This document shows positions 1 through 64,000 of a stretch of 64,000 nt of DNA, piece after piece. The stretch is taken from contig NZ_QTUA01000001.1 in assembly GCF_003386865.1 (NCBI RefSeq), forward strand, positions 1,984,001 through 2,048,000, in the 5' to 3' direction. Origin of the DNA: Calidifontibacter indicus (GTDB lineage Bacteria; Actinomycetota; Actinomycetes; Actinomycetales; Dermatophilaceae). Numbering within the stretch: position 1 is the first letter of the stretch; each line of letters opens with the position of its first letter. The translations under genes were made by a program, and so were the position numbers. The notes under the pieces were generated by a model, which worked only from the letters and a program-made list of their open reading frames with translations, was not told the DNA's origin and did no database searches.

Positions 1-510
1 GCGCGGCCGGGCACACCGAGCGCGCTCACCCTGCTGGCCGGACGCCCGCGCCTGGTCGTCACCCGCACCATGTCGAAGGCCTTCGCGTTCGCAGGTGTGC
101 GGCTCGGTTACCTGGCGGCCGACCCCGAACTCGTCGACATCCTGCGACTCGTGCGCATGCCCTACCACCTGTCGTCGGTGACCCAGGCCGTCGCCTGCGC
201 CGCACTGGAGCACCGCACCGCGATGCTCGCGATGGTCGAGGCGATCAAGGCCGAGCGCGACCGCCTCGTCGACGGATGCGCCGCGCTCGGGCTCGACCCG
301 GTGCCCAGCGACGCCAACTTCGTGCTCGTCGGCGGGTTCGACGACGCCGCCGCGACCTGGCAGGCTCTGCTCGACCAGGGCGTGCTCGTGCGCGACGTCG
401 GCATTGCGCACCACCTGCGCATCACCGCCGGCACACCGTCCGAGACCGACGCCGTCCTGGCCGCGCTCGCCGCCGTCCAGACCGCCACACCCCGTCAGGA
501 GACCGCATGA
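1..510 (+). CDS. hisC: Histidinol-phosphate aminotransferase, C-terminal part
   Basis: PLP-dependent enzyme that transaminates imidazole-acetol phosphate with glutamate to histidinol phosphate in histidine synthesis. The frame is open from base 1, so the gene begins upstream of the window; 169 residues are visible of roughly 360 usual for the family. The run [16 protein letters not shown] contains the PLP-binding lysine (codon 76-78) and the arginine that contacts the cofactor phosphate. The ATG at 70 is internal, not a start. The stop overlaps the hisB start (ATGA), as expected for translational coupling in a his operon. Confidence 0.95.
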
Positions 511-1142
511 CTTCGGTTCAGGCGCAACCGTATTCGCCGCAGCCCAATCGTGTTGCCGAGTTGTCCCGCAAGACCTCCGAGAGCTCGGTGGAGGTGCGTG
601 TCGACCTCGACGGCACCGGCCGCGCCGACATCTCGACCGGCGTGCGGTTCTACGACCACATGCTCGAGAGCCTGGCGAAGCACTCGCTCATCGACCTCAC
701 CGTGAAGACCGTCGGCGATGTCGACGTCGACGCCCACCACAGCGTCGAGGACACCGCGATCCTGCTCGGTCAGGCGGTGCGCGAGGCGCTGGGCGACAAG
801 ACCGGCATCAGCCGGTTCGGCGACGCCACGGTGCCGCTCGACGAGGCGCTCGTGCAGGCCGTCGTCGACGTCGCCGGACGCCCCTACTTCGTGCACGAGG
901 GCGAGCCCGAAGGTCAGATCTACGCGATCATCGGCGGCAACTACACCGGCTCGCTGACCCGCCACGTGCTGGAGAGCTTCGCCTACCACGCCGGCATCGC
1001 GCTGCACGTGCGTGTGCTGTCGGGTCGCGACCCCCACCACATCGTCGAGACCCAGTTCAAGGCCGTGGCCCGTGCGCTGCGCGCGGCCGTCGCCCGTGAC
1101 CCGCGGGTGCAGGGCGTGCCGAGCGCCAAGGGCGTGCTGTGA
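507..1142 (+). CDS. hisB: Imidazoleglycerol-phosphate dehydratase
   Basis: Removes water from imidazole glycerol phosphate to give imidazole-acetol phosphate, the substrate of the HisC encoded just upstream. The 211-aa product has the normal length of the monofunctional enzyme. Both metal-binding signatures are present: DAHHSVEDT in the middle and [12 protein letters not shown] near the C-terminus. The ATG at 507 overlaps the hisC stop and gives the usual N-terminus (about 15 variable residues, then [15 protein letters not shown]). It is followed after 4 bases by a small unknown gene and then hisH. Confidence 0.97.
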
Positions 1143-1146
1143 ACCG

Positions 1147-1764
1147 ATGACCGACACCCTTCCGGGCGTTCTCCTGCTGCATGCCGACGCCAAGCTCGCC
1201 GACGCGTGGGTGCGGCGTGGGGTCGTGCCCAGTTACGTGGTGCCGTTGCCGGGATGGACGGCGATCGTGCCCGCCGATCACACCCAGTTGGGCGCGCCGT
1301 ACGACGACTCGCTGACCGTGCTGGCGAACCGTCCGGTGCCGACCCGGTTGCGAACCGCGTTGGGTTTCTTCGTGATCGGCGACATCGCGGTGGTCTCCGC
1401 ACAGACCCGGGGTTCGCGGTCGACGCCCCGGATGCTGAGCTGGGCGCCCGGTCACGGCGCCGACGAGATGCCCGGCTTCCCGACGCTGAAGGTGGGGCAG
1501 TTGGCCGAGGCGGCCGGTCTGCACGAGGGGGATGTGCGTGCGGTGACCCGCGTGCTCGGCGCCCGCACCGGACGACCGGTCGAGCGACTGCAGGAACTGA
1601 TGAAGGTGCTCGCGTTGCCGGGGGCGGCGATGCTGCGCGGCGAAGGTGTGAAGTCGGACCTCGAGGCGGTGCTGGTCGAGCCCGACAAGAGCGCCGTCGG
1701 TCACTTCGAGAAGGTGGCCCGCGACGAGGACGACATGCGCGCCGAACTGCGGGAACACTCATGA
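1147..1764 (+). CDS. Conserved hypothetical protein of the his operon
   Basis: 205 residues, starting MTDTLPGVLLLHADAKLADA, 4 bases after hisB and overlapping the hisH start (ATGA). I do not recognise a catalytic motif, signal peptide or membrane segment. The N-terminal 80 residues alternate hydrophobic strands and the C-terminal half is helical and charged. My recollection is that an unnamed gene often sits between hisB and hisH in Micrococcales, so it is probably a genuine member of the operon. A link to histidine synthesis is inference from position only. Confidence 0.8.
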   Translation: MTDTLPGVLLLHADAKLADAWVRRGVVPSYVVPLPGWTAIVPADHTQLGAPYDDSLTVLANRPVPTRLRTALGFFVIGDIAVVSAQTRGSRSTPRMLSWAPGHGADEMPGFPTLKVGQLAEAAGLHEGDVRAVTRVLGARTGRPVERLQELMKVLALPGAAMLRGEGVKSDLEAVLVEPDKSAVGHFEKVARDEDDMRAELREHS

Positions 1765-2375
1765 CCAAGGTGGTCGTGCTCGACTACGGCAGCGGCAATG
1801 TGCGCTCGGTGGTGCGGATGCTCGAACGCATCGGTGCCGACGTCGACCTCAGCGCCGACCCCGACGCCGTCCGCAACGCCGACGGGCTCTACGTGCCCGG
1901 TGTCGGCAACTTCCACGCCTGCATGGCAGGACTCAACGCGGTCGACGGTGGCGCGCTGATCGGTGCGCGGCTGGCCGCCGGACGCCCCGTGCTCGGTGTC
2001 TGCGTCGGCTACCAGGTGCTGTTCGACGGCAGTGTCGAGCCCGCGCGCGCCCAACTGCCCGGGCTCGGGCTCTGGCCCGGCACCGTCGCTCGACTGACCG
2101 CCGATGTCGTGCCGCACATGGGCTGGAGCGAGGTGACCGCCGCAGCCGGCAGCCGCCTGCTCGACGGGCTCGACGGCGAACGGTTCTACTTCGTGCACTC
2201 CTACGCGCCGCCGCGCTGGCGGGGCGCGTCCGATGCCGTTGTCAGCACGGCTACCCACGGCGACCCGTTCGTCGCGGCCGTCGAGGCCGGCGTGCTCGCC
2301 GGCACCCAGTTCCACCCGGAGAAGTCCGGGGACGCCGGTGCGCAGCTCCTGCGCAACTGGTGTGATTCGTTGTGA
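1761..2375 (+). CDS. hisH: Imidazole glycerol phosphate synthase, glutamine amidotransferase subunit
   Basis: Class I glutaminase that feeds ammonia to HisF for ring closure to imidazole glycerol phosphate and AICAR. The 204 residues show the triad: Cys81 in [11 protein letters not shown], His185 and Glu187 in QFHPEKS. The oxyanion region [10 protein letters not shown] is also present. The start ATG overlaps the preceding stop. The partner hisF is not in this window; the gene immediately downstream is priA. Confidence 0.96.
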
Positions 2376-2389
2376 GACAGGTGAACCCG

Positions 2390-3127
2390 ATGACCGAAAG
2401 CCCCCGCCTCGAACTTCTGCCCGCCGTCGACGTGGTCGACGGACGTGCCGTGCAGCTGGTGCAGGGGGTGGCCGGCAGCGGCGGTGAGTTCGGCGACCCT
2501 TGGTTGGCGGCGAAGGGCTGGCAGGACCAGGGTTCGGAGTGGCTGCACCTCGTCGACCTCGACGCGGCGTTCGGCCGCGGCAGCAACCACGAACTGCTCG
2601 CCTCGATCGTGCAGCGGCTCGACATCAAGGTCGAGCTGTCCGGTGGCATCCGTGATGCCGAGACGCTCGAGCGGGCCCTGGCCAGTGGCTGCCGGCGGGT
2701 CAACCTCGGCACGGCGGCGCTGGAGAACCCGGAATGGACCGCGCAGGCGATCGCGGAGCACGGCGACCGGGTGGCCGTCGGCCTCGACGTGCGCGGCACC
2801 ACCCTCGCGGCCCGCGGCTGGACCAAGGAGGGCGGCGACCTCTACGAGACGCTCGAACGGCTCGATCGTGAGGGCTGTGCCCGCTACGTCGTCACCGACG
2901 TCGCCAAGGACGGCATGATGCAGGGCGCCAATATCGCTCTGCTGCAAGACGTCTGCTCCCGCACCGACCGCCCGGTGGTCGCGTCCGGTGGGGTGTCGAC
3001 GCTGGACGACGTGCGTGCGATCCGTGAGCTCGTGCCGGCCGGCGTGGAGGGCGCGATCGTCGGCTCGGCGCTCTACAAGGGTGCGTTCACGCTGCCCGAG
3101 GCACTCGACGTCGCCGGTCGCCCGTGA
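2390..3127 (+). CDS. priA: Phosphoribosyl isomerase A (HisA/TrpF dual activity)
   Basis: A (beta/alpha)8 Amadori isomerase that in Actinobacteria converts both ProFAR to PRFAR (histidine) and phosphoribosylanthranilate to CdRP (tryptophan). The N-terminus [20 protein letters not shown] carries the first catalytic Asp and the substrate Arg, and [12 protein letters not shown] carries the second Asp. The start at 2390 is chosen because it gives the normal N-terminus behind an ACAGGTG ribosome site; an alternative GTG at 2372 would overlap hisH and add six residues. 245 aa, normal length. The dual activity is inferred from phylogeny, since no trpF is visible here. Confidence 0.93.
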
Positions 3128-3849
3128 CGTCCGAGGAACACACCGACTCCGCCGGGCAGACCTGGCAGGGGCGGCAGGTCACCGACACAGGGTTCGGCGG
3201 CGACGACGGGTCGGCCGACCCGGCGGTGGCCGCGGCCCTCGCCGGTGATGACGAGGTCGCACTGGTGCGTATCCTCGCCGGCGCCCGGTTCCTCGTGCCG
3301 ATCGTCGCCGACGCGACCGAGGTCGTGCAGGACGGCGGCTTGCACGCCGACAAGGCCGCCGACATGGCCGTCGCGGTGCTCGTGGCTCCCGACGGCACCC
3401 GCGCGCTGCCGGTGTTCACCTCGATGGATTCCCTGCACGCCTGGGACCCCGCAGCACGTCCGTCGCCGGTGACGGCCGATCGCGCCGCGCAAGCGGCGGT
3501 GAGCGAACGTGCCGACGTGATCGTCGTCGACGTGGCCGGTCCGACGACCGTCGCGTTGCGGCCGAGCATGGTGTGGGCCCTTGCCATGCAACGGGATTGG
3601 TTGCCGGCACACGACGACCCGCAGGTTGTGTCGGCCGTCGCGCGGGCGGCCGCCGAGGAGCCGTCGGTCGCTCGAGTGGTCTGTGAGGCAGGCGACGACG
3701 GCGCGTTGCGCATCGTGTTGCACCTGCTGCCGGGTCTGGCCGGCGACGAGGTCGCCACGATCGCCCAACGCGTCGGTGAGCGCTTGGCCACCGACGGTGA
3801 GGTGCGGGCGCGCATCGACGCGGTGACCTTCGCCGTCCGCCCCGCGTAG
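3124..3849 (+). CDS. SseB-like domain protein
   Basis: 241 residues beginning at GTG overlapping the priA stop. Residues about 50-135 ([17 protein letters not shown] ... [16 protein letters not shown] ... VVDVAGP) match the SseB N-terminal-type fold, a domain of unclear role found widely in Actinobacteria. The first 40 residues are low complexity and the C-terminal 90 form a second alpha/beta unit. It is the last gene of the visible his operon and converges on the disrupted acyltransferase gene with only about 14 bases between the two stops. Biochemical function is not known to me. Confidence 0.82.
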
Positions 3850-3863
3850 GGGTCATCGACGCG

Positions 3864-4626
3864 TCAGTCGCCGTCCAGCGCGTCGGTCCAGTCGTCGAGT
3901 CGCTCCCACTCGGCCTGCAGCCAGTCGTCGATCAGCTCGTCGGTCGGGGCCGGCACCAGCCGCACGTCGATGTGGATCTGCCGGTTCAACGGGAGGGACC
4001 GCCAGATCACCGCCGGTGACACCAGATCTTCCAGGCCCTGGTGGCCCGGCGATCATCACCTGCGAGTCGGGCCGTGCCGCCAACATCCGGCGGACGACGG
4101 TGGAGCGCGGCGAGAGCACGCGCGGGTTGCGTTTGAGCCAGTGGGCGCGTTCGAGTTCGCCGTCTTCGACGGCTTCGGAGAACTCCTCGGCGTGGCGGCC
4201 GGGCGTCCAGTTGCGTCCTTTGGGGAACAGCAGGGTGGCGTCGCCGACCTGTACGTGCTCGGCGAACTCGCGCAGTTGTCGGTCGCGTTCCTCGCGAGGC
4301 AGACCGGGGCCGATGAAGTAGGCGTCGAGTCGGGCGAGGCAGAGGTCCATCGCGGGGTCCCAGAGCAGCGCCCGTTTGAGCACGATGCGGGGGATGCGCA
4401 GCAGGTCATGGGTGATGACGTAGGCCATCAGCAGGGAGTCGCCGGGGCCGGCGTGGCGGGCGAGCAGCAGCACCGGACGCGACGGGTCAGCGGTCGGCAC
4501 CTTCACCCGGAGGTCGAGGCTGACGAGCCGGTCGGCCGCTAGCACGAACCGGTGCAACTCCTGGCCGAGCACCAGCACGTGGCGTGCCTGCCACTCCTGT
4601 TCGTCGCGGCGCCACGGTGGCATCGC
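3864..4626 (-). pseudogene. Lysophospholipid acyltransferase, 3' fragment (split by composite transposon)
   Basis: C-terminal part of a 1-acyl-glycerol-3-phosphate acyltransferase-like protein. It holds the catalytic HX4D box (LARHAGPGDSLL) and a glycerophosphate-binding motif LLFPKGRNWTPGR. The 5' part lies 8.4 kb away at 13019-13251. Joining the two with one copy of the GGCATCGC duplication gives a continuous reading VWLWCAMPPWRRDEQEW. There is a second lesion: one extra G in the GGG run of the coding strand near 4049 shifts the frame, and the correct tail (GLEDLVSPAVIWRSLPLN ... DDWTDALDGD, stop at 3864) is in another frame. An ATG at 4623 could start a truncated product but without the membrane anchor. 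Confidence 0.9.
4619..4626. repeat. Left target-site duplication of the composite element
   Basis: The octamer GGCATCGC directly abuts the left ISL3 terminal inverted repeat (from 4627). The same octamer directly abuts the right outer repeat at 13019-13026. Eight-base duplications are typical of ISL3-family transposition. The reconstructed target gene is in frame when one copy is removed. Confidence 0.93.
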
Positions 4627-6048
4627 GGCTCTTCAATTTTGAGCGTGGTGGGGCCCTGGCGTAGGGCTCGCGGCCCTACGCCAGCATGGGTGTTGTCTAG
4701 ACATCTCATGAGCGAGGACCGCGAGCGTGCACAAGCCTACGTTCGACGTCGATGCGGCGTCGATCCTGTTCAACCTGTCCGGTTACCGAGTCGTCTCGGC
4801 CACCCCTGGCGTCGGCGTTGAGCAACCGCGGCAGGTGCTGATCGAGACGACCACGAGCGAGGGCGCCTGCCCCTCCTGCGGGGTGCTGTCCTCGCGGATC
4901 CAGGCAAGACCTACCCAGCGCGTGAAGGACGTGCCGTGCGGGGGTGAGCGGCTCGACGTGCTCGTGCGCAAGCGCCGCTACGCCTGCCGTGAGTCGTTGT
5001 GCCCGCGGCGGTCGTTCACCGAGGAGACCGAGCAGCTGCCCGCGCGGGCGAGGGTCACGACCCGGCTGACCGAGCAGGTGATATCCGCCTGCCGGGCCGA
5101 GCCGCGGGCGGTGTCCCGGGTCGCGCACGAGGCGCACCTGTCCTGGCCCACGGTGATGCGGATGCTCACCACCACCCTGGACCTGGACACCGGCGTGGAC
5201 CGCCGGCACGTGCGGCACCTGGGGATCGATGAGCACCGGTTCCGCACCGTGCGCTACCTGCGCGACCCGGACACCCACGCGGTGAAGCGGGTCGAGCCGT
5301 GGTCCATCGTGTTCACCGACCTGGACGACGGCGCGATCCTGGACGTCGTCGACGGCCGCCGCGGCAAGGTCGTCACCTCCTGGCTCGCGGCGCGGCCGCG
5401 GTGGTGGCGCCGGCGGGTGCAGGTCGTCGCCCTGGACATGTCGAGTGAGTTCCGGGCCGCGGTCCGCAAGGCACTACCGCGGGCGAAGGTCAGCGTGGAC
5501 CACTGGCACGTGGTGCGGCTGGCCAACGAGATGGTCACCAAGGTGAGGAGGCGCCGGGTGTGGGAGCTGCACGAGCGCCGAGGGCGGGCGACCGACACCC
5601 CGTGGAAGTACCGCAAGCTGCTCACCTGCGCCGGTGACCGGCTCACCGTCCGGCAGCGCACCAAGCTGCAGCAGATCCTGGCCGAGGACGTCGAGCTGGC
5701 CGTCGCGTGGGGCATCAAGGAACACGTCCGCCAGGTCCTCACCGCCACCGACACGCCCTCCTTCCAGCGGCACTGGGCCCGCCTTGAGAGCGCCGTGCGA
5801 GCCACCCACCTGCCCGAGCCGGCCGCGCTGTTCCGGACCCTGCTGGCCTGGCGTCGTGAGCTGCTCACCTTCTGCCGAACCAGGGTCACGAACGCTCGCA
5901 CCGAGGCGGCGAACCTGACCGCCAAGACGATCAAGAGGGTCGGGCGCGGGTACCGCAACCATCGGAACTACAGATGCCGCATCATTGGCTATGCGCCCCG
6001 ACCGATCGCGGCGTGAACACCCAGCACCACGCTCAAAGCTGAAGAGCC
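4627..6048 (+). mobile_element. ISL3-family insertion sequence, intact copy
   Basis: 1422 bp with 24-bp terminal inverted repeats at 4627-4650 and 6025-6048. They differ at two positions: the left reads ...TCAATTTTGAGC and the right, inverted, ...TCAGCTTTGAGC. A single transposase gene fills the element. The first 75 bases inside the left end contain a further inverted repeat around GGGCCCTGGCGTAGGGCT/CTACGCC. The 3' 523 bp match the remnant at 12496-13018 except for one C/T change in the terminal repeat, pointing to recent duplication. Confidence 0.93.
4727..6016 (+). CDS. tnpA: ISL3-family transposase
   Basis: 429 aa. The N-terminal zinc-finger-like module has CPSCG and a second Cys pair (YACRESLCPRRSF), followed by a helix-turn-helix region (HEAHLSWPTVMRML). 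The DDE domain shows LGIDEHRF, ALDMSSEF and SVDHWHVVRLAN, with the glutamate in ARTEAANLTAK. The C-terminus RGYRNHRNYRCRI is typical of the family. The start GTG at 4727 is chosen for its position after the left end and the normal N-terminus. The gene appears intact and could act in trans on the outer ends of the composite element. Confidence 0.94.
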   Translation: MHKPTFDVDAASILFNLSGYRVVSATPGVGVEQPRQVLIETTTSEGACPSCGVLSSRIQARPTQRVKDVPCGGERLDVLVRKRRYACRESLCPRRSFTEETEQLPARARVTTRLTEQVISACRAEPRAVSRVAHEAHLSWPTVMRMLTTTLDLDTGVDRRHVRHLGIDEHRFRTVRYLRDPDTHAVKRVEPWSIVFTDLDDGAILDVVDGRRGKVVTSWLAARPRWWRRRVQVVALDMSSEFRAAVRKALPRAKVSVDHWHVVRLANEMVTKVRRRRVWELHERRGRATDTPWKYRKLLTCAGDRLTVRQRTKLQQILAEDVELAVAWGIKEHVRQVLTATDTPSFQRHWARLESAVRATHLPEPAALFRTLLAWRRELLTFCRTRVTNARTEAANLTAKTIKRVGRGYRNHRNYRCRIIGYAPRPIAA

Positions 6049-6098
6049 AAATTGAGTCCAATACAATATTGTTGTCACGATGTCGAGGAGGCATACCG
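6049..6098 (+). promoter_or_regulatory. Promoter region of the catalase/DyP cluster with 10-bp palindrome
   Basis: The 50 bases between the right end of the intact IS and the catalase start are AT-rich. They contain TACAAT (6062-6067) as a -10 candidate and a perfect palindrome ACAATATTGT (6063-6072). The matching -35 position would fall inside the IS terminal repeat, so the IS end may have created or altered the promoter. A GAGGAG ribosome site lies at 6085-6090. The palindrome resembles OhrR/MarR-type TACAAT half-sites, which would suit a peroxide-responsive gene; that is only a resemblance. Confidence 0.45.
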
Positions 6099-7178
6099 AT
6101 GAACCCCATCCGCTACCACGATGACATCGAGGTCCCCGTCGAGAACGAGGCCGAGATCTCCCAGCGAATCGTCGAACGAATGGCCGCCACCCAGGCGGAG
6201 AACGCCGACCGTCACCGCCACGCCCACCGCGACGCGCACGCCAAGAGCCACGCGATCATCACCGGGCAACTCACCGTCCACGACGACCTGCCGCACGAGC
6301 TCGCGCAGGGCATCTTCGCCACCCCCGGCACCCACGAGGTCGTCGCCCGCCTCTCGTCGGCACCCGGCGACATCCACTCCGACGAGATCCCTGCCCCGCG
6401 GGGTTTCGCGCTCAAGATCATCGGCGTGGAGGGCGAGCGCCTGTCCCCCGACCTCGGTGGCGCCAACCAGGACTTCCTCATGGTGAACTTCCCGACGCTC
6501 GCGTTCGGCACCGTGACCAAGTACGAGGACATGCTCGACATCCTCGAGAAGAACGCGAGCAACCCGGCCGCCGCGCAGAAGGCGGTCTCCGCCGCCGCCC
6601 GGGGCATCGCCTCGATCACCGAGAAACTCGGTCGCACCCCCGGCGCGACCGTCCAGGGCCTCGCGAACGACTACTCCCACATGCTCGGTGAGACCTTCTA
6701 CACCCAGGCCGCGATCCGTTACGGCGACCACGTCGCCAAGATGTCCCTCGCGCCGACCGGGGAGGTCGCCGAGCTCACCGGCGTCGACGTCGGCGACGAC
6801 TTCGACGCGATGCGTACCGCGGTCGTCCGCCACTTCATGACCAAGGGCGCGACGTACGAGCTGCGGGCGCAGCTGTGCACCGACCTGAAGACCATGCCCG
6901 TCGAGGACGCCGCCGTGCTCTGGGACGAGGACGAGTCTCCGTTCCGCGTGGTCGCGACGGTCCGTTTCGACCCGCAGGACGTCGGCGGACCCGCCCGTCG
7001 GGTCGCCGGTGACGACCACCTCGCGTTCAACCCGTGGAACGGAGTCGAGGCCCATCGGCCCCTCGGGTCGATCATGCGCGTGCGCAAGCTCGCCTACGAG
7101 TCGTCCTCGCGGCAGCGGCACGACCTCAACGCCGTGGCCCGCCGGGAGCCGGACTCCCTCGCCGACCTCACCGCCTGA
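6099..7178 (+). CDS. Catalase-family heme protein (small catalase-like)
   Basis: 359 aa, shorter than classical catalases (about 480-700). The core signatures are recognisable: RDAHAKSHA with the likely distal His47, EVVARLSS where catalases have VRFST, PRGFALKI for PRGFAVKF, and MRVRKLAYESSSRQRHDLN, which keeps the Arg-x3-Tyr heme-iron ligand arrangement. No signal peptide is seen. Probable role: hydroperoxide removal or peroxide-dependent oxidation. It begins behind a GAGGAG site and is followed after 24 bases by the next gene, so it should be co-expressed with the unknown protein and the DyP peroxidase. Catalase activity itself is inferred; small members of this superfamily can be peroxygenases. 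Confidence 0.85.
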   Translation: MNPIRYHDDIEVPVENEAEISQRIVERMAATQAENADRHRHAHRDAHAKSHAIITGQLTVHDDLPHELAQGIFATPGTHEVVARLSSAPGDIHSDEIPAPRGFALKIIGVEGERLSPDLGGANQDFLMVNFPTLAFGTVTKYEDMLDILEKNASNPAAAQKAVSAAARGIASITEKLGRTPGATVQGLANDYSHMLGETFYTQAAIRYGDHVAKMSLAPTGEVAELTGVDVGDDFDAMRTAVVRHFMTKGATYELRAQLCTDLKTMPVEDAAVLWDEDESPFRVVATVRFDPQDVGGPARRVAGDDHLAFNPWNGVEAHRPLGSIMRVRKLAYESSSRQRHDLNAVARREPDSLADLTA

Positions 7179-7202
7179 CCCCTCACCCCCTTGGAGGACC
7201 CC

Positions 7203-7919
7203 ATGAACGAGAAGCTGACGTCCGAACAGACCCGCATCGACCCGCGCCTCTCGGAGGAGAGCCGCATGGAGGAGTTCCGCCGCGTGGTCAAGGAGGTCGC
7301 GGCCGACGCGCCGACGATCTCCCAGATCGCGATCAACTCCCTGCTCACCGACAAGAACCCGCTCCACGAGGGCACGTACGAGTCGGCCGGCCGGGCCGGT
7401 GCCCGCTCCGGCAACGTGTCCGAGCTGACCGCCATCGCCGACCTCAGGCCCGGCGGCGCCGACCGGCTGCGCCGCATCTTCGGCCTCACCGGCGGCGACT
7501 TCGACGGCGCCAAGCGCGTCTCGACGCTGCACAACATGCGGTTCGTGTTCCTCGACGACGACACGCGTGTGCTGTTCGCCACGGCCTACGACGGCGACTG
7601 GGACACCTACATCGACGACTTCGCGACGAAGATCCCCGAGCTCATGGACCTGTTGTTCGCCAACGTCGAGGGCTGGCCGGGGATCGACTCCCCGAAGGTC
7701 AAGGACTTCATCGCCGACCACCAGATCGACGCCGCCGCGTGGTTCGTCGCGAACCCGCAGGTGACGGTCGTGGACGTGCGCCGGTACCAGCGCATGGAGC
7801 AGGCCCTGGACACGTTCTTCGACGCGATGGCGGCGAACACCGCGATGGACGCGACGACCCGGGAGGCCCTGTCGGCGCTGTCGGACGCGGTGGCGACGCC
7901 GCAGGGGGTGGACTACTGA
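7203..7919 (+). CDS. Unknown protein between catalase-like and DyP genes
   Basis: 238 aa with a good GGAGG ribosome site (7193-7197). I recognise no named family. The stretch THISNMRFVFL-like region (actual text RVSTLHNMRFVFLDDDTRVL) followed by LFATAYDGDWDTYIDDFATK is a distinctive block I recall in proteins linked to fungal and bacterial heme peroxidases, with an alpha/beta ferredoxin-like appearance. A second block, ITHQIDAAAWFV-like (actual DHQIDAAAWFVANPQVTVVD), follows. No signal peptide or membrane segment. Its stop overlaps the DyP start (TGATG), so expression is tightly coupled. A partner or regulatory subunit for the peroxidase is a guess from context. Confidence 0.8.
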   Translation: MNEKLTSEQTRIDPRLSEESRMEEFRRVVKEVAADAPTISQIAINSLLTDKNPLHEGTYESAGRAGARSGNVSELTAIADLRPGGADRLRRIFGLTGGDFDGAKRVSTLHNMRFVFLDDDTRVLFATAYDGDWDTYIDDFATKIPELMDLLFANVEGWPGIDSPKVKDFIADHQIDAAAWFVANPQVTVVDVRRYQRMEQALDTFFDAMAANTAMDATTREALSALSDAVATPQGVDY

Positions 7920-9304
7920 TGCCGTTCGAGCACCTCAGGGAGCTGCGCAAGCGGTTCCGTCGGGAGAGCGTCACGCTGCAGCTCGACGACATCCAGTCCC
8001 TCATCCTGCGGTCGCGGCCCGAGCCCTACGTCGGGATCCACGCGGGGTTGCGGGTCGACACCCCCGAGGGGGGTCGTGCCCTGCTGGGGCGGCTCGTCGA
8101 GTACGTCCCCTCGGCGCAGGACTGGACCGCGGACATGCACGCGTGGACGGGGGTGGCGATCAGCCACGCCGGCCTCAAGGCGATGGGCCTGCCGGAGGAG
8201 TCCCTCGCGAGTTTCCCGCTGCCGTTCCGGCAGGGCATGGCGGCCCGCGCGGGCCAGCTCATGGACACGGGCGAGAACGCCCCGGAGACGTGGGAGGAGT
8301 TCTACAAGGACGACTCCCTGCACGTCGCGGTGACGATCTACGCCGACTCGGAGGAGTCCCTGGCGGACGCCGTGGAGAAGGCTCTGGGGTACCTGGAGGA
8401 GATCGACGGGGTCACCCTGCTCGGCACGCACGCGTTCGGGGCGCCGGATGCGGCCAACCCGTTCGGCTACCACGACTCGCTCAGCCAGCCGCTCGTCGCG
8501 GGCGCCGGCGTCGACGCCCTCCCGGGGCAGGAGCGGGCCATCGCCGCGGGCGAGTTCATCCTCGGGGAGGACAGCGAGACGGGTTCGCCCGTCGCCATGC
8601 CCTCGCCGGACGTGCTGGGTCGTAACGGCTCGTTCGTCGTGCTCCGCAAGTACGACAGCCGTGTCGGCGCCTGGAACGACTTCCTCCGCGAGCACGCGGA
8701 GGAGGACACGCAGGAGTCCCGCGACGCCCTCGGCGCGAAGCTCGTCGGCCGGTGGCGGTCGGGGGCGCCGCTCGTCCTCTCCCCCGAGAAGGACGACGTC
8801 GACCTCGGCATGGATCAGTCCCGCAACGACGACTTCGACTACTCCGACGACCGCCGCGGCCTCATGTGCCCCCACTCGGCGCACGTGCGCCGCATGAACC
8901 CGCGCGGCAGCGAGCTGACGATCCTCACGGACGAGAACATCCACCGGATCATCCGCCGCTCCTCGACGTTCGGCCCCGAATGGGACCCCGACCTCACCGC
9001 CGCCGACGACAAGGACGACGAGCGCGGCCTGTTCTTCATCTTCATCAGCGCCCGCGCCTACGACACGGTCGAGTTCCTCCAGCAGGAGTGGATCAACCGC
9101 GGCAACTTCGTCGACCTCGGCACCGAACGCGACCCCGTCGTCGGACTCCACGAGGAACCGGGCCGGTTCACCATCCCCGACCGCCCCGTCCGCAAGCGCG
9201 TCGACGGCGTGACCACGTTCAACCGCCTCCGCGGCGGCGAATACATGTTCATGCCCTCCCTCACCGCCCTCCGCTGGATCGCCGACGCGGGCTGGGAGAG
9301 CTGA
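7919..9304 (+). CDS. DyP-type peroxidase
   Basis: 461-aa heme peroxidase of the dye-decolorising superfamily, oxidising organic substrates with peroxide. The GXXDG signature appears as FGYHDSLSQP (Asp186; the last Gly replaced by Ser). The proximal-heme-ligand block is CPHSAHVRRMNPRG (His322). A downstream block, RRSSTFGPEWD, holds another conserved Arg. A substrate or fold segment, GLFFIFISARAYDTVEFLQQEW, is typical of the C-terminal half. No Tat or Sec signal, so probably cytoplasmic. The ATG overlaps the previous stop. The gene is intact and followed by a strong hairpin terminator. Partnership with the catalase-like gene suggests a peroxide-linked oxidation module. Confidence 0.9.
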   Translation: MPFEHLRELRKRFRRESVTLQLDDIQSLILRSRPEPYVGIHAGLRVDTPEGGRALLGRLVEYVPSAQDWTADMHAWTGVAISHAGLKAMGLPEESLASFPLPFRQGMAARAGQLMDTGENAPETWEEFYKDDSLHVAVTIYADSEESLADAVEKALGYLEEIDGVTLLGTHAFGAPDAANPFGYHDSLSQPLVAGAGVDALPGQERAIAAGEFILGEDSETGSPVAMPSPDVLGRNGSFVVLRKYDSRVGAWNDFLREHAEEDTQESRDALGAKLVGRWRSGAPLVLSPEKDDVDLGMDQSRNDDFDYSDDRRGLMCPHSAHVRRMNPRGSELTILTDENIHRIIRRSSTFGPEWDPDLTAADDKDDERGLFFIFISARAYDTVEFLQQEWINRGNFVDLGTERDPVVGLHEEPGRFTIPDRPVRKRVDGVTTFNRLRGGEYMFMPSLTALRWIADAGWES

Positions 9305-9358
9305 CCAGGCCGGCGGATCGAGACCGGTGCTCGCCCGGTCGTCCGCACCGGCGATGAA

Positions 9359-9395
9359 CGAGAGGCCCCCTCCCAACCCGGGAGGGGGCCTCTCG
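9359..9395 (+). terminator. Hairpin terminator after DyP gene
   Basis: Perfect 16-bp stem (CGAGAGGCCCCCTCCC at 9359-9374 with its complement at 9380-9395) and a 5-base loop, 55 bases after the DyP stop. No clear U tract follows, but the stem is very stable. It lies between two convergent genes and may stop transcription from both sides. Confidence 0.8.
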
Positions 9396-9509
9396 ACTTG
9401 GAACGCCGTGGCTCTGGGGCCGTCCGCGCCCTCGGACCTCACGAGGGCGAGCACGCGCTCGACGCGCTCAGCCGTGTCGATGGCCCCCCTGCCCCCTTCC
9501 TCACCCCGC

Positions 9510-9531
9510 ATGACGTCATCGATGACGTCAT
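9510..9531. repeat. 22-bp perfect palindrome containing two TGACGTCA boxes
   Basis: The sequence ATGACGTCATCGATGACGTC continues with AT to a perfect 22-bp palindrome centred at 9520/9521. Each half contains the 8-bp palindrome TGACGTCA. It lies 15 bases beyond the stop of the truncated glpD, in the gap between convergent genes. It could be a dimer-of-dimers operator, a terminator stem without a loop, or a recombination site; none is proven. Confidence 0.6.
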
Positions 9532-9545
9532 CCGGGGGGCGGGGG

Positions 9546-10700
9546 TCAGGTGGTCGCGAGTTCCAGGACCTGGGCGGCGACCTCGCGGGCGGCGGGGACG
9601 GCGGACTCGACGAAGGAGGTGCGGGTGCGGCGTTCGACGAGGTCCTCCACCGTGAGGGCGCCCTCCGCCAGCACGCCGAAGAGCATCTCCGCACCGGTGT
9701 AGGCGACGCCCTCGGCGACGGGGCCCGCGAACCGGGGGTACCGACGGCCCAACTCCGCGACACGACCGGCCTCGGTGCCGTAACGGCGCACGAGACGGGT
9801 CGGTTCCTCGAGACGGGCCAGCACCTCCCGCGGCGCCGCGCCCACGAGCGGGAGCGTCCTCGTCCGGCACTCCCGGTCCGTCCCGAGACGACGGCAGGCG
9901 GCGTCCACGGCGTCCTCGGCCATCGTGCGATAGGTCGTGAGCTTGCCCCCGGCGATCGTCAGGGGCCGGCCAGGTTCGTCGATGAGCAGGTGCCGTCGGG
10001 ACACGTCGGCGGTCGCGCCCGCCTCGACGAGTGCGCGCTCCGCGCCCTCCGACAGATCCCCCGACGCGCCGTGCTCGCGCCTCTCCCCGAACCCGTGCCT
10101 CCCGATCCGCCTCTTCGTCCCTCCCGTCGACCCGCCCGACGGAGTCGGCAGCACCAACGGCCGCAGCCCGGCGAACCGGCCCACCACGTCCTGCCTGGTC
10201 AGGGGGCGCTCCAGCGCGCGGTTGATCGTGGCGAGGAGGAAGTCCTCGTCGGATTCCGGCACCGGCGGAGCGATGCCGTCGACCCCGGGAGCGGCGTCGT
10301 CGGTGAGGCCGACGAGCACGAGGCCGTCGCTCTGTGGCAGAGCGAACACGAACCGGCCGAAGTGACCCGGCACCGGCGCGGTGAACACGGCGCTGGGACA
10401 CCCGAGCGCCTCGGCCCGCACGACCAGGTGGGATCCGCGGCTCGGCGAGATCCGCAACGACGGGTCGTGTTCACCGGCCCACACGCCGGTCGCCGAGACG
10501 ACCGTGCCCCGAGCCTCGACGCTCTCGCCCGTCGTCTCGTCCGTGAGGGTGAGTCGGTCCTCACGCAGGTCGGTCGCGGCGCACCGGGTGAGGACGTCCG
10601 CGCCGTGCGCCGCGGCGGTGCGGGCCAGCGCGATCACGAGGCGGGCGTCGTCCTCGAGCTGACCGTCGGTGTAGTAGACGGCACCGCGCAAGGGCCCTAC
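9546..10700 (-). pseudogene. glpD: Aerobic glycerol-3-phosphate dehydrogenase, 5'-truncated
   Basis: About 384 C-terminal residues of a FAD-dependent GlpD. Family blocks are visible: GAVYYTDGQLEDDARLV, a GSHLVV segment, FALPQSDGLVLVGLTDD, the signature GGKLTTYRTMAEDAVD, and the C-terminal domain ending VAAQVLELATT. The N-terminal FAD-binding Rossmann motif and about 150-200 residues are missing because the IS3-family element abuts at 10701. The open frame runs on into the IS and fuses with it, but no start codon of its own is retained. Probably a non-functional passenger of the composite element. Confidence 0.88.
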
Positions 10701-10726
10701 CCCCGGATCTTGGACACGGGGTGTGA

Positions 10727-11622
10727 TTACGCAGCCGTCGGCAGCGTAGCGGTGTTGCCGGTCTCGTAGAGGACCGGCGGGACGTAGCGGCACCACGAAT
10801 GGCGTCGCTTGGTGTTGTAGCGGACGAGCCACCTGAAGACCTGCCGCGGCAGACCAGTTCGTTGCTCCAGCAGGCGGCGTCTTGGAGAACCTCGCGCTTC
10901 ATGGTGGCGTTGAACGACTCGGCCAACGCGTTGTCCGCGCTGGACCCGACGGCGCCCATGGACTGGGTGACGCCGAGCTTGCGACAGAGCTTGGCGTAGT
11001 CCTTCGAGCAGTAGACCGACCCGTGGTCGCTGTGAAATACGCTGCCCTTGAGGGTGCCCCGGGTTGCGGCGGCGGCCTTCAACGCGTCCTCGACGAGCTC
11101 GGTACGCATGTGGTCAGCGATGGCCCACCCGACAAGCCGACGGCTGTAGCAGTCGATCACGGTCGCCAGGTAGAGGTTCGTGCCGTCGGCGATCGGCAGA
11201 TAGGTGATGTCGCCGACGTAGCGCAGCCCTGGCGCCGGGGCGGTGAAGTCGCGCTTGACCAGGTCGGGGTACTTCTGGCCAGACGGTTCGGGGATCGTGG
11301 TCCGCACCCGCCGCTTCTTCACATAGCCCCGGATTCCTTGCAGCCGCATCACCCTGGCGACGCGCTTGTGGTTTACCCGCTCACCGGCAGGCGCGCTGTC
11401 GTTGAGCTCGGCGGTGATCCGTGGCGCACCCTGGGTGTTGTCCTCGGCATGGACAGCCCTGATCCGCTCTGCCAGCGCCGCGTCGTCAGCTGCCCTGGCT
11501 TCTCGGGCCGGGGCAGCCTTGAGCCAGGCGTAGTAGGACGAGCGCTCGATCTCGACGGGCTCACACAGTCGCTTCACCTCGAAGGTGGCGGAGTTGTCGG
11601 CGACGAACTGGAAGCGACTCAT
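10727..11622 (-). pseudogene. IS3-family transposase orfB, frameshifted near the end
   Basis: Catalytic integrase-like subunit. The DDE residues are visible in YVGDITYLPI, VFHSDHGSVY and NALAESFNATMKRE. The N-terminal helical HTH_21-type region begins MSRFQFVADNSATFEVKRLC. Near 10842-10850 an apparent 2-base gain (GCCGCGGC) changes frame after WSNELVCR. The expected tail QVFRWLVRYNTKRRHSWC, ending at the TAA at 10727, is in another frame. In the disturbed frame translation would continue into glpD. The start shares an A with the orfA stop (TGATG). Confidence 0.88.
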
Positions 11623-11987
11623 CAGCCCGTCTCCCCAGCGAAATACTTGGCCGCCCGCTGGAGGATCTCCCGCTCGGTGGTCAGCTTCGTCGTCTCGACC
11701 TCGAGCTCGTTGACCCGGGCCTCGAGCCGGGCGATCTTCTGCTCAGGCGTCTCACCGGCGGGACCCGTAGGGCTTGTCGGCGACGGCTTGGACTGCAGTG
11801 GGCTGGAGGTCAATGTCCCGTCAGCGGCGGTCTTCTTGCCGGTCCCGTAGACCGCGAGCCAGTGCCGCAGCGTGCCGCGCACGATGCCGAGATCCTCGGC
11901 GATGCCGCGGACCGTGGCGCCCGGGGTGGACTCGTACAAGTCGACGGCCTGACGACGGAACTCCTCGGAGTAGTTCTTCCTGGCCAT
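11622..11987 (-). CDS. IS3-family transposase orfA
   Basis: 121-aa DNA-binding subunit. The N-terminus MARKNYSEEFRRQAVDLYES plus GATVRGIAEDLGIVRGTLRHW is a classic HTH of IS3-family OrfA. The C-terminal half is a leucine-zipper-like coiled coil (EQKIARLEARVNELEVETTKL) ending AAKYFAGETG. It is intact and precedes orfB with a 1-base stop/start overlap, so the two may be coupled by termination-reinitiation or by frameshifting. Confidence 0.92.
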   Translation of the reverse strand: MARKNYSEEFRRQAVDLYESTPGATVRGIAEDLGIVRGTLRHWLAVYGTGKKTAADGTLTSSPLQSKPSPTSPTGPAGETPEQKIARLEARVNELEVETTKLTTEREILQRAAKYFAGETG

Positions 11988-12048
11988 GATTCCTGGATCA
12001 TCTCGCTTCCCCAGCAGGTGCTGGATTCAGCGTGTCCAAGAACCGGGG

Positions 12049-12456
12049 TCAAGCCCCGACGTGCGCCCGATCTACACCGCCCCGACCGCGGCCGCGGCCA
12101 GGGACCGGTTCGAGGAGTTCGCCGAGAAATGGGGCAAGCCCTACCCGGCGATCGTGCGGCTGTGGGAGAACGCCTGGGCGGAGTTCATCCCGTTCCTGGA
12201 CTACGACATCGAGATCCGCAAGGTGATCTGCTCGACCAACGCGATCGAGTCCCTCAACGCCCGCTACCGCCGGGCGATCCGCGCCCGGGGCCACTTCCCC
12301 AACGAGCAGGCCGCGATGAAGACCCTGTACCTCGTCACTCGGAGTCTGGACCCCAAGGGCACCGGACAGACACGATGGACCATGCGCTGGAAGCCAGCGT
12401 TGAACGCCTTTGCTATCACCTTCGCCGACCGCATGCCGGCCGCCGAAGACCGCTGA
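12049..12456 (+). pseudogene. IS256-family transposase, C-terminal fragment
   Basis: About 135 residues with the family hallmark CSTNAIESLNARYRRAIRAR followed by GHFPNEQAAMKTLYLVTRSL and the basic tail NAFAITFADRMPAAEDR. The catalytic Asp residues of the DDE triad are missing and only the terminal Glu region remains, so it is non-functional. An ATG at 11986 upstream belongs to the IS3 sequence and is not a genuine start. Confidence 0.88.
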
Positions 12457-12495
12457 CCATGAAAACGCCACTTACACCGTTAGGCGGACAGTCCC
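12049..12495 (+). mobile_element. IS256-family element, 3' remnant
   Basis: Only the 3' end of a mutator-type IS remains. It consists of the transposase C-terminus and then about 39 bases ending CGTTAGGCGGACAGTCCC, which read inward is GGGACTGTCCG, a typical IS256-group terminus. The left side is cut by the IS3-family right end at 12048. On the right, ISL3 sequence resumes at 12496. The arrangement suggests that this element inserted into the second ISL3 copy and that a later deletion removed both 5' parts. Confidence 0.83.
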
Positions 12496-13018
12496 ACGAG
12501 ATGGTCACCAAGGTGAGGAGGCGCCGGGTGTGGGAGCTGCACGAGCGCCGAGGGCGGGCGACCGACACCCCGTGGAAGTACCGCAAGCTGCTCACCTGCG
12601 CCGGTGACCGGCTCACCGTCCGGCAGCGCACCAAGCTGCAGCAGATCCTGGCCGAGGACGTCGAGCTGGCCGTCGCGTGGGGCATCAAGGAACACGTCCG
12701 CCAGGTCCTCACCGCCACCGACACGCCCTCCTTCCAGCGGCACTGGGCCCGCCTTGAGAGCGCCGTGCGAGCCACCCACCTGCCCGAGCCGGCCGCGCTG
12801 TTCCGGACCCTGCTGGCCTGGCGTCGTGAGCTGCTCACCTTCTGCCGAACCAGGGTCACGAACGCTCGCACCGAGGCGGCGAACCTGACCGCCAAGACGA
12901 TCAAGAGGGTCGGGCGCGGGTACCGCAACCATCGGAACTACAGATGCCGCATCATTGGCTATGCGCCCCGACCGATCGCGGCGTGAACACCCAGCACCAC
13001 GCTCAAAGTTGAAGAGCC
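12496..13018 (+). mobile_element. ISL3-family second copy, 5'-truncated
   Basis: Matches 5526-6048 over 523 bp with one visible change (C/T in the terminal repeat at 13010). It retains the outer 24-bp inverted repeat at 12995-13018, which forms the right end of the composite element. The transposase C-terminal portion (about 160 residues from EMVTKVRRRR, stop 12984-12986) is preserved in frame but has lost the first two catalytic Asp residues. Confidence 0.92.
12498..12986 (+). pseudogene. ISL3 transposase, C-terminal fragment
   Basis: Encodes the last roughly 160 residues of the same transposase as 4727-6016 (MVTKVRRRRVWELHERRG onward) with an identical protein sequence as far as I can read. 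An internal ATG at 12501 could in principle start a fragment containing the final catalytic Glu only. It may act as a dominant-negative form if expressed, but no ribosome site is evident. Most simply a dead remnant. Confidence 0.85.
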
Positions 13019-13026
13019 GGCATCGC
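13019..13026. repeat. Right target-site duplication of the composite element
   Basis: GGCATCGC, identical to 4619-4626, immediately outside the right terminal repeat. Together the two copies show that the ISL3 ends at 4627 and 13018 were cut and joined as a pair into one staggered target site. Confidence 0.93.
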
Positions 13027-13251
13027 GCACCACAACCACACGCAGCGCAGGAACACCGACCAGTCGAGCAGCACCGCTGCCGCGGACGTCCAGAGCAGTC
13101 GCCAGCCGCGCTTGCGCCGGCTCGGGATCTCCAGCACCCAGACGATCGCGCCCAACAGGATCAACAGCAGCATCATCAGCGGCGCGCCGATCGCGTAGAT
13201 GGGGTCGCGGACGAGGCGGCGCACGACGCGCGGCGGCACGGGCGGGTTCAT
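13019..13251 (-). pseudogene. Lysophospholipid acyltransferase, 5' fragment
   Basis: N-terminal 77 residues of the split gene. It starts MNPPVPPRVVRRLVRDPIYA and has two hydrophobic segments (APLMMLLLILLGAIVWVLEI and a second around LLWTSAAAVLLDWSVFLRCVWLW), then runs out at the ISL3 end. The ATG at 13251 overlaps the stop of the patatin-like gene (ATGA), so the intact gene was the second member of a two-gene operon. Without the downstream HX4D domain at 3864-4626 the fragment is only a membrane stub. Confidence 0.9.
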
Positions 13252-14084
13252 CGGCCGTGCTCGGCGAGGTGGCGTGTGGCCGCGTCGTAGGCGTTGTCGA
13301 TGCGCCGACGCACCGCGGTCGCGTTCATCTGCCCGATCGACACTCCCGGCGCCGATTCGGTGCCGGTCGGCAGTACGACGAGGTCGACCTCGTCGGGCAC
13401 CGACTCGATCTCCTCCATGTAGCGGTGTCGACGTGCGATCTCGAACGCGACCTGACCGACCTGCCACGGCCAGCGCGGCGGTGCCAGCGGCCGGTCGACG
13501 CGTCCGACATGCATCACGTAGATGCGTTCGCAGCCGAGCAGCATCGCCCGGCCGACCGGGATGGAGTGCACCAGGCCGCCGTCGAAGTAGTGCTCGTCGC
13601 CGATGCGGAACGGTGGGAAGACGCCCGGCACGGAGCACGACGCGATGACGGCTTCGGCCAGTGGTCCCTTGGTGAACCATTGCGCCACAGCGCGTTCCAC
13701 GCTCGCGGCCACGCACTGGAACGGGATCTGCAGGTCTTCGATCGTCTGCGCTGGCAACTCGTCGCGCAGCAACTGCAACAACCCGCCGGTCGGGTAGACG
13801 TGCGTGCGTAGGTCGGAGCCGCGCGGACGCCGCAGGTAGGAGGCGCGCTCGCGCAACCCGCGCAGCGTGGTGAGCCGGGTCCACATGTCCTCGAGGTCGG
13901 CAAGCCCGTCGGCGTCCGGGCGCCCCGCGTACGCGGCGCCGTTGATCGCGCCGATGCTGGTGCCCAGCACCAGGTCGGGGACGATTCCGGCTTCGAGCAG
14001 GGCACGCAGCGCGCCGATCTGGGTGGCCCCGAGCACTCCGCCGCCGCCGAGAACGAACGCGGTGCGCGGGGTTTGTGCAGCCAT
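13248..14084 (-). CDS. Patatin-like phospholipase
   Basis: 278-aa alpha/beta hydrolase-like lipase. The oxyanion loop GGGGVLGATQIGAL is at residues 13-26, the nucleophile elbow GTSIGAINGAAYAG follows, and the catalytic Asp is in YFDGGLVHSIPV. No signal peptide. The start ATG at 14084 is chosen because the GGGG loop should sit near the N-terminus; the frame stays open further upstream without a convincing ribosome site. It was originally co-transcribed with the acyltransferase, so a deacylation/reacylation pair acting on membrane lipids is a reasonable inference. Confidence 0.9.
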   Translation of the reverse strand: MAAQTPRTAFVLGGGGVLGATQIGALRALLEAGIVPDLVLGTSIGAINGAAYAGRPDADGLADLEDMWTRLTTLRGLRERASYLRRPRGSDLRTHVYPTGGLLQLLRDELPAQTIEDLQIPFQCVAASVERAVAQWFTKGPLAEAVIASCSVPGVFPPFRIGDEHYFDGGLVHSIPVGRAMLLGCERIYVMHVGRVDRPLAPPRWPWQVGQVAFEIARRHRYMEEIESVPDEVDLVVLPTGTESAPGVSIGQMNATAVRRRIDNAYDAATRHLAEHGR

Positions 14085-14584
14085 GACATCGACACTAGTG
14101 ATCAAGTGATTCGCCCGGACGCTAGATGGATTCCGCTGGCAGTGAACCCGACCGTCCGGCACCGGACGCCTCGGGCGGTCTTTGCCAAGTCTTTAGGTTC
14201 TGGTACTGGCGGGTGGCACTATCCAAGGGGCAGCATCGATCGCAGAGCGCACAGGGGCGCTCGCCGTCTCAAGGGGACAAGGGGCTGATTGTTGTGATTG
14301 TCGTACCAGTCGTTGGCTTTGGGATCGGGTTCGCAGGTCACCTCGAGTGCCGCTGGGACGGGCTGGTTCCGACTGCTGGGGCAGGACAACCGGGTCATTG
14401 CAAACACGGACGGCACGGTTTTGTTGCTGGCGTCGGACGCGCAGCAGGAGCGATTCGTCCCGTTGTCGGGCAGTTCCTCGTACACCTCGCCTGCGTCTCG
14501 TCGCGCCCGGTCCGGAAACTCTTCTTGGTGCCGCAAGTACGGTGTGGTCAGTGAGAGGAATTATTCCGACTGCAGGGACCTGTA
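14085..14584. other. Low-G+C stretch without a convincing gene
   Basis: About 500 bases with weaker codon bias and lower G+C than the surroundings. One plus frame has a membrane-like segment (LIVVIVVPVVGFGIGFAG near 14282-14335). A different plus frame, open to 14585, reads a plausible protein-like stretch (GWFRLLGQDNRVIANTDGTV ... ERFVPLSGSSSYTS). The two together look like one decayed or frameshifted small envelope protein, but no clear start or family is visible. I call it unresolved. Confidence 0.35.
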
Positions 14585-14746
14585 ATGCGCCTAGTCTCAT
14601 GGTTTGCAACCGTCGTTGGTTTCATGATTCTCCTCGGCACCTTGATTCTCATGGCGAACGGTAGTGACATCGACAAGTATCGAGTAATTGGCCCTGCCCT
14701 ACTACTTGCCGCGGGCGTCCTTGGGCTATCGCGCAATTCTGAATGA
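14585..14746 (+). CDS. Small membrane protein, two predicted helices
   Basis: 53 aa. It starts MRLVSWFATVVGFMILLGTL, continues with a polar linker (ANGSDIDKYR) and a second hydrophobic helix (VIGPALLLAAGVLGL), and ends SRNSE. An AGGGA ribosome site lies 7-8 bases upstream, and the stop overlaps a possible ATG of the next gene (GAATGA). The composition and hairpin topology look real. No family is recognised. Co-expression with the downstream secreted deacetylase is likely from spacing. Confidence 0.55.
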   Translation: MRLVSWFATVVGFMILLGTLILMANGSDIDKYRVIGPALLLAAGVLGLSRNSE

Positions 14747-14775
14747 TCGCGGGTTGGCGATGGGTAGAAGCTGAG

Positions 14776-15879
14776 ATGCAATTGACGCTTCCTCGCGGCC
14801 GCTTACGCGCCCGACCAACGCTTCGGATCCGTGCTTTCGCAGCCACGTTTGTGGCCGGAGGTCTCGCCACGGTTGGGTCATTCGTGGCCGCATCGCCCGC
14901 AGCGGCGGCCACGAAATACTGCGCGAACGTGACACCGGTTTCGCAGCGGCCGACCTTGTACCAAGGCGATGACGGGTGGTGCGTGCAGGAACTCCAAGCA
15001 CGCCTCAACCGCAACGGCTACCCGGTCAGCCAGACGCACACGTTCGGCCCGGTGGCTCTCGACTACGTCAAGCAGTTCCAGACCACGAAGGCGCTACCCG
15101 CGACCGGGGTTGTCGACGCGCGCACTTGGACGGCGCTGATCGGCGGAACGCAGGAGATCCCGCTGTACACGACGGCAGTCCAGTACATCGAGCAGCGCGG
15201 ACCGAACCGCACCGCACGGGTCGTGCTGTCGTTCGATGATTGTCCGAAGTCGTACACCGCGTTCAAAGCAGTGGTCGACGCGGCTGCTGCATCGCGAGTG
15301 ACGATCGTGCTCGCCCCGACCGGCGACTGTCAGCGCGGCTCGACGTTCAGCGCCACCTACGCGCGGTCCAAGGGCCAGATCGTCATCGGCCACTCCAACA
15401 CCCACCCCAACCTCCGCAACCTCACCGACGCGCAGGTGCTGGCGCAGATCGATCCGGCCTCGGCCGCCTCGGGGTACATGCGTCCGCCGTACGGCTCGTG
15501 GGATGCCCGGGTCACGAAACTCCTTGCGAGCAAGGGGGTTCGCGTCTGGGCTTGGACCCGGGATACGGGCGACTGGGCGGGCGCGTCGCAGGCCGCCATC
15601 GTGAACTACTTGGCGACGACGACGCAGTCGAACGACACCGTGCTCGCACACATGACCTGGAACGCGTTCAACCCGACCGCGCTGGCGCAGATCAAGGCCG
15701 GTCTGGCAACCCGAGGGCTCGCGCTCTGTCAGGCGTTCGCCGGCACGACCGCGCCGTCCCGCTTGCCCGATCAGTTGCCGTGCACCGGCGGGGTGAACCA
15801 CTGGACGGCGCGTGCACGACCGGCGGCGATCCAGGACCACACGTCGTGGCGTGGGTCGGGCTCTGGCGGCACGAGGTAG
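14776..15879 (+). CDS. Secreted polysaccharide deacetylase with peptidoglycan-binding domain
   Basis: Carbohydrate esterase 4-type protein, 367 aa from the ATG at 14776. An earlier ATG at 14743 would add 11 residues. A signal peptide ends near SPAAAATKYC. A PG-binding-1-like repeat (LYQGDDGWCVQELQARLN ... ATGVVDARTWTALIG) anchors it to the wall. The catalytic domain shows motif 1 SFDDCPKS (one of the usual two Asp plus a Cys replacing Gly), motif 2 IGHSNTHPNL, motif 3 RPPYGSW, motif 4 WAWTRDTGDW and motif 5 VLAHMTWN. Probable role: de-N- or O-acetylation of cell-wall glycan. Confidence 0.88.
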   Translation: MQLTLPRGRLRARPTLRIRAFAATFVAGGLATVGSFVAASPAAAATKYCANVTPVSQRPTLYQGDDGWCVQELQARLNRNGYPVSQTHTFGPVALDYVKQFQTTKALPATGVVDARTWTALIGGTQEIPLYTTAVQYIEQRGPNRTARVVLSFDDCPKSYTAFKAVVDAAAASRVTIVLAPTGDCQRGSTFSATYARSKGQIVIGHSNTHPNLRNLTDAQVLAQIDPASAASGYMRPPYGSWDARVTKLLASKGVRVWAWTRDTGDWAGASQAAIVNYLATTTQSNDTVLAHMTWNAFNPTALAQIKAGLATRGLALCQAFAGTTAPSRLPDQLPCTGGVNHWTARARPAAIQDHTSWRGSGSGGTR

Positions 15880-15929
15880 CGCGGGGGAGCGCAGGTAGCC
15901 CTGTGAGACCCAGGTCATATGGTGGGGTC

Positions 15930-16895
15930 ATGCTAGCCGCCTACGCCGCCCGCACCGACGCCGAAAACCCGCTGTCCGCCCTGGAGGTGGGCGAGATCGA
16001 GCCGGGGGAGACCCCCGCCGACTGGGTCACCGTCCGAATGCGGGCCTCGAGCCTCAACCACCACGACATCTGGTCGCTGCGCGGCGTCGGGCTGCCGGCC
16101 GACCGGTTGCCGATGATTCTTGGCTGCGACGGTGTCGGTGAGACCGAAGACGGTCGAATCGTGGTGTTGCACGCCGTGATTCCGAGCGCCGGATGGACGG
16201 GCGACGAGACCCTCGACCCTAAGCGCAGTCTGCTCTCCGAGCGCTACCCGGGCACGCTCGCCGAGCAGGTGCGGGTGCCGGCCGGCAACCTGGTCGCGCT
16301 GCCCGAGGGCATGCCGATCGAGCACGCCGCGTGTGTGTCGACCAGTTGGTTGACGGCCTTCCGGATGCTCTTCGTGCAGTCGGGCGTGCGACCGGGCGAC
16401 ACCGTGCTGGTGCAGGGCGCGGGCGGCGGTGTCGCGACCGCTGCCGTCCAGTTGGGGTCGGCGGCCGGCCTGCGGATGTTCGTCACCAGCCGCGACGAGG
16501 CGCGCGGCGCCAAGGCCGTCGAGCTTGGTGCCGAGGCCGCGTTCGCTTCGGGTGAGCGGCTGCCGCAGCGCGTCGACGCCGTGCTGGAGACGGTCGGTGC
16601 AGCGACGTGGTCGCATTCGGTGAAGTCGCTCAAGCCGGGTGGCACCATCGTCATCGCAGGAGCGACGTCGGGTGATGCGCCGCCGGCCGAGCTGACGCGA
16701 ATCTTCTTCCAGCAGATGCGAGTTCAGGGTTCGACGATGGGCACTCGCACCGAGCTTCAGCAGTTGCTGAGTTTCATGGCGAGCCGCCGCATCGAGCCGG
16801 TGATCGACTCCGTGCGCCCGCTGTCGCAGGCGCGCGACGCGTTCGAGCGGATGGAGAGTGGAGAGGTGTTCGGCAAGCTGGTGCTGACGGTCTAG
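15930..16895 (+). CDS. Zinc-type MDR family NAD(P)H:quinone oxidoreductase
   Basis: 321-aa medium-chain dehydrogenase/reductase. The N-terminal GroES-like domain has the ASSLNHHDIWSLRGVGL segment. The nucleotide-binding domain has VLVQGAGGGVATAAVQLGSA and a following acidic/basic stretch TSRDEARGAKAV. The catalytic-zinc Cys/His pattern of alcohol dehydrogenases is incomplete (GCDGVGETEDGRIV rather than GHE). That fits the quinone-oxidoreductase-like subgroup, though a Zn-ADH-like role cannot be excluded. The stop TAG overlaps the stop of the convergent flavodoxin-like gene (CTAG). Confidence 0.85.
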   Translation: MLAAYAARTDAENPLSALEVGEIEPGETPADWVTVRMRASSLNHHDIWSLRGVGLPADRLPMILGCDGVGETEDGRIVVLHAVIPSAGWTGDETLDPKRSLLSERYPGTLAEQVRVPAGNLVALPEGMPIEHAACVSTSWLTAFRMLFVQSGVRPGDTVLVQGAGGGVATAAVQLGSAAGLRMFVTSRDEARGAKAVELGAEAAFASGERLPQRVDAVLETVGAATWSHSVKSLKPGGTIVIAGATSGDAPPAELTRIFFQQMRVQGSTMGTRTELQQLLSFMASRRIEPVIDSVRPLSQARDAFERMESGEVFGKLVLTV

Positions 16896-17395
16896 TCGGC
16901 CAGCAGCGCCGCAAGGGTTGCGCCGAGTTCGTAGGCGCGCTCCAATGCTGCGTCGTGGACATCGCCGGTCACCTCGAGCACCGGGGCCGCCTGCTTCCAC
17001 CCCAGCGCCCCGACGATGGAGGTCGCCGCACGCACCGCGCCGGTGAGGTCGTAGCGGCCGTGCACGTAGAGCCCGAACGGTCGCCCCGCCGTCGTGCCGC
17101 CGGTCGATGCCGCCGAGCCGGAGTCGTCCAGTGCCCCGCCGATGGCGAGGAAGGTCGAGTCGAACATGTGCTTCAGCGCTCCGGACATGTACCCGAAGTT
17201 CGCCGGGGTGCCGAGCAGGTAGCCGTCGGCGGCGAGCAGGTCGTCGGCCGAGGTCGAGAGCGCCTCACGTACTTCCACGCGCACGCCCTCGATCGCATCG
17301 TCGTTCGCGCCCGTCACAACGGCGTCGGTCAGCGCCCGGGTCGAGCGAGTGGGGGAGTGATGAGCGATCAGGAGCGTGCACGGGGTCGTCGACAT
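16892..17395 (-). CDS. Flavodoxin-like NAD(P)H-dependent oxidoreductase
   Basis: 167 aa. The FMN phosphate loop reads HHSPTRSTRAL. A second cofactor loop, YLLGTPANFGYMSGALKHMF, is the standard signature of flavodoxin/NADPH-dependent FMN reductase proteins. A glycine-rich segment, GTTAGRPFGLYVHG, follows. The start ATG at 17395 is chosen because it places the phosphate loop about 11 residues in. It is a single-gene unit convergent with the MDR oxidoreductase. Substrate unknown. Confidence 0.87.
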   Translation of the reverse strand: MSTTPCTLLIAHHSPTRSTRALTDAVVTGANDDAIEGVRVEVREALSTSADDLLAADGYLLGTPANFGYMSGALKHMFDSTFLAIGGALDDSGSAASTGGTTAGRPFGLYVHGRYDLTGAVRAATSIVGALGWKQAAPVLEVTGDVHDAALERAYELGATLAALLAD

Positions 17396-17433
17396 GGGAC
17401 AAGCCAACCGCATCGGCTGAGTACGCTGCCCGA

Positions 17434-18087
17434 ATGGGCATCGGCGGTTGGGAACTGCACGACGAGGAGTTCGAGTGGTTCTACGGTGGGTGGGCCGGGC
17501 GCACACCGTCGGATGCAGCCTCCTTCTTCGAGGGCTACCCGGGCCTGTGGTGGATCGCCGGTGGTTACGCGATCGAGGCGCTCACCGGGCCATTGCGGCA
17601 GCACGACGACTGCGATCCGGCGGTGCTCGGCGGCGAGTTCGAGTTGCTGCGCGCGCACGCACGCGGCCGGATGCAGCTGTGGTCGTGCAGCAGCGGGATG
17701 ATGCGGCCGGTGTTCGAATCGCTGCCGGCCGGTGACGAGCGGTTGCAGCTCAGCGCGAGCGGCCAGGTGTGGGCGCGGCGCTCCGCCGGTGATCCGTGGG
17801 AGTTCGACATCCTCATCTCGCCGGGCACGCCCGAAACCTGGGTCTACAAGCGCGACCCTGCGCTCACGATGCCGATGGCCGACGCCCTGGTCGAAGTGGA
17901 CGGCATCCGCTACCTGCGTGCCGAGATCCAGTTGTTGCACAAAGCGCTTCGCGTGCGACCGAAGGATCAGGCCGACTTCGATGCGTGCCTGCCGTTGCTC
18001 GAGGAGCAGCGCCGACGCTGGCTCGCAGACGCCTTGGCGCAGACGCTCGGCGCCGAACACCGGTGGGTGTCGCTGCTGAACCAATGA
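17434..18087 (+). CDS. Nucleotidyltransferase-fold protein (AbiEii/aminoglycoside NTase-like)
   Basis: 217 aa. WWIAGGYAIEALTGPLRQHD resembles the GG-x-A-(I/L)-D-x8-10-R-x-H-x-D motif of nucleotidyltransferases related to aminoglycoside adenylyltransferases and AbiEii-type toxins. HKALRVRPKDQADFDACLPL matches their C-terminal helix region. The metal-binding acidic pair is less clear than usual (RQHDDCDPAVLGGEFE). It is divergent from the flavodoxin gene, with only 38 bases between starts. A resistance or toxin role is not supported by neighbours; a housekeeping orphan is equally likely. Confidence 0.7.
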   Translation: MGIGGWELHDEEFEWFYGGWAGRTPSDAASFFEGYPGLWWIAGGYAIEALTGPLRQHDDCDPAVLGGEFELLRAHARGRMQLWSCSSGMMRPVFESLPAGDERLQLSASGQVWARRSAGDPWEFDILISPGTPETWVYKRDPALTMPMADALVEVDGIRYLRAEIQLLHKALRVRPKDQADFDACLPLLEEQRRRWLADALAQTLGAEHRWVSLLNQ

Positions 18088-18094
18088 GGATTAT

Positions 18095-18155
18095 TCAACC
18101 AATGGGTTGACAATCGAGGGATGGCGCGTACCGTTGTTATCAACCAATCGGTTGA
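18095..18155 (+). promoter_or_regulatory. ArsR-family promoter with twin palindromic operators
   Basis: Two near-identical 16-bp palindromes, TCAACCAATGGGTTGA (18095-18110) and TCAACCAATCGGTTGA (18140-18155), flank a promoter read as TTGACA (18107-18112), 16 bases, TACCGT (18129-18134). The first operator overlaps the -35 box and the second covers the expected start of transcription. This is the textbook layout for autorepression by the ArsR-type regulator encoded 15 bases downstream. Confidence 0.85.
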
Positions 18156-18169
18156 GAAAGGTTCGGGAG

Positions 18170-18535
18170 ATGAGTGACGAGCTGTCGAAGGTGTTCGCCG
18201 CACTGGCGGACCCGACGCGCCGTGACATCGTTGCGCGGCTCGTCATCGGTGACGCCACCGTCGGCGAACTCGCTGCTCCTTACGACATGAGCCTGCAGGC
18301 GATCAGCAAGCACCTCAAGGTGCTCGAGGCCGCAGGTCTGGTCAGTCGCAGCCGAGACGCCCAGCGCCGTCCGGTGCATCTGGAAGCGGACGTGCTGGGG
18401 ACCATGACCGACTGGGTGCAGCAGCACCAGAGGCGAGCCGAGGAACGCATGTCGCGGCTCGACCGGGTGCTCGCCGAAGCAGGACGGCACACGCCGAATC
18501 ATTCGCAGCACCGATCAGAGGGAGAACCGTCATGA
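18170..18535 (+). CDS. ArsR-family transcriptional regulator
   Basis: 121 aa. Winged-helix reader: VFAALADPTRRDIVARLVIG, then the recognition helix in DMSLQAISKHLKVLEAAGLV and the wing SRSRDAQRRPVHLEA. No metal-binding Cys cluster is seen, so it belongs to the subgroup paired with SRPBCC (AHSA1) proteins. The start ATG at 18170 has a GGGAGA ribosome site. The gene sits between the twin operators and an overlapping SRPBCC gene (ATGA). Confidence 0.93.
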   Translation: MSDELSKVFAALADPTRRDIVARLVIGDATVGELAAPYDMSLQAISKHLKVLEAAGLVSRSRDAQRRPVHLEADVLGTMTDWVQQHQRRAEERMSRLDRVLAEAGRHTPNHSQHRSEGEPS

Positions 18536-19032
18536 GCACCAACACGGGCGAACGCAACACCACTGCGACGATCGAGGCCGACCCCGACCTGCCGATCATC
18601 CGCATCACCCGCGACTTCCACGCGACGACGGAGCAGTTGTTTCGGGCGCACACCGACCCCGACCTCTATATGAAGTGGGTCGGCCCGAACGACATCGGCA
18701 CGGAGATCGACTACTGGGACGCTCGCACCGGCGGCAGCTGGCGATTCACCAATGTGCGGGGCGGGGAGGAGTACGGGTTCCACGGTTCGTTCCACGAGGT
18801 GAGTCCCACCCGCATGGTGCAGACCTTCACCTGGGAGGCCATGCCCGAGGGCGTCTCGCTGGAAACGCTGGTCTTCGAAGACCTCGGCGACGGTTGGACC
18901 CGGCTGCACGCGCAGTCGTTGGTCGAGTCGTTCGAGGCCCGCGACGGATGGCTGAACAGCGGCATGGAGGTCGGTGTCAACGACGGCTACGCCAAGCTCG
19001 ACGGCCTCGTCTCCGATGGGGCGATCGCGTGA
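18532..19032 (+). CDS. SRPBCC (AHSA1-type) domain protein
   Basis: 166 aa in the helix-grip START-like fold: IIRITRDFHATTEQLFRAHT opens the domain, YMKWVGPND and GGSWRFTNVRGGEEYGFHG give the central strands, and WLNSGMEVGVNDGYAKLDGL is the long C-terminal helix. These proteins bind hydrophobic ligands. In ArsR-linked cassettes they are commonly the regulated output. Start overlaps the arsR stop. Confidence 0.9.
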   Translation: MSTNTGERNTTATIEADPDLPIIRITRDFHATTEQLFRAHTDPDLYMKWVGPNDIGTEIDYWDARTGGSWRFTNVRGGEEYGFHGSFHEVSPTRMVQTFTWEAMPEGVSLETLVFEDLGDGWTRLHAQSLVESFEARDGWLNSGMEVGVNDGYAKLDGLVSDGAIA

Positions 19033-19600
19033 CGCGCTTGCCCGACCAGCCGATCGCCGAGAAGCACCGCATCATCTCCGGCGGCTTCACGCAGCGGGTT
19101 CGGGGCGTCACCGACTGGGACGCTCCGACCCCGGTGCAGGAGTGGACGGCGCGCGACGTCGTCGAGCACCTGACGTGGATCCGTTCGGTGCTCGGCGACG
19201 CGGTGTCGCTGGCGCCGCTGCCGGCGGCCGACGATCCGGTGGCGCTGTGGGAGGCGCACGCCGGGCAGATCCAGGCGATCCTCGACGATCCGGAATCGAT
19301 GAATCTGCCTCACTAGCAACCGAATACGGGCGACAACCCGGTGCCGGTGCTGATCGACCGCATCTACACCGGCGATGTCTTCTTTCACACCTGGGACCTC
19401 GCCCGCTCGAACGGTCTCGACGACACGCTCGACGCCGACCTGGTGCACGACGCGTACGCCGGCATGTCGGCGGCGGAGGAGTTCCTGCGTCCGACCGGAC
19501 AGTTCGGGCAGCAGCAGCCCGTCGCCGCCGATGCCCCGAGCAGGACAAGCTGTTCGCGTTCCTCGGGCGCGACCCCCACTGGACCCCACCCGCGCGCTGA
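19029..19600 (+). pseudogene. TIGR03086/DinB-like mycothiol-type protein, broken
   Basis: Third gene of the cassette, starting at a GTG that overlaps the SRPBCC stop. The four-helix DinB-like fold is recognisable: WDAPTPVQEWTARDVVEHLT at the front and VLIDRIYTGDVFFHTWDLAR with NGLDDTLDADLVHDAYAGM later. Two lesions are visible. An in-frame TAG at 19314-19316 interrupts after NLPH although the same frame resumes downstream. Near 19532-19540 one base is missing, so the proper C-terminus (EQDKLFAFLGRDPHWTPPAR, stop 19598-19600) is in another frame. A truncated 95-residue N-terminal product remains possible. Confidence 0.82.
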
Positions 19601-19666
19601 CACCCCCTCGCGAATGTTTGCAGGATCGTGCGCGTGCGCGCGCGATCCTGCAAACATTCGGGGTGT
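19600..19666. repeat. REP-like palindrome
   Basis: An 18-bp perfect stem (19611-19628 with 19643-19660), starting CGAATGTTTGCAGGATCG, has a GC-only loop. Outer arms ACACCC (19600-19605) and GGGTGT (19661-19666) extend it. The core CGCGAATGTTTGC matches 12 of 13 bases of CGCGAAAGTTTGC in a second palindrome at 31098-31163, so they are probably members of one dispersed family. Confidence 0.75.
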
Positions 19667-19750
19667 TCGTGAATCGCGCCAGTACGGACACTGCCGGTGG
19701 TGGCTCGCCCGGTCTCCCCGTACGGAAGGCTCACCGCGGCGGGACGCGTT

Positions 19751-19787
19751 ACGCCCCCAGCGCGAGCTTGCGAAGCGCTGGGGGCGT
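19751..19787 (-). terminator. Hairpin terminator downstream of lpdA
   Basis: Perfect 13-bp stem ACGCCCCCAGCGC (19751-19763) with its complement at 19775-19787 and an 11-base loop, 20 bases past the lpdA stop on the minus strand. No U tract. Confidence 0.75.
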
Positions 19788-19807
19788 GAACCGCGAAGGA
19801 GCCGCGA

Positions 19808-21208
19808 TCAAAAATTGATCATGTGGCCTTCGATGCCGTGGAACGCTTCCTTGAGCGCCTCACCCAGGGTCGGGTGGGCGAACACGACGCGCGACATCTC
19901 GGCGGCGGTGAGGTCCCAGGTGGTGGCGGTGACGGCGGCCGGGAGGAGTTCGGTGACGTCGGGGCCGATCATGTGGACACCGAGGATCTCGTTGTGCTTG
20001 GCGTCGGCGACGACCTTGACGAAGCCGACGGGCTCGCCGAGGCCCATGGCCTTGCCGTTGGCGGTGAACGGGAACTTGGCGGTCTTGACCTCGTGGCCGG
20101 CGTCCTTGGCCTGGGCTTCGGACAACCCCATCGAACCGATCTGCGGCATGCAGTAGGTGGCGCGGGGGATGTTCTGGAAGTCGATGGTCTGGGTTTCGGC
20201 GCCGGCGATTGTCTCGGCGGCGACGATGCCCATGGCTTCGGCGACGTGGGCGAGCATAAGCTTGCCGGTGATGTCGCCGATCGCGTAGACGCCGTCGACG
20301 TTGGTGCGGCCGTAGTCGTCGACCTTGATCGCACCGCGGTCGGTGGTCTCGACGCCCACGGACTCCAGGCCGTAGCCCTCGAGGCGCGGCGCGAAGCCGA
20401 TGGCCGACAGGAGGCGGTCGGCTTCGAGCACCTGCTGGTCGCCACCCTTGGCGGGGGAGACCGTGACCTTGACGCCGGAGCCGGTGTCTTCGACCGACTC
20501 GACCTTGGTGCCGGTGAGCACCTTGACGCCGAGCTTCTTGTAGTGCTTGGCGAGTTCCTTGGAGATCTCTTCGTCTTCGGTCGGCACCATGCGGTCGAGG
20601 AACTCGACGATGGTGACGTCGACGCCGAAGTTGGTCATCACGTAGGCGAACTCAACACCGATCGCGCCGGAGCCGGCGATGACGATCGACTTGGGGAGGT
20701 TGGGGTCGAGGATCTGCTCCTCGTAGGTCACGACGTTGTCGCTGACCGTGACGCCCGGCAGCATGCGCGTGGTGGCGCCGGCGGCGATGATGAGGTTGTC
20801 GAAGCTGAGCTCCTGGGTCTGTCCCGAGTTGAGCTCCACCGACATCGACTTGGCGCCGTTGAGGGTGCCCCAGCCGTCGATCTCGGTGATCTTGTTCTTC
20901 TTCATCAGGAAGTGGACACCCTTGACGATGCCCTCGGAGACGGCACGGCTGCGCTTGTGCGTCGGGCCGTACTCCATCGAGGCATCGCCGACGATGCCGA
21001 ACTTGTCCTTCTCGTGGGTGAGCGTGTGCGACAGCTCCGCGTTCTTCAGCAGGGCCTTCGACGGAATGCACCCGACGTTGAGACAGACACCTCCCCAGTA
21101 CTTCTTCTCAACCACAGCGACCTTCAGGCCGAGCTGGCTAGCGCGGATGGCGGCGACGTACCCGCCAGGGCCGGCACCGAGGACAACGACGTCAAAGTGA
21201 TCTGCCAC
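19808..21208 (-). CDS. lpdA: Dihydrolipoyl dehydrogenase
   Basis: 466-aa FAD disulfide oxidoreductase, the E3 subunit that re-oxidises lipoyl groups of 2-oxo acid dehydrogenase complexes. GAGPGG (residues 11-16) binds FAD. The redox disulfide is Cys42/Cys47 in [29 protein letters not shown] is the NAD-binding loop. The C-terminal dimer-interface base is [11 protein letters not shown] (His445, Glu450). Length and ends are standard. It is monocistronic, reading away from the DUF952 gene, with a stable terminator hairpin. Confidence 0.97.
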
Positions 21209-21273
21209 GGGCTGAGCCTAACGCCGTCGGACGCCGTCGTGCGGGCGGCCGTCCAACCCGGCGGTAGTGGGGT

Positions 21274-21615
21274 TCAGGCGTGCGGCGGGTCGAGTCGCTC
21301 GATGCGGGTCACCGCGGTGAGCGGCAACGGGCCGTAGAGGTGCGGGAACAGTTCCTCGGAGCCGGGGTTGCCGGGTTCGGGACGCACGTCGAGCCCGGTC
21401 GGGTCGATGGTGAGCAGCAGCAGCGGGGTGGTGACGTCGGCGTAGAAGCGCTGCCTGGTAGCCGGCCACTGATGCTTGAACGAAAGGTGGATGAAGCCCT
21501 GCTCTTCGAGGGTGACACCACGGGTCGAGACCCGGTACTCACCCTGTCCCTGCGCCAGGATCCAGTCTGCAGGAAGGGCGAGGTGGAACAGTTCGGTGGT
21601 CGGCTCGGATTTCAT
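21274..21615 (-). CDS. DUF952-family protein
   Basis: 113 aa. ELFHLALPADWILAQGQGEY, then EEQGFIHLSFKHQWPATRQR and ELFPHLYGPLPLTAVTRIE, are the conserved blocks of a small ADP-ribosyltransferase-like family of unknown function (DUF952). Full length for the family. Divergent from the Ser/Thr kinase gene with about 80 bases between starts. Confidence 0.85.
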   Translation of the reverse strand: MKSEPTTELFHLALPADWILAQGQGEYRVSTRGVTLEEQGFIHLSFKHQWPATRQRFYADVTTPLLLLTIDPTGLDVRPEPGNPGSEELFPHLYGPLPLTAVTRIERLDPPHA

Positions 21616-21696
21616 GGTCGAGATTGAAGCAGTGGGGGCGCGAAGGACTCACCGGGCCGAGAGTTGCTGGTCCGGCCGCACATGGCAGGGCAGGAT

Positions 21697-23592
21697 ATGG
21701 CTGTGGGGAGAGAACTGGCACCTGGAACCGTGATCGGGGGAGTGTCCGTCATCGGCCTGGCCGGGCGCGGCGGCATGGGCTCGGTGTACCGGGCGCAGCA
21801 CCTCGCGCTCGATCGGACCGTCGCGATCAAGGTGATGAACGCCGACGTCGCCGACGACCCCGAGTTCCTCGCCAGGTTTCGCCGCGAAGCGCGGCTGGCC
21901 GCCGCGTTGGATCACCCGCACGTCGTCCCGATCATGCATGCCGGGGAAGAAGGCGGTCGCGTCTACCTCACGATGAAGTTCGTCGACGGCACGGATCTGT
22001 CGAAGGTCATCCGGGAGGGAAGCGTCGAGCCTGCGGAGGCGGTGGAGATCGTCCACCAGGTCGCGGGAGCGCTGGACGCCGCGCACGCCCGCGGGCTCGT
22101 CCACCGGGACGTGAAGCCGGCCAACATCCTGGTGAGCGGAAGTAGAGGAAGACCGCACAGTTACCTGACCGACTTCGGCATCACTAAGGAGGTCAGTGAC
22201 AACGGGCTGACCGCTGCCGGGATGACCATCGGCACCGTCGACTACATGTCGCCCGAGCAGATCAACGGGGATCCGGTCGACGGACGCAGCGACCAGTACG
22301 CCTTGGCGTGTGTGCTGTTCCAACTGCTCACCGGCCGGGTGCCGTTCGCAGCGGATCGACAGGTCGCCCGGATCTCGGGTCACCTGTACTCTCCGCCGCC
22401 CGACCTTCGAACGATCAGGCCGCAGTTGCCGGGCGAACTGGCTCACGTCGTCGCCAAGGGCCTCGCCAAACAGCCGGATCAACGCTTCGGCTCGTGTACC
22501 GCGTTGGCCGAAGCTGCTCGTGCAGCTCTGGTGTACGGTGGTTCAGTCCACTCGCCGGTGCCGTTCGTCGGCGCAGATGCCACCCATGGACCCGGCGGTT
22601 CCACCACGAAGTCTGCGCCGCGTCCCGGAGGGCCGTCGAGACGCGTGCTGCTCGGAGCCGGGGCGGGCGCCGCGGCACTGGCGGCCGGAGCCATCGGCTG
22701 GTATCTGATCCCGCGGGACGACGAGCCCGCTGGCACGGGCCCCTCGCCCGGAGTGGTCGGTGAGTTGAAGGCCGGTGCGATCTCGGTGGGCCCGAACCCA
22801 AGAGGGCTCGCCGGCGGCGACGGCGCGTTGTGGACCGCGAACTACGACGACGGCACGGTGAGTCGGATCGACCTCGCGAACCGGACGGTGCGCTCGATCA
22901 AGGTCAACGGTGGCCCGGGCAGCCTGCACTTCGGCCAGGGCAAGACGTGGGTGTGGAACTACACCAGTTCGTTCACGCCGGTCGATGCCGCGACCGGGGA
23001 GGTCGGTGAGCTCATCCGCCTCGACCACGCGATCTCCAGGTCGGCCGCCGGAACCGACTTCCTCTGGTATGTCGTGCCGAGCGAGCAGGCCGTCGGCAGG
23101 ATCGACATGCGTAGCGGTGAGAACATCCCTGGTCTCATCAAGGTGGGTAGCCGTCCTGACGGAATCGCGGCCTCCGGTGGCAAGGTCTACGTCGTCTGTG
23201 TCGGCGATCGGGCGCTGGTAACGCTCGACGAGGCCACCGGGCAGCCGGCCGGGGAACGAGTGGACCTGCCCGCAGGCATCGTCGAGGTGGTGGCTGCTTT
23301 CGGGCGAGTGTTCGTCGGCGGTAACGGCCTGGCCCAGGTGCGCGGCTCGAAGGTGACCGCCGCCGACCTGGAGAACAACGTGCGCGGTAGCGCTGCCCTG
23401 GGCAACGACGGCGTGTGGATCCACGACGGCTCTGGGGGCACGATCACCAAGTACGACTTCGACCTGAATGCGCCGCTGGGTGCGTCCATCGCCGGAGTGC
23501 CGCCACGGCTGGTGGACTTCCTGGTCTTCTCCGGCTCCCTCTGGCTGCTGGACGGCGACAACTCGCAGGTGCATGAGATCCGCATCCTTTGA
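21697..23592 (+). CDS. Membrane Ser/Thr protein kinase with beta-propeller-like sensor
   Basis: 631 aa from the ATG at 21697, chosen for its GGGCAGG ribosome site; ATG 21682 and TTG 21664 are alternatives in frame. Kinase domain, residues 10-275: Gly loop GRGGMGSVY, Lys45 in AIKVM, catalytic HRDVKPAN (Asp138), DFG 159-161, activation-segment TIGTVDYMSPEQ. A proline/glycine juxtamembrane linker leads to one membrane helix (about 317-338, LLGAGAGAAALAAGAIGWYL). The rest (345-631) is a set of YVTN/NHL-like beta repeats (LWTANYDDGTVSRIDLANRT and similar), probably an extracytoplasmic propeller. The ligand is unknown. Confidence 0.9.
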   Translation: MAVGRELAPGTVIGGVSVIGLAGRGGMGSVYRAQHLALDRTVAIKVMNADVADDPEFLARFRREARLAAALDHPHVVPIMHAGEEGGRVYLTMKFVDGTDLSKVIREGSVEPAEAVEIVHQVAGALDAAHARGLVHRDVKPANILVSGSRGRPHSYLTDFGITKEVSDNGLTAAGMTIGTVDYMSPEQINGDPVDGRSDQYALACVLFQLLTGRVPFAADRQVARISGHLYSPPPDLRTIRPQLPGELAHVVAKGLAKQPDQRFGSCTALAEAARAALVYGGSVHSPVPFVGADATHGPGGSTTKSAPRPGGPSRRVLLGAGAGAAALAAGAIGWYLIPRDDEPAGTGPSPGVVGELKAGAISVGPNPRGLAGGDGALWTANYDDGTVSRIDLANRTVRSIKVNGGPGSLHFGQGKTWVWNYTSSFTPVDAATGEVGELIRLDHAISRSAAGTDFLWYVVPSEQAVGRIDMRSGENIPGLIKVGSRPDGIAASGGKVYVVCVGDRALVTLDEATGQPAGERVDLPAGIVEVVAAFGRVFVGGNGLAQVRGSKVTAADLENNVRGSAALGNDGVWIHDGSGGTITKYDFDLNAPLGASIAGVPPRLVDFLVFSGSLWLLDGDNSQVHEIRIL

Positions 23593-23657
23593 GGCGGTGA
23601 TCGAACTCACCGGAAAACCGTTTGTGTTCGAACACTTCGAATTGGAAGAATGGCCGG

Positions 23658-24851
23658 ATGTCCATCACCCCTTACCGCAGCGTGCTCGCCAACCAGGCCG
23701 CTCGCCGAGCCCTGGTGCTCGGCATCCTGCTGCGCATCCCGATCTTCGGCACCGGGGTGCTGCTGATGTTGCACGTTGTCGAGCATCTGGACCGTTCGTG
23801 GGCCGAGGCCGGCCTCGTCTCGGCGGTCGCGACTCTCGCGATTGCGGTCAGCGGACCTTGGCGTGGACGCCTGTTGGATCGGCACGGGCTTCGCAAGGTC
23901 GTCGCCCCGTCGATCGTCATCACCGGGTCGTGTTGGGCGGTTGCGCCGTTCGTGGGGTACTGGCCGCTGCTGTTCCTCGCCGGCCTGGCCGGCCTCTTCG
24001 TCGTGCCGATCTTCTCGATCGCGCGGCAGAGCGTCATCGCTGCCGTCCCGCTGAACGAACGTCGCACTGCGCTGTCCGTCGACGGCGTGGGGGTGGAACT
24101 GGCCTACATGTCCGGACCGGCGGTCGCCGTCTGGGCCGGGCATCAGTTCGGTACCGCCATCACGCTGTTCGCTCTGCAGATGCTCGGGGTCGTCGGTGGG
24201 ATCGTGCTCTGGTTGCTCGACCCGAGCCTGCGCGAGGAGGGGTCCGCAACGGCAGACGCCGCTGCGCAGATTCCTCGTTCGGAATGGTTCCGTCCGGCCT
24301 TCGTCGGCCTGTGCCTGGCCGCCGCTGCATCGACGCTCGTGCTCGTGGGCAGCGAGGTCGCCGTGGTCGCCGGACTGCGCCAGTGGGGTGAGTCCGGGTC
24401 GCTCGGCCTGGTCTTCGCCGGGTGGGGAGTTGGATCGATCCTAGGCGGTCTCTACTACGGCGCGATGTCCCGTGGCCTGTCGCCGTACTTCCTTCTCGCC
24501 GGTCTGGCGTTGGTCACCGCACCGATGGCGCTCGCCGACTCCGCTCTTACCGTGGCGGGACTTGCCGTGCTCGCCGGAGTCTTCTGCGCGCCCACCATCA
24601 CCGCGTCGGTCGAGGCGGTCAGCCGGGTCGTACCGGCGGCTGCTCGAGGTGAGGCGATGGGCTGGCACGGCTCCTGCATGACGGCAGGATCAGCCCTCGC
24701 GGCGCCACTGGTCGGGATGGTCATTGATGGCCACGGCCATCAATCTGCGATCGTGCTGGTCTGCGTGCTCGGCCTGGTCGTGGCGCTCGCGGGTGCCGCC
24801 GCGGCCGCCCTGGTCCGCAGTCGACGCAGCCAGCTGATCCCCGCGCACTGA
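23658..24851 (+). CDS. MFS transporter
   Basis: 397 aa with about 12 predicted helices. The cytoplasmic loop 2-3 motif appears as GPWRGRLLDRHGLRKVV (major facilitator motif A). The central loop is short and charged (DPSLREEGSATADAAAQIPR). The start ATG at 23658 follows a GGAAG site at 23644 and gives a short cytoplasmic N-terminus. It lies 65 bases after the kinase gene in the same direction, so possible co-transcription. Substrate cannot be predicted; the family includes drug exporters. Confidence 0.88.
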   Translation: MSITPYRSVLANQAARRALVLGILLRIPIFGTGVLLMLHVVEHLDRSWAEAGLVSAVATLAIAVSGPWRGRLLDRHGLRKVVAPSIVITGSCWAVAPFVGYWPLLFLAGLAGLFVVPIFSIARQSVIAAVPLNERRTALSVDGVGVELAYMSGPAVAVWAGHQFGTAITLFALQMLGVVGGIVLWLLDPSLREEGSATADAAAQIPRSEWFRPAFVGLCLAAAASTLVLVGSEVAVVAGLRQWGESGSLGLVFAGWGVGSILGGLYYGAMSRGLSPYFLLAGLALVTAPMALADSALTVAGLAVLAGVFCAPTITASVEAVSRVVPAAARGEAMGWHGSCMTAGSALAAPLVGMVIDGHGHQSAIVLVCVLGLVVALAGAAAAALVRSRRSQLIPAH

Positions 24852-25055
24852 GCGGGGGCACAACGATTTCGTCGGAGGCGGCATCGCTGTTACCCTTGGT
24901 GAACCGACTCATGCGTTTCGTCGTGTGAGTGTGCAAGAGAAGCAACGCTTCCACCCGAGTCGACAGGCATGTCGCCGGGTCCCGGTACCGGAGAGGACGG
25001 TTCGCCGTCCGCGCCCATGGCCGCGCGCCGTAAGCAGTCTCCGATGTCAGGCGTT

Positions 25056-25096
25056 GGCTCCTCGTGCACTTCGGTGACGAGGAGCCTTTCTTCGTC
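25056..25096 (+). terminator. Attenuator hairpin in the infC leader
   Basis: GGCTCCTCGT (25056-25065) pairs with ACGAGGAGCC (25077-25086), capped by CAC-TTCG-GTG, and is followed directly by TTTCTTCGTCT. This is an intrinsic terminator located upstream of, not after, a gene. It ends 50 bases before the IF3 start codon. Such leader terminators control IF3/L35/L20 operons in other bacteria. The region from the MFS stop (24851) to 25056 holds no gene; a weak -10 candidate, TACCCT, is at 24891-24896. Confidence 0.75.
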
Positions 25097-25136
25097 TCCG
25101 GGCGGTGCAACTGAACGTCAGACACAAGGAGCAGAC

Positions 25137-25787
25137 ATCAGCGCCGAGCCTCGTATCAATGACCGCATCCGGGTTCCGGAAGTGCGGCTTGTCGGCCCCA
25201 ACGGTGAGCAGGTCGGGATCGTGCGCGTCGAGGACGCGTTGCGACTGGCCGCCGAAGCAGATCTCGACCTCGTCGAGGTGGCACCGCAGGCCAAGCCGCC
25301 GGTCGCCAAGCTCATGGACTACGGCAAGTTCAAGTACGAAGCTGCCCTGAAAGCCCGTGAGGCCCGCAAGAACCAGGTCAACACGGTCATCAAGGAGATC
25401 AAACTCCGACCGAAGATCGACCCGCACGACTACCAGACCAAGCTCGGCCACATCGAGCGGTTCCTGAAGGCCGGCGACAAGGTCAAGGTCACCATCTGGC
25501 TGCGCGGACGTGAGCAGTCGCGTCCGGAGCTGGGTTTCCGTCTGCTGCAGCGTGTGGCCGCCGACATCGGCGAGCTCGGCTTCGTCGAGAGCGCGCCGAA
25601 GCAGGACGGTCGCAACATGATCATGGTGCTGGGTCCGACCCGTAAGAAGGCCGAAGCCCGCGCCGAGGGTCGCCGTCGTCGTGAGCAGGCTGCCGAGAAG
25701 GCGCCTGAGACCGTCGAGCAGGCACCCGAAGCCGTCGAGCAGGCCGAGCCGGCCGAGGAGTCGGCCACCGAGACTGCCGCCCAGTAG
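25137..25787 (+). CDS. infC: Translation initiation factor IF-3
   Basis: 216 aa. IF3 keeps 30S subunits free and proofreads start-codon selection. The true start is taken as the ATC at 25137, six bases after AAGGAG (25126-25131), giving [20 protein letters not shown], the conserved N-terminus. A non-AUG start is the known autoregulatory feature of infC. The N-domain to about residue 75 is followed by the C-domain with [18 protein letters not shown] and [20 protein letters not shown] 45-residue Glu/Ala-rich tail ([20 protein letters not shown]) extends beyond the usual end, as in other Actinobacteria. Confidence 0.95.
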
Positions 25788-25876
25788 GAGCGGAACAACC
25801 ACTCGGGATCCCGCGGTCCCGAGGTAATGACGACCGGCGTCCAAACGCCGGAACAGCGATAGAAGGAGATCGGCTC

Positions 25877-26071
25877 ATGCCGAAGATGAAGACCCACAGT
25901 GGTGCCAAGAAGCGTTTCCGCGTGACCGGCTCCGGCAAGGTGATGCGTCAGCGTGCGCGTCACGTGCACAAGTTCCAGGAGCGCAGCAAGTCGGCCACCC
26001 GCCGCCTCGTTCCGGACGTCGTCGTCGCCAAGTCCGACGAGAAGAAGATCAAGAAGCTTCTCGGTCAGTAA
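25877..26071 (+). CDS. rpmI: 50S ribosomal protein L35
   Basis: 64 aa, normal length, with the signature PKMKTHSGAKKRFRVTGSGK near the N-terminus and a strong AAGGAG site at 25863-25868. Second gene of the infC-rpmI-rplT operon. The 89-base gap from infC contains CGGGATCCCGCGGTCCCG, a short inverted repeat that may be a processing or attenuation stem. Confidence 0.97.
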   Translation: MPKMKTHSGAKKRFRVTGSGKVMRQRARHVHKFQERSKSATRRLVPDVVVAKSDEKKIKKLLGQ

Positions 26072-26138
26072 TCCGCCCACTTGCACCACTGGTCCTGACC
26101 GTCCCCGGTAGGACCGCCCAAGAACGAAGGAGATTCAC

Positions 26139-26528
26139 GTGGCACGCGTGAAGCGGGCAGTCAACGCCCAGAAGAAGCGCCGTACCGTCCTCGAGCAGGC
26201 CAGCGGCTACCGCGGCCAGCGCTCGCGCCTTTACCGCAAGGCGAAGGAGCAGGTCACCCACAGCATGGGTTACGCGTACCGTGACCGGCGCGCGAAGAAG
26301 GGCGACTTCCGTCGCCTCTGGATCCAGCGCATCAACGCAGGTGCGCGCGCGAACGGCATGACGTACAACCGGTTCATCCAGGGTCTGAAGAACGCCGAGA
26401 TCGAGGTCGACCGCCGCATGCTCGCCGAGCTGGCCGTCAACGACGCCGCCGCGTTCGCCGCCCTGGTCGAGATCGCCAAGGCGAACGTCAGCACCGAGTC
26501 GACCCCCGAGTCGACCCCGGCTGCCTGA
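26139..26528 (+). CDS. rplT: 50S ribosomal protein L20
   Basis: 129 aa. [40 protein letters not shown] and [20 protein letters not shown] are canonical. L20 binds 23S rRNA early in assembly and in several bacteria represses its own operon by binding the leader. The tail is slightly extended ([12 protein letters not shown]). GTG at 26139 follows AAGGAG at 26127-26132. Confidence 0.97.
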
Positions 26529-26557
26529 GAACGCCACACGTAACACGCCGTACGCCG

Positions 26558-27355
26558 GTGGAGCCCGTCCTTTCCAACCCGACCTCCGATCGGGTGAAGA
26601 AGGTGCGAGCGCTCCACCGGCGTTCGTCGCGTGAGCGGGCCGGCCAGTTCCTGGCCGAAGGTCCGCAGTCGGTGCGGGAGGTCCTGCGCTTCGCGCCCGG
26701 CACCGTCGACGCCGTCTACTACGTGCGCGGTGAGCGCAGCGCGGAACTGGTCGAACTGGCCGCCCAGCGGGGCGTCACCACCCGGGAGTGCACCCCCGAG
26801 GTGCTCGCGCAGATGTGCGAGGCCCAGCATCCGCAACCGGTGGTTGCCGTGGTGCGCCCGGTGTCGGTGTCGCTCGACGAGGCGTTGGCCGGCGACGGCT
26901 ACGTGGTCGTGCTGACCAACGTGCGCGACCCCGGCAACGCCGGCACGGTGATCCGCGGCGCCGACGCGGCGGGTGCGCGGTGCGTGCTGATCAGCGACTC
27001 CAGCGTCGACATCGAGAACCCCAAGGTGGTGCGGTCGACCGTCGGGTCACTGTGGCACCTGCCGATCCACACCGGGTCGAGCATCGAAGAGATCTTCGCC
27101 GCCTGCCGTGACGCCGGCCTGCTGCTGCTGGCTGCCGACGGCGTCGGTGAGCAGTTGCTGCCCGACACCGACCTCACCCGTCCGCACGCCTGGGTGATGG
27201 GCAACGAGGCGTGGGGTCTCGAACCCGAGGTGCGCGACGCCTGCGACGAGGTGGTGCGGGTGCCGATCTACGGGCACGCCGAGTCGCTCAACCTCGCGAT
27301 GGCCGCGACCGTCTGCATGTACGCCAGCGCCGCCGCGACGCAGACCACCGACTGA
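26558..27355 (+). CDS. SpoU/TrmH-family RNA 2'-O-methyltransferase
   Basis: 265 aa. An N-terminal L30e-like substrate-binding domain (RVKKVRALHRRSSRERAGQF ... FLAEGPQSVREVL) is followed by the knotted SPOUT domain with its three motifs: LTNVRDPGNAGTVIRGADAA, HAWVMGNEAWGL and VRVPIYGHAESLNLAMAATV. Typical of rRNA ribose methylases placed between rplT and pheS in Actinobacteria. The exact target nucleotide cannot be deduced. GTG start 30 bases after the rplT stop, so probably in the same operon. Confidence 0.92.
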   Translation: MEPVLSNPTSDRVKKVRALHRRSSRERAGQFLAEGPQSVREVLRFAPGTVDAVYYVRGERSAELVELAAQRGVTTRECTPEVLAQMCEAQHPQPVVAVVRPVSVSLDEALAGDGYVVVLTNVRDPGNAGTVIRGADAAGARCVLISDSSVDIENPKVVRSTVGSLWHLPIHTGSSIEEIFAACRDAGLLLLAADGVGEQLLPDTDLTRPHAWVMGNEAWGLEPEVRDACDEVVRVPIYGHAESLNLAMAATVCMYASAAATQTTD

Positions 27356-27402
27356 ACCCTCCGCCCACCGAAACCGGGATGAGGCGCCCACGGCGCCGTC
27401 GA

Positions 27403-27408
27403 TAGAAT
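27403..27408 (+). promoter_or_regulatory. Candidate -10 box for pheST
   Basis: TAGAAT at 27403-27408, 66 bases before the pheS start, matches the actinobacterial -10 consensus (TANNNT). No good -35 is visible 16-18 bases upstream. The short leader shows no T-box-like features. Confidence 0.45.
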
Positions 27409-27473
27409 CGCCGGGCTGCCGATTCCGGCTTTCCGGCACGGCGAACGCACACCACGAGGACGAGACGAGAGCG

Positions 27474-28568
27474 ATGTCAGGCCCCAATACGCAGTACGAC
27501 CCGGTGGAGGTCGCCGCCCTCGACCCCGAAGCGATCGACAAAGCCGTCCAGGACGCGCTCGACGCGATCGCCGGCGCGGGCGACCTGGAGCAACTGAAGT
27601 CGGTGCGCACCGCGCACCAGGGCGACAAGTCGCCGCTCGCCCTCGCCAACCGCGAGATCGGCGCCCTGCCGCCCACCGCCAAGGCCGAAGCCGGCAAGCG
27701 CGTCGGCCAAGCCCGCGGACGCGTGGGTCAGGCATTCAAGGAACGCCAGGCGGTGCTGGAGGCCGAACGCGACGAACGCATCCTGGTCGAGGAAGCCGTC
27801 GACGTCACGATGACTCCCGGACGCCGTCCGCTGGGCCGGCGCCACCCCACCGAACTGATGGGCGAGCGCATCGCCGACATCCTCGTCGGCATGGGTTGGG
27901 AGATCGCCGAGGGCCCGGAGATCGAGGCCGAGTGGTTCACCTTCGACGCCCTCAACTTCGACGCCGACCACCCGGCGCGCCAGATGCAGGACACCTTCTA
28001 CATCGACCCGCCCGAGAACGGGTTGGTGCTGCGCACCCACACCTCGCCGGTGCAGGCCCGCGCGATGCTCGAACGCGGCGCGCCGCTGTACATCGGATGC
28101 CTCGGACGCGTGTTCCGCACCGACGAACTCGACGCCACCCACATGCCCGCGTTCCACCAGATCGAGGGCCTTGCGGTCGACGAGGGCCTGACGATGGCCC
28201 ACCTCAAGGGCACCCTCGACCGGATGGCCACCGAACTGTTCGGTGAGGGCATCGTGACCCGGCTGCGTCCGTCGTACTTCCCGTTCACCGAGCCGTCGGC
28301 CGAGATGGACCTGCGCTGCTTCGTCTGCCGCGGGGAAGACCAGGCCTGCCGGGCCTGCTCCGGCACCGGATGGATCGAGTGGGGCGGCTGCGGCATGGTC
28401 AACCAGAACGTGCTGCGCGCCTGCAACATCGACCCGGACAAGTACTCCGGTTTCGCCTTCGGAATGGGCGTCGATCGGGCACTGATGTTCCGCACCGGCG
28501 CCGCCGACATGCGGGAAATGATCGAGGGCGACGTTCGCTTCAACAACCAGTTCGGAATGGAGATCTGA
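27474..28568 (+). CDS. pheS: Phenylalanyl-tRNA synthetase alpha subunit
   Basis: 364 aa. An N-terminal coiled coil (about 1-95) is followed by the class II catalytic core: motif 1 region GRRHPTELMGERIADILVGM, motif 2 TSPVQARAM ... RVFRTDELDATHMPAFHQIE, motif 3 GFAFGMGVDRALMFRTG. A CxxC pair region (CFVCRGEDQACRACSGTG) precedes WIEWGGCGMV, normal for bacterial PheS. The stop shares one base with the pheT start (TGATG). Confidence 0.97.
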   Translation: MSGPNTQYDPVEVAALDPEAIDKAVQDALDAIAGAGDLEQLKSVRTAHQGDKSPLALANREIGALPPTAKAEAGKRVGQARGRVGQAFKERQAVLEAERDERILVEEAVDVTMTPGRRPLGRRHPTELMGERIADILVGMGWEIAEGPEIEAEWFTFDALNFDADHPARQMQDTFYIDPPENGLVLRTHTSPVQARAMLERGAPLYIGCLGRVFRTDELDATHMPAFHQIEGLAVDEGLTMAHLKGTLDRMATELFGEGIVTRLRPSYFPFTEPSAEMDLRCFVCRGEDQACRACSGTGWIEWGGCGMVNQNVLRACNIDPDKYSGFAFGMGVDRALMFRTGAADMREMIEGDVRFNNQFGMEI

Positions 28569-31087
28569 TGCGGGTGCCGATCGATTGGCTGCGCGAGTAC
28601 GTCGCGGTCCCGACCGACGCACGCGGCACCGACGTGGCCGCCGCCCTGGTGAAGGTGGGTCTGGAGGAGGAGGGCATCCACGGTGGCGACATCACCGGCC
28701 CGGTCGTCGTCGGCCGGGTGATCTCCAAGGAGCCGCAGGAGCAGAAGAACGGCAAGACGATCAACTGGTGCCAGGTCGACGTCGGCGACGCCAACGGCAC
28801 CGGCGAGCCCCAGGGCATCGTCTGCGGCGCACACAACTTCGACGCCGGCGATTGGGTGGTCTGCGTGCTGCCCGGAGCCGTGCTGCCCGGCGGTTTCGCA
28901 ATCGCCGCGCGCAAGACCTACGGCCACGTTTCGGCCGGAATGATCTGTGCCGCAGACGAACTCGGACTTCCTGACGACGGCTCCGGCGGCATCATCCGCC
29001 TCGCCGAGCGGGTGCCGGGGGTCGAGTTCACCGCCGGTCAGGACGCGTTGCCGATCCTCGGCCTCGACCGTGAGACCGTCGAGATCAACGTGACGCCCGA
29101 CCGCGGCTACTGCTTCTGCTTGCGCGGAGTGGCCCGGGAGTACTCCCACTCGACCGGTGCGGTGTTCACCGACTCGGCTGACGATCTGGCCCGGCGGGCA
29201 CCGGCCGCCAACGACTCCGGCTTCGGGGTGCAGGTCGCCGACGACGCCCCACTCGGCGGCAAGGTCGGCTGCACCCGCTACGTCGCGCGGACGGTGCGCG
29301 GCATCGATCCGAGCGCGCCCACTCCGGAGTGGATGGCCACCCGCCTCACCGAGGCGGGCATGCGACCCATCTCGCTCGCGGTCGACGTCACCAACTACGT
29401 CATGCTTGCGCTCGGCCAGCCGCTGCACGCCTTCGACGTCGACACCCTCACCGGCCCGATCGTGGTGCGTCGCGCCCGGGCGGGGGAGAAGCTCACCACC
29501 CTCGACGACGTGGAGCGGACGCTCGATGTCGAAGACCTCCTCATCACCGACGCCGGCGAGAAGCCGCTGGCGATCGCGGGTGTCATGGGGGGTGAAGACT
29601 CCGAGGTGTCCGAGTCCACCCGCAACGTGCTCGTCGAGGCTGCCCGGTTCGACCAGGTCTCGATTGCCCGAAGTGCCCGGCGGCACAAGCTCGCCACCGA
29701 GGCGTCGAAGCGTTTCGAGCGCGGCGTCGACCCCGAACTCGCGCCTGCGGCAGCGCAATTGGCGATCGACCTGCTCGTCGAGTTCGGTGGCGGCACCGTC
29801 GACGAGGGTGTCACCGATGTGCACACTCCCGTCGAACAGCCGGTGATCACGATCGGCGTGGAGCAGCCGGGCCGGCTCGTCGGCGTCGACTACTCGGCCG
29901 ACGACGTGCGCGGCGTGCTCGAACTCATCGGGTGCACGGTCGAGGGCGACGGCGACACCTTGTCGGTCACGCCGCCGACCTGGCGCCCCGACCTCACCAC
30001 CTGGCCCGACCTCGCCGAGGAGGTCGCCCGCATCAAGGGGTACGACGCGATCCCGTCGATCGTGCCGGCGGCCCCGGGCGGTCGCGGGCTCACCCCGGCA
30101 CAGAGCGGACGCCGCCTGGCGGCCAACGTGCTCGCCGCGCGCGGCTTCAGCGAGATCTGGAGCGCACCGTTCGTGGCGGTGGAGTCGTTCGACCAGCTCG
30201 GTTACCCCGCCGACGACCCGCGGCGCATCACCGTCCGTATCGCCAACCCCCTCTCGGAGCAGGAGCCACTGTTTCGCACGGCCGTGCTGCCGAACGTGCT
30301 GGAGGCGTTGCGCCGCAACACTTCTCGTGGCCAGCGCGATGTGGCGCTCTTCGAGCACGGGCTCGTCGTCGCCGGCCCGGCGGGCAGGGCGCCGACCTTC
30401 CCGGTGGGCACCTACCCGGGTGCCGACGCCGTCCGCGCGATCGAGGACGCCGTGCCGGCACAGCCGCGGCACATCGCCTGGGCGCTTGCGGGCGACGTCG
30501 AGAAGGCCGGTTGGTGGGGCGCGGGCCGCACCGCCGACTGGTCGGATGCCATCGACGCCGCTCTGGCTCTCGGCGACGCACTCGCGGTGCCGCTGCAGGT
30601 GCGCACCGGCGCCGTGGCGCCGTTCCACCCGGGACGCTGCGCCGAGATCGTGCTCCCCGACGGCACCGTGATCGGTGCGGCCGGTGAGTTGCACCCCAAG
30701 GTGGTCGGGGCGCTTGGTCTCAGTGGCCGCCCGGTCGGCGGTGAGCTCGACCTCGACGCGCTCATCGCGGCGTCGACGACCCCGCAGGCCGCCGGGCTGT
30801 CGAACTTCCCGATCGTGCAGAGCGACATCGCGCTGACCGTCGACGCGCAGGTGCGCGCCGGCGAGGTGCTCGCCACGTTGCGTTCCGCCGCCGGTGACGA
30901 TCTGGAGCGGATCCAGCTGTTCGACAGCTACGAGGGCGACCAGGTCGGCGAGGGCAAGAAGTCGCTCGCCTTCCGGATGACCTTCCGGGCCGATCGCACG
31001 CTGAAGACCGAAGAGGTCAACGCGCTGCGCGACGCCGCGGTCGCCGCCGCCGGACGCGAGCACGCGGCGGTGCTGCGCGGCGCCTGA
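28568..31087 (+). CDS. pheT: Phenylalanyl-tRNA synthetase beta subunit
   Basis: 839 aa. It begins MRVPIDWLREYV, has a tRNA-binding OB-fold region near residues 40-150, B3/B4 editing domain text (RPISLAVDVTNYVMLALGQP ... LHAFD) and a B5 domain. The C-terminal ferredoxin-like anticodon-binding domain includes FPIVQSDIALTVDAQV and ends GREHAAVLRGA. Full length. Forms the alpha2-beta2 enzyme with the overlapping upstream subunit. Confidence 0.97.
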   Translation: MRVPIDWLREYVAVPTDARGTDVAAALVKVGLEEEGIHGGDITGPVVVGRVISKEPQEQKNGKTINWCQVDVGDANGTGEPQGIVCGAHNFDAGDWVVCVLPGAVLPGGFAIAARKTYGHVSAGMICAADELGLPDDGSGGIIRLAERVPGVEFTAGQDALPILGLDRETVEINVTPDRGYCFCLRGVAREYSHSTGAVFTDSADDLARRAPAANDSGFGVQVADDAPLGGKVGCTRYVARTVRGIDPSAPTPEWMATRLTEAGMRPISLAVDVTNYVMLALGQPLHAFDVDTLTGPIVVRRARAGEKLTTLDDVERTLDVEDLLITDAGEKPLAIAGVMGGEDSEVSESTRNVLVEAARFDQVSIARSARRHKLATEASKRFERGVDPELAPAAAQLAIDLLVEFGGGTVDEGVTDVHTPVEQPVITIGVEQPGRLVGVDYSADDVRGVLELIGCTVEGDGDTLSVTPPTWRPDLTTWPDLAEEVARIKGYDAIPSIVPAAPGGRGLTPAQSGRRLAANVLAARGFSEIWSAPFVAVESFDQLGYPADDPRRITVRIANPLSEQEPLFRTAVLPNVLEALRRNTSRGQRDVALFEHGLVVAGPAGRAPTFPVGTYPGADAVRAIEDAVPAQPRHIAWALAGDVEKAGWWGAGRTADWSDAIDAALALGDALAVPLQVRTGAVAPFHPGRCAEIVLPDGTVIGAAGELHPKVVGALGLSGRPVGGELDLDALIAASTTPQAAGLSNFPIVQSDIALTVDAQVRAGEVLATLRSAAGDDLERIQLFDSYEGDQVGEGKKSLAFRMTFRADRTLKTEEVNALRDAAVAAAGREHAAVLRGA

Positions 31088-31097
31088 GCCCACCCCA

Positions 31098-31163
31098 CAC
31101 CCCCGCGAAAGTTTGCGCGACACGCGACAGATGCGCGCAAGGTTGCAAACTTTCGCGGGGGTG
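31098..31163. repeat. REP-like palindrome between pheT and argC
   Basis: 19-bp perfect stem CACCCCCGCGAAAGTTTGC (31098-31116) with its complement at 31145-31163, separated by a 28-base loop rich in GCGC. The core matches the palindrome at 19600-19666. It may also terminate pheT transcription. Confidence 0.75.
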
Positions 31164-31190
31164 GGCGGAGGGGTCGGCGGCGCGACCCCC

Positions 31191-31228
31191 GTGCATGAAT
31201 ATGCGGTCGGATGTATGATCATCACATG
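31191..31228 (+). promoter_or_regulatory. argC promoter with candidate ARG box; leaderless start
   Basis: A perfect -10 hexamer TATGAT (31214-31219) lies so that transcription would begin at about 31226, the A of the argC ATG, implying a leaderless mRNA; no Shine-Dalgarno is present. The -35 region (GTGCAT) is weak. The stretch GCATGAATATGC (31192-31203) is an interrupted palindrome, and TGATCATCACATGATCA (31216-31232) is a second one. Both overlap the promoter and resemble ArgR operator half-sites (CAT/ATG with AT-rich centre). The regulator is encoded in this operon. Confidence 0.65.
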
Positions 31229-32266
31229 ATCAGGGCTGCTGTCGCGGGAGCGAGCGGATATGCCGGAGGCGAGATCGTCCGGCTGTTGACCAACCACCCA
31301 CAGGTCGAGATCGGCACGCTCGCGGCCGGTAGTCAGGCCGGCAAGCCGGTCACCTCGGTGCACCCGAACCTCACGCCGCTGGCCGACCGGCAGTTCACCG
31401 AGACCACGCCCGAGACCCTCGATGGCCACCACGTGGTGTTCCTCGCGCTGCCGCACGGCCAGAGCGCCGCGCTGGCTCGACAGTTGCCCGACGACGTCGT
31501 GCTCATCGACTGCGGCGCCGACTTCCGGCTGGGTGACGAAGCTGCGTGGACCACCTTCTACGACACCGAGTTCGCCGGCACCTGGCCCTACGGCATGCCC
31601 GAACTCGCCACCGCCGACGGACCGCAGCGACACCAGCTGGAGGGTGCCCGCCGCATCGCGGTGCCCGGTTGCTACCCGACCTCGGCCAGCCTCGCGCTCG
31701 CGCCGGCTTTCGCGGCCGGGCTCGTCGATGCCGACGACGTCGTCATCGTCGCTGCGTCGGGTACCTCGGGGGCCGGCAAGAGCCTCAAACCGCACCTGCT
31801 CGGCGCCGAAGTGATGGGTTCGATGAGTCCGTACGGCGTGGGTGGCGTGCACCGCCACACCCCGGAGATCGAGCAGAACCTCTCCGGCGCCGCGGGCGAG
31901 CCGGTGACCGTGTCGTTCACGCCGACCCTGGCACCCATGCCGCGCGGCATTCTGGCCACCTGCACCGCCCGCATCAAGCCGGGTGTCGATCTCGCCGCGG
32001 TGCGCCGCGCCTACGACGCCGCATATGCCGAGGAGAAGTTCGTGCACCTGCTGCCCGAGGGCATGTGGCCGAGTACCGGCGCCGTGCTCGGGTCGAACAA
32101 CGTGCAGATCCAGGTGGCCGTCGACGCACACGTCGGCCGACTCGTCGTCGCCAGTGCCGTCGACAATCTGACCAAGGGCACCGCCGGCGCCGCCGTGCAG
32201 TGCATGAACCTCGCCCTCGGACTCCCGGAGTCGACGGGCCTGCCGAGCGTAGGAGTCGCACCGTGA
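31226..32266 (+). CDS. argC: N-acetyl-gamma-glutamyl-phosphate reductase
   Basis: 346 aa. NADPH-dependent reduction of N-acetylglutamyl phosphate, third step of arginine synthesis. [20 protein letters not shown] is the Rossmann loop. The catalytic Cys is in [13 protein letters not shown] and the active-site His in [12 protein letters not shown] 31226 is preferred over ATG 31211 because it gives the exact family N-terminus and coincides with the predicted transcription start. Confidence 0.95.
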
Positions 32267-32303
32267 CCCACCCCACCGAACATCGAGCGACGGGAGCCCG
32301 GTC

Positions 32304-33455
32304 GTGAGCGTCACTGCACCGCAAGGGTTTCGCGCGGCCGGCATCACCGCCGGTCTGAAGCCGAGCGGCAAGTCCGACCTCGCGCTGGTCGTCAACGACG
32401 GACCCGCCCGCCACGCCGCGGCGGTCTTCACCAGCAACCGGGTGGAGGCCGCGCCGGTCACCTGGTCGCGGGTCGCCGTCGGCGACGGACGGCTCGACGC
32501 CGTCGTGCTCAACTCCGGCGGGGCGAACGCATGCACCGGCGCGCAGGGTTTTGCCGACACGCACCGCACCGCGGAACTGGTCGCCGACGCGCTCGGGATC
32601 TCCTCCGGCGATCTCGCGGTGTGTTCGACCGGCCTCATCGGCGAGTTGCTGCCGATGGACAAGATCGAAGCTGCTGTGCCGCAACTGGTTTCGCAGCTCG
32701 GCCAGGCCGGAGGCGATGCTGCGGCCCAGGCGATCATGACGACCGACACCGTGCCGAAGCAGGCTGCCGCGGCGCGTGACGGCTGGAGCGTCGGCGGCAT
32801 GGCCAAGGGCGCCGGCATGCTCGCGCCCGCGCTCGCCACGATGCTCGTGGTGGTGACGACCGACGCCGTCGTCGACGCCGCAACCCTGCAGGACGTGCTG
32901 CGAGCTGCCACCTCCACGACCTTCGACCGCATCGACTCCGACGGCTGCCAGTCGACCAACGACACGGTGTTGCTGCTCGCATCGGGCGCCAGTGGCGTGC
33001 CGGTCAGCCGGGAAGCGCTCACCGAGGCGGTCACCGAGGTGTGCGCGTCGCTCGCCCGCCAGCTGATCGCCGACGCCGAGGGCGCCAAGCACGACATTGC
33101 GATCGAGATCCGCACGGCGGCAAGCGAATCCGACGCGTTGACGGTCGCTCGCGCCATCGCTCGCAACAACCTGTTCAAGTGCGCGATCTTCGGCGACGAC
33201 CCCAACTGGGGGCGCATCGTGGCCGCTGTCGGCACCACCGACGCGGTCTTCGAACCCCAGCAACTGGACGTCAGCGTCAACGGGGTGCAGGTCTGTCGGG
33301 CCTGCGGGGTGGGCGACGATCGGTCCCTGGTCGACCTCAGCGGTCGCGAGGTGCACGTGGTGGTCGACCTGCACGCCGGCTCCGAGACGGCGACGGTCTG
33401 GACCAACGACCTCACCCACGACTACGTGCACGAGAACTCCGCCTACTCCACCTGA
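32304..33455 (+). CDS. argJ: Bifunctional ornithine acetyltransferase / N-acetylglutamate synthase
   Basis: 383 aa. Recycles the acetyl group from N-acetylornithine to glutamate, and in bifunctional forms also makes N-acetylglutamate from acetyl-CoA. [20 protein letters not shown] contains the autocleavage Thr (between Ala and Thr in ..LAT..) that splits the precursor into alpha and beta chains. C-terminus [15 protein letters not shown] is canonical. GTG start 37 bases after argC. Confidence 0.95.
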
Positions 33456-33486
33456 TCGACGACTGATCGACGACCGATCGACGACC
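33452..33486 (+). repeat. Three 11-bp tandem repeats between argJ and argB
   Basis: TGATCGACGAC, TGATCGACGAC and CGATCGACGAC follow one another, beginning at the argJ stop codon. A short slippage-type repeat in the 49-base spacer. It may simply be neutral. It places three TGA/CGA triplets after argJ, two of them as extra stops in frame. Confidence 0.7.
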
Positions 33487-33504
33487 TGCGAAGGACCGCA
33501 ACCG

Positions 33505-34431
33505 ATGACCCTGCGTGACGAGACCTCGCTCGCCGCTGCCGCGGACAAGGCGGCCACCCTTGTCGAGGCGCTGCCCTGGCTCGAGCAGTTCCGCGGCGCG
33601 CTCGTCGTGATCAAGTACGGCGGCAACGCCATGACCGACGACGCCCTCAAAGCCGCGTTCGCCGAAGACGTCGCCTTCCTGAAGTACGCCGGCCTCCGCC
33701 CGGTCGTGGTGCACGGCGGTGGACCACAGATCCAGGCGATGCTGACCCGCCTCGGCCTGGAGAGCGAGTTCAAGGGCGGACTGCGGGTCACCACGCCCGA
33801 GGTGATGGAAGTCGTCCGGATGGTGCTCACCGGCCAGGTCTCCCGCGAACTCGTCGGTCTCATCAACAACCACGGCGCGCTCGCGGTCGGCCTCTCCGGC
33901 GAAGACGCGGCGCTCTTCGGCGCCCGCCGCCGCGGCACGCTCGTCGACGGCGAAATGGTCGACATCGGCCTGGTCGGCGACGTCGAGACGGTGAATCCCG
34001 CTGCGGTGCAAGACATTCTGGACGCCGGACGGATCCCCGTCGTGTCGTCGGTGGCGCCCGACCTCGACGTCGACGGGCAGGTGCTCAACGTCAATGCCGA
34101 CACCGCGGCGGCCGCGCTGGCGACGGCTCTGGGCGCCCGCAAGCTGGTGGTGCTCACCGACGTCGAGGGCATCTACGCCGACTGGCCCGACCGCGGCAGC
34201 CCGCTCAGCACGCTGCCGGTCGACGAGGCCCGCGACCTGCTCACCCGCGTCGATTCCGGGATGGTGCCCAAGCTCGAGGCCTGCATCCGGGCCATCGACG
34301 GGGGAGTGCCCCAGGCCCACGTCATCGACGGACGCCGCGCCCACTGCGTGCTGCTCGAGATCTTCACCAACGCCGGCATCGGCACGATGCTCCTGCCCGG
34401 CTCGACCGACGAAAGCGATCAGGACGCATGA
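33505..34431 (+). CDS. argB: Acetylglutamate kinase
   Basis: 308 aa, amino-acid kinase fold. [12 protein letters not shown] is the N-terminal ATP lysine loop, [20 protein letters not shown] the NAG-binding loop, and [19 protein letters not shown] the central signature. The N-terminal helix (about 35 residues before the first strand) is of the type found in arginine-feedback-inhibited enzymes. Stop overlaps argD start (ATGA). Confidence 0.96.
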
Positions 34432-35651
34432 ACGCACCCGCGACACCCACCACGAACGAGGCCGCCCTTGCGGAGTACCAGCAGGAGTTGCTGCCGGTGT
34501 TCGGTCAGCCGGCACTCGTGATCGAACGTGGCGACGGCAGCTACCTGTGGGATCTCGGCGGCAAGCGCTACCTCGACCTGCTCGCCGGCATCGCGGTCAA
34601 TGTCGTCGGTCACAACAACCCCGACCTCGTCGCCGCCGTGTCGAAGCAGGCCGGCGAGATGCTGCACATCTCCAACTTCTTCACCAGCCGCGCCCAGATC
34701 GGCCTTGCCCACGAACTCCTGCGGGTGAGCGCCGCGCCGCAGGGCTCCCGGGTGTTCTTCGCCAACTCCGGCACCGAGGCGATCGAGGCTGCGATCAAGC
34801 TGAGCCGGCGCACCGGCCGCACCAAGATCATCGCTGCCGAACGAGCCTTCCACGGCCGCACCACCGGCGCGCTCGCGCTCACCCACAAGGCCGCCTACCG
34901 CGAGCCGTTCGAGCCGCTGCTGCCGGGCGTCGTACACGTGCCGTTCGGCGACATCGACGCTCTGGCCGAAGCCGTCGACGCAGACACCGCAGCGTTCTTC
35001 GTCGAGCCCGTGCAGGGCGAAGCGGGTGTCATCGAGGCCGACGCCGAGTACCTGCGCGCGGCACGCGAGATCACCTCTGCCGCAGGGGCATTGCTCATCA
35101 TCGACGAGATCCAGACCGGGGTCGGACGCACCGGAGACTGGTTTGCGCACCAGCGCGCAGGCATCGTGCCCGACGCCATGACCCTCGCGAAGGGGCTCGG
35201 CGGCGGCGTGCCGATCGGCGCGATGCTCACCTACGGCCCCGAGGTCTCGGCCTTGCTGCAGGCGGGTCAACACGGCACCACCTTCGGCGGTAATCCGCTG
35301 GCCTGCGCCGCCGGACTTGCGGTCGTCGACATCATCGAACGCCACGGCCTGCTCGACCACGCCCGCGAACTCGGCGAATGGTTCGCCGACGCCGTGGCCG
35401 GCCTCGACGACCCGCGCATCGTCGGCGTCCGCGGACGCGGCCTGCTGCTCGCCGTCGTGCTGCGCGACGAGGTGTCAGCGCAGGTGAACACGGCTGCCCG
35501 CGAGGCCGGGTTCATCGTCAACGCGGTCGCACCCGACGCCATCCGGCTCGCCCCAGCGCTCACCATCACACAGACCGAATTGGCGACCTTCGTCGACGCA
35601 CTCCCGGCACTCCTGGACTCCATCGAACCGACCGAAGGACAGCCCCGATGA
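34428..35651 (+). CDS. argD: Acetylornithine aminotransferase
   Basis: 407-aa class III PLP aminotransferase. [53 protein letters not shown] and the PLP lysine in [17 protein letters not shown] are all present. The stop overlaps the argF start. Confidence 0.96.
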
Positions 35652-36576
35652 CCCGCCACTTCCTGCGCGACGACGACCTCAGCCCCGCCGAGCAGGCGCA
35701 GGTGCTGCGCACCGCTGCTCGGATGAAGGCCGACCGGACGGCGATCCAACCGCTTGCCGGCCCGCAGGGCGTCGCGATCATCTTCGACAAGCCGACGCTG
35801 CGCACCCAACTGTCGTTCAGCACCGGCGTCGCCGAACTCGGCGGCTTCCCGACGGTCGTCGACGGCAACCTCGCCCAGATCGGGGTGCGCGAGTCGATCC
35901 CGGACGTCGCTCGTGTGCTCGGACGGCAGGTGTCGCTCATCGTGTGGCGCACCTACGGTCAGGACCGCATCGAGCAGATGGCCGAGTATGCCGGCGTGCC
36001 GGTCGTCAACGCGCTCACCGACGACTTCCACCCGTGCCAGATCCTCGCCGACCTGCTCACGATCACCGAACACAAGGGTGAGCTCGCCGGCCTGACGATG
36101 AGTTACGTCGGTGACGGTGCCAACAACATGGCCCATTCCTACCTGCTCGGTGGCGCGCTCGCCGGCATGAACGTGCGCATCGGCACGCCGGCCACTCACC
36201 AACCGCAGCAGGCGATCGTCGATCGTGCCCGCGAGATCGCCTCGCAGACAGGCGGATCGGTGCAGGTGAACGACGACCCGGTCGGCACCGTCACCGGCGC
36301 CGACGTGGTCATCACCGACACCTGGGTCTCGATGGGCCAGGAAGCCGAGGCCGGTGACCGCAAGGGCACCGAGAGCCCGTTCACCCCCTTCGCCCTCGAC
36401 GCCGACCTGCTCGGGCACGCCGCGTCCGACGCCATCGTGCTGCACTGCCTGCCGGCCTACCGCGGCTACGAGATCAGCGCCGACGTCATCGACGGCCCGC
36501 AGTCGGTCGTCTGGGACGAGGCCGAGAACCGGTTGCACGCACAGAAGGCGTTGATGGCGTTCTTGCTGGAGCAGGC

Positions 36577-36580
<4 letters not shown>
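35648..36580 (+). CDS. argF: Ornithine carbamoyltransferase
   Basis: 310 aa. Transfers carbamoyl phosphate to ornithine to give citrulline. The carbamoyl-phosphate loop reads KPTLRTQLSF instead of the textbook STRTR, a variant I recall from related Micrococcales. DDFHPCQILADLLTI (His-Pro-Cys-Gln) and HCLPAYRGYEI (His-Cys-Leu-Pro) are standard and place it firmly as OTCase. Overlaps argD and argR. Confidence 0.95.
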
Positions 36581-38552
<1,972 letters not shown>

Positions 38553-38555
38553 GGA

Positions 38556-39104
38556 GTGCCAGTCCTCTACTACCTCGTCGGCCCTCCTGCGGTTGGCAAG
38601 CTCACCGTCGCCACCTTGCTGCGTGAGCGCACCGGGGCGGCGTTGATCGACAACCATCTGGTTAACGACCCGGTGTTCGTGCCACTCGGTGCCGACGGAG
38701 TCCGCCCGTTGCCGGCGGGGTTCGGCCCGCTGCGGGAGCGCGTCATCGACGTGGTGCACGAGGCGATCGCCCTCGCTGCTGCGGACATCGACCACATCCT
38801 GACGAACTGGCTCGACGACTCGCCGACCGATGCGGCTTTCCTCGACCGCATCAGGGCACTCGCGGCAAAGCGCGGGGCGCGCCTGGTTCTGGTGTGGCTG
38901 TCCGCGTCCCCCGACACCCTCTTGGAACGAGTGACTTCCGAAGACCGCCGACGGCGCGCGAAACTGCGCGATCCGCAGCTGCTTCGTCACGCGCTGGCGA
39001 GCGGCACGCTGCCGGCCCCGCCCGACGCGATCGAGATCGACACCACCGACCTTTCGCCGGCTACCACCGTCGACCGGGTCCTCGAGTTCGCCGGCCGCTC
39101 GTGA
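38556..39104 (+). CDS. P-loop ATPase/kinase-like protein
   Basis: 182 aa. Walker A GPPAVGKLTVAT at residues 9-20. LVLVWLSASPDTLLERVTSE resembles the LID region of small nucleoside or gluconate kinases, and RRRRAKLRDPQLLRHAL is an arginine-rich substrate lid. The GTG start is 3 bases after the argH stop within GAGGAGTG, and the stop overlaps the next gene. Substrate unknown. Neighbours (arginine synthesis, DNA repair) give no hint. Confidence 0.78.
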   Translation: MPVLYYLVGPPAVGKLTVATLLRERTGAALIDNHLVNDPVFVPLGADGVRPLPAGFGPLRERVIDVVHEAIALAAADIDHILTNWLDDSPTDAAFLDRIRALAAKRGARLVLVWLSASPDTLLERVTSEDRRRRAKLRDPQLLRHALASGTLPAPPDAIEIDTTDLSPATTVDRVLEFAGRS

Positions 39105-39706
39105 GCGACGTGCTCGACATTCCCGCCACCGACGCCGCCATGCGGCTGCTCGGTGCGACCCTGCACGGACGTGGGGTGAGCGTGCGGCTGACCGAGGTGG
39201 AGGCGTACGCCGGGCAGGACGACCCGGGGTCGCACGCCTTCCGCGGACGCACCCCGCGCACCGAGGTGATGTTCGGCCCTGCGGGCCGGCTGTACGTGTA
39301 CTTCAGCTACGGAATGCACGTCTGTGCGAACTACGTCTGCGGTGTGGACGGCACGGCAGCTGCGGTGCTGCTTCGGGCCGGGACGGTGGTGGACGGCATC
39401 GAGCTCGCGCGTCGCCGTCGCCCCGGTAGGAGCGACCGTGACCTCGCACGTGGGCCGGCGCGGCTGACCAGTGCGCTCGGGATCGGTCTCGACGACTACG
39501 ACCTCGACCTGCACGACCCCGCGTCACCGGTGCGGCTCGAGCTGGGGGAGCCGTTGACGAAGCGGGCGATCAGCAGCGGTCCGCGGGTCGGGGTGTCGGG
39601 CGCAGGAGGTGGCCCGGAGTACCCGTGGCGCTTCTGGATCGACGGCGAACCGAGCGTGTCGCCGTACCGTCCGGCGAAACCGCGTCGCAGAGCGGTCGAG
39701 CGATGA
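39101..39706 (+). CDS. mpg: DNA-3-methyladenine glycosylase (AAG/MPG family)
   Basis: 201 aa. Excises alkylated purines from DNA. VRLTEVEAYAGQDDPGSHAF contains the catalytic Glu. RTEVMFGPAGRLYVYFSYGM and the C-terminal block ISSGPRVGVSGAG are characteristic. Normal length for the bacterial form. GTG overlaps the preceding stop. Confidence 0.93.
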   Translation: MSDVLDIPATDAAMRLLGATLHGRGVSVRLTEVEAYAGQDDPGSHAFRGRTPRTEVMFGPAGRLYVYFSYGMHVCANYVCGVDGTAAAVLLRAGTVVDGIELARRRRPGRSDRDLARGPARLTSALGIGLDDYDLDLHDPASPVRLELGEPLTKRAISSGPRVGVSGAGGGPEYPWRFWIDGEPSVSPYRPAKPRRRAVER

Positions 39707-39765
39707 GGCAGGCTTGACCCGGCGCGCAACAGGCACGCCGTTACCCCCGAGGGAAGGATTCACCG

Positions 39766-41022
39766 GTGAGCAACATCTTCGACGAGCTGCAGTGGCGTGG
39801 CTTGGTGGCGCAGACCACCGACGAGGCCGCGTTGCGGGAAGCGCTCGACGGGACGCTCACCATGTATGTGGGATTCGATCCCACGGCGCCCTCCCTGCAC
39901 TTCGGCAACCTGGTGCAACTCGTCGTGGCACGGAAGTTGCAGCGGGCCGGACACCACGTGATCTGCCTCGTCGGCGGGTCGACCGGGCTCATCGGTGACC
40001 CGAAGCCGGACAGCGAGCGGGTGCTGCGTAGCAAGGAGCAGGTGGCCGAGGCAGTGGCCTCGATCCAGCGTCAAGCAGAGTCCTTCCTCGACTTCGAGGG
40101 TGACAACCCGGCACGCATGGTCAACAACCTCGACTGGACCGAAGGCATCAGTGCCTTGGACTTCCTGCGCGACTACGGCAAGTACTTCCGGGTCAACTCG
40201 ATGATCAAGAAGGACGCGGTCTCCGCGCGACTCAACTCCGATGCCGGCATCAGCTACACCGAGTTCAGCTACCAGATCCTGCAGGGCCTGGATTACCTGC
40301 ACCTCTTCCGCACCTACGACTGCACGCTCCAGACCGGCGCGGTCGACCAGTGGGGCAACATCCTCGCCGGCGTCGACCTGATCCGACAGGCCGAGGGCAA
40401 ACACGTGCACGTGCTGACGACGCCGTTGCTCACCGACAGCACGGGACGCAAGTACGGCAAGTCCGAGGGCAACGCGATCTGGCTCGACCCGACGATGACC
40501 TCGCCTTACGCGTTCTTCCAGTACTTCCTGAACGTCGAGGACTCCGAGGTCATCAAGCTGCTCAAGGTGTTCAGCGATCTCGGCCCTGATGAGATCAAGG
40601 ACTACGAGGAACAGGTGGCGAACGAGCCGTTCAAGCGCGCGGCGCAGCGTGCACTCGCCGCGGCTGCGACGACCTTGGTGCACGGAGCGGTCGCGACGGT
40701 GAGTGCGCAGGCCGCCTCGGAAGCACTGTTCGGCAAGGGTGACTTGCACGCGCTGGACGCGGGAACGCTGCAGGACGCGACGGCCGAACTGCCCGGTGGC
40801 GTGGTGCCGGCCGGCACTCCGATCGTCGATGCGCTCATCACCGTTGGCATTGCCGACTCCCGCAACGCCGCGCGCCGGCTGATCGGTGACGGGGGCGTGT
40901 CGGTCAACAACGAGAAGGTCACGGACGTCGACGCGACCTTGGGCGCCGACGACTACCTGCACGGCGTCGTCGCGGTGATCAAGCGGGGACGGAAGTACCA
41001 GGCGGCCGCGCGAGCGAGCTGA
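39766..41022 (+). CDS. tyrS: Tyrosyl-tRNA synthetase
   Basis: 418-aa class I synthetase. The HIGH-type motif is in YVGFDPTAPSLHFGNL, the KMSKS-type loop is KYGKSEGNAIWLD, and tyrosine-binding residues lie in SYTEFSYQILQGLDYLHLF. A C-terminal S4 domain (NAARRLIGDGGVSVNNEKVT) completes the bacterial form. GTG 39766 follows GGGAAGGA. The upstream 59 bases show no T-box features. Confidence 0.97.
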   Translation: MSNIFDELQWRGLVAQTTDEAALREALDGTLTMYVGFDPTAPSLHFGNLVQLVVARKLQRAGHHVICLVGGSTGLIGDPKPDSERVLRSKEQVAEAVASIQRQAESFLDFEGDNPARMVNNLDWTEGISALDFLRDYGKYFRVNSMIKKDAVSARLNSDAGISYTEFSYQILQGLDYLHLFRTYDCTLQTGAVDQWGNILAGVDLIRQAEGKHVHVLTTPLLTDSTGRKYGKSEGNAIWLDPTMTSPYAFFQYFLNVEDSEVIKLLKVFSDLGPDEIKDYEEQVANEPFKRAAQRALAAAATTLVHGAVATVSAQAASEALFGKGDLHALDAGTLQDATAELPGGVVPAGTPIVDALITVGIADSRNAARRLIGDGGVSVNNEKVTDVDATLGADDYLHGVVAVIKRGRKYQAAARAS

Positions 41023-41044
41023 ACCTCGCCGCCGGACACGTCCT

Positions 41045-41091
41045 GCCGAGGCCCGGAGACCGCGGAAACCCGCGTGATTTCGGGCCTCGGC
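41045..41091 (+). terminator. Hairpin after tyrS
   Basis: GCCGAGGCCCG (41045-41055) pairs with CGGGCCTCGGC (41081-41091). An inner stem CGCGG/CCGCG lies in the loop. No U tract. It separates tyrS from the rRNA promoters. Confidence 0.7.
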
Positions 41092-41144
41092 GCATCCTCG
41101 GGCGAGCATCGGAGTACTGTGATGCAGGTCATGCACGCACCGAT

Positions 41145-41173
41145 TTGGCATCGCGGGACGAGACGCGTAGTGT
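41145..41173 (+). promoter_or_regulatory. rRNA operon promoter P1 (candidate)
   Basis: TTGGCA (41145-41150), 17 bases, TAGTGT (41168-41173). It lies furthest upstream of the three candidate promoters, about 430 bases before 16S. Confidence 0.6.
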
Positions 41174-41276
41174 TCTCCGAGTCGCCCAGCGGGAGGCACG
41201 GACGAGCCGAGAGGCGAGGCCGGTCCCGGGGCACAAACCCACCGCTTCCGAGCAAAACAAATCAGCGAAAGTCGAT

Positions 41277-41305
41277 TTGGAAGCAAACAAAAGTGGTGCT
41301 AACCT
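41277..41305 (+). promoter_or_regulatory. rRNA operon promoter P2
   Basis: TTGGAA (41277-41282), 17 bases, TAACCT (41300-41305), preceded by an A-rich stretch (AGCAAAACAAATCAGCGAAA) resembling an UP element. The -10 and initial transcribed region read TAACCTGAAGAGGTTGC, repeated exactly at P3. Confidence 0.75.
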
Positions 41306-41399
41306 GAAGAGGTTGCTGAGAAAGCCGAAATAAAAAGGCAAATTCAAAGCAAAAACTTCATCGCTTCTCAGAAGCAGTCAGATCGGCCGAAACGCGGAT

Positions 41400-41428
41400 T
41401 TGAAAGCGAAAAGAAGAGATGATAACCT
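41400..41428 (+). promoter_or_regulatory. rRNA operon promoter P3
   Basis: TTGAAA (41400-41405), 17 bases, TAACCT (41423-41428), again followed by GAAGAGGTTGC. The proximal promoter, about 170 bases before 16S. Downstream is the leader with TTGAGAACTCAACAGCGTG (41489-41507), conserved in related rRNA leaders and probably involved in processing or antitermination. The stretch 41092-41599 holds no protein gene. Confidence 0.78.
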
Positions 41429-41599
41429 GAAGAGGTTGCCCCAGAGTGCGGATCGCAAGAGAAGCCCAACGGTGAGCAAACGTTTCTTGAGAACTCAACA
41501 GCGTGTCGAGTGATTGATGCCAAATGTTTGTTTGGTTGAGATTGACTATGTAGCAAGTAATGCTCTTGTTGATTTTGGCCAGGATAGTTTTTGTGATTT

Positions 41600-46572
<4,973 letters not shown>

Positions 46573-46686
46573 CTCGTTCTTACAGGTTTGTGCTGCAGAA
46601 TTTGAGTCTTCGCGTTCACTATGCAATATCTGAAACAACACGCAACACCACACAATTGTGGGTGGTGTCGGCTGATAGTTTCATAG
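46573..46686 (+). other. 23S-5S spacer with processing-stem arm
   Basis: Contains CTTCGCGTTCACTATGCAAT (46608-46627), the 3' partner of the stem arm at 43391-43410. A second hairpin CAACACCACACAATTGTGGGTGGTGT follows (46642-46667, starting CAACACCACAC). No gene. Confidence 0.75.
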
Positions 46687-46804
46687 TGTTACGGCGGTCA
46701 TAGCGAAGTGGGAAACGCCCGGTTACATTCCGAACCCGGAAGCTAAGCCCTTCAGCGCCGATGGTACTGCACTCGGTAGGGTGTGGGAGAGTAGGACACC
46801 GCCG
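46687..46804 (+). rRNA. rrf: 5S ribosomal RNA
   Basis: About 118 nt: TTACGGCGGTCATAGCGAAG at the 5' end, CCGAACCCGGAAGCTAAGCC in the middle, and AGTAGGACACCGCCG closing helix I. Ends estimated from the terminal helix. Confidence 0.96.
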
Positions 46805-46815
46805 GACTTCACCTC

Positions 46816-46872
46816 AAATTGGAGGGTTGTCCCCGTGATGGTCGACAAGACCCGGGGACAACCCTCCAATTT
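46816..46872 (+). terminator. rRNA operon terminator
   Basis: 20-bp perfect stem: AAATTGGAGGGTTGTCCCCG (46816-46835) with its complement at 46853-46872 and a 17-base loop. It ends in AATTT, eleven bases after 5S. A very strong hairpin, expected for an rRNA operon. Confidence 0.88.
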
Positions 46873-46936
46873 CCATTTGACGTGGAAGAATGGGCTGTTG
46901 CGAGCCCCCGAGCAGGACAGTTCGAAGGAGATTGGT

Positions 46937-48841
46937 GTGACGGACGAGCAGCCCGACAAGGCAGACGAGCAGGGCCGTTCCGGTCGCTGGTCCCGAGCAC
47001 GCTCCGAAGGTAATGGCGACAACAGGCCGGAGCGCGGCGAATCACGTGACCGTGGTCGCGACGGCGGCCGGCGAGAGGACCGTCCGCGGCGCGATGGTGA
47101 CGACCGCGGCCGTGGCGGCTACCCGCGGCGTGACCGTGACGATCGTCCGCAGCGCTCCGGGGGTTCGTTCCCCCGTCGCTCCGACGGTGATCGGCGCGAT
47201 GGACGGCGTGACGACCGTGACGGTGACCGACGTGACGACCGTCGTGGAGGCTACGAGCGCCGTGACGATCGACGGGGCGGCTATGACCGTCGCGACGACC
47301 GACGGGACGACCGGCAGGGTGAACGCCGAGGTGGCTTCGAACGTCGCGACGACCGTGGACGCGGAGGTCGCGACGATCGTGGTGGCTACCGCGGAGCAGA
47401 CAACCGCGGTGGACGTTCGGATGGTCGGCGCGACGACCGGCGTGATGGTCGGCGCGACGACCGGCGTGATGACCGGCGCGGAGGCTATGGCGGACGGGAT
47501 GATCGCGCGGGCGGCTACCGCGGTTCCGACAACCGGAGCAACGAGCGCCGAGGCGGATACGGGGAACGCTCCGAGCGCCGTGACGACCGCGACCGCGGGT
47601 TCCGCGGGGGTGACAACCGTGGCGGCGGTTACGGACGTGGGCGTGATGACCGGCGTGACGACCGTGGCGGGCGTTGGAGCGACGACCGCCGTGGTGGCGG
47701 GCCGCGTCGCGACGACAACCGCCGTGGCGGCGACTTCGATCGAGCACGTCGGGACGACCGTGGTGACCGTGGCGGTCAGGGCCGTGGACGTTTCGACGAC
47801 CGGCGTGATGACCGGCGCTCCGACGATCGATCGGATCGTCCCGAGGGCGGACCGCGCAGCTGGGAGCGCGGGCTCGACGAGCAGGGCCGGCGTGACAAGC
47901 GCCGCGAGCCGGTGTTGCCCGAGGGCGTGACCGGCAAGGAACTCGACCGCAGCGTGTGGCAGCAGTTGCGCACCCTGTCGGCAGAGAACGCCGAAGGCGT
48001 CGCGGCCCATCTCGCCGCGGCAGCGATCCTGCTCGAAGACGACGAGGACCGCGCGCTCGAGCACGCCGAACACGCTGCGCGGCGCGCGGGCCGGGTTCCC
48101 GCCGTCCGCGAAGCTCTCGGCCTTGTGCGCTACCGCCGCGGGGAGTTCACCGATGCGCTGCGGGAGTTCAAGACCGCGCGCCGACTGTCGGGGTCTGATC
48201 ATTTGCTGCCCTACATGGTCGACTGCGAACGAGGCCTCGGCCGTTACGACCGCGCGCTCGACCTGGCTGCCTCCCCGGAGGCGAAGCGCCTTGCTCAGGA
48301 CGACGCGATCGAACTTGCGATCGTGGTCTCCGGTGTGCGTCGCGACATGGGACAGCCCGACGCTGCGCTCATCGGATTGCGGATCCCTGCCCTCGAGAAG
48401 GCCGGCCGCCAGCCGTGGGCATCGCGACTGCTGTACGCCTACGCCGAAGCGCTGCTTGCGACCGGCGACGAGTCGGCCGCCCGCGAGTACTTCGCCCGGT
48501 CGGCGAGCGCGGACGAGGACGGCCTCACCGATGCGTACGAGCGGGTCGCCGAACTCGACGGTGTCGACATGCTCGACCTGCTCGGCGACGAAGAGGACGT
48601 CGACGACCTGCTCACCCCGGAGCGTCCGGGTGGACCGGTGGATCTGGACGACGATGAACTCGACGGCCAGGTCATGGGTGACGACACTCACGAGGACGAG
48701 CCCGAAGAGTCTGACGGCGCCGAGGACGACGCGTACGAGAAGGACGACGCGTACGCGGAGCAAGCCGACGACGACGTGGACGCTGAAGAGTCCGACGACG
48801 ACGCAACCGACGAGGCTGACCGGGACGGCGACCCCAGCTGA
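46937..48841 (+). CDS. Arg/Asp/Gly-repeat protein with TPR-like domain
   Basis: 634 aa from GTG 46937, six bases after AAGGAG (46925-46930). Residues about 25-330 are almost entirely R, D, G with scattered Y, F, N and W, in repeats such as RRDDRRGGYERRDDRRGGYD, with RGG-box character and no hydrophobic core. Residues about 345-560 form a helical repeat domain (SAENAEGVAAHLAAAAILLE ... LGLVRYRRGEFTDALREFKT) of TPR type. The tail (560-634) is strongly acidic (DDDELDG, EDDAYEKDDAYAEQADDDVD). Known RGG/RD-rich regions bind RNA and drive condensate formation; a role in RNA or ribosome biology is inference from composition and position after the rRNA operon. Confidence 0.85.
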   Translation: MTDEQPDKADEQGRSGRWSRARSEGNGDNRPERGESRDRGRDGGRREDRPRRDGDDRGRGGYPRRDRDDRPQRSGGSFPRRSDGDRRDGRRDDRDGDRRDDRRGGYERRDDRRGGYDRRDDRRDDRQGERRGGFERRDDRGRGGRDDRGGYRGADNRGGRSDGRRDDRRDGRRDDRRDDRRGGYGGRDDRAGGYRGSDNRSNERRGGYGERSERRDDRDRGFRGGDNRGGGYGRGRDDRRDDRGGRWSDDRRGGGPRRDDNRRGGDFDRARRDDRGDRGGQGRGRFDDRRDDRRSDDRSDRPEGGPRSWERGLDEQGRRDKRREPVLPEGVTGKELDRSVWQQLRTLSAENAEGVAAHLAAAAILLEDDEDRALEHAEHAARRAGRVPAVREALGLVRYRRGEFTDALREFKTARRLSGSDHLLPYMVDCERGLGRYDRALDLAASPEAKRLAQDDAIELAIVVSGVRRDMGQPDAALIGLRIPALEKAGRQPWASRLLYAYAEALLATGDESAAREYFARSASADEDGLTDAYERVAELDGVDMLDLLGDEEDVDDLLTPERPGGPVDLDDDELDGQVMGDDTHEDEPEESDGAEDDAYEKDDAYAEQADDDVDAEESDDDATDEADRDGDPS

Positions 48842-48846
48842 GCCGA

Positions 48847-48905
48847 ATGCACGAAGGAGGCCCCCGACCATCCACAGGAGACGGCCGGGGGCCTCTTTCG
48901 TGCAT
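48847..48905 (+). terminator. Hairpin terminator after the repeat-protein gene
   Basis: Outer arms ATGCACGAA / TTCGTGCAT and inner arms GAGGCCCCCG / CCGGGGGCCTC pair across a loop. The right arm includes CCTCTTTCG. Starts 6 bases after the stop. Confidence 0.78.
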
Positions 48906-49010
48906 CACAGCCTCGGTGTCGGCGGGGCGTTGTCCACACAACGGTGGTCGCAGAGTTCTCGAGCCGGTGTGCAGCAGCGATGCTGCACTCACCAGACACC
49001 AGGAGGACTC

Positions 49011-49379
49011 ATGACCACGACACCGCCGCCCGACACCCTCGTCCACTGCAACGAGGTTCATCTCATCGGAGTTGTCCGAGCAGAACCGGAGGTTCGCACA
49101 CTGCCCAGCGGCGACGAGATCGTCGCCCTTCGGGTCGCCGTCGAGCGGGCTGCGGCCGACCGGCGCAGTGCACGCAGTCCGCGCAGCGATTTGTTCGACG
49201 TCACCTGCTTCAGCGCGGCGACCCGCCGCACCGGGCGCTCCCTGGCCGACGGTGACCTCGTCGAACTTCGCGGGGCGATGCGCCGAAATGTGCGCCGCGG
49301 TCCCGGCGGGGTCACCAGCCGGATGGATCTCGAAGCCCGCACCCTCAGCCGTCGATCACCCCGCCGAAGCGCCGGGTGA
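49011..49379 (+). CDS. Single-stranded DNA-binding protein, short SSB-like
   Basis: 122 aa. NEVHLIGVVRAEPEVRTLPS followed by IVALRVAVERA and SDLFDVTCFSA is the OB-fold core of SSB. The long acidic-tipped C-terminal tail of housekeeping SSB is missing and the protein ends in basic residues (RTLSRRSPRRSAG). This is therefore a secondary SSB rather than the replication SSB. AGGAGG lies at 49001-49006. It overlaps the following gene region (GTGA), suggesting co-transcription with the HAD phosphatase. Confidence 0.85.
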   Translation: MTTTPPPDTLVHCNEVHLIGVVRAEPEVRTLPSGDEIVALRVAVERAAADRRSARSPRSDLFDVTCFSAATRRTGRSLADGDLVELRGAMRRNVRRGPGGVTSRMDLEARTLSRRSPRRSAG

Positions 49380-49390
49380 GAATGGGGGGC

Positions 49391-50401
49391 ATGGACTCCC
49401 TGCTCAGCCGGTACGACGCGTTGGTGTGCGACCTGGACGGGGTGATCTACCGCGGCCCGGAGCCGGTGCCGTATGCCATCGAGTCGGTCGAAGCCGCTGG
49501 TGGTGCCGGTGTGAAGGTTGCCTATGCCACCAACAACGCTTCCCGCCCGCCGGCCGAGGTGGCCGAGCACCTGCGCGAGCTCGGCCTGACGACCGACGAC
49601 TCGGCTGTGATCAACAGTTCGATGGCCGGAGCCGATCACTTGGCGCGACACCTCCATGAGGGCGCGACCGTTCTGGCCGTGGGTGGCGACGGGGTGCGTC
49701 TTGCGTTGTCCGACAAGGGTTTCCGGGTCGTGACGGGGTTGAAGTCCGAGCAGCCGGCGGCGGTGCTGCAGGGGTACGGCCCGAAGGTGACCGCACAAGA
49801 CCTCGCCCATGTCGCGTATGCGGTGCAGCGTGGCGCGCGGTGGGTGGCGACCAACACCGACCGCACATTGCCGACGGCCCAGGGCACCGCCCCCGGTAAC
49901 GGGGCGCTCATCGGCGCCGTCCGCGAGGCGGTCGACGTCGACCCGGAAGTGGTCGGCAAGCCCGGACCGTTGATGTACACGATGGCCGCAGCACGGCTCG
50001 GGTCGAGCGCTGCACGCACGCTGGGTATCGGCGACAGGCTCGAGACCGATGTCGCCGGCGCCCACGCCGCAGGAATGGATTGCCTCCACGTGCTCACGGG
50101 TGTGCATGGCCCCACCGATCTCATTGCGGCGCCGGCCGATCTGCGTCCTCGTTATGTCGCCGACGATCTCCGTGCGCTGCACGACCCGTACGACGAGCCG
50201 CGCCGCCGCGACGACGGGTGGCAACTGGGCGCCGCACGGGCGCGACTGGACGGTGAAGGTGGCGACGCCTGCCTCGAGGTGCGTGGAACGATCACCGGAC
50301 AGGAACGTCTCCGGCTCGTGCTGGCGGTGCTTTGGGAAGGCGTCGACACGGGCATGATCGACCGCACCGAAGCAGTGAACCTTTGGGTTACGAGCAAGTA
50401 G
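49391..50401 (+). CDS. HAD-superfamily (NagD-like) phosphatase
   Basis: 336 aa. Nucleophile motif YDALVCDLDGVIYRGPEPVP, motif II YATNNASRP, Lys motif GKPGPLMY and motif IV LGIGDRLETDVAGAHAAGMD define the NagD/p-nitrophenylphosphatase-like branch (C2 cap). About 70 extra C-terminal residues (WQLGAARARLDGEGGDACLE ...) form an added small domain. ATG 49391 has GGGGGG upstream; GTG 49376 and ATG 49382 are in-frame alternatives. A neighbour of this type is common beside tlyA/recN in Actinobacteria. Substrate unknown. Confidence 0.88.
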   Translation: MDSLLSRYDALVCDLDGVIYRGPEPVPYAIESVEAAGGAGVKVAYATNNASRPPAEVAEHLRELGLTTDDSAVINSSMAGADHLARHLHEGATVLAVGGDGVRLALSDKGFRVVTGLKSEQPAAVLQGYGPKVTAQDLAHVAYAVQRGARWVATNTDRTLPTAQGTAPGNGALIGAVREAVDVDPEVVGKPGPLMYTMAAARLGSSAARTLGIGDRLETDVAGAHAAGMDCLHVLTGVHGPTDLIAAPADLRPRYVADDLRALHDPYDEPRRRDDGWQLGAARARLDGEGGDACLEVRGTITGQERLRLVLAVLWEGVDTGMIDRTEAVNLWVTSK

Positions 50402-50436
50402 GCTCTAGCCGAACAAGTCACCTATCAGGAGCGGCC

Positions 50437-52113
50437 ATGGGTCTCGACAGCGTGCGCGCAGCACTGCAAATTCTTTCCGGCGCAGGGGAACTCACGCGCG
50501 CCAAGGCGACGGAGGCGGCGCAGACCTTGCTGGCCGTGACCGGGCTGGAAAAGCCGGCCGGTCGGGCCGGTGCGGTGGCCGGCCAGGTCTCGACCCTGGC
50601 GGACGAACTCATCGCTGCCGCGGCGGCCAACCGTCAGTTGATCAGTGAGACGGTGCAGGCCGAGATCGCCGGTCAGCTGGAGAAGGTCGGACTGTCGACG
50701 CTCGCCGAACTCGGCAACGCCCAGCAGGAGATCGACCGACTGAGCCAGGAACTGCGTGCGCTGCGCGCAAGCATCGCCGGCGGCACCGCAACCCTCGCGG
50801 GAATTGCGACCACCGGCGCCCGCGGCGCGGCCGCGCGTGCAGTGCCCGGTCGCCGCAGCAAGAGCATCCCCGCGCCCGCTGTTGAAGTTCCGGCAGCCGT
50901 GGACGAGACCGAGCCGTCCGCCGAGCCCGTTACCAAGGCTGCTTCCAAGGCCGCGTCGAAGACCCCCTCGCGCGCTGCGGTGAAGAAGGCTGCGAAGTCG
51001 GCGCCCGCCGCGCAGGCCGCGAAGTCGGCGCCCGCCGCGAAGGCTCCCGCGAAGAAGACCGTGGGCAAGACGGCCAGCAAGGCCGCTGCGACCCCGGCAG
51101 GTGCGGGCACCGCGAAGAAGTCGGTTGCGACGACCGCCGCCACGTCGACCGCTGCGAAGAAGTCGGCGGCAAAGGCGTCCGTTGCTCAGCCTGCCAAAAA
51201 GACTGCGACCAAGAAGACTGCGACCAAGAAGACTGCGACCAAGAAGACTGCGACCAAGAAGGCTGCGACCAAGAAGGCTGCGGCGAAGTCGACCGGCACG
51301 CAGCAGGCGAAGACCGCTGCTGCCAAGAAGTCGGCCACCAACGCCGCTGCCACGCCTGCGAAGTCGGCGGCCAAGACTGCGAGCCCCACCACGAAGGCGA
51401 CCGGCACGAAGGCAACCCCGGCGAAGACCGTGGCTGCGAAGAGCACCGCGACGAAGGCGGCACCGGCGACGAAGGCTGCGACGAAGAGCTCGGCGGCCAA
51501 GACGACCGGCACCGCGAAGTCTGCGACGACGAAGGCGTCGCCGGCTCCGGCGAAGTCGACCACCAAGAAGGCTGCACCCGCCAAGAAGGCTGCACCCGCC
51601 AAGAAGACGATGCCTGCCAAGGCGGCGACGGCGTCCTCGGGCAGCACCACCGCAACGTCGGCTAAGAAGGCAGCGACCGACACCGCCCCGAAGCCGCAGA
51701 CGACCAAGGCCACCGAGGTCGAGACCGCACCGACGAGCACTGCGTCTGCGAGCACCGCACAGGCAAGCACCGCCACGTCGACGAACTCGGCCCCCGAGGT
51801 GCCGACCGCACCCGCCACGCCGTCGTCGGTCGCGACGCCGTCGACGGCCACCGTCGCGGCGGACTCGACGTCCACCACGTCGGCAGCCGACCCGGCCGCG
51901 GCGGACGCCTCGAAGGCTGCGGCCACCGAGCCCGCGAAGGACGCTGCGTCGACCTCCGACAAGCCGTCCGCCTCGAGCACCGGCGCTCCGGCTGCCGACA
52001 CGACGACCGCGCCGTCGGCACAGGCCCCCGCCGCCGAGACCGGCGCGCCGGAGTCTGCGGAGGCGAAGGACGAACCGGCGAACAACGAGGCGGCGCCGTC
52101 CACGAATGTCTGA
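50437..52113 (+). CDS. Lys/Ala-rich histone-like protein
   Basis: 558 aa. Residues 1-115 form a helical, coiled-coil-prone domain (LDSVRAALQILSGAGELTRA ... NAQQEIDRLSQELRALRA). Residues about 165-400 are KxA/AAKK/TKKxA repeats like the tails of mycobacterial HupB or PhaF-type proteins. The final 150 are Ala/Thr/Ser/Pro-rich and acidic. Such tails bind DNA or polyanions. The whole C-terminal 440 residues are expected to be disordered. ATG 50437 with AGGAG at 50427-50431. It heads a chain of overlapping genes with tlyA, nadK and recN. Confidence 0.82.
   Translation: MGLDSVRAALQILSGAGELTRAKATEAAQTLLAVTGLEKPAGRAGAVAGQVSTLADELIAAAAANRQLISETVQAEIAGQLEKVGLSTLAELGNAQQEIDRLSQELRALRASIAGGTATLAGIATTGARGAAARAVPGRRSKSIPAPAVEVPAAVDETEPSAEPVTKAASKAASKTPSRAAVKKAAKSAPAAQAAKSAPAAKAPAKKTVGKTASKAAATPAGAGTAKKSVATTAATSTAAKKSAAKASVAQPAKKTATKKTATKKTATKKTATKKAATKKAAAKSTGTQQAKTAAAKKSATNAAATPAKSAAKTASPTTKATGTKATPAKTVAAKSTATKAAPATKAATKSSAAKTTGTAKSATTKASPAPAKSTTKKAAPAKKAAPAKKTMPAKAATASSGSTTATSAKKAATDTAPKPQTTKATEVETAPTSTASASTAQASTATSTNSAPEVPTAPATPSSVATPSTATVAADSTSTTSAADPAAADASKAAATEPAKDAASTSDKPSASSTGAPAADTTTAPSAQAPAAETGAPESAEAKDEPANNEAAPSTNV
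51199..51273 (+). repeat. 15-bp tandem repeats inside the Lys/Ala-rich gene
   Basis: Five successive copies of AAGACTGCGACCAAG (the fifth with GGCTGCG), encoding KTATK. Near-identity at DNA level, with little codon drift, suggests recent expansion by slippage and likely length variation between strains. Confidence 0.85.
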
Positions 52114-52324
52114 GTCGAACGTTCCGAAGCCCGGCCCGGTCGCGCCCGCCCATGAGCGCGGCGCGGCCGAGATCGACGACGCGATGAGCCGCGTGCGGGC
52201 GTTGCCGAGCACGTCGGCCGACGCGGAGGGACAGCTGCCCGAGATCGATCTCGACGAACAGATCGAAACGCTCGGCGCCGCCCACGACACCCTGCGACGG
52301 CAGCTGTCCAGCATCGATCGATGA
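52106..52324 (+). CDS. Small conserved-looking protein upstream of tlyA
   Basis: 72 aa starting MSESNVPKPGPVAPAHERGA, overlapping the previous gene by 8 bases and the tlyA start by 4 (ATGA). Proline-rich front, then IDDAMSRVRALPSTSADAE and an acidic amphipathic helix (LPEIDLDEQIETLGAAHDTL). No family recognised. Tight coupling on both sides supports that it is translated. Confidence 0.65.
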   Translation: MSESNVPKPGPVAPAHERGAAEIDDAMSRVRALPSTSADAEGQLPEIDLDEQIETLGAAHDTLRRQLSSIDR

Positions 52325-53148
52325 CGGCCGGTGAGCCTGCGATGACCGGTTCGGAAATGGTCGACCAGGCGCTGGTCACTCGAGGATTGGCGAGGTCGCG
52401 CGCGGTGGCGCGCGACCTCGTCCTCGCCGGCCGGGTGCGGTCTGGTGCCGACACGATCGACAAGCCGTCGGTCAAGGTCACCCCCGACACCGAACTCGAG
52501 GTGGTCGGCGAGGTCGACCCGTGGGTCGGCCGGGCGGCGCACAAGCTGCTCGGTGCGCTGGCCGCGTTCGGGGAGGTCGACCCGGCGGGGCTGCGGGCGA
52601 TCGACGTCGGTGCATCGACCGGCGGTTTCACCCAGGTGTTGCTGAGCCGCGGCGCCGCGGTCGTCGAGGCCGTCGACGTCGGGCACGGGCAACTGGCCCC
52701 TGCAGTGCGGGACGACGACCGCGTGCGTGACCACTCGGGAACCACCGTGCGCGGCATCGATCCGGAGACGATCGGTGGACCCGCCGACCTCGTCGTCACC
52801 GACCTCAGCTTCATCTCGCTCACGCTGGTCGCCGCCGATCTCGCGCGGCTGCTCACGGACGACGGGCACCTGGTCGCGCTGGTGAAACCACAGTTCGAGG
52901 TGGGTCGCGAGCGGCTCGGTCACGGTGGTGTGGTGCGCTCACCGCGCGAGCGTGCGCGCGCCGTCCGTGCAGTGCTGGAAGCTATCGACGCCGCAGGGCT
53001 GACCGTGCACGGTCTTGATCGCAGTGTGGTTGCGGGCACCACCGGCAACCAGGAGTACCTGCTGTGGGCGCGCAAGCGCCCGGCAGGCAAGATGGACGAC
53101 GCCGCGATCGCGGCCTTCGTGACGACGATCGAGCAGGAGGACGGATGA
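52321..53148 (+). CDS. tlyA: TlyA-family rRNA 2'-O-ribose methyltransferase
   Basis: 275 aa. N-terminal S4 domain MVDQALVTRGLARSRAVARD, then a Rossmann methyltransferase: IDVGASTGGFTQVLLSRGAA (SAM loop) and VVTDLSFISLTLV, with the catalytic Lys in VALVKPQFEVGRE. TlyA methylates cytidine 2'-OH groups in 16S/23S rRNA and thereby sets capreomycin sensitivity in mycobacteria. Start and stop overlap neighbours. Confidence 0.94.
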   Translation: MTAGEPAMTGSEMVDQALVTRGLARSRAVARDLVLAGRVRSGADTIDKPSVKVTPDTELEVVGEVDPWVGRAAHKLLGALAAFGEVDPAGLRAIDVGASTGGFTQVLLSRGAAVVEAVDVGHGQLAPAVRDDDRVRDHSGTTVRGIDPETIGGPADLVVTDLSFISLTLVAADLARLLTDDGHLVALVKPQFEVGRERLGHGGVVRSPRERARAVRAVLEAIDAAGLTVHGLDRSVVAGTTGNQEYLLWARKRPAGKMDDAAIAAFVTTIEQEDG

Positions 53149-54044
53149 CCCGGCGCGTGCTGCTCATCGGCCACCCCGGGCGGGAGCAGGCCCGACAGGC
53201 CGCGTGCGAACTCGTCTCCGAACTGGCCGCGCAGCAGATCGAGGTCACCGGCGACGAGGAGGAACTGCGCGCTTTCGGCGTGCTCGACAACCCGAACGTC
53301 GTGCCCCAGACCGGCACGCCCGGTGAAGGATGCGAGCTGGCCGTGGTGCTCGGCGGCGACGGCACGATCCTGCGCGCCGCCGAGACGGTGCGCGACGCGT
53401 GCACGCCGCTGCTCGGCATCAACCTCGGTCACGTCGGCTTTCTCGCCGAGGCCGAGCGCGACAACGTGCGCGAGGCGGCCCAGCGCATCGTCGACCGCAG
53501 TTGGACCGTCGAGGAGCGCGAGACGCTCGAGATCGACGTCAGCGTCGACGACGAAATCGTCTGGAACAGCTGGGCGCTCAACGAGGCGTCGGTCGAGAAG
53601 GCGTCCCGGGAACGGATGATCGAACTCGTCGTCGAGATCGACGGCCGACCGTTGTCGACCTGGGGTTGCGACGGAGTCGTGATCAGCACCCCGACCGGTT
53701 CGACCGCGTACGCGTTCTCCGCCGGGGGACCGGTCGTCTGGCCGGGTGTCCAGGCCTTCCTGGTATGTCCGATCTCGGCGCACGCATTGTTCGCGCGTCC
53801 GCTGGTGCTCAGCCACGACGTGCGGGTCGCCATCGAACTGTCCCCGAGCGGACAGGGCCGGGCGGTCGTGTGGTGCGACGGACGCCGCAGCTTCGACCTG
53901 CCCGAAGGCGCACGAATCGCCGTGCGGCGTAGCGAACTTCCCGTGCGTCTCGCCCGCCTCGCCCAGTCACCGTTCACCGACCGCCTGGTCGCGAAGTTCG
54001 ACCTGTCGGTGACCGGTTGGCGCGGCGCCCGCGAGGTGCGTTGA
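53145..54044 (+). CDS. nadK: NAD kinase
   Basis: 299 aa. Phosphorylates NAD to NADP. ELAVVLGGDGTILRAAETV carries the GGDG motif. NLGHVGFLAEAER and the C-terminal substrate loop GVVISTPTGSTAYAFSAGGP are conserved. Placed between tlyA and recN as in mycobacteria. Confidence 0.97.
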   Translation: MTRRVLLIGHPGREQARQAACELVSELAAQQIEVTGDEEELRAFGVLDNPNVVPQTGTPGEGCELAVVLGGDGTILRAAETVRDACTPLLGINLGHVGFLAEAERDNVREAAQRIVDRSWTVEERETLEIDVSVDDEIVWNSWALNEASVEKASRERMIELVVEIDGRPLSTWGCDGVVISTPTGSTAYAFSAGGPVVWPGVQAFLVCPISAHALFARPLVLSHDVRVAIELSPSGQGRAVVWCDGRRSFDLPEGARIAVRRSELPVRLARLAQSPFTDRLVAKFDLSVTGWRGAREVR

Positions 54045-55765
54045 TGCTGCGTGAGATCCGCATCCGGGATCTGGGCGTCATCGACGACGCGACCCTGCCG
54101 TTCGCGCCCGGACTCAACGTGCTGACCGGCGAGACCGGTGCCGGCAAGACGATGGTCGTGCAGGGGCTCGGACTCCTGCTCGGCGGACGCGCGAGCGCGG
54201 GACTCGTGCGTGATGGCGCGGCATCGTGCGTCGTCGAAGGTGTACTCGACCTGCCGGCCGACCATCCGGCGGTGGTGCGCGCCGACGAAGCCGGTGGCGA
54301 ACTCGACGAGGGTGAACTGCTGCTGGCCCGGTCGGTGGCCGAGGGCGGACGTTCCCGAGCCTGGGTCGGCGGCCGCAACGCCCCGGTGGGGGTGCTCGGC
54401 GAGATCGGTGAACGGATCGTCGCCGTGCACGGCCAGGCCGACCAGTGGCGACTGCAACGCCCCGATCAGCACCGCGAGGTGCTCGACGACTTCGGCGGCA
54501 AAGCCGTCCGCACCTGCCTGGAGCGCTACACCGCAGTGCACCGCGAACGACTCGCGGTGCACAAGGAACTGCAGGAGTTGCGCACCCACGCCCGCGAACG
54601 AGCGATGCGGCTCGATCAGTTGACGGCGTCGCTGGAGGAGATCGAGGCGGTCGACCCGCAACCCGGCGAAGACGTCGCGCTCGCCGAGGAGTCGATGCGA
54701 CTGGAGCATCTCGATGCGCTGTTCGCCGCGGCGGCCGGTGCACACGGCGCGATCAGCGGCACCGACGACATCGATGACCGCAGTGCACTCACCCAACTCG
54801 GCACGGCGTCGGCCGCGCTGGCCCGGGCGACCGACCACGACCCGGCACTCGGCGCGTTGCACACCCGCCTGAGCGAACTCAGTGTGCTGCTCACCGACCT
54901 CGCCGCCGATCTCCAGGGCTACCTGCAGAACCTCGATGCCGATCCGGCGCGGGTGGAACAGGTGCAGGAACGTCGCGCCGCGATCGGCACCTTGCTCCGC
55001 AAGTACGGCAGCACGGTCGAGGAGGTGCTCGCCTGGTCGCAGCAGGCGGCCGCGGAGAGCACCGACCTGGCCGGATCCGACGACCGAATCGCCGCGCTGG
55101 CCGCCGACGCCGAACGCCTCGACGGCGAGATCGCCTCTGCCGCAACGGCACTCACCAACGCGCGCACCAAGGCCGCCGCTCGCCTCGGCAAGGAGGTCAC
55201 CGCCGAACTGGCACACCTCGCGATGGGTTCGGCGAAGGTCGAGGTCGTGGTCGAGCCACGGCAGGGTGACTACGGCGCCACCGGTGTCGACGACGTCGAG
55301 ATCCGTCTGGCCGCCAACAAGGGCGGCAAGGCACGCAGCGTCACCAAGGCGGCGTCCGGTGGTGAGTTGTCGCGGGTGATGCTCGCCATCGAGGTCGTCA
55401 CCGCCGCCGGCGGGGTGCCGACGTTCGTCTTCGACGAGGTCGACGCGGGTGTCGGTGGATCGGCGGCACTCGACATCGGTGCCCGGCTGAAGGCCTTGGC
55501 AGCACACGCGCAGGTGCTCGTCGTCACCCACCTCGGCCAGGTCGCGGCGTACGCCGACCGGCACCTGGTGGTGCGCAAGCAGCACGACGGCCACATCACC
55601 GTCAGCGATGTCGCGGTCGTCGAAGGCGACGAACGCCGTCGTGAACTGGCCCGGATGCTCGGCGGCGTCAGCGACAGCGACGCCGCGCTGGCACACGTCG
55701 ACGAACTGCTCGAGCAGGTCGCCTCCGCGGCTTCGGCGCCGCGTGCTGGCAGCATGGACGCGTGA
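54044..55765 (+). CDS. recN: DNA repair protein RecN
   Basis: 573-aa SMC-like ATPase acting in double-strand break repair. Walker A NVLTGETGAGKTMVVQGL at the N-terminus. A central coiled coil runs from about 150 to 390. The C-terminal signature ASGGELSRVMLAIEVV, Walker B TFVFDEVDAGVGG and VVTHLGQVAAYADRHLVV complete the head. Start overlaps the nadK stop by one base. Confidence 0.97.
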   Translation: MLREIRIRDLGVIDDATLPFAPGLNVLTGETGAGKTMVVQGLGLLLGGRASAGLVRDGAASCVVEGVLDLPADHPAVVRADEAGGELDEGELLLARSVAEGGRSRAWVGGRNAPVGVLGEIGERIVAVHGQADQWRLQRPDQHREVLDDFGGKAVRTCLERYTAVHRERLAVHKELQELRTHARERAMRLDQLTASLEEIEAVDPQPGEDVALAEESMRLEHLDALFAAAAGAHGAISGTDDIDDRSALTQLGTASAALARATDHDPALGALHTRLSELSVLLTDLAADLQGYLQNLDADPARVEQVQERRAAIGTLLRKYGSTVEEVLAWSQQAAAESTDLAGSDDRIAALAADAERLDGEIASAATALTNARTKAAARLGKEVTAELAHLAMGSAKVEVVVEPRQGDYGATGVDDVEIRLAANKGGKARSVTKAASGGELSRVMLAIEVVTAAGGVPTFVFDEVDAGVGGSAALDIGARLKALAAHAQVLVVTHLGQVAAYADRHLVVRKQHDGHITVSDVAVVEGDERRRELARMLGGVSDSDAALAHVDELLEQVASAASAPRAGSMDA

Positions 55766-56943
55766 GGAGCAAGCTGCGCCGGGCCGCGCCGGTGCCGGAG
55801 AACACTCTCGGTCGCATCCAGGTCGACCGACGCACCAAGGACCTCACCAAGCGTCTGCGGCAGGGCGATATCGCGGTCATCAACCACGCCGACATCGATC
55901 GGGTGAGTGCCGAGGCGCTCGTCGCCTGCCGCCCGTCCGCCGTGGTCAACGCGGCCCGCTCCTCGACCGGCAGGTATCCCAATGTCGGCCCGGGCATCCT
56001 CGTCGCGGCGGGCATCCCGCTGCTCGACGACGTCGGCGAGCAGGTGATGGATGCCGAGCTCGAAGGAGCGACGGGCGTGCTCGTCGACGAGCACTTGATG
56101 GTCGACGGCAAGGCCGTGGCCACCGGCACCGTGATGACCGCCGAGTCGGTGGACGAGGCGATGGAGCTCGCCCGGGAGGGGCTGTCGGAGCAGATCGTCG
56201 CGTTCGCCGGCAACACGATGGAGTACCTCGAACAGGAACGCGACCTGCTGCTCAACGGCATCGGCCTGCCCGACATCCGCACCGATCTCGACGGTCGACC
56301 AGTGCTCATCGTGGTGCGTGGCTACCACTACAAGGAAGACCTTGCGATCCTCAAGCCCTACATCCGCGACTTCAAACCGGTGCTGATCGGCGTCGACGGG
56401 GGAGCCGACGCGATCATCGAGGCCGGGCACAAACCCGACATGATCGTCGGCGACATGGACTCCGTCAGCGACGAAACGCTGCGCAGCGGTGCCGAACTCG
56501 TCGTCCATGCCTACCGCGACGGTCGCGCACCGGGATTGTCCCGGGTGGAAGAACTCGGCATCAAGGACGCCGTGGTCTTTCCGGCCACCGGCACCAGCGA
56601 GGACATCGCGATGCTGATGGCCGACGACGCCGGCGCCGACCTCATCGTCGCGGTCGGCACGCATGCCACGCTGGTGGAGTTTCTCGACAAGGGCCGCGCC
56701 GGCATGGCGAGCACCTTCCTCACCCGACTTCGGGTGGGCAGCAAGTTGGTCGACGCGAAGGGCGTGAGTCGCCTGTACCGTTCCAGCATCGGGTGGCCGG
56801 CGCTGCTGGTGCTCGTGGTGGCCGGACTCGTGGCGCTGCTCGTGGCCATGTTGTCGACGCCGGCCGGCCAGGCCTTCTTCCAGGTCGTCGGCGCCCGGTG
56901 GGACACCTTCTACTCCTGGCTCGAGGGGCTGTTCAGTGATTGA
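55762..56943 (+). CDS. steA: SteA-type cytokinetic ring protein
   Basis: 393 aa. The central domain resembles thiamine pyrophosphokinase (VLIGVDGGADAIIEAGHKPD, MIVGDMDSVSDETL), but the protein ends in a C-terminal membrane helix (WPALLVLVVAGLVALLVAML) and short tail, the architecture of SteA in Corynebacterium. There SteA with SteB recruits the peptidoglycan hydrolase RipA to the septum. GTG overlaps recN. The steB start lies inside its last codons. Confidence 0.88.
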   Translation: MRSKLRRAAPVPENTLGRIQVDRRTKDLTKRLRQGDIAVINHADIDRVSAEALVACRPSAVVNAARSSTGRYPNVGPGILVAAGIPLLDDVGEQVMDAELEGATGVLVDEHLMVDGKAVATGTVMTAESVDEAMELAREGLSEQIVAFAGNTMEYLEQERDLLLNGIGLPDIRTDLDGRPVLIVVRGYHYKEDLAILKPYIRDFKPVLIGVDGGADAIIEAGHKPDMIVGDMDSVSDETLRSGAELVVHAYRDGRAPGLSRVEELGIKDAVVFPATGTSEDIAMLMADDAGADLIVAVGTHATLVEFLDKGRAGMASTFLTRLRVGSKLVDAKGVSRLYRSSIGWPALLVLVVAGLVALLVAMLSTPAGQAFFQVVGARWDTFYSWLEGLFSD

Positions 56944-57868
56944 TTTCCGGTACCACGTCGTCTCCCTGGTCGCGGTGTTCCTCGCACTCGCGACCGGCAT
57001 CGTGATCGGCGGGTTCTCACTGCGCGGCGAGGTGGCCGACCAGCTGAACGGGCAGGTCGTTCAACTGCGCAAGGACAAGTCCGAGCTGCAGAACCAGGTC
57101 AACCAGGCCAGCATCGGTGGGCGCAAACGGGACGAGGGTGTGGCCGAGGTGGCGCCCAAGGTGCTCGCCGGCGCGCTCGCCGACAAGCGGGTCGCGATCG
57201 TGGCGCTGCCCGACACCGACCACGCCCTGGTGAAGTCGGTGAAGCAGACGGTCGGCGTCGCCGGAGGCACGGTGACCACCACCGTTTCGCTGAAGCAGCA
57301 ATGGATCACGCCGCAGTGGCTCGACTCCGAGCAGGTGCGCACCGACGCTGCCAAGGTCGGCATCGACGCCAAGAGCGTGCCCGCCGAACGGCTCGCCGGT
57401 GCGGTGCTTGCCCGCTCGCTGGTGCGCCCCGCCGGCCAGGAGGTGCTGCGCGATCTGGCCGGGTCGGACGCGGCGTCCGTCTCCCCGCAGACCGCGCCGG
57501 TGGCCGACGCGGTCGTCGTGGTCTGGCCGGGCATGGTCGACAAGGACGGTGTGGTCAAGAAGTGGTCGGCGTCGGTGTCCGGGATGGGCATCTCGGTCGA
57601 CGCGGTCGTCGGCGTCTCCAGTGGGTCGGCGCCCAGCGACGGCGGATCGAAACCCGACGCCCTGGTCACCTCGTTGCGCGACACCCCCGAGGTGGTGTCG
57701 GTGATGAGCACCATCGACGACGGGTCGATCCCGATCGGTCAGGTCGGTCTGGGCCTCGCCGTACGTGACGAACTGGCCGGCCGATCGGGTCAGTACGGCA
57801 TGGGACGCGACGCGTCTGCGGTCGTGCCCCGGGTGTCACCGGAGTCGTCGCCGGGCGCCACCCCGTGA
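56936..57868 (+). CDS. steB: SteB/MctB-type membrane protein
   Basis: 310 aa. An N-terminal membrane helix (YHVVSLVAVFLALATGIVIG) is followed by a short coiled coil (VVQLRKDKSELQNQVNQA) and a periplasmic domain with weak Rossmann-like text. Annotated in relatives as copper transporter MctB or cytokinesis protein SteB. The adjacency with steA (8-base overlap) favours the division role. Confidence 0.86.
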   Translation: MIDFRYHVVSLVAVFLALATGIVIGGFSLRGEVADQLNGQVVQLRKDKSELQNQVNQASIGGRKRDEGVAEVAPKVLAGALADKRVAIVALPDTDHALVKSVKQTVGVAGGTVTTTVSLKQQWITPQWLDSEQVRTDAAKVGIDAKSVPAERLAGAVLARSLVRPAGQEVLRDLAGSDAASVSPQTAPVADAVVVVWPGMVDKDGVVKKWSASVSGMGISVDAVVGVSSGSAPSDGGSKPDALVTSLRDTPEVVSVMSTIDDGSIPIGQVGLGLAVRDELAGRSGQYGMGRDASAVVPRVSPESSPGATP

Positions 57869-58656
57869 CGACGGTGGGCCGCACGGTCGCTGCCGTCGGC
57901 CTCGCCGTCGCCGGCACGGCAGCAACCTGGGCGATCGCCCATCGGCTGCCCGCGGTGCGGGAACGCTTGTCCCGCACCAACTTCCGCGACGAACCGGTCA
58001 CCCTCATCGAGGGTCCGGCGCTCGTCGTCGGGCTCACCACCGCGGCGTACGTGGACCCGGCGGTGGCGCTCGCGGCCGCCGGCGCGGGCGTGTTCGGGCT
58101 CATCGACGATGTCGCCGGATCGGCCGACCGGCGCGGGCTCAAGGGCCACCTCAGCGGACTCGCCCACGGCGAGGTCACCACCGGCGCACTGAAGATCGTC
58201 GGCATCGGAGCCACCGGTGTCGTCGCGGCAGCCCTGCTCGACCGCGGCCGGTGGCGGCTCGTCGGCACCCCGACGGCAGCCGTGCTCATCGCGGCCTCGG
58301 CCAACCTGATGAACCTGTTCGACCTGCGTCCGGGGCGTGCGCTCAAGGTGGGTGCACTCGCCGATCTGCCGTTGCTGCTGCGGCGCCCGGAAGTCGCTGT
58401 CGTGCCGCTCGCCGCCGGCGCCGTGTTGTTGCCGGCCGACCTTGCCGGCCGGTCGATGATGGGCGACACCGGCGCCAACGCGCTCGGCGCGGCGATCGCG
58501 GCCGGCTGGGCGCGCAGTGCCTCCACGCCGGCGCGCATCGCCGCCACCACCGCCGTTGTCGCGCTGATGGTCGCGTCGGAGAAGGTGAGTTTCTCCCGGG
58601 TGATCGACGGGCAGCCGGTGTTGCGCGCGATCGACCGGTGGGGGCGCCCGCAGTGA
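57865..58656 (+). CDS. MraY/WecA-like membrane protein between steB and murJ
   Basis: 263 aa with about 8 hydrophobic segments. It carries pieces of the polyprenyl-phosphate N-acetylhexosamine-1-phosphate transferase family: LSRTNFRDEPVTLIEGPAL, GVFGLIDDVAGSADRRGLKG (the D-D pair), NLMNLFDLRPGRALK (N..D) and MMGDTGANALGA. The protein is about 100 residues shorter than MraY and lacks the first helices and the HHHE loop of loop E. A divergent or partial transferase, or a lipid-carrier-binding helper for MurJ, are alternatives. Overlaps both neighbours. Confidence 0.78.
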   Translation: MTTVGRTVAAVGLAVAGTAATWAIAHRLPAVRERLSRTNFRDEPVTLIEGPALVVGLTTAAYVDPAVALAAAGAGVFGLIDDVAGSADRRGLKGHLSGLAHGEVTTGALKIVGIGATGVVAAALLDRGRWRLVGTPTAAVLIAASANLMNLFDLRPGRALKVGALADLPLLLRRPEVAVVPLAAGAVLLPADLAGRSMMGDTGANALGAAIAAGWARSASTPARIAATTAVVALMVASEKVSFSRVIDGQPVLRAIDRWGRPQ

Positions 58657-60227
58657 ACTCGCGCGCCGGCACCCTGATCGGCGCCGCGTCCACGATCGCC
58701 GGTGTCACCCTCGCCAGCCGCGTCGTCGGCTTCGGCCGGTGGCTGGTCTTTTCCCGCGAAGTCGGCGGCACCTGTGTCGGCCAGGCGTACGCCACCGCGA
58801 ACCAGTTGCCGAACGTGCTCTACGAGGTGACCGCCGGCGGTGCGCTCGCCGCGGTCGTGGTGCCGCTAGTGGCCTCCGCGGTCGAGCGGGGAGACCGGGA
58901 GCGAGCCGACCGGATCGCGTCCGCGCTGCTGACCTGGGCGGTCGCCGTGCTGTTGCCGCTGGCCGTGCTCGTGACGCTGTTCGCCAAGCCGATCGCGTCG
59001 GCGATGAGCGGCAACGCCACCGGACGCTGCTCGTCGATGGTCGACCTCACCGGCGCGATGCTGGTGGTCTTCGCGCCGCAGGTGCTCCTCTACGGCGTCG
59101 GCATCGTGCTGTCGGGCGTGTTGCAGGCCCACCGCCGGTTTCTGGCCGCCGCCCTCGCGCCGCTGCTGTCGAGCATCGTCGTGATCGCGGCCTACCTCGC
59201 CTACGGCGCGCTCACCAACGGCCACGACGAATCCGGCGACACCGCCCGCAACGTGCTCGCGTGGGGCACCACCGCCGGGGTGGTCGTGCTGAGCCTGCCG
59301 CTGCTGCTCCCGGTGCACCGTGCGGGGGTGCGGCTGCGCCCGCGGTTCGACTTCCCCGACGGTGTCGCGGCGCGGGCACGCCGACTGGCCGGAGCCGGAA
59401 TGGTCGGCCTGCTGGCCCAACAACTCGCGGTGCTCACCACCATCGGCCTGGCCAACGGACGCGGTGACGTCGGTGCGGTGAACGTCTACAACTACGTGCA
59501 GGCGGTCTACCTGCTGCCCTACGCCTTGCTCGCCACCCCGATCGCGATGGCCGCCTTCCCCAGGCTCGCCGGCGACGACGGTCAGCGGGTGCTGGCGCGG
59601 GTGCTTCCGCTCGTCGGCGCCACCGGCCTGCTCGGCGCTGCGGCACTCATCGCGATCGCGGGCCCCGTCGGCGGGTTCTTCCGTGCGCTCGATGCACGGC
59701 CCGAGGCGATGCACGCGATGACCCCGGCGCTCGCGGCGTACGCCCCGGGTCTGGTCGGGTTCAGCCTGGTCGCCCTGCTCAGCCGGGCGCTCTACACCCG
59801 CGGTCACGCGCGCACCGCCGGGCTCGCCGTCGCCGCCGGGTGGCTCGTCGCAGCCCTGGCGCCCTTCGCCGGCCTCATTGGGGTGCAAGCCGATTCAACC
59901 CGCACGCTGGTCGTGCTCGGCGCCTGCTCGAGCGTCGGGATGACGGTCGCAGCCGCCGTGCTGGTGGTGCTGGTGCGCCGCGACTGGCCCGACGCCGAAC
60001 TCGGTGCCGCGGTGCGCTCCTGGGTCCGAGCGGCGATCGCGGCGCTCGTCGCAGGTGCCGCCGGATGCGGTCTCGGCGCGGCGCTCGGGGGAGTGACCGG
60101 CTCGCTCGGCGGCGCCGCCCTCGCCGCCGGCATCGTCGGGGCCGTCGTGGTGGCCGTGTTCGTCGGGCTGCTGGCGCGGCTGGATGGGGCGACCGTGCGC
60201 GCCGCCAGGTCGGCGCTGCAGCGCTGA
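58653..60227 (+). CDS. murJ: MurJ-family lipid II flippase
   Basis: 524 aa, 14 predicted helices. SRVVGFGRWLVFSREVGG and AYATANQLPNVLYEVTAGGA are the N-terminal MviN/MurJ signature, and YVQAVYLLPYALLATPIAMA is the equivalent in the second half. Moves lipid II across the membrane for wall synthesis. The N-terminal portion lacks the C-terminal kinase-like extension found in mycobacterial MviN. GTG overlaps the preceding stop. Confidence 0.93.
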   Translation: MNSRAGTLIGAASTIAGVTLASRVVGFGRWLVFSREVGGTCVGQAYATANQLPNVLYEVTAGGALAAVVVPLVASAVERGDRERADRIASALLTWAVAVLLPLAVLVTLFAKPIASAMSGNATGRCSSMVDLTGAMLVVFAPQVLLYGVGIVLSGVLQAHRRFLAAALAPLLSSIVVIAAYLAYGALTNGHDESGDTARNVLAWGTTAGVVVLSLPLLLPVHRAGVRLRPRFDFPDGVAARARRLAGAGMVGLLAQQLAVLTTIGLANGRGDVGAVNVYNYVQAVYLLPYALLATPIAMAAFPRLAGDDGQRVLARVLPLVGATGLLGAAALIAIAGPVGGFFRALDARPEAMHAMTPALAAYAPGLVGFSLVALLSRALYTRGHARTAGLAVAAGWLVAALAPFAGLIGVQADSTRTLVVLGACSSVGMTVAAAVLVVLVRRDWPDAELGAAVRSWVRAAIAALVAGAAGCGLGAALGGVTGSLGGAALAAGIVGAVVVAVFVGLLARLDGATVRAARSALQR

Positions 60228-60306
60228 TCTTGGTTCGATCCGGCGCTGTTGGACGGACGCGGCACGCCGGGTGCACACCCGGCACCGAGCACGGCTGCGC
60301 ATCGCG

Positions 60307-60312
60307 TAGACT
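60307..60312 (+). promoter_or_regulatory. Candidate -10 box for pyrG; leaderless start
   Basis: TAGACT at 60307-60312 lies nine bases before the pyrG GTG (60321), placing transcription start at or near the start codon. No Shine-Dalgarno precedes the GTG. The -35 region is weak. Confidence 0.5.
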
Positions 60313-60320
60313 GGCAGCCC

Positions 60321-62039
60321 GTGGCGGACACGACGAAGCACATCTTTGTGACCGGAGGCGTCGCCTCCTCTCTCGGTAAGGGTCTGACGGCTTCCAGCCT
60401 CGGACATCTCCTCGGCGCGCGGGGCCTTCGGGTCACCATGCAGAAGCTCGATCCCTACATCAACGTCGATCCAGGAACGATGAACCCGTTCCAGCACGGC
60501 GAGGTGTTCGTGACCGACGACGGCGCCGAGACCGACCTCGACATCGGGCACTACGAGCGGTTCCTCGACGCGAACCTCGCCGGCAGCGCCAACGTGACCA
60601 CCGGCAAGGTCTACAGCCGGGTCATCGCCAAGGAGCGCCGCGGTGAGTACCTCGGCGACACCGTCCAGGTGATCCCGCACATCACCAACGAGATCAAGGC
60701 ACAGATGCGCGCCCAGGCCGGGCCCGACGTCGACCTGATCATCACCGAGATCGGCGGCACCGTCGGCGACATCGAGTCGCTGCCCTTCCTCGAAGCGGCC
60801 CGACAGGTGCGGCAAGACCTCGGTCGCGACAACGTGTTCTTCCTGCACGTCTCGTTGGTGCCCTATCTCGCGCCCAGCGGCGAGCTCAAGACCAAGCCGA
60901 CCCAGCACTCCGTCGCCGCGCTGCGACAGGTCGGCATCCAGCCCGATTCCCTTGTGCTGCGGGCCGATCGGGAGATCCCCGAGTCGATCAAGAAGAAGAT
61001 CGCCGCGATGTGCGACGTCGACCTCGAGGCCGTCGCCGCGTGCGTCGACGCCCCGAGCATCTACGACATCCCGAAGGTGCTGCACGGTGAGCGGCTCGAC
61101 GCCTACGTCGTGCGTCGTCTCGGCGTGCCGTTCCAGGACGTCCAGTGGGACGACTGGGACCAGTTGCTGCAGCGCGTCCACAACCCGGAGCACCAGGTCG
61201 AGGTGGCACTCGTCGGCAAGTACATCGACCTGCCCGACGCCTACCTGTCGGTCACCGAGGCGTTGCGCGCCGGAGGCTTCCACCACGACGCGAAGGTGAA
61301 GATCCGCTGGGTCGCCAGCGACACCTGTACCACCGACGCCGGGGCGGCCAAGTCGCTCGGCGGTGTCGACGCCGTGCTCATCCCGGGCGGGTTCGGAGTG
61401 CGCGGCATCGAGGGCAAGCTCGGCGCGCTGAAGTGGGCGCGTGAGCAGCAGGTGCCGACCCTGGGCATCTGCCTCGGTCTGCAGTGCATGGTCATCGAGT
61501 ACGGCCGCAACGTCGCCGGCATCGCCGAGGCGTCGTCGACCGAGTTCGACCCGCAGACCAGCGCTCCGGTGATCGCCACGATGGAGGAGCAGAAGAACTT
61601 CGTCGAGGGCGCGGGTGACCTCGGCGGCACCATGCGCCTGGGTGCGCAGGAGGCCAAGCTCGTCGACGGGTCGGTGGTCGCGACCGCGTACGGCGCCACG
61701 ACGGTCACCGAGCGACACCGGCACCGCTACGAGGTCAACAACGACTACCTCGACCAGCTGACGAAGGCCGGCCTCGTGGTCAGCGGCACCCACCCCGAGT
61801 GGGGCTTGGTGGAGTTCGTCGAGCTGCCCAAGGACGTGCACCCCTACTACGTCTCGACCCAGGCGCACCCGGAGTTCAAGTCGCGCCCGCACCGCGCCCA
61901 CCCGCTGTTCGCGGGGCTCGTCGGTGCGGCGATCGACCAGCAGCGCGCCGCGCGGCTGGTCGAGGTCGAGCGTCCCAAGGCTGCCGTCGAGGCAGAGAAC
62001 AACGGCCGCGAAGAGGTTGCGGCACAGTCGAACTCGTGA
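60321..62039 (+). CDS. pyrG: CTP synthase
   Basis: 572 aa. The synthetase domain begins [20 protein letters not shown] (P-loop) with [20 protein letters not shown]. The glutaminase domain has [19 protein letters not shown] with the nucleophilic Cys and [18 protein letters not shown] with the His-Glu pair. Converts UTP to CTP. GTG 60321 gives the family N-terminus. The stop overlaps the Nudix start. Confidence 0.97.
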
Positions 62040-62686
62040 CTCACCCGCAGCTGCCCGCAGACCTGGCCGACCGGTACGAACCGGCACCGGTGCTCGACCG
62101 CTCGACCCCGTTCGAGGGGCGGGTGTGGGACGTCGTCACCGACCGGGTCGATCTGGGCGCGGCCGGCACCGTCACCCGCGACTATGTGCAGCACACCGGT
62201 GCGGTGGCGGTGGTCGCGCTGCGGGGGGAGCCCGGAGCCGAGGAGGTGCTGCTGATCCAGCAGTACCGCCACCCGGTCGGCACCTTCGACTGGGAGATCC
62301 CGGCCGGACTGCTCGACGTCGCCGGCGAAGACCCGCAGGCGGCCGCCGCCCGCGAACTGGCCGAGGAAGCCGACCTCGCGGCCGGTGAGTGGCATGTGCT
62401 GGTCGACCTGTTCACCTCGCCGGGTGGCATCTCGGAGAACATCCGCGTGTTCCTGGCCCGTGACGTGCGCCGCAGCGACCCGACCGACTTCGAGCGGGAG
62501 GGCGAGGAGGTCGACATGCCGACCGGGTGGCTGCCGCTCACTGCGGCGTCCGACGCCATGCTCGACGGACGCCTGCACAACGCGACCGCGATCGCGGGTG
62601 TGCTCGCGGTGCTGCGCTGTGCCGGCGACTATTCCCGACTCCGTCCGGCCGACGCACCGTGGCCGACCCACCCGGCATACCGCTGA
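62036..62686 (+). CDS. Nudix hydrolase, ADP-ribose pyrophosphatase-like
   Basis: 216 aa. The Nudix helix is [18 protein letters not shown] (E-x7-RE-x2-EE kept; the final Gly is Asp). It follows [14 protein letters not shown] and precedes [19 protein letters not shown], typical of ADP-ribose/nucleoside-diphosphate-sugar pyrophosphatases found beside pyrG in Actinobacteria. GTG overlaps the pyrG stop. Confidence 0.9.
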
Positions 62687-63823
62687 TGCCGCGCCTGTCG
62701 CAGCGGGGGAGTGTGCCGCCCTTCCACGTGATGGAGTTGCTCGCCGCGGCCACCCGGCGCGCCACGACGCACGGCGACGCGATCATGCTGTGTGTGGGGC
62801 AACCGTCGACCCCCGCACCCGAGCCGGTGCGCCGCCGGGTCGCAGACCCAGACGCTCGGCTACAGCGAGGCCAAGGGCATCCTCGAGCTACGCACCACCA
62901 TCGCCGACCACTACGAGCGCACCTACGGCGTGCAGGTCGACCCCGAGCAGGTCGTTGTCAGTTCGGGCAGCTCGGGCGGGTTCAGCACGCTGTTGATGGC
63001 CGCCTTCGACGCCGGCGCGACGATCGCGATGACCCGCCCCGGGTACCCGGCCTACCGTAACACCGTCCATGCGCTCGGCCTGAACGTGCTCGACCTCGAA
63101 TGCGGTGCGGCGCAACGTTTCCAGCCGTCGGTGGCGCAACTCGAGCGCCTTGACGTCAAGCCCGACGGGCTCATCATCGCCAGCCCGGCGAACCCCACCG
63201 GCACGATCATCGACCCCGCCGAGCTCGCGGCGATCGCCCGCTGGTGCGAGGCCAACGACGTGCTGCTGCTGTCGGACGAGATCTACCACGGCATCGAGTT
63301 CGGCCGACCGACCGCGACGGCATGGCAGACCTCCCGCGAAGCGGTGGTGCTGGGGTCGGTGAGCAAGTTCCATTCGATGACCGGGTGGCGGCTGGGTTGG
63401 AACCTCGTGCCGGAGCACCTGGTGCGCCGGGTCGAACTGCTGCAGGGCAACCTGGCGATCTGTGCGCCGGCGGGCTCGCAGGTGGGTGCGGTCGCCGCCT
63501 TCACGCCCGAGGCCGAGAGTGAGTTGAAAGGTCACGTTGAGCGTTATGCCCGAAACCGGCAGGTCGTGCTCGACCGTCTGCCGGATATCGGGGTGACCTC
63601 CTTCGCCCCGCCGGACGGCGCGTTCTACGCCTACTGCGACATCAGTCACCTCACCGGCGACTCGCAGCAGTGGACCCTCGACATCCTCGATCGCACCGGC
63701 GTCGCGCTTGCTCCGGGCGTCGACTTCGACCCCGTCGACGGCCACCGCTTCATGCGGTTGTCGTTCTGCGGATCGACCGACGACCTGCACGTCGCCTTCG
63801 ACCGGCTCGGCGCAGCTGTCTGA
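62686..63823 (+). pseudogene. Class I/II aminotransferase, frameshifted
   Basis: The N-terminus [20 protein letters not shown] and AIMLCVGQPSTPAPEPVRRR is read in one frame. From about 62848 the protein continues one base over with TQTLGYSEAKGILELRTTIA and all later blocks: SPANPTGTIIDPAELAAIA, LLLSDEIYHGIEFG, and SVSKFHSMTGWRLGWNLVPE with the PLP lysine. Some residues seem also to be missing at the junction (VRRRVA directly before TQTLGYS), so a small deletion is likely. The downstream frame remains open to 63823. A sequencing error cannot be excluded. Confidence 0.82.
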
Positions 63824-63898
63824 CCGCCGCGCGTACCGCGCGGAAAAACTGCCTGTGGAAACCGGCACGCACGCCGGCCGCGCCGCAGACTCCGGGGC

Positions 63899-64000
63899 AT
63901 GACATTCACACCACAGCCCGAATCGCATTCCGAAGCCCGCTCGCCCGCCTGGGTCAAGGGCCCCATCGAGACGCACGACTACGCCGAACTGCTCGACCTG
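63899..64000 (+). CDS. Start of an unrecognised gene, cut by window end
   Basis: ATG at 63899 opens a frame to the end of the window: MTFTPQPESHSEARSPAWVK, then GPIETHDYAELLDL (34 residues). A CTCCGGGGC stretch precedes it. Codon bias is consistent with a real gene. Too short to assign. Confidence 0.5.
   Translation, partial: MTFTPQPESHSEARSPAWVKGPIETHDYAELLDL

Follow-up and report, generated by a model that had tools for sequence, protein, structure and literature searches.

The window (the whole stretch of 64,000 nucleotides of the Calidifontibacter indicus genome that was analysed) carries an rRNA operon (rrn), and the next gene after it according to Rfam mapping is a 634-codon open reading frame on the same strand (46937-48841, +), which has a GTG start with AAGGAG upstream. 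The end of the 5S rRNA gene and the start of this frame are 129 bp apart, in line with the sequence-only reading, which had placed the protein directly behind the operon. The genes and features are listed here by position.

39766-41022, + strand: tyrS, upstream of rrn, conserved context (Pfam PF00579, 257 bits)
41600-43122, + strand: 16S rRNA gene of the rrn operon (Rfam RF00177, 1580.7 bits)
43459-46570, + strand: 23S rRNA gene (Rfam RF02541, 2801.7 bits)
46690-46807, + strand: 5S rRNA gene, last of the rrn operon (Rfam RF00001, 89 bits)
46818-46870, + strand: strong hairpin in the 5S-gene spacer, resembling a terminator or processing site, no T run (RNA fold z)
46925-46930, + strand: ribosome-binding site AAGGAG (read off the sequence)
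46937-48841, + strand: protein gene, 634 aa, with Arg-rich N-terminus, TPR domain and acidic tail (translation; homologues)
46937-47914, + strand: Arg/Asp/Gly-rich low-complexity region, residues 1-326 (composition, genome background)
47915-48598, + strand: TPR domain, residues 327-554 (AlphaFold2, Foldseek, VIA)
48599-48841, + strand: acidic C-terminal tail, Asp+Glu 47% (composition)
49376-50401, + strand: HAD-IIA phosphatase gene, conserved context (TIGR01460, 125.2 bits vs cut-off 100.15)
52321-53148, + strand: tlyA-like rRNA 2'-O-methyltransferase gene, conserved context (TIGR00478 177 bits, below cut-off 185.8; Pfam FtsJ and S4 above cut-off)
53145-54044, + strand: NAD kinase gene, conserved context (Pfam PF20143 120.6 bits; PF01513 69.5 bits)
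54044-55765, + strand: recN-like gene, conserved context, start approximate (Pfam PF02463 RecF/RecN/SMC, 52 bits)

The host genome (3.60 Mb) has two 23S genes. No such protein gene lies behind its second rrn; there, Pfam finds phosphatidylglycerol lysyltransferase and lysyl-tRNA-synthetase domains in the large ORF that comes next (locus L154 9926-13351). Between the TPR gene and the HAD gene the window encodes a small SSB/OB-fold-like protein (49011-49379; Pfam SSB, E 5.8e-11), which has a tblastn relative somewhere in 24 of the 97 class flank loci, and further downstream a long Ala/Lys-rich protein with a weak phasin match (50428-52113; E 0.0026; tblastn relative in 16 of the 97). On the opposite strand the TPR gene is overlapped by an open frame of 609 aa (47042-48871, - strand), probably a by-product of codon composition.

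Residues 1-326 of the protein contain 32.5% Arg, 21.8% Asp and 20.9% Gly (75% in total) and 16 spaced Tyr, Phe or Trp residues, with a net charge of +21; the sequence-only reading had rightly described about 300 residues of nearly pure Arg, Asp and Gly with spaced aromatics. It had also spoken of RGG/RD repeats: repeats of the RD type are indeed abundant (DDR 21, RRD 19), but RGG is outnumbered, with 15 occurrences. A tri-RGG box requires three RGG, neighbouring ones no more than 4 residues apart. In this protein the longest run comprises 2 of the 15 RGG, which are spaced too widely to form a strict box, and a canonical RGG-box identity was ruled out by this spacing. Strict runs of at least three are rare in the orthologues as well (4/97). 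From the composition we infer that the N-terminal region is disordered.

The background in the host was scanned over 864 kb of the C. indicus genome (about a quarter of it, window included), taking six-frame open stretches of at least 100 aa and asking for a 100-aa window with at least 20% Arg and at most 5% hydrophobics. This strict filter was passed by 3 of 4533 open stretches, with 237 passing windows in the TPR gene versus 38 and 2 in the other two stretches; the Arg-rich region is not a chance occurrence in its host genome. Two other backgrounds were dropped: an earlier count by ORF length and GC bias, whose top rows resembled out-of-frame readings, and a wide six-frame scan with too many rows of that kind.

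Residues 327-574 were modelled with AlphaFold2 from 17 sequences, giving an all-helical structure (mean pLDDT 88.1, pTM 0.80) whose final 27 residues have pLDDT <50. Foldseek returned a consensus TPR protein as best match (E 1.2e-4), a PDB sequence search yielded a single weak match, again to a consensus TPR protein, and VIA aligned 179 residues with the Thermus TPR protein 2pl2_A at Z 17.1 and 2.5 Å rmsd, other superhelices scoring equally well. The middle 228 residues are thus predicted with confidence to form a helical-repeat superhelix that matches solved TPR proteins, as the sequence-only reading had supposed when it named a TPR-like domain, although the Pfam matches in the C-terminal half stay below cut-off (TPR_12 22.6, cut-off 30.1; TPR_19 21.4, cut-off 25). 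A specific structural relative was sought and rejected: the Foldseek and VIA matches are generic with similar scores, and because of this we draw no function from the domain. Neither a nuclease domain nor the core domains of Rho were matched in the protein by Pfam or NCBIfam. The C-terminal tail, likewise recognised from the letters as acidic, has 47% Asp+Glu over 81 positions (stop included); Asp+Glu reach at least 25% in 46 of the 52 class orthologue tails of at least 15 aa, and the other 24 of 76 orthologues have a shorter tail or none. In one genome of the same genus, the last part of the TPR domain is matched again, incompletely, about 3 kb past the full gene (G001:C1:2597704-2597838), as if the gene were partly duplicated.

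Using the TPR part as query, homologues were found in 54 of 58 relatives and in 280 of 295 genomes sampled from the class, the misses possibly including genes too diverged for a single query. Eight of the 15 class misses fall in one small-genome family (f38), where the gene is present in 24 of 32 genomes. A profile matched 122 of 296 phylum genomes, 35 from the same class and 87 from other classes, 4 of these 87 at E only 1e-4 to 1e-3, where a fortuitous resemblance between TPRs may be the cause. Of the 17 loci with names, ten are from Streptomyces, and the best matches come from Luteipulveratus, Dermacoccus, Leekyejoonella and Segeticoccus. By these searches the gene belongs to an uncharacterised protein family found across the phylum, and in most cases it is the first protein-coding gene after rrn.

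The N-terminus has at least 40 aa in 93 of 97 loci, with a range of 44 to 767 aa; four loci have less, two of them at least partly owing to a contig end. Arg makes up at least 15.7% of all 76 N-termini of this length in the 79 class loci (median 22.7%), and a looser filter (Arg at least 18%, hydrophobics at most 6%) finds a passing stretch in 62 of 97 genes versus 9 stretches elsewhere in 1.47 Mb of flanks. The composition had been called uncommon in bacteria before any comparison was made; this holds for the host genome (3/4533 stretches), but among the class orthologues examined an Arg-rich N-terminus is the rule. In 93 proteins Arg:Lys is 5987:233 in the N-termini versus 2093:477 in the folded parts. 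Since this skew is so strong and tri-RGG runs occur in just 4/97, the conserved trait is Arg over Lys, not RGG; the shares of Gly, Asp, Ser and Pro differ by family. Among the loci of other classes many N-termini looked Arg-rich by eye, and those of L140, L143 and L146 are short. The family with the mycobacterial-type gene order (f22) has N-termini of 44-93 residues in 6 of 7 loci and of 20 in the seventh, because of which a long, potentially phase-separating region is, on these predicted proteins, not universal in the family.

The homologues of family f22 match at 42-49% identity and lead to a known gene. We take Rv1692 to be a HAD phosphatase and tyrS to precede lprJ in mycobacteria. A passage of PMC3072309 gives the order lprJ, Rv1691, Rv1692, Rv1693, tlyA, ppnK, recN, and one of PMC10218544 places the mycobacterial rrnB downstream of tyrS. 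The order TPR gene, HAD phosphatase, third gene, tlyA, nadK, recN, downstream of tyrS, was found in the window and in the f22 loci and agrees with that of PMC3072309; by gene order, domain and annotation, the gene would be the orthologue of Rv1691/MSMEG_3754. The two share the TPR domain and the gene order, with rrn after tyrS as in the f22 loci, and differ in the N-terminus, which has 20-93 aa in f22 and 326 in C. indicus. According to a part of PMC7092591, MSMEG_3754 is one of 275 proteins that co-purified with RNA polymerase beta in M. smegmatis; the paper also states that FLAG-tagged MSMEG_3754 recovered no DNA, and that a positive control and 3 of 5 tested proteins did. MSMEG_3754 also appears in a ClpC1 interactome table (PMC10433963, in extract), and Rv1691 is named in a table column beside another antigen (PMC11754781, in extract).

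Placement was scored in those 65 of the 79 class loci that reach at least 6.5 kb upstream, one per genome (14 with less were left out, as were the 17 named loci, most of which end near the operon, and the second copy L109). In this non-random set, mostly picked for large or single contigs and with some rRNA genes appearing partial where the stretch reads N, a same-strand rRNA operon lies at most 1.5 kb upstream in 56 loci, at 1.5-4.9 kb in 6, and is absent in 3. The median gap from the rRNA gene to the predicted start is about 105 bp, an approximate value, as orthologue starts were set by the ribosome-binding-site rule of this analysis. At least one rrn-adjacent case was seen in 17 of 20 families. 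With two operons in 3.6 Mb, about 0.04% of genes are expected by chance to start at most 1.5 kb behind rrn on the same strand. Among 20 loci of other classes, picked from the 87 matched genomes and mostly on large or single contigs, a same-strand rRNA gene lies upstream in 17, being 23S or 5S in 16; in L146 the sole rRNA gene found is a 16S some 2 kb upstream, and in L149 it is a partial 5S where the contig ends. The random placement in relatives that the sequence-only reading had named as counting against it was thus not found, and the synteny that it had proposed to check is conserved. To our knowledge it is unusual for a protein gene mostly to stay behind an rRNA operon across a bacterial phylum, and a literature search of open-licence papers returned no report of a conserved rrn-TPR order.

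The gene also occurs without rrn, in six loci that contain no masked bases (L035, L048, L050, L130, L132, L138). Because rrn-less loci keep the gene and 8 of the 32 f38 genomes are missing it, the gene is, in the genomes searched, neither strictly tied to rrn nor universal.

Next, the space between 5S and the gene was analysed. In the window, 46800-46940 folds with z = -5.83, and a consensus scan of this space showed neither a terminator nor a sigma-70 promoter. In 60 of 70 loci the best hairpin between 5S and gene beats all 10 shuffles (median -33.8 vs -21.2 kcal/mol); a cut-off of a hairpin below -15 kcal/mol, passed by 69/70 loci, was discarded because 554 of 700 shuffled stretches pass too. 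A T-rich tail (at least 4 T in the next 8 bases) follows the hairpin in 30/70 loci. The start codon lies at most 45 nt past the best hairpin in 20/70, a set in which the best hairpin is not the 5S-adjacent one in L053 and L066 and is weak in L111. As 45 nt leave little room for a separate promoter, the arrangement suggests read-through in these loci. A -10-like GAGAAT box is found in 10 of 60 upstream regions versus 0.3 in base shuffles; most of these regions are from Streptomyces or f34, probably its family, two are from f35 and one is from f9. Since nine of the ten boxes lie 35-41 nt before the start, a promoter of the gene's own is likely at these loci, and read-through and own promoter may both be true, in different clades. 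Because a hairpin usually stands between 5S and the gene, we only infer that the gene is co-transcribed with rrn. Traffic across the region has a precedent in mycobacteria, where, according to a title cited in PMC10218544, transcripts from tyrS supply some of the precursor rRNA.

With the ORF and its three-part build, the conserved Arg-rich N-terminus, the modelled TPR fold and the conserved order of rrn and gene established, we turn to the role of the protein. We favour, with a probability of about 0.42, the reading that it acts as an RNA-binding scaffold: cells would make it in step with rRNA synthesis, and it would help with the transcription or processing of rRNA or with assembly. Part of the gene's transcription would come from leakage past the terminator-like rrn hairpin, and the amount of protein would thereby follow rRNA synthesis. 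The Arg-rich region would make many weak contacts with RNA, most likely nascent pre-rRNA, and the TPR domain would hold a protein partner from the transcription, rRNA-processing or ribosome-assembly machinery. Such a scaffold could gather these factors at the rRNA being made, possibly in a small condensate where the Arg-rich region is long. The conserved position at rrn suggests, rather than proves, a job in rRNA making. A link to RNA is plausible because of the conserved preference for Arg over Lys, the precedent of RNA binding by Rho, and the recovery of MSMEG_3754 with RNA polymerase. The ribosome-linked condensate or RNA-chaperone role suggested by the sequence-only reading is supported in part, with condensation, chaperoning and ribosome association as putative functions. 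Against this scaffold reading we count the lack of DNA recovery with FLAG-tagged MSMEG_3754, its listing among ClpC1 interactors, the loci that keep the gene without rrn, the f38 genomes that lack it, the second rrn of C. indicus without the gene and the short N-terminus of the mycobacterial type; the conserved hairpin and the GAGAAT boxes resembling a promoter of the gene's own count against coupling by read-through.

Eukaryotic RGG/RG-box and RD-repeat proteins such as those with nucleolar GAR domains offer a likeness in Arg/Gly/Asp low complexity, spaced aromatics and Arg far above Lys, but the TPR protein lacks strict tri-RGG spacing. Actinobacterial Rho is closer: its N-terminal subdomain of 150-200 residues is rich in Arg, Asp, Asn and Gly, poor in hydrophobics and binds RNA alone, as described in a section of PMC4167861. 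In C. indicus Rho, encoded elsewhere in the genome (locus L196), Arg, Gly, Asn and Gln are abundant in a long N-terminal region. Rho and the TPR protein thus have in common an Arg-rich, hydrophobic-poor region, which in Rho is joined to the Rho core and not to a TPR domain and in C. indicus Rho is richer in Asn/Gln. RNase E condensates (BR-bodies) are a bacterial precedent for an RNA-related condensate-forming protein (PMC10412687, in extract); the TPR protein differs in having no nuclease domain match, a TPR domain and an rrn-linked gene. In E. coli, RNA polymerase clusters on rrn operons, and a passage of PMC10450203 notes that their condensate nature is debated. A bolder form of the scaffold reading, which we consider quite improbable, has a nucleolus-like scaffold gene attached to rrn since before the classes of the phylum diverged: the protein would be made in proportion to rRNA transcription, its Arg-rich region would condense on nascent rRNA, and its TPR domain would recruit RNA polymerase and maturation factors. 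If true, the rrn operon would encode the organiser of its own factory.

Of the alternatives, the one that survives best, unlikely as we judge it, is a general RNA-binding scaffold that works in the decay of mRNA, the termination of transcription or RNA polymerase function generally, not on rRNA in particular; its gene would gain from the place behind rrn no more than high or growth-linked expression. The presence of MSMEG_3754 among the 275 proteins found with RNA polymerase beta (PMC7092591, in extract) speaks for it, as does Rho being the nearest precedent in composition, both in PMC4167861 and in C. indicus itself. By itself, however, it leaves unexplained why the gene mostly keeps to rrn after tyrS or HAD has moved: 12 of 13 informative loci without a HAD gene within 3.5 kb downstream are still rrn-adjacent, as are 16 of 21 loci without tyrS found in the fetched upstream part, and of two informative loci that lost both, one is rrn-adjacent and one is not.

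We rank next, as scarcely less probable, a purely historical linkage, in which the ancestral order tyrS-rrn-TPR-HAD-tlyA-nadK-recN was never broken and the protein's job is unrelated to rRNA, for example that of a client or adaptor of ClpC1. Many families conserve the neighbourhood as a whole (among the 56 adjacent loci, tyrS is found in 40 and HAD in 44) and some clades keep the gene without rrn. MSMEG_3754 is among the ClpC1 interactors in the table from PMC10433963, and its role could lie elsewhere. Some inertia is certain because the wider order tyrS-rrn-gene-HAD-tlyA-nadK-recN is, as far as the compared genomes go, old. Yet many families, and classes beyond this one, show the order, frequently even at loci that one neighbour has left. 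Three genomes of a single genus carry the gene twice, duplicated together with rrn, each copy lying behind its own operon. The duplicated block (6.7-6.9 kb, 99.1-99.5% identical) starts within about 200 nt of tyrS, includes rrn and stops within about 25 nt of where the gene match ends; the three cases may share one event, and a fourth two-copy genome (G245) is outside this comparison.

Very improbable, finally, is that GC-rich DNA repeats expanding in a tolerant N-terminus produced the Arg-rich region as a neutral side effect: the region is repetitive, varies widely in length (44 to 767 aa) and has a third-position GC of 0.66 vs 0.83 in the folded part, but Arg content is independent of GC (r 0.04 over 76 loci, N excluded) and still 18-23% in four f38 loci where the DNA downstream of the gene has 46-54% GC; a GC artefact was rejected on this ground. 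Lys is avoided, and the looser filter favours these genes (62/97) over their flanks.

The conserved place behind rrn directs attention to a factor, as yet unstudied, with a tie to rRNA synthesis in a phylum that includes antibiotic producers and mycobacteria. If the link to rrn is functional, the gene offers a concrete case for asking whether bacteria have a dedicated nucleolus-like organiser, and, with Rho as the first example, it would show a second time that this phylum joins low-complexity, Arg-rich stretches to its RNA machinery.

Two loci showed peculiarities in the rRNA genes themselves. L033 (1-9607) contains two tandem rrn operons, the first cut by the end of the locus, with the TPR gene behind the second. 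In L142 (3553-8675), from another class, the 23S aligns in four pieces with about 1160, 300 and 620 bases between them, a pattern that introns or intervening sequences would give.
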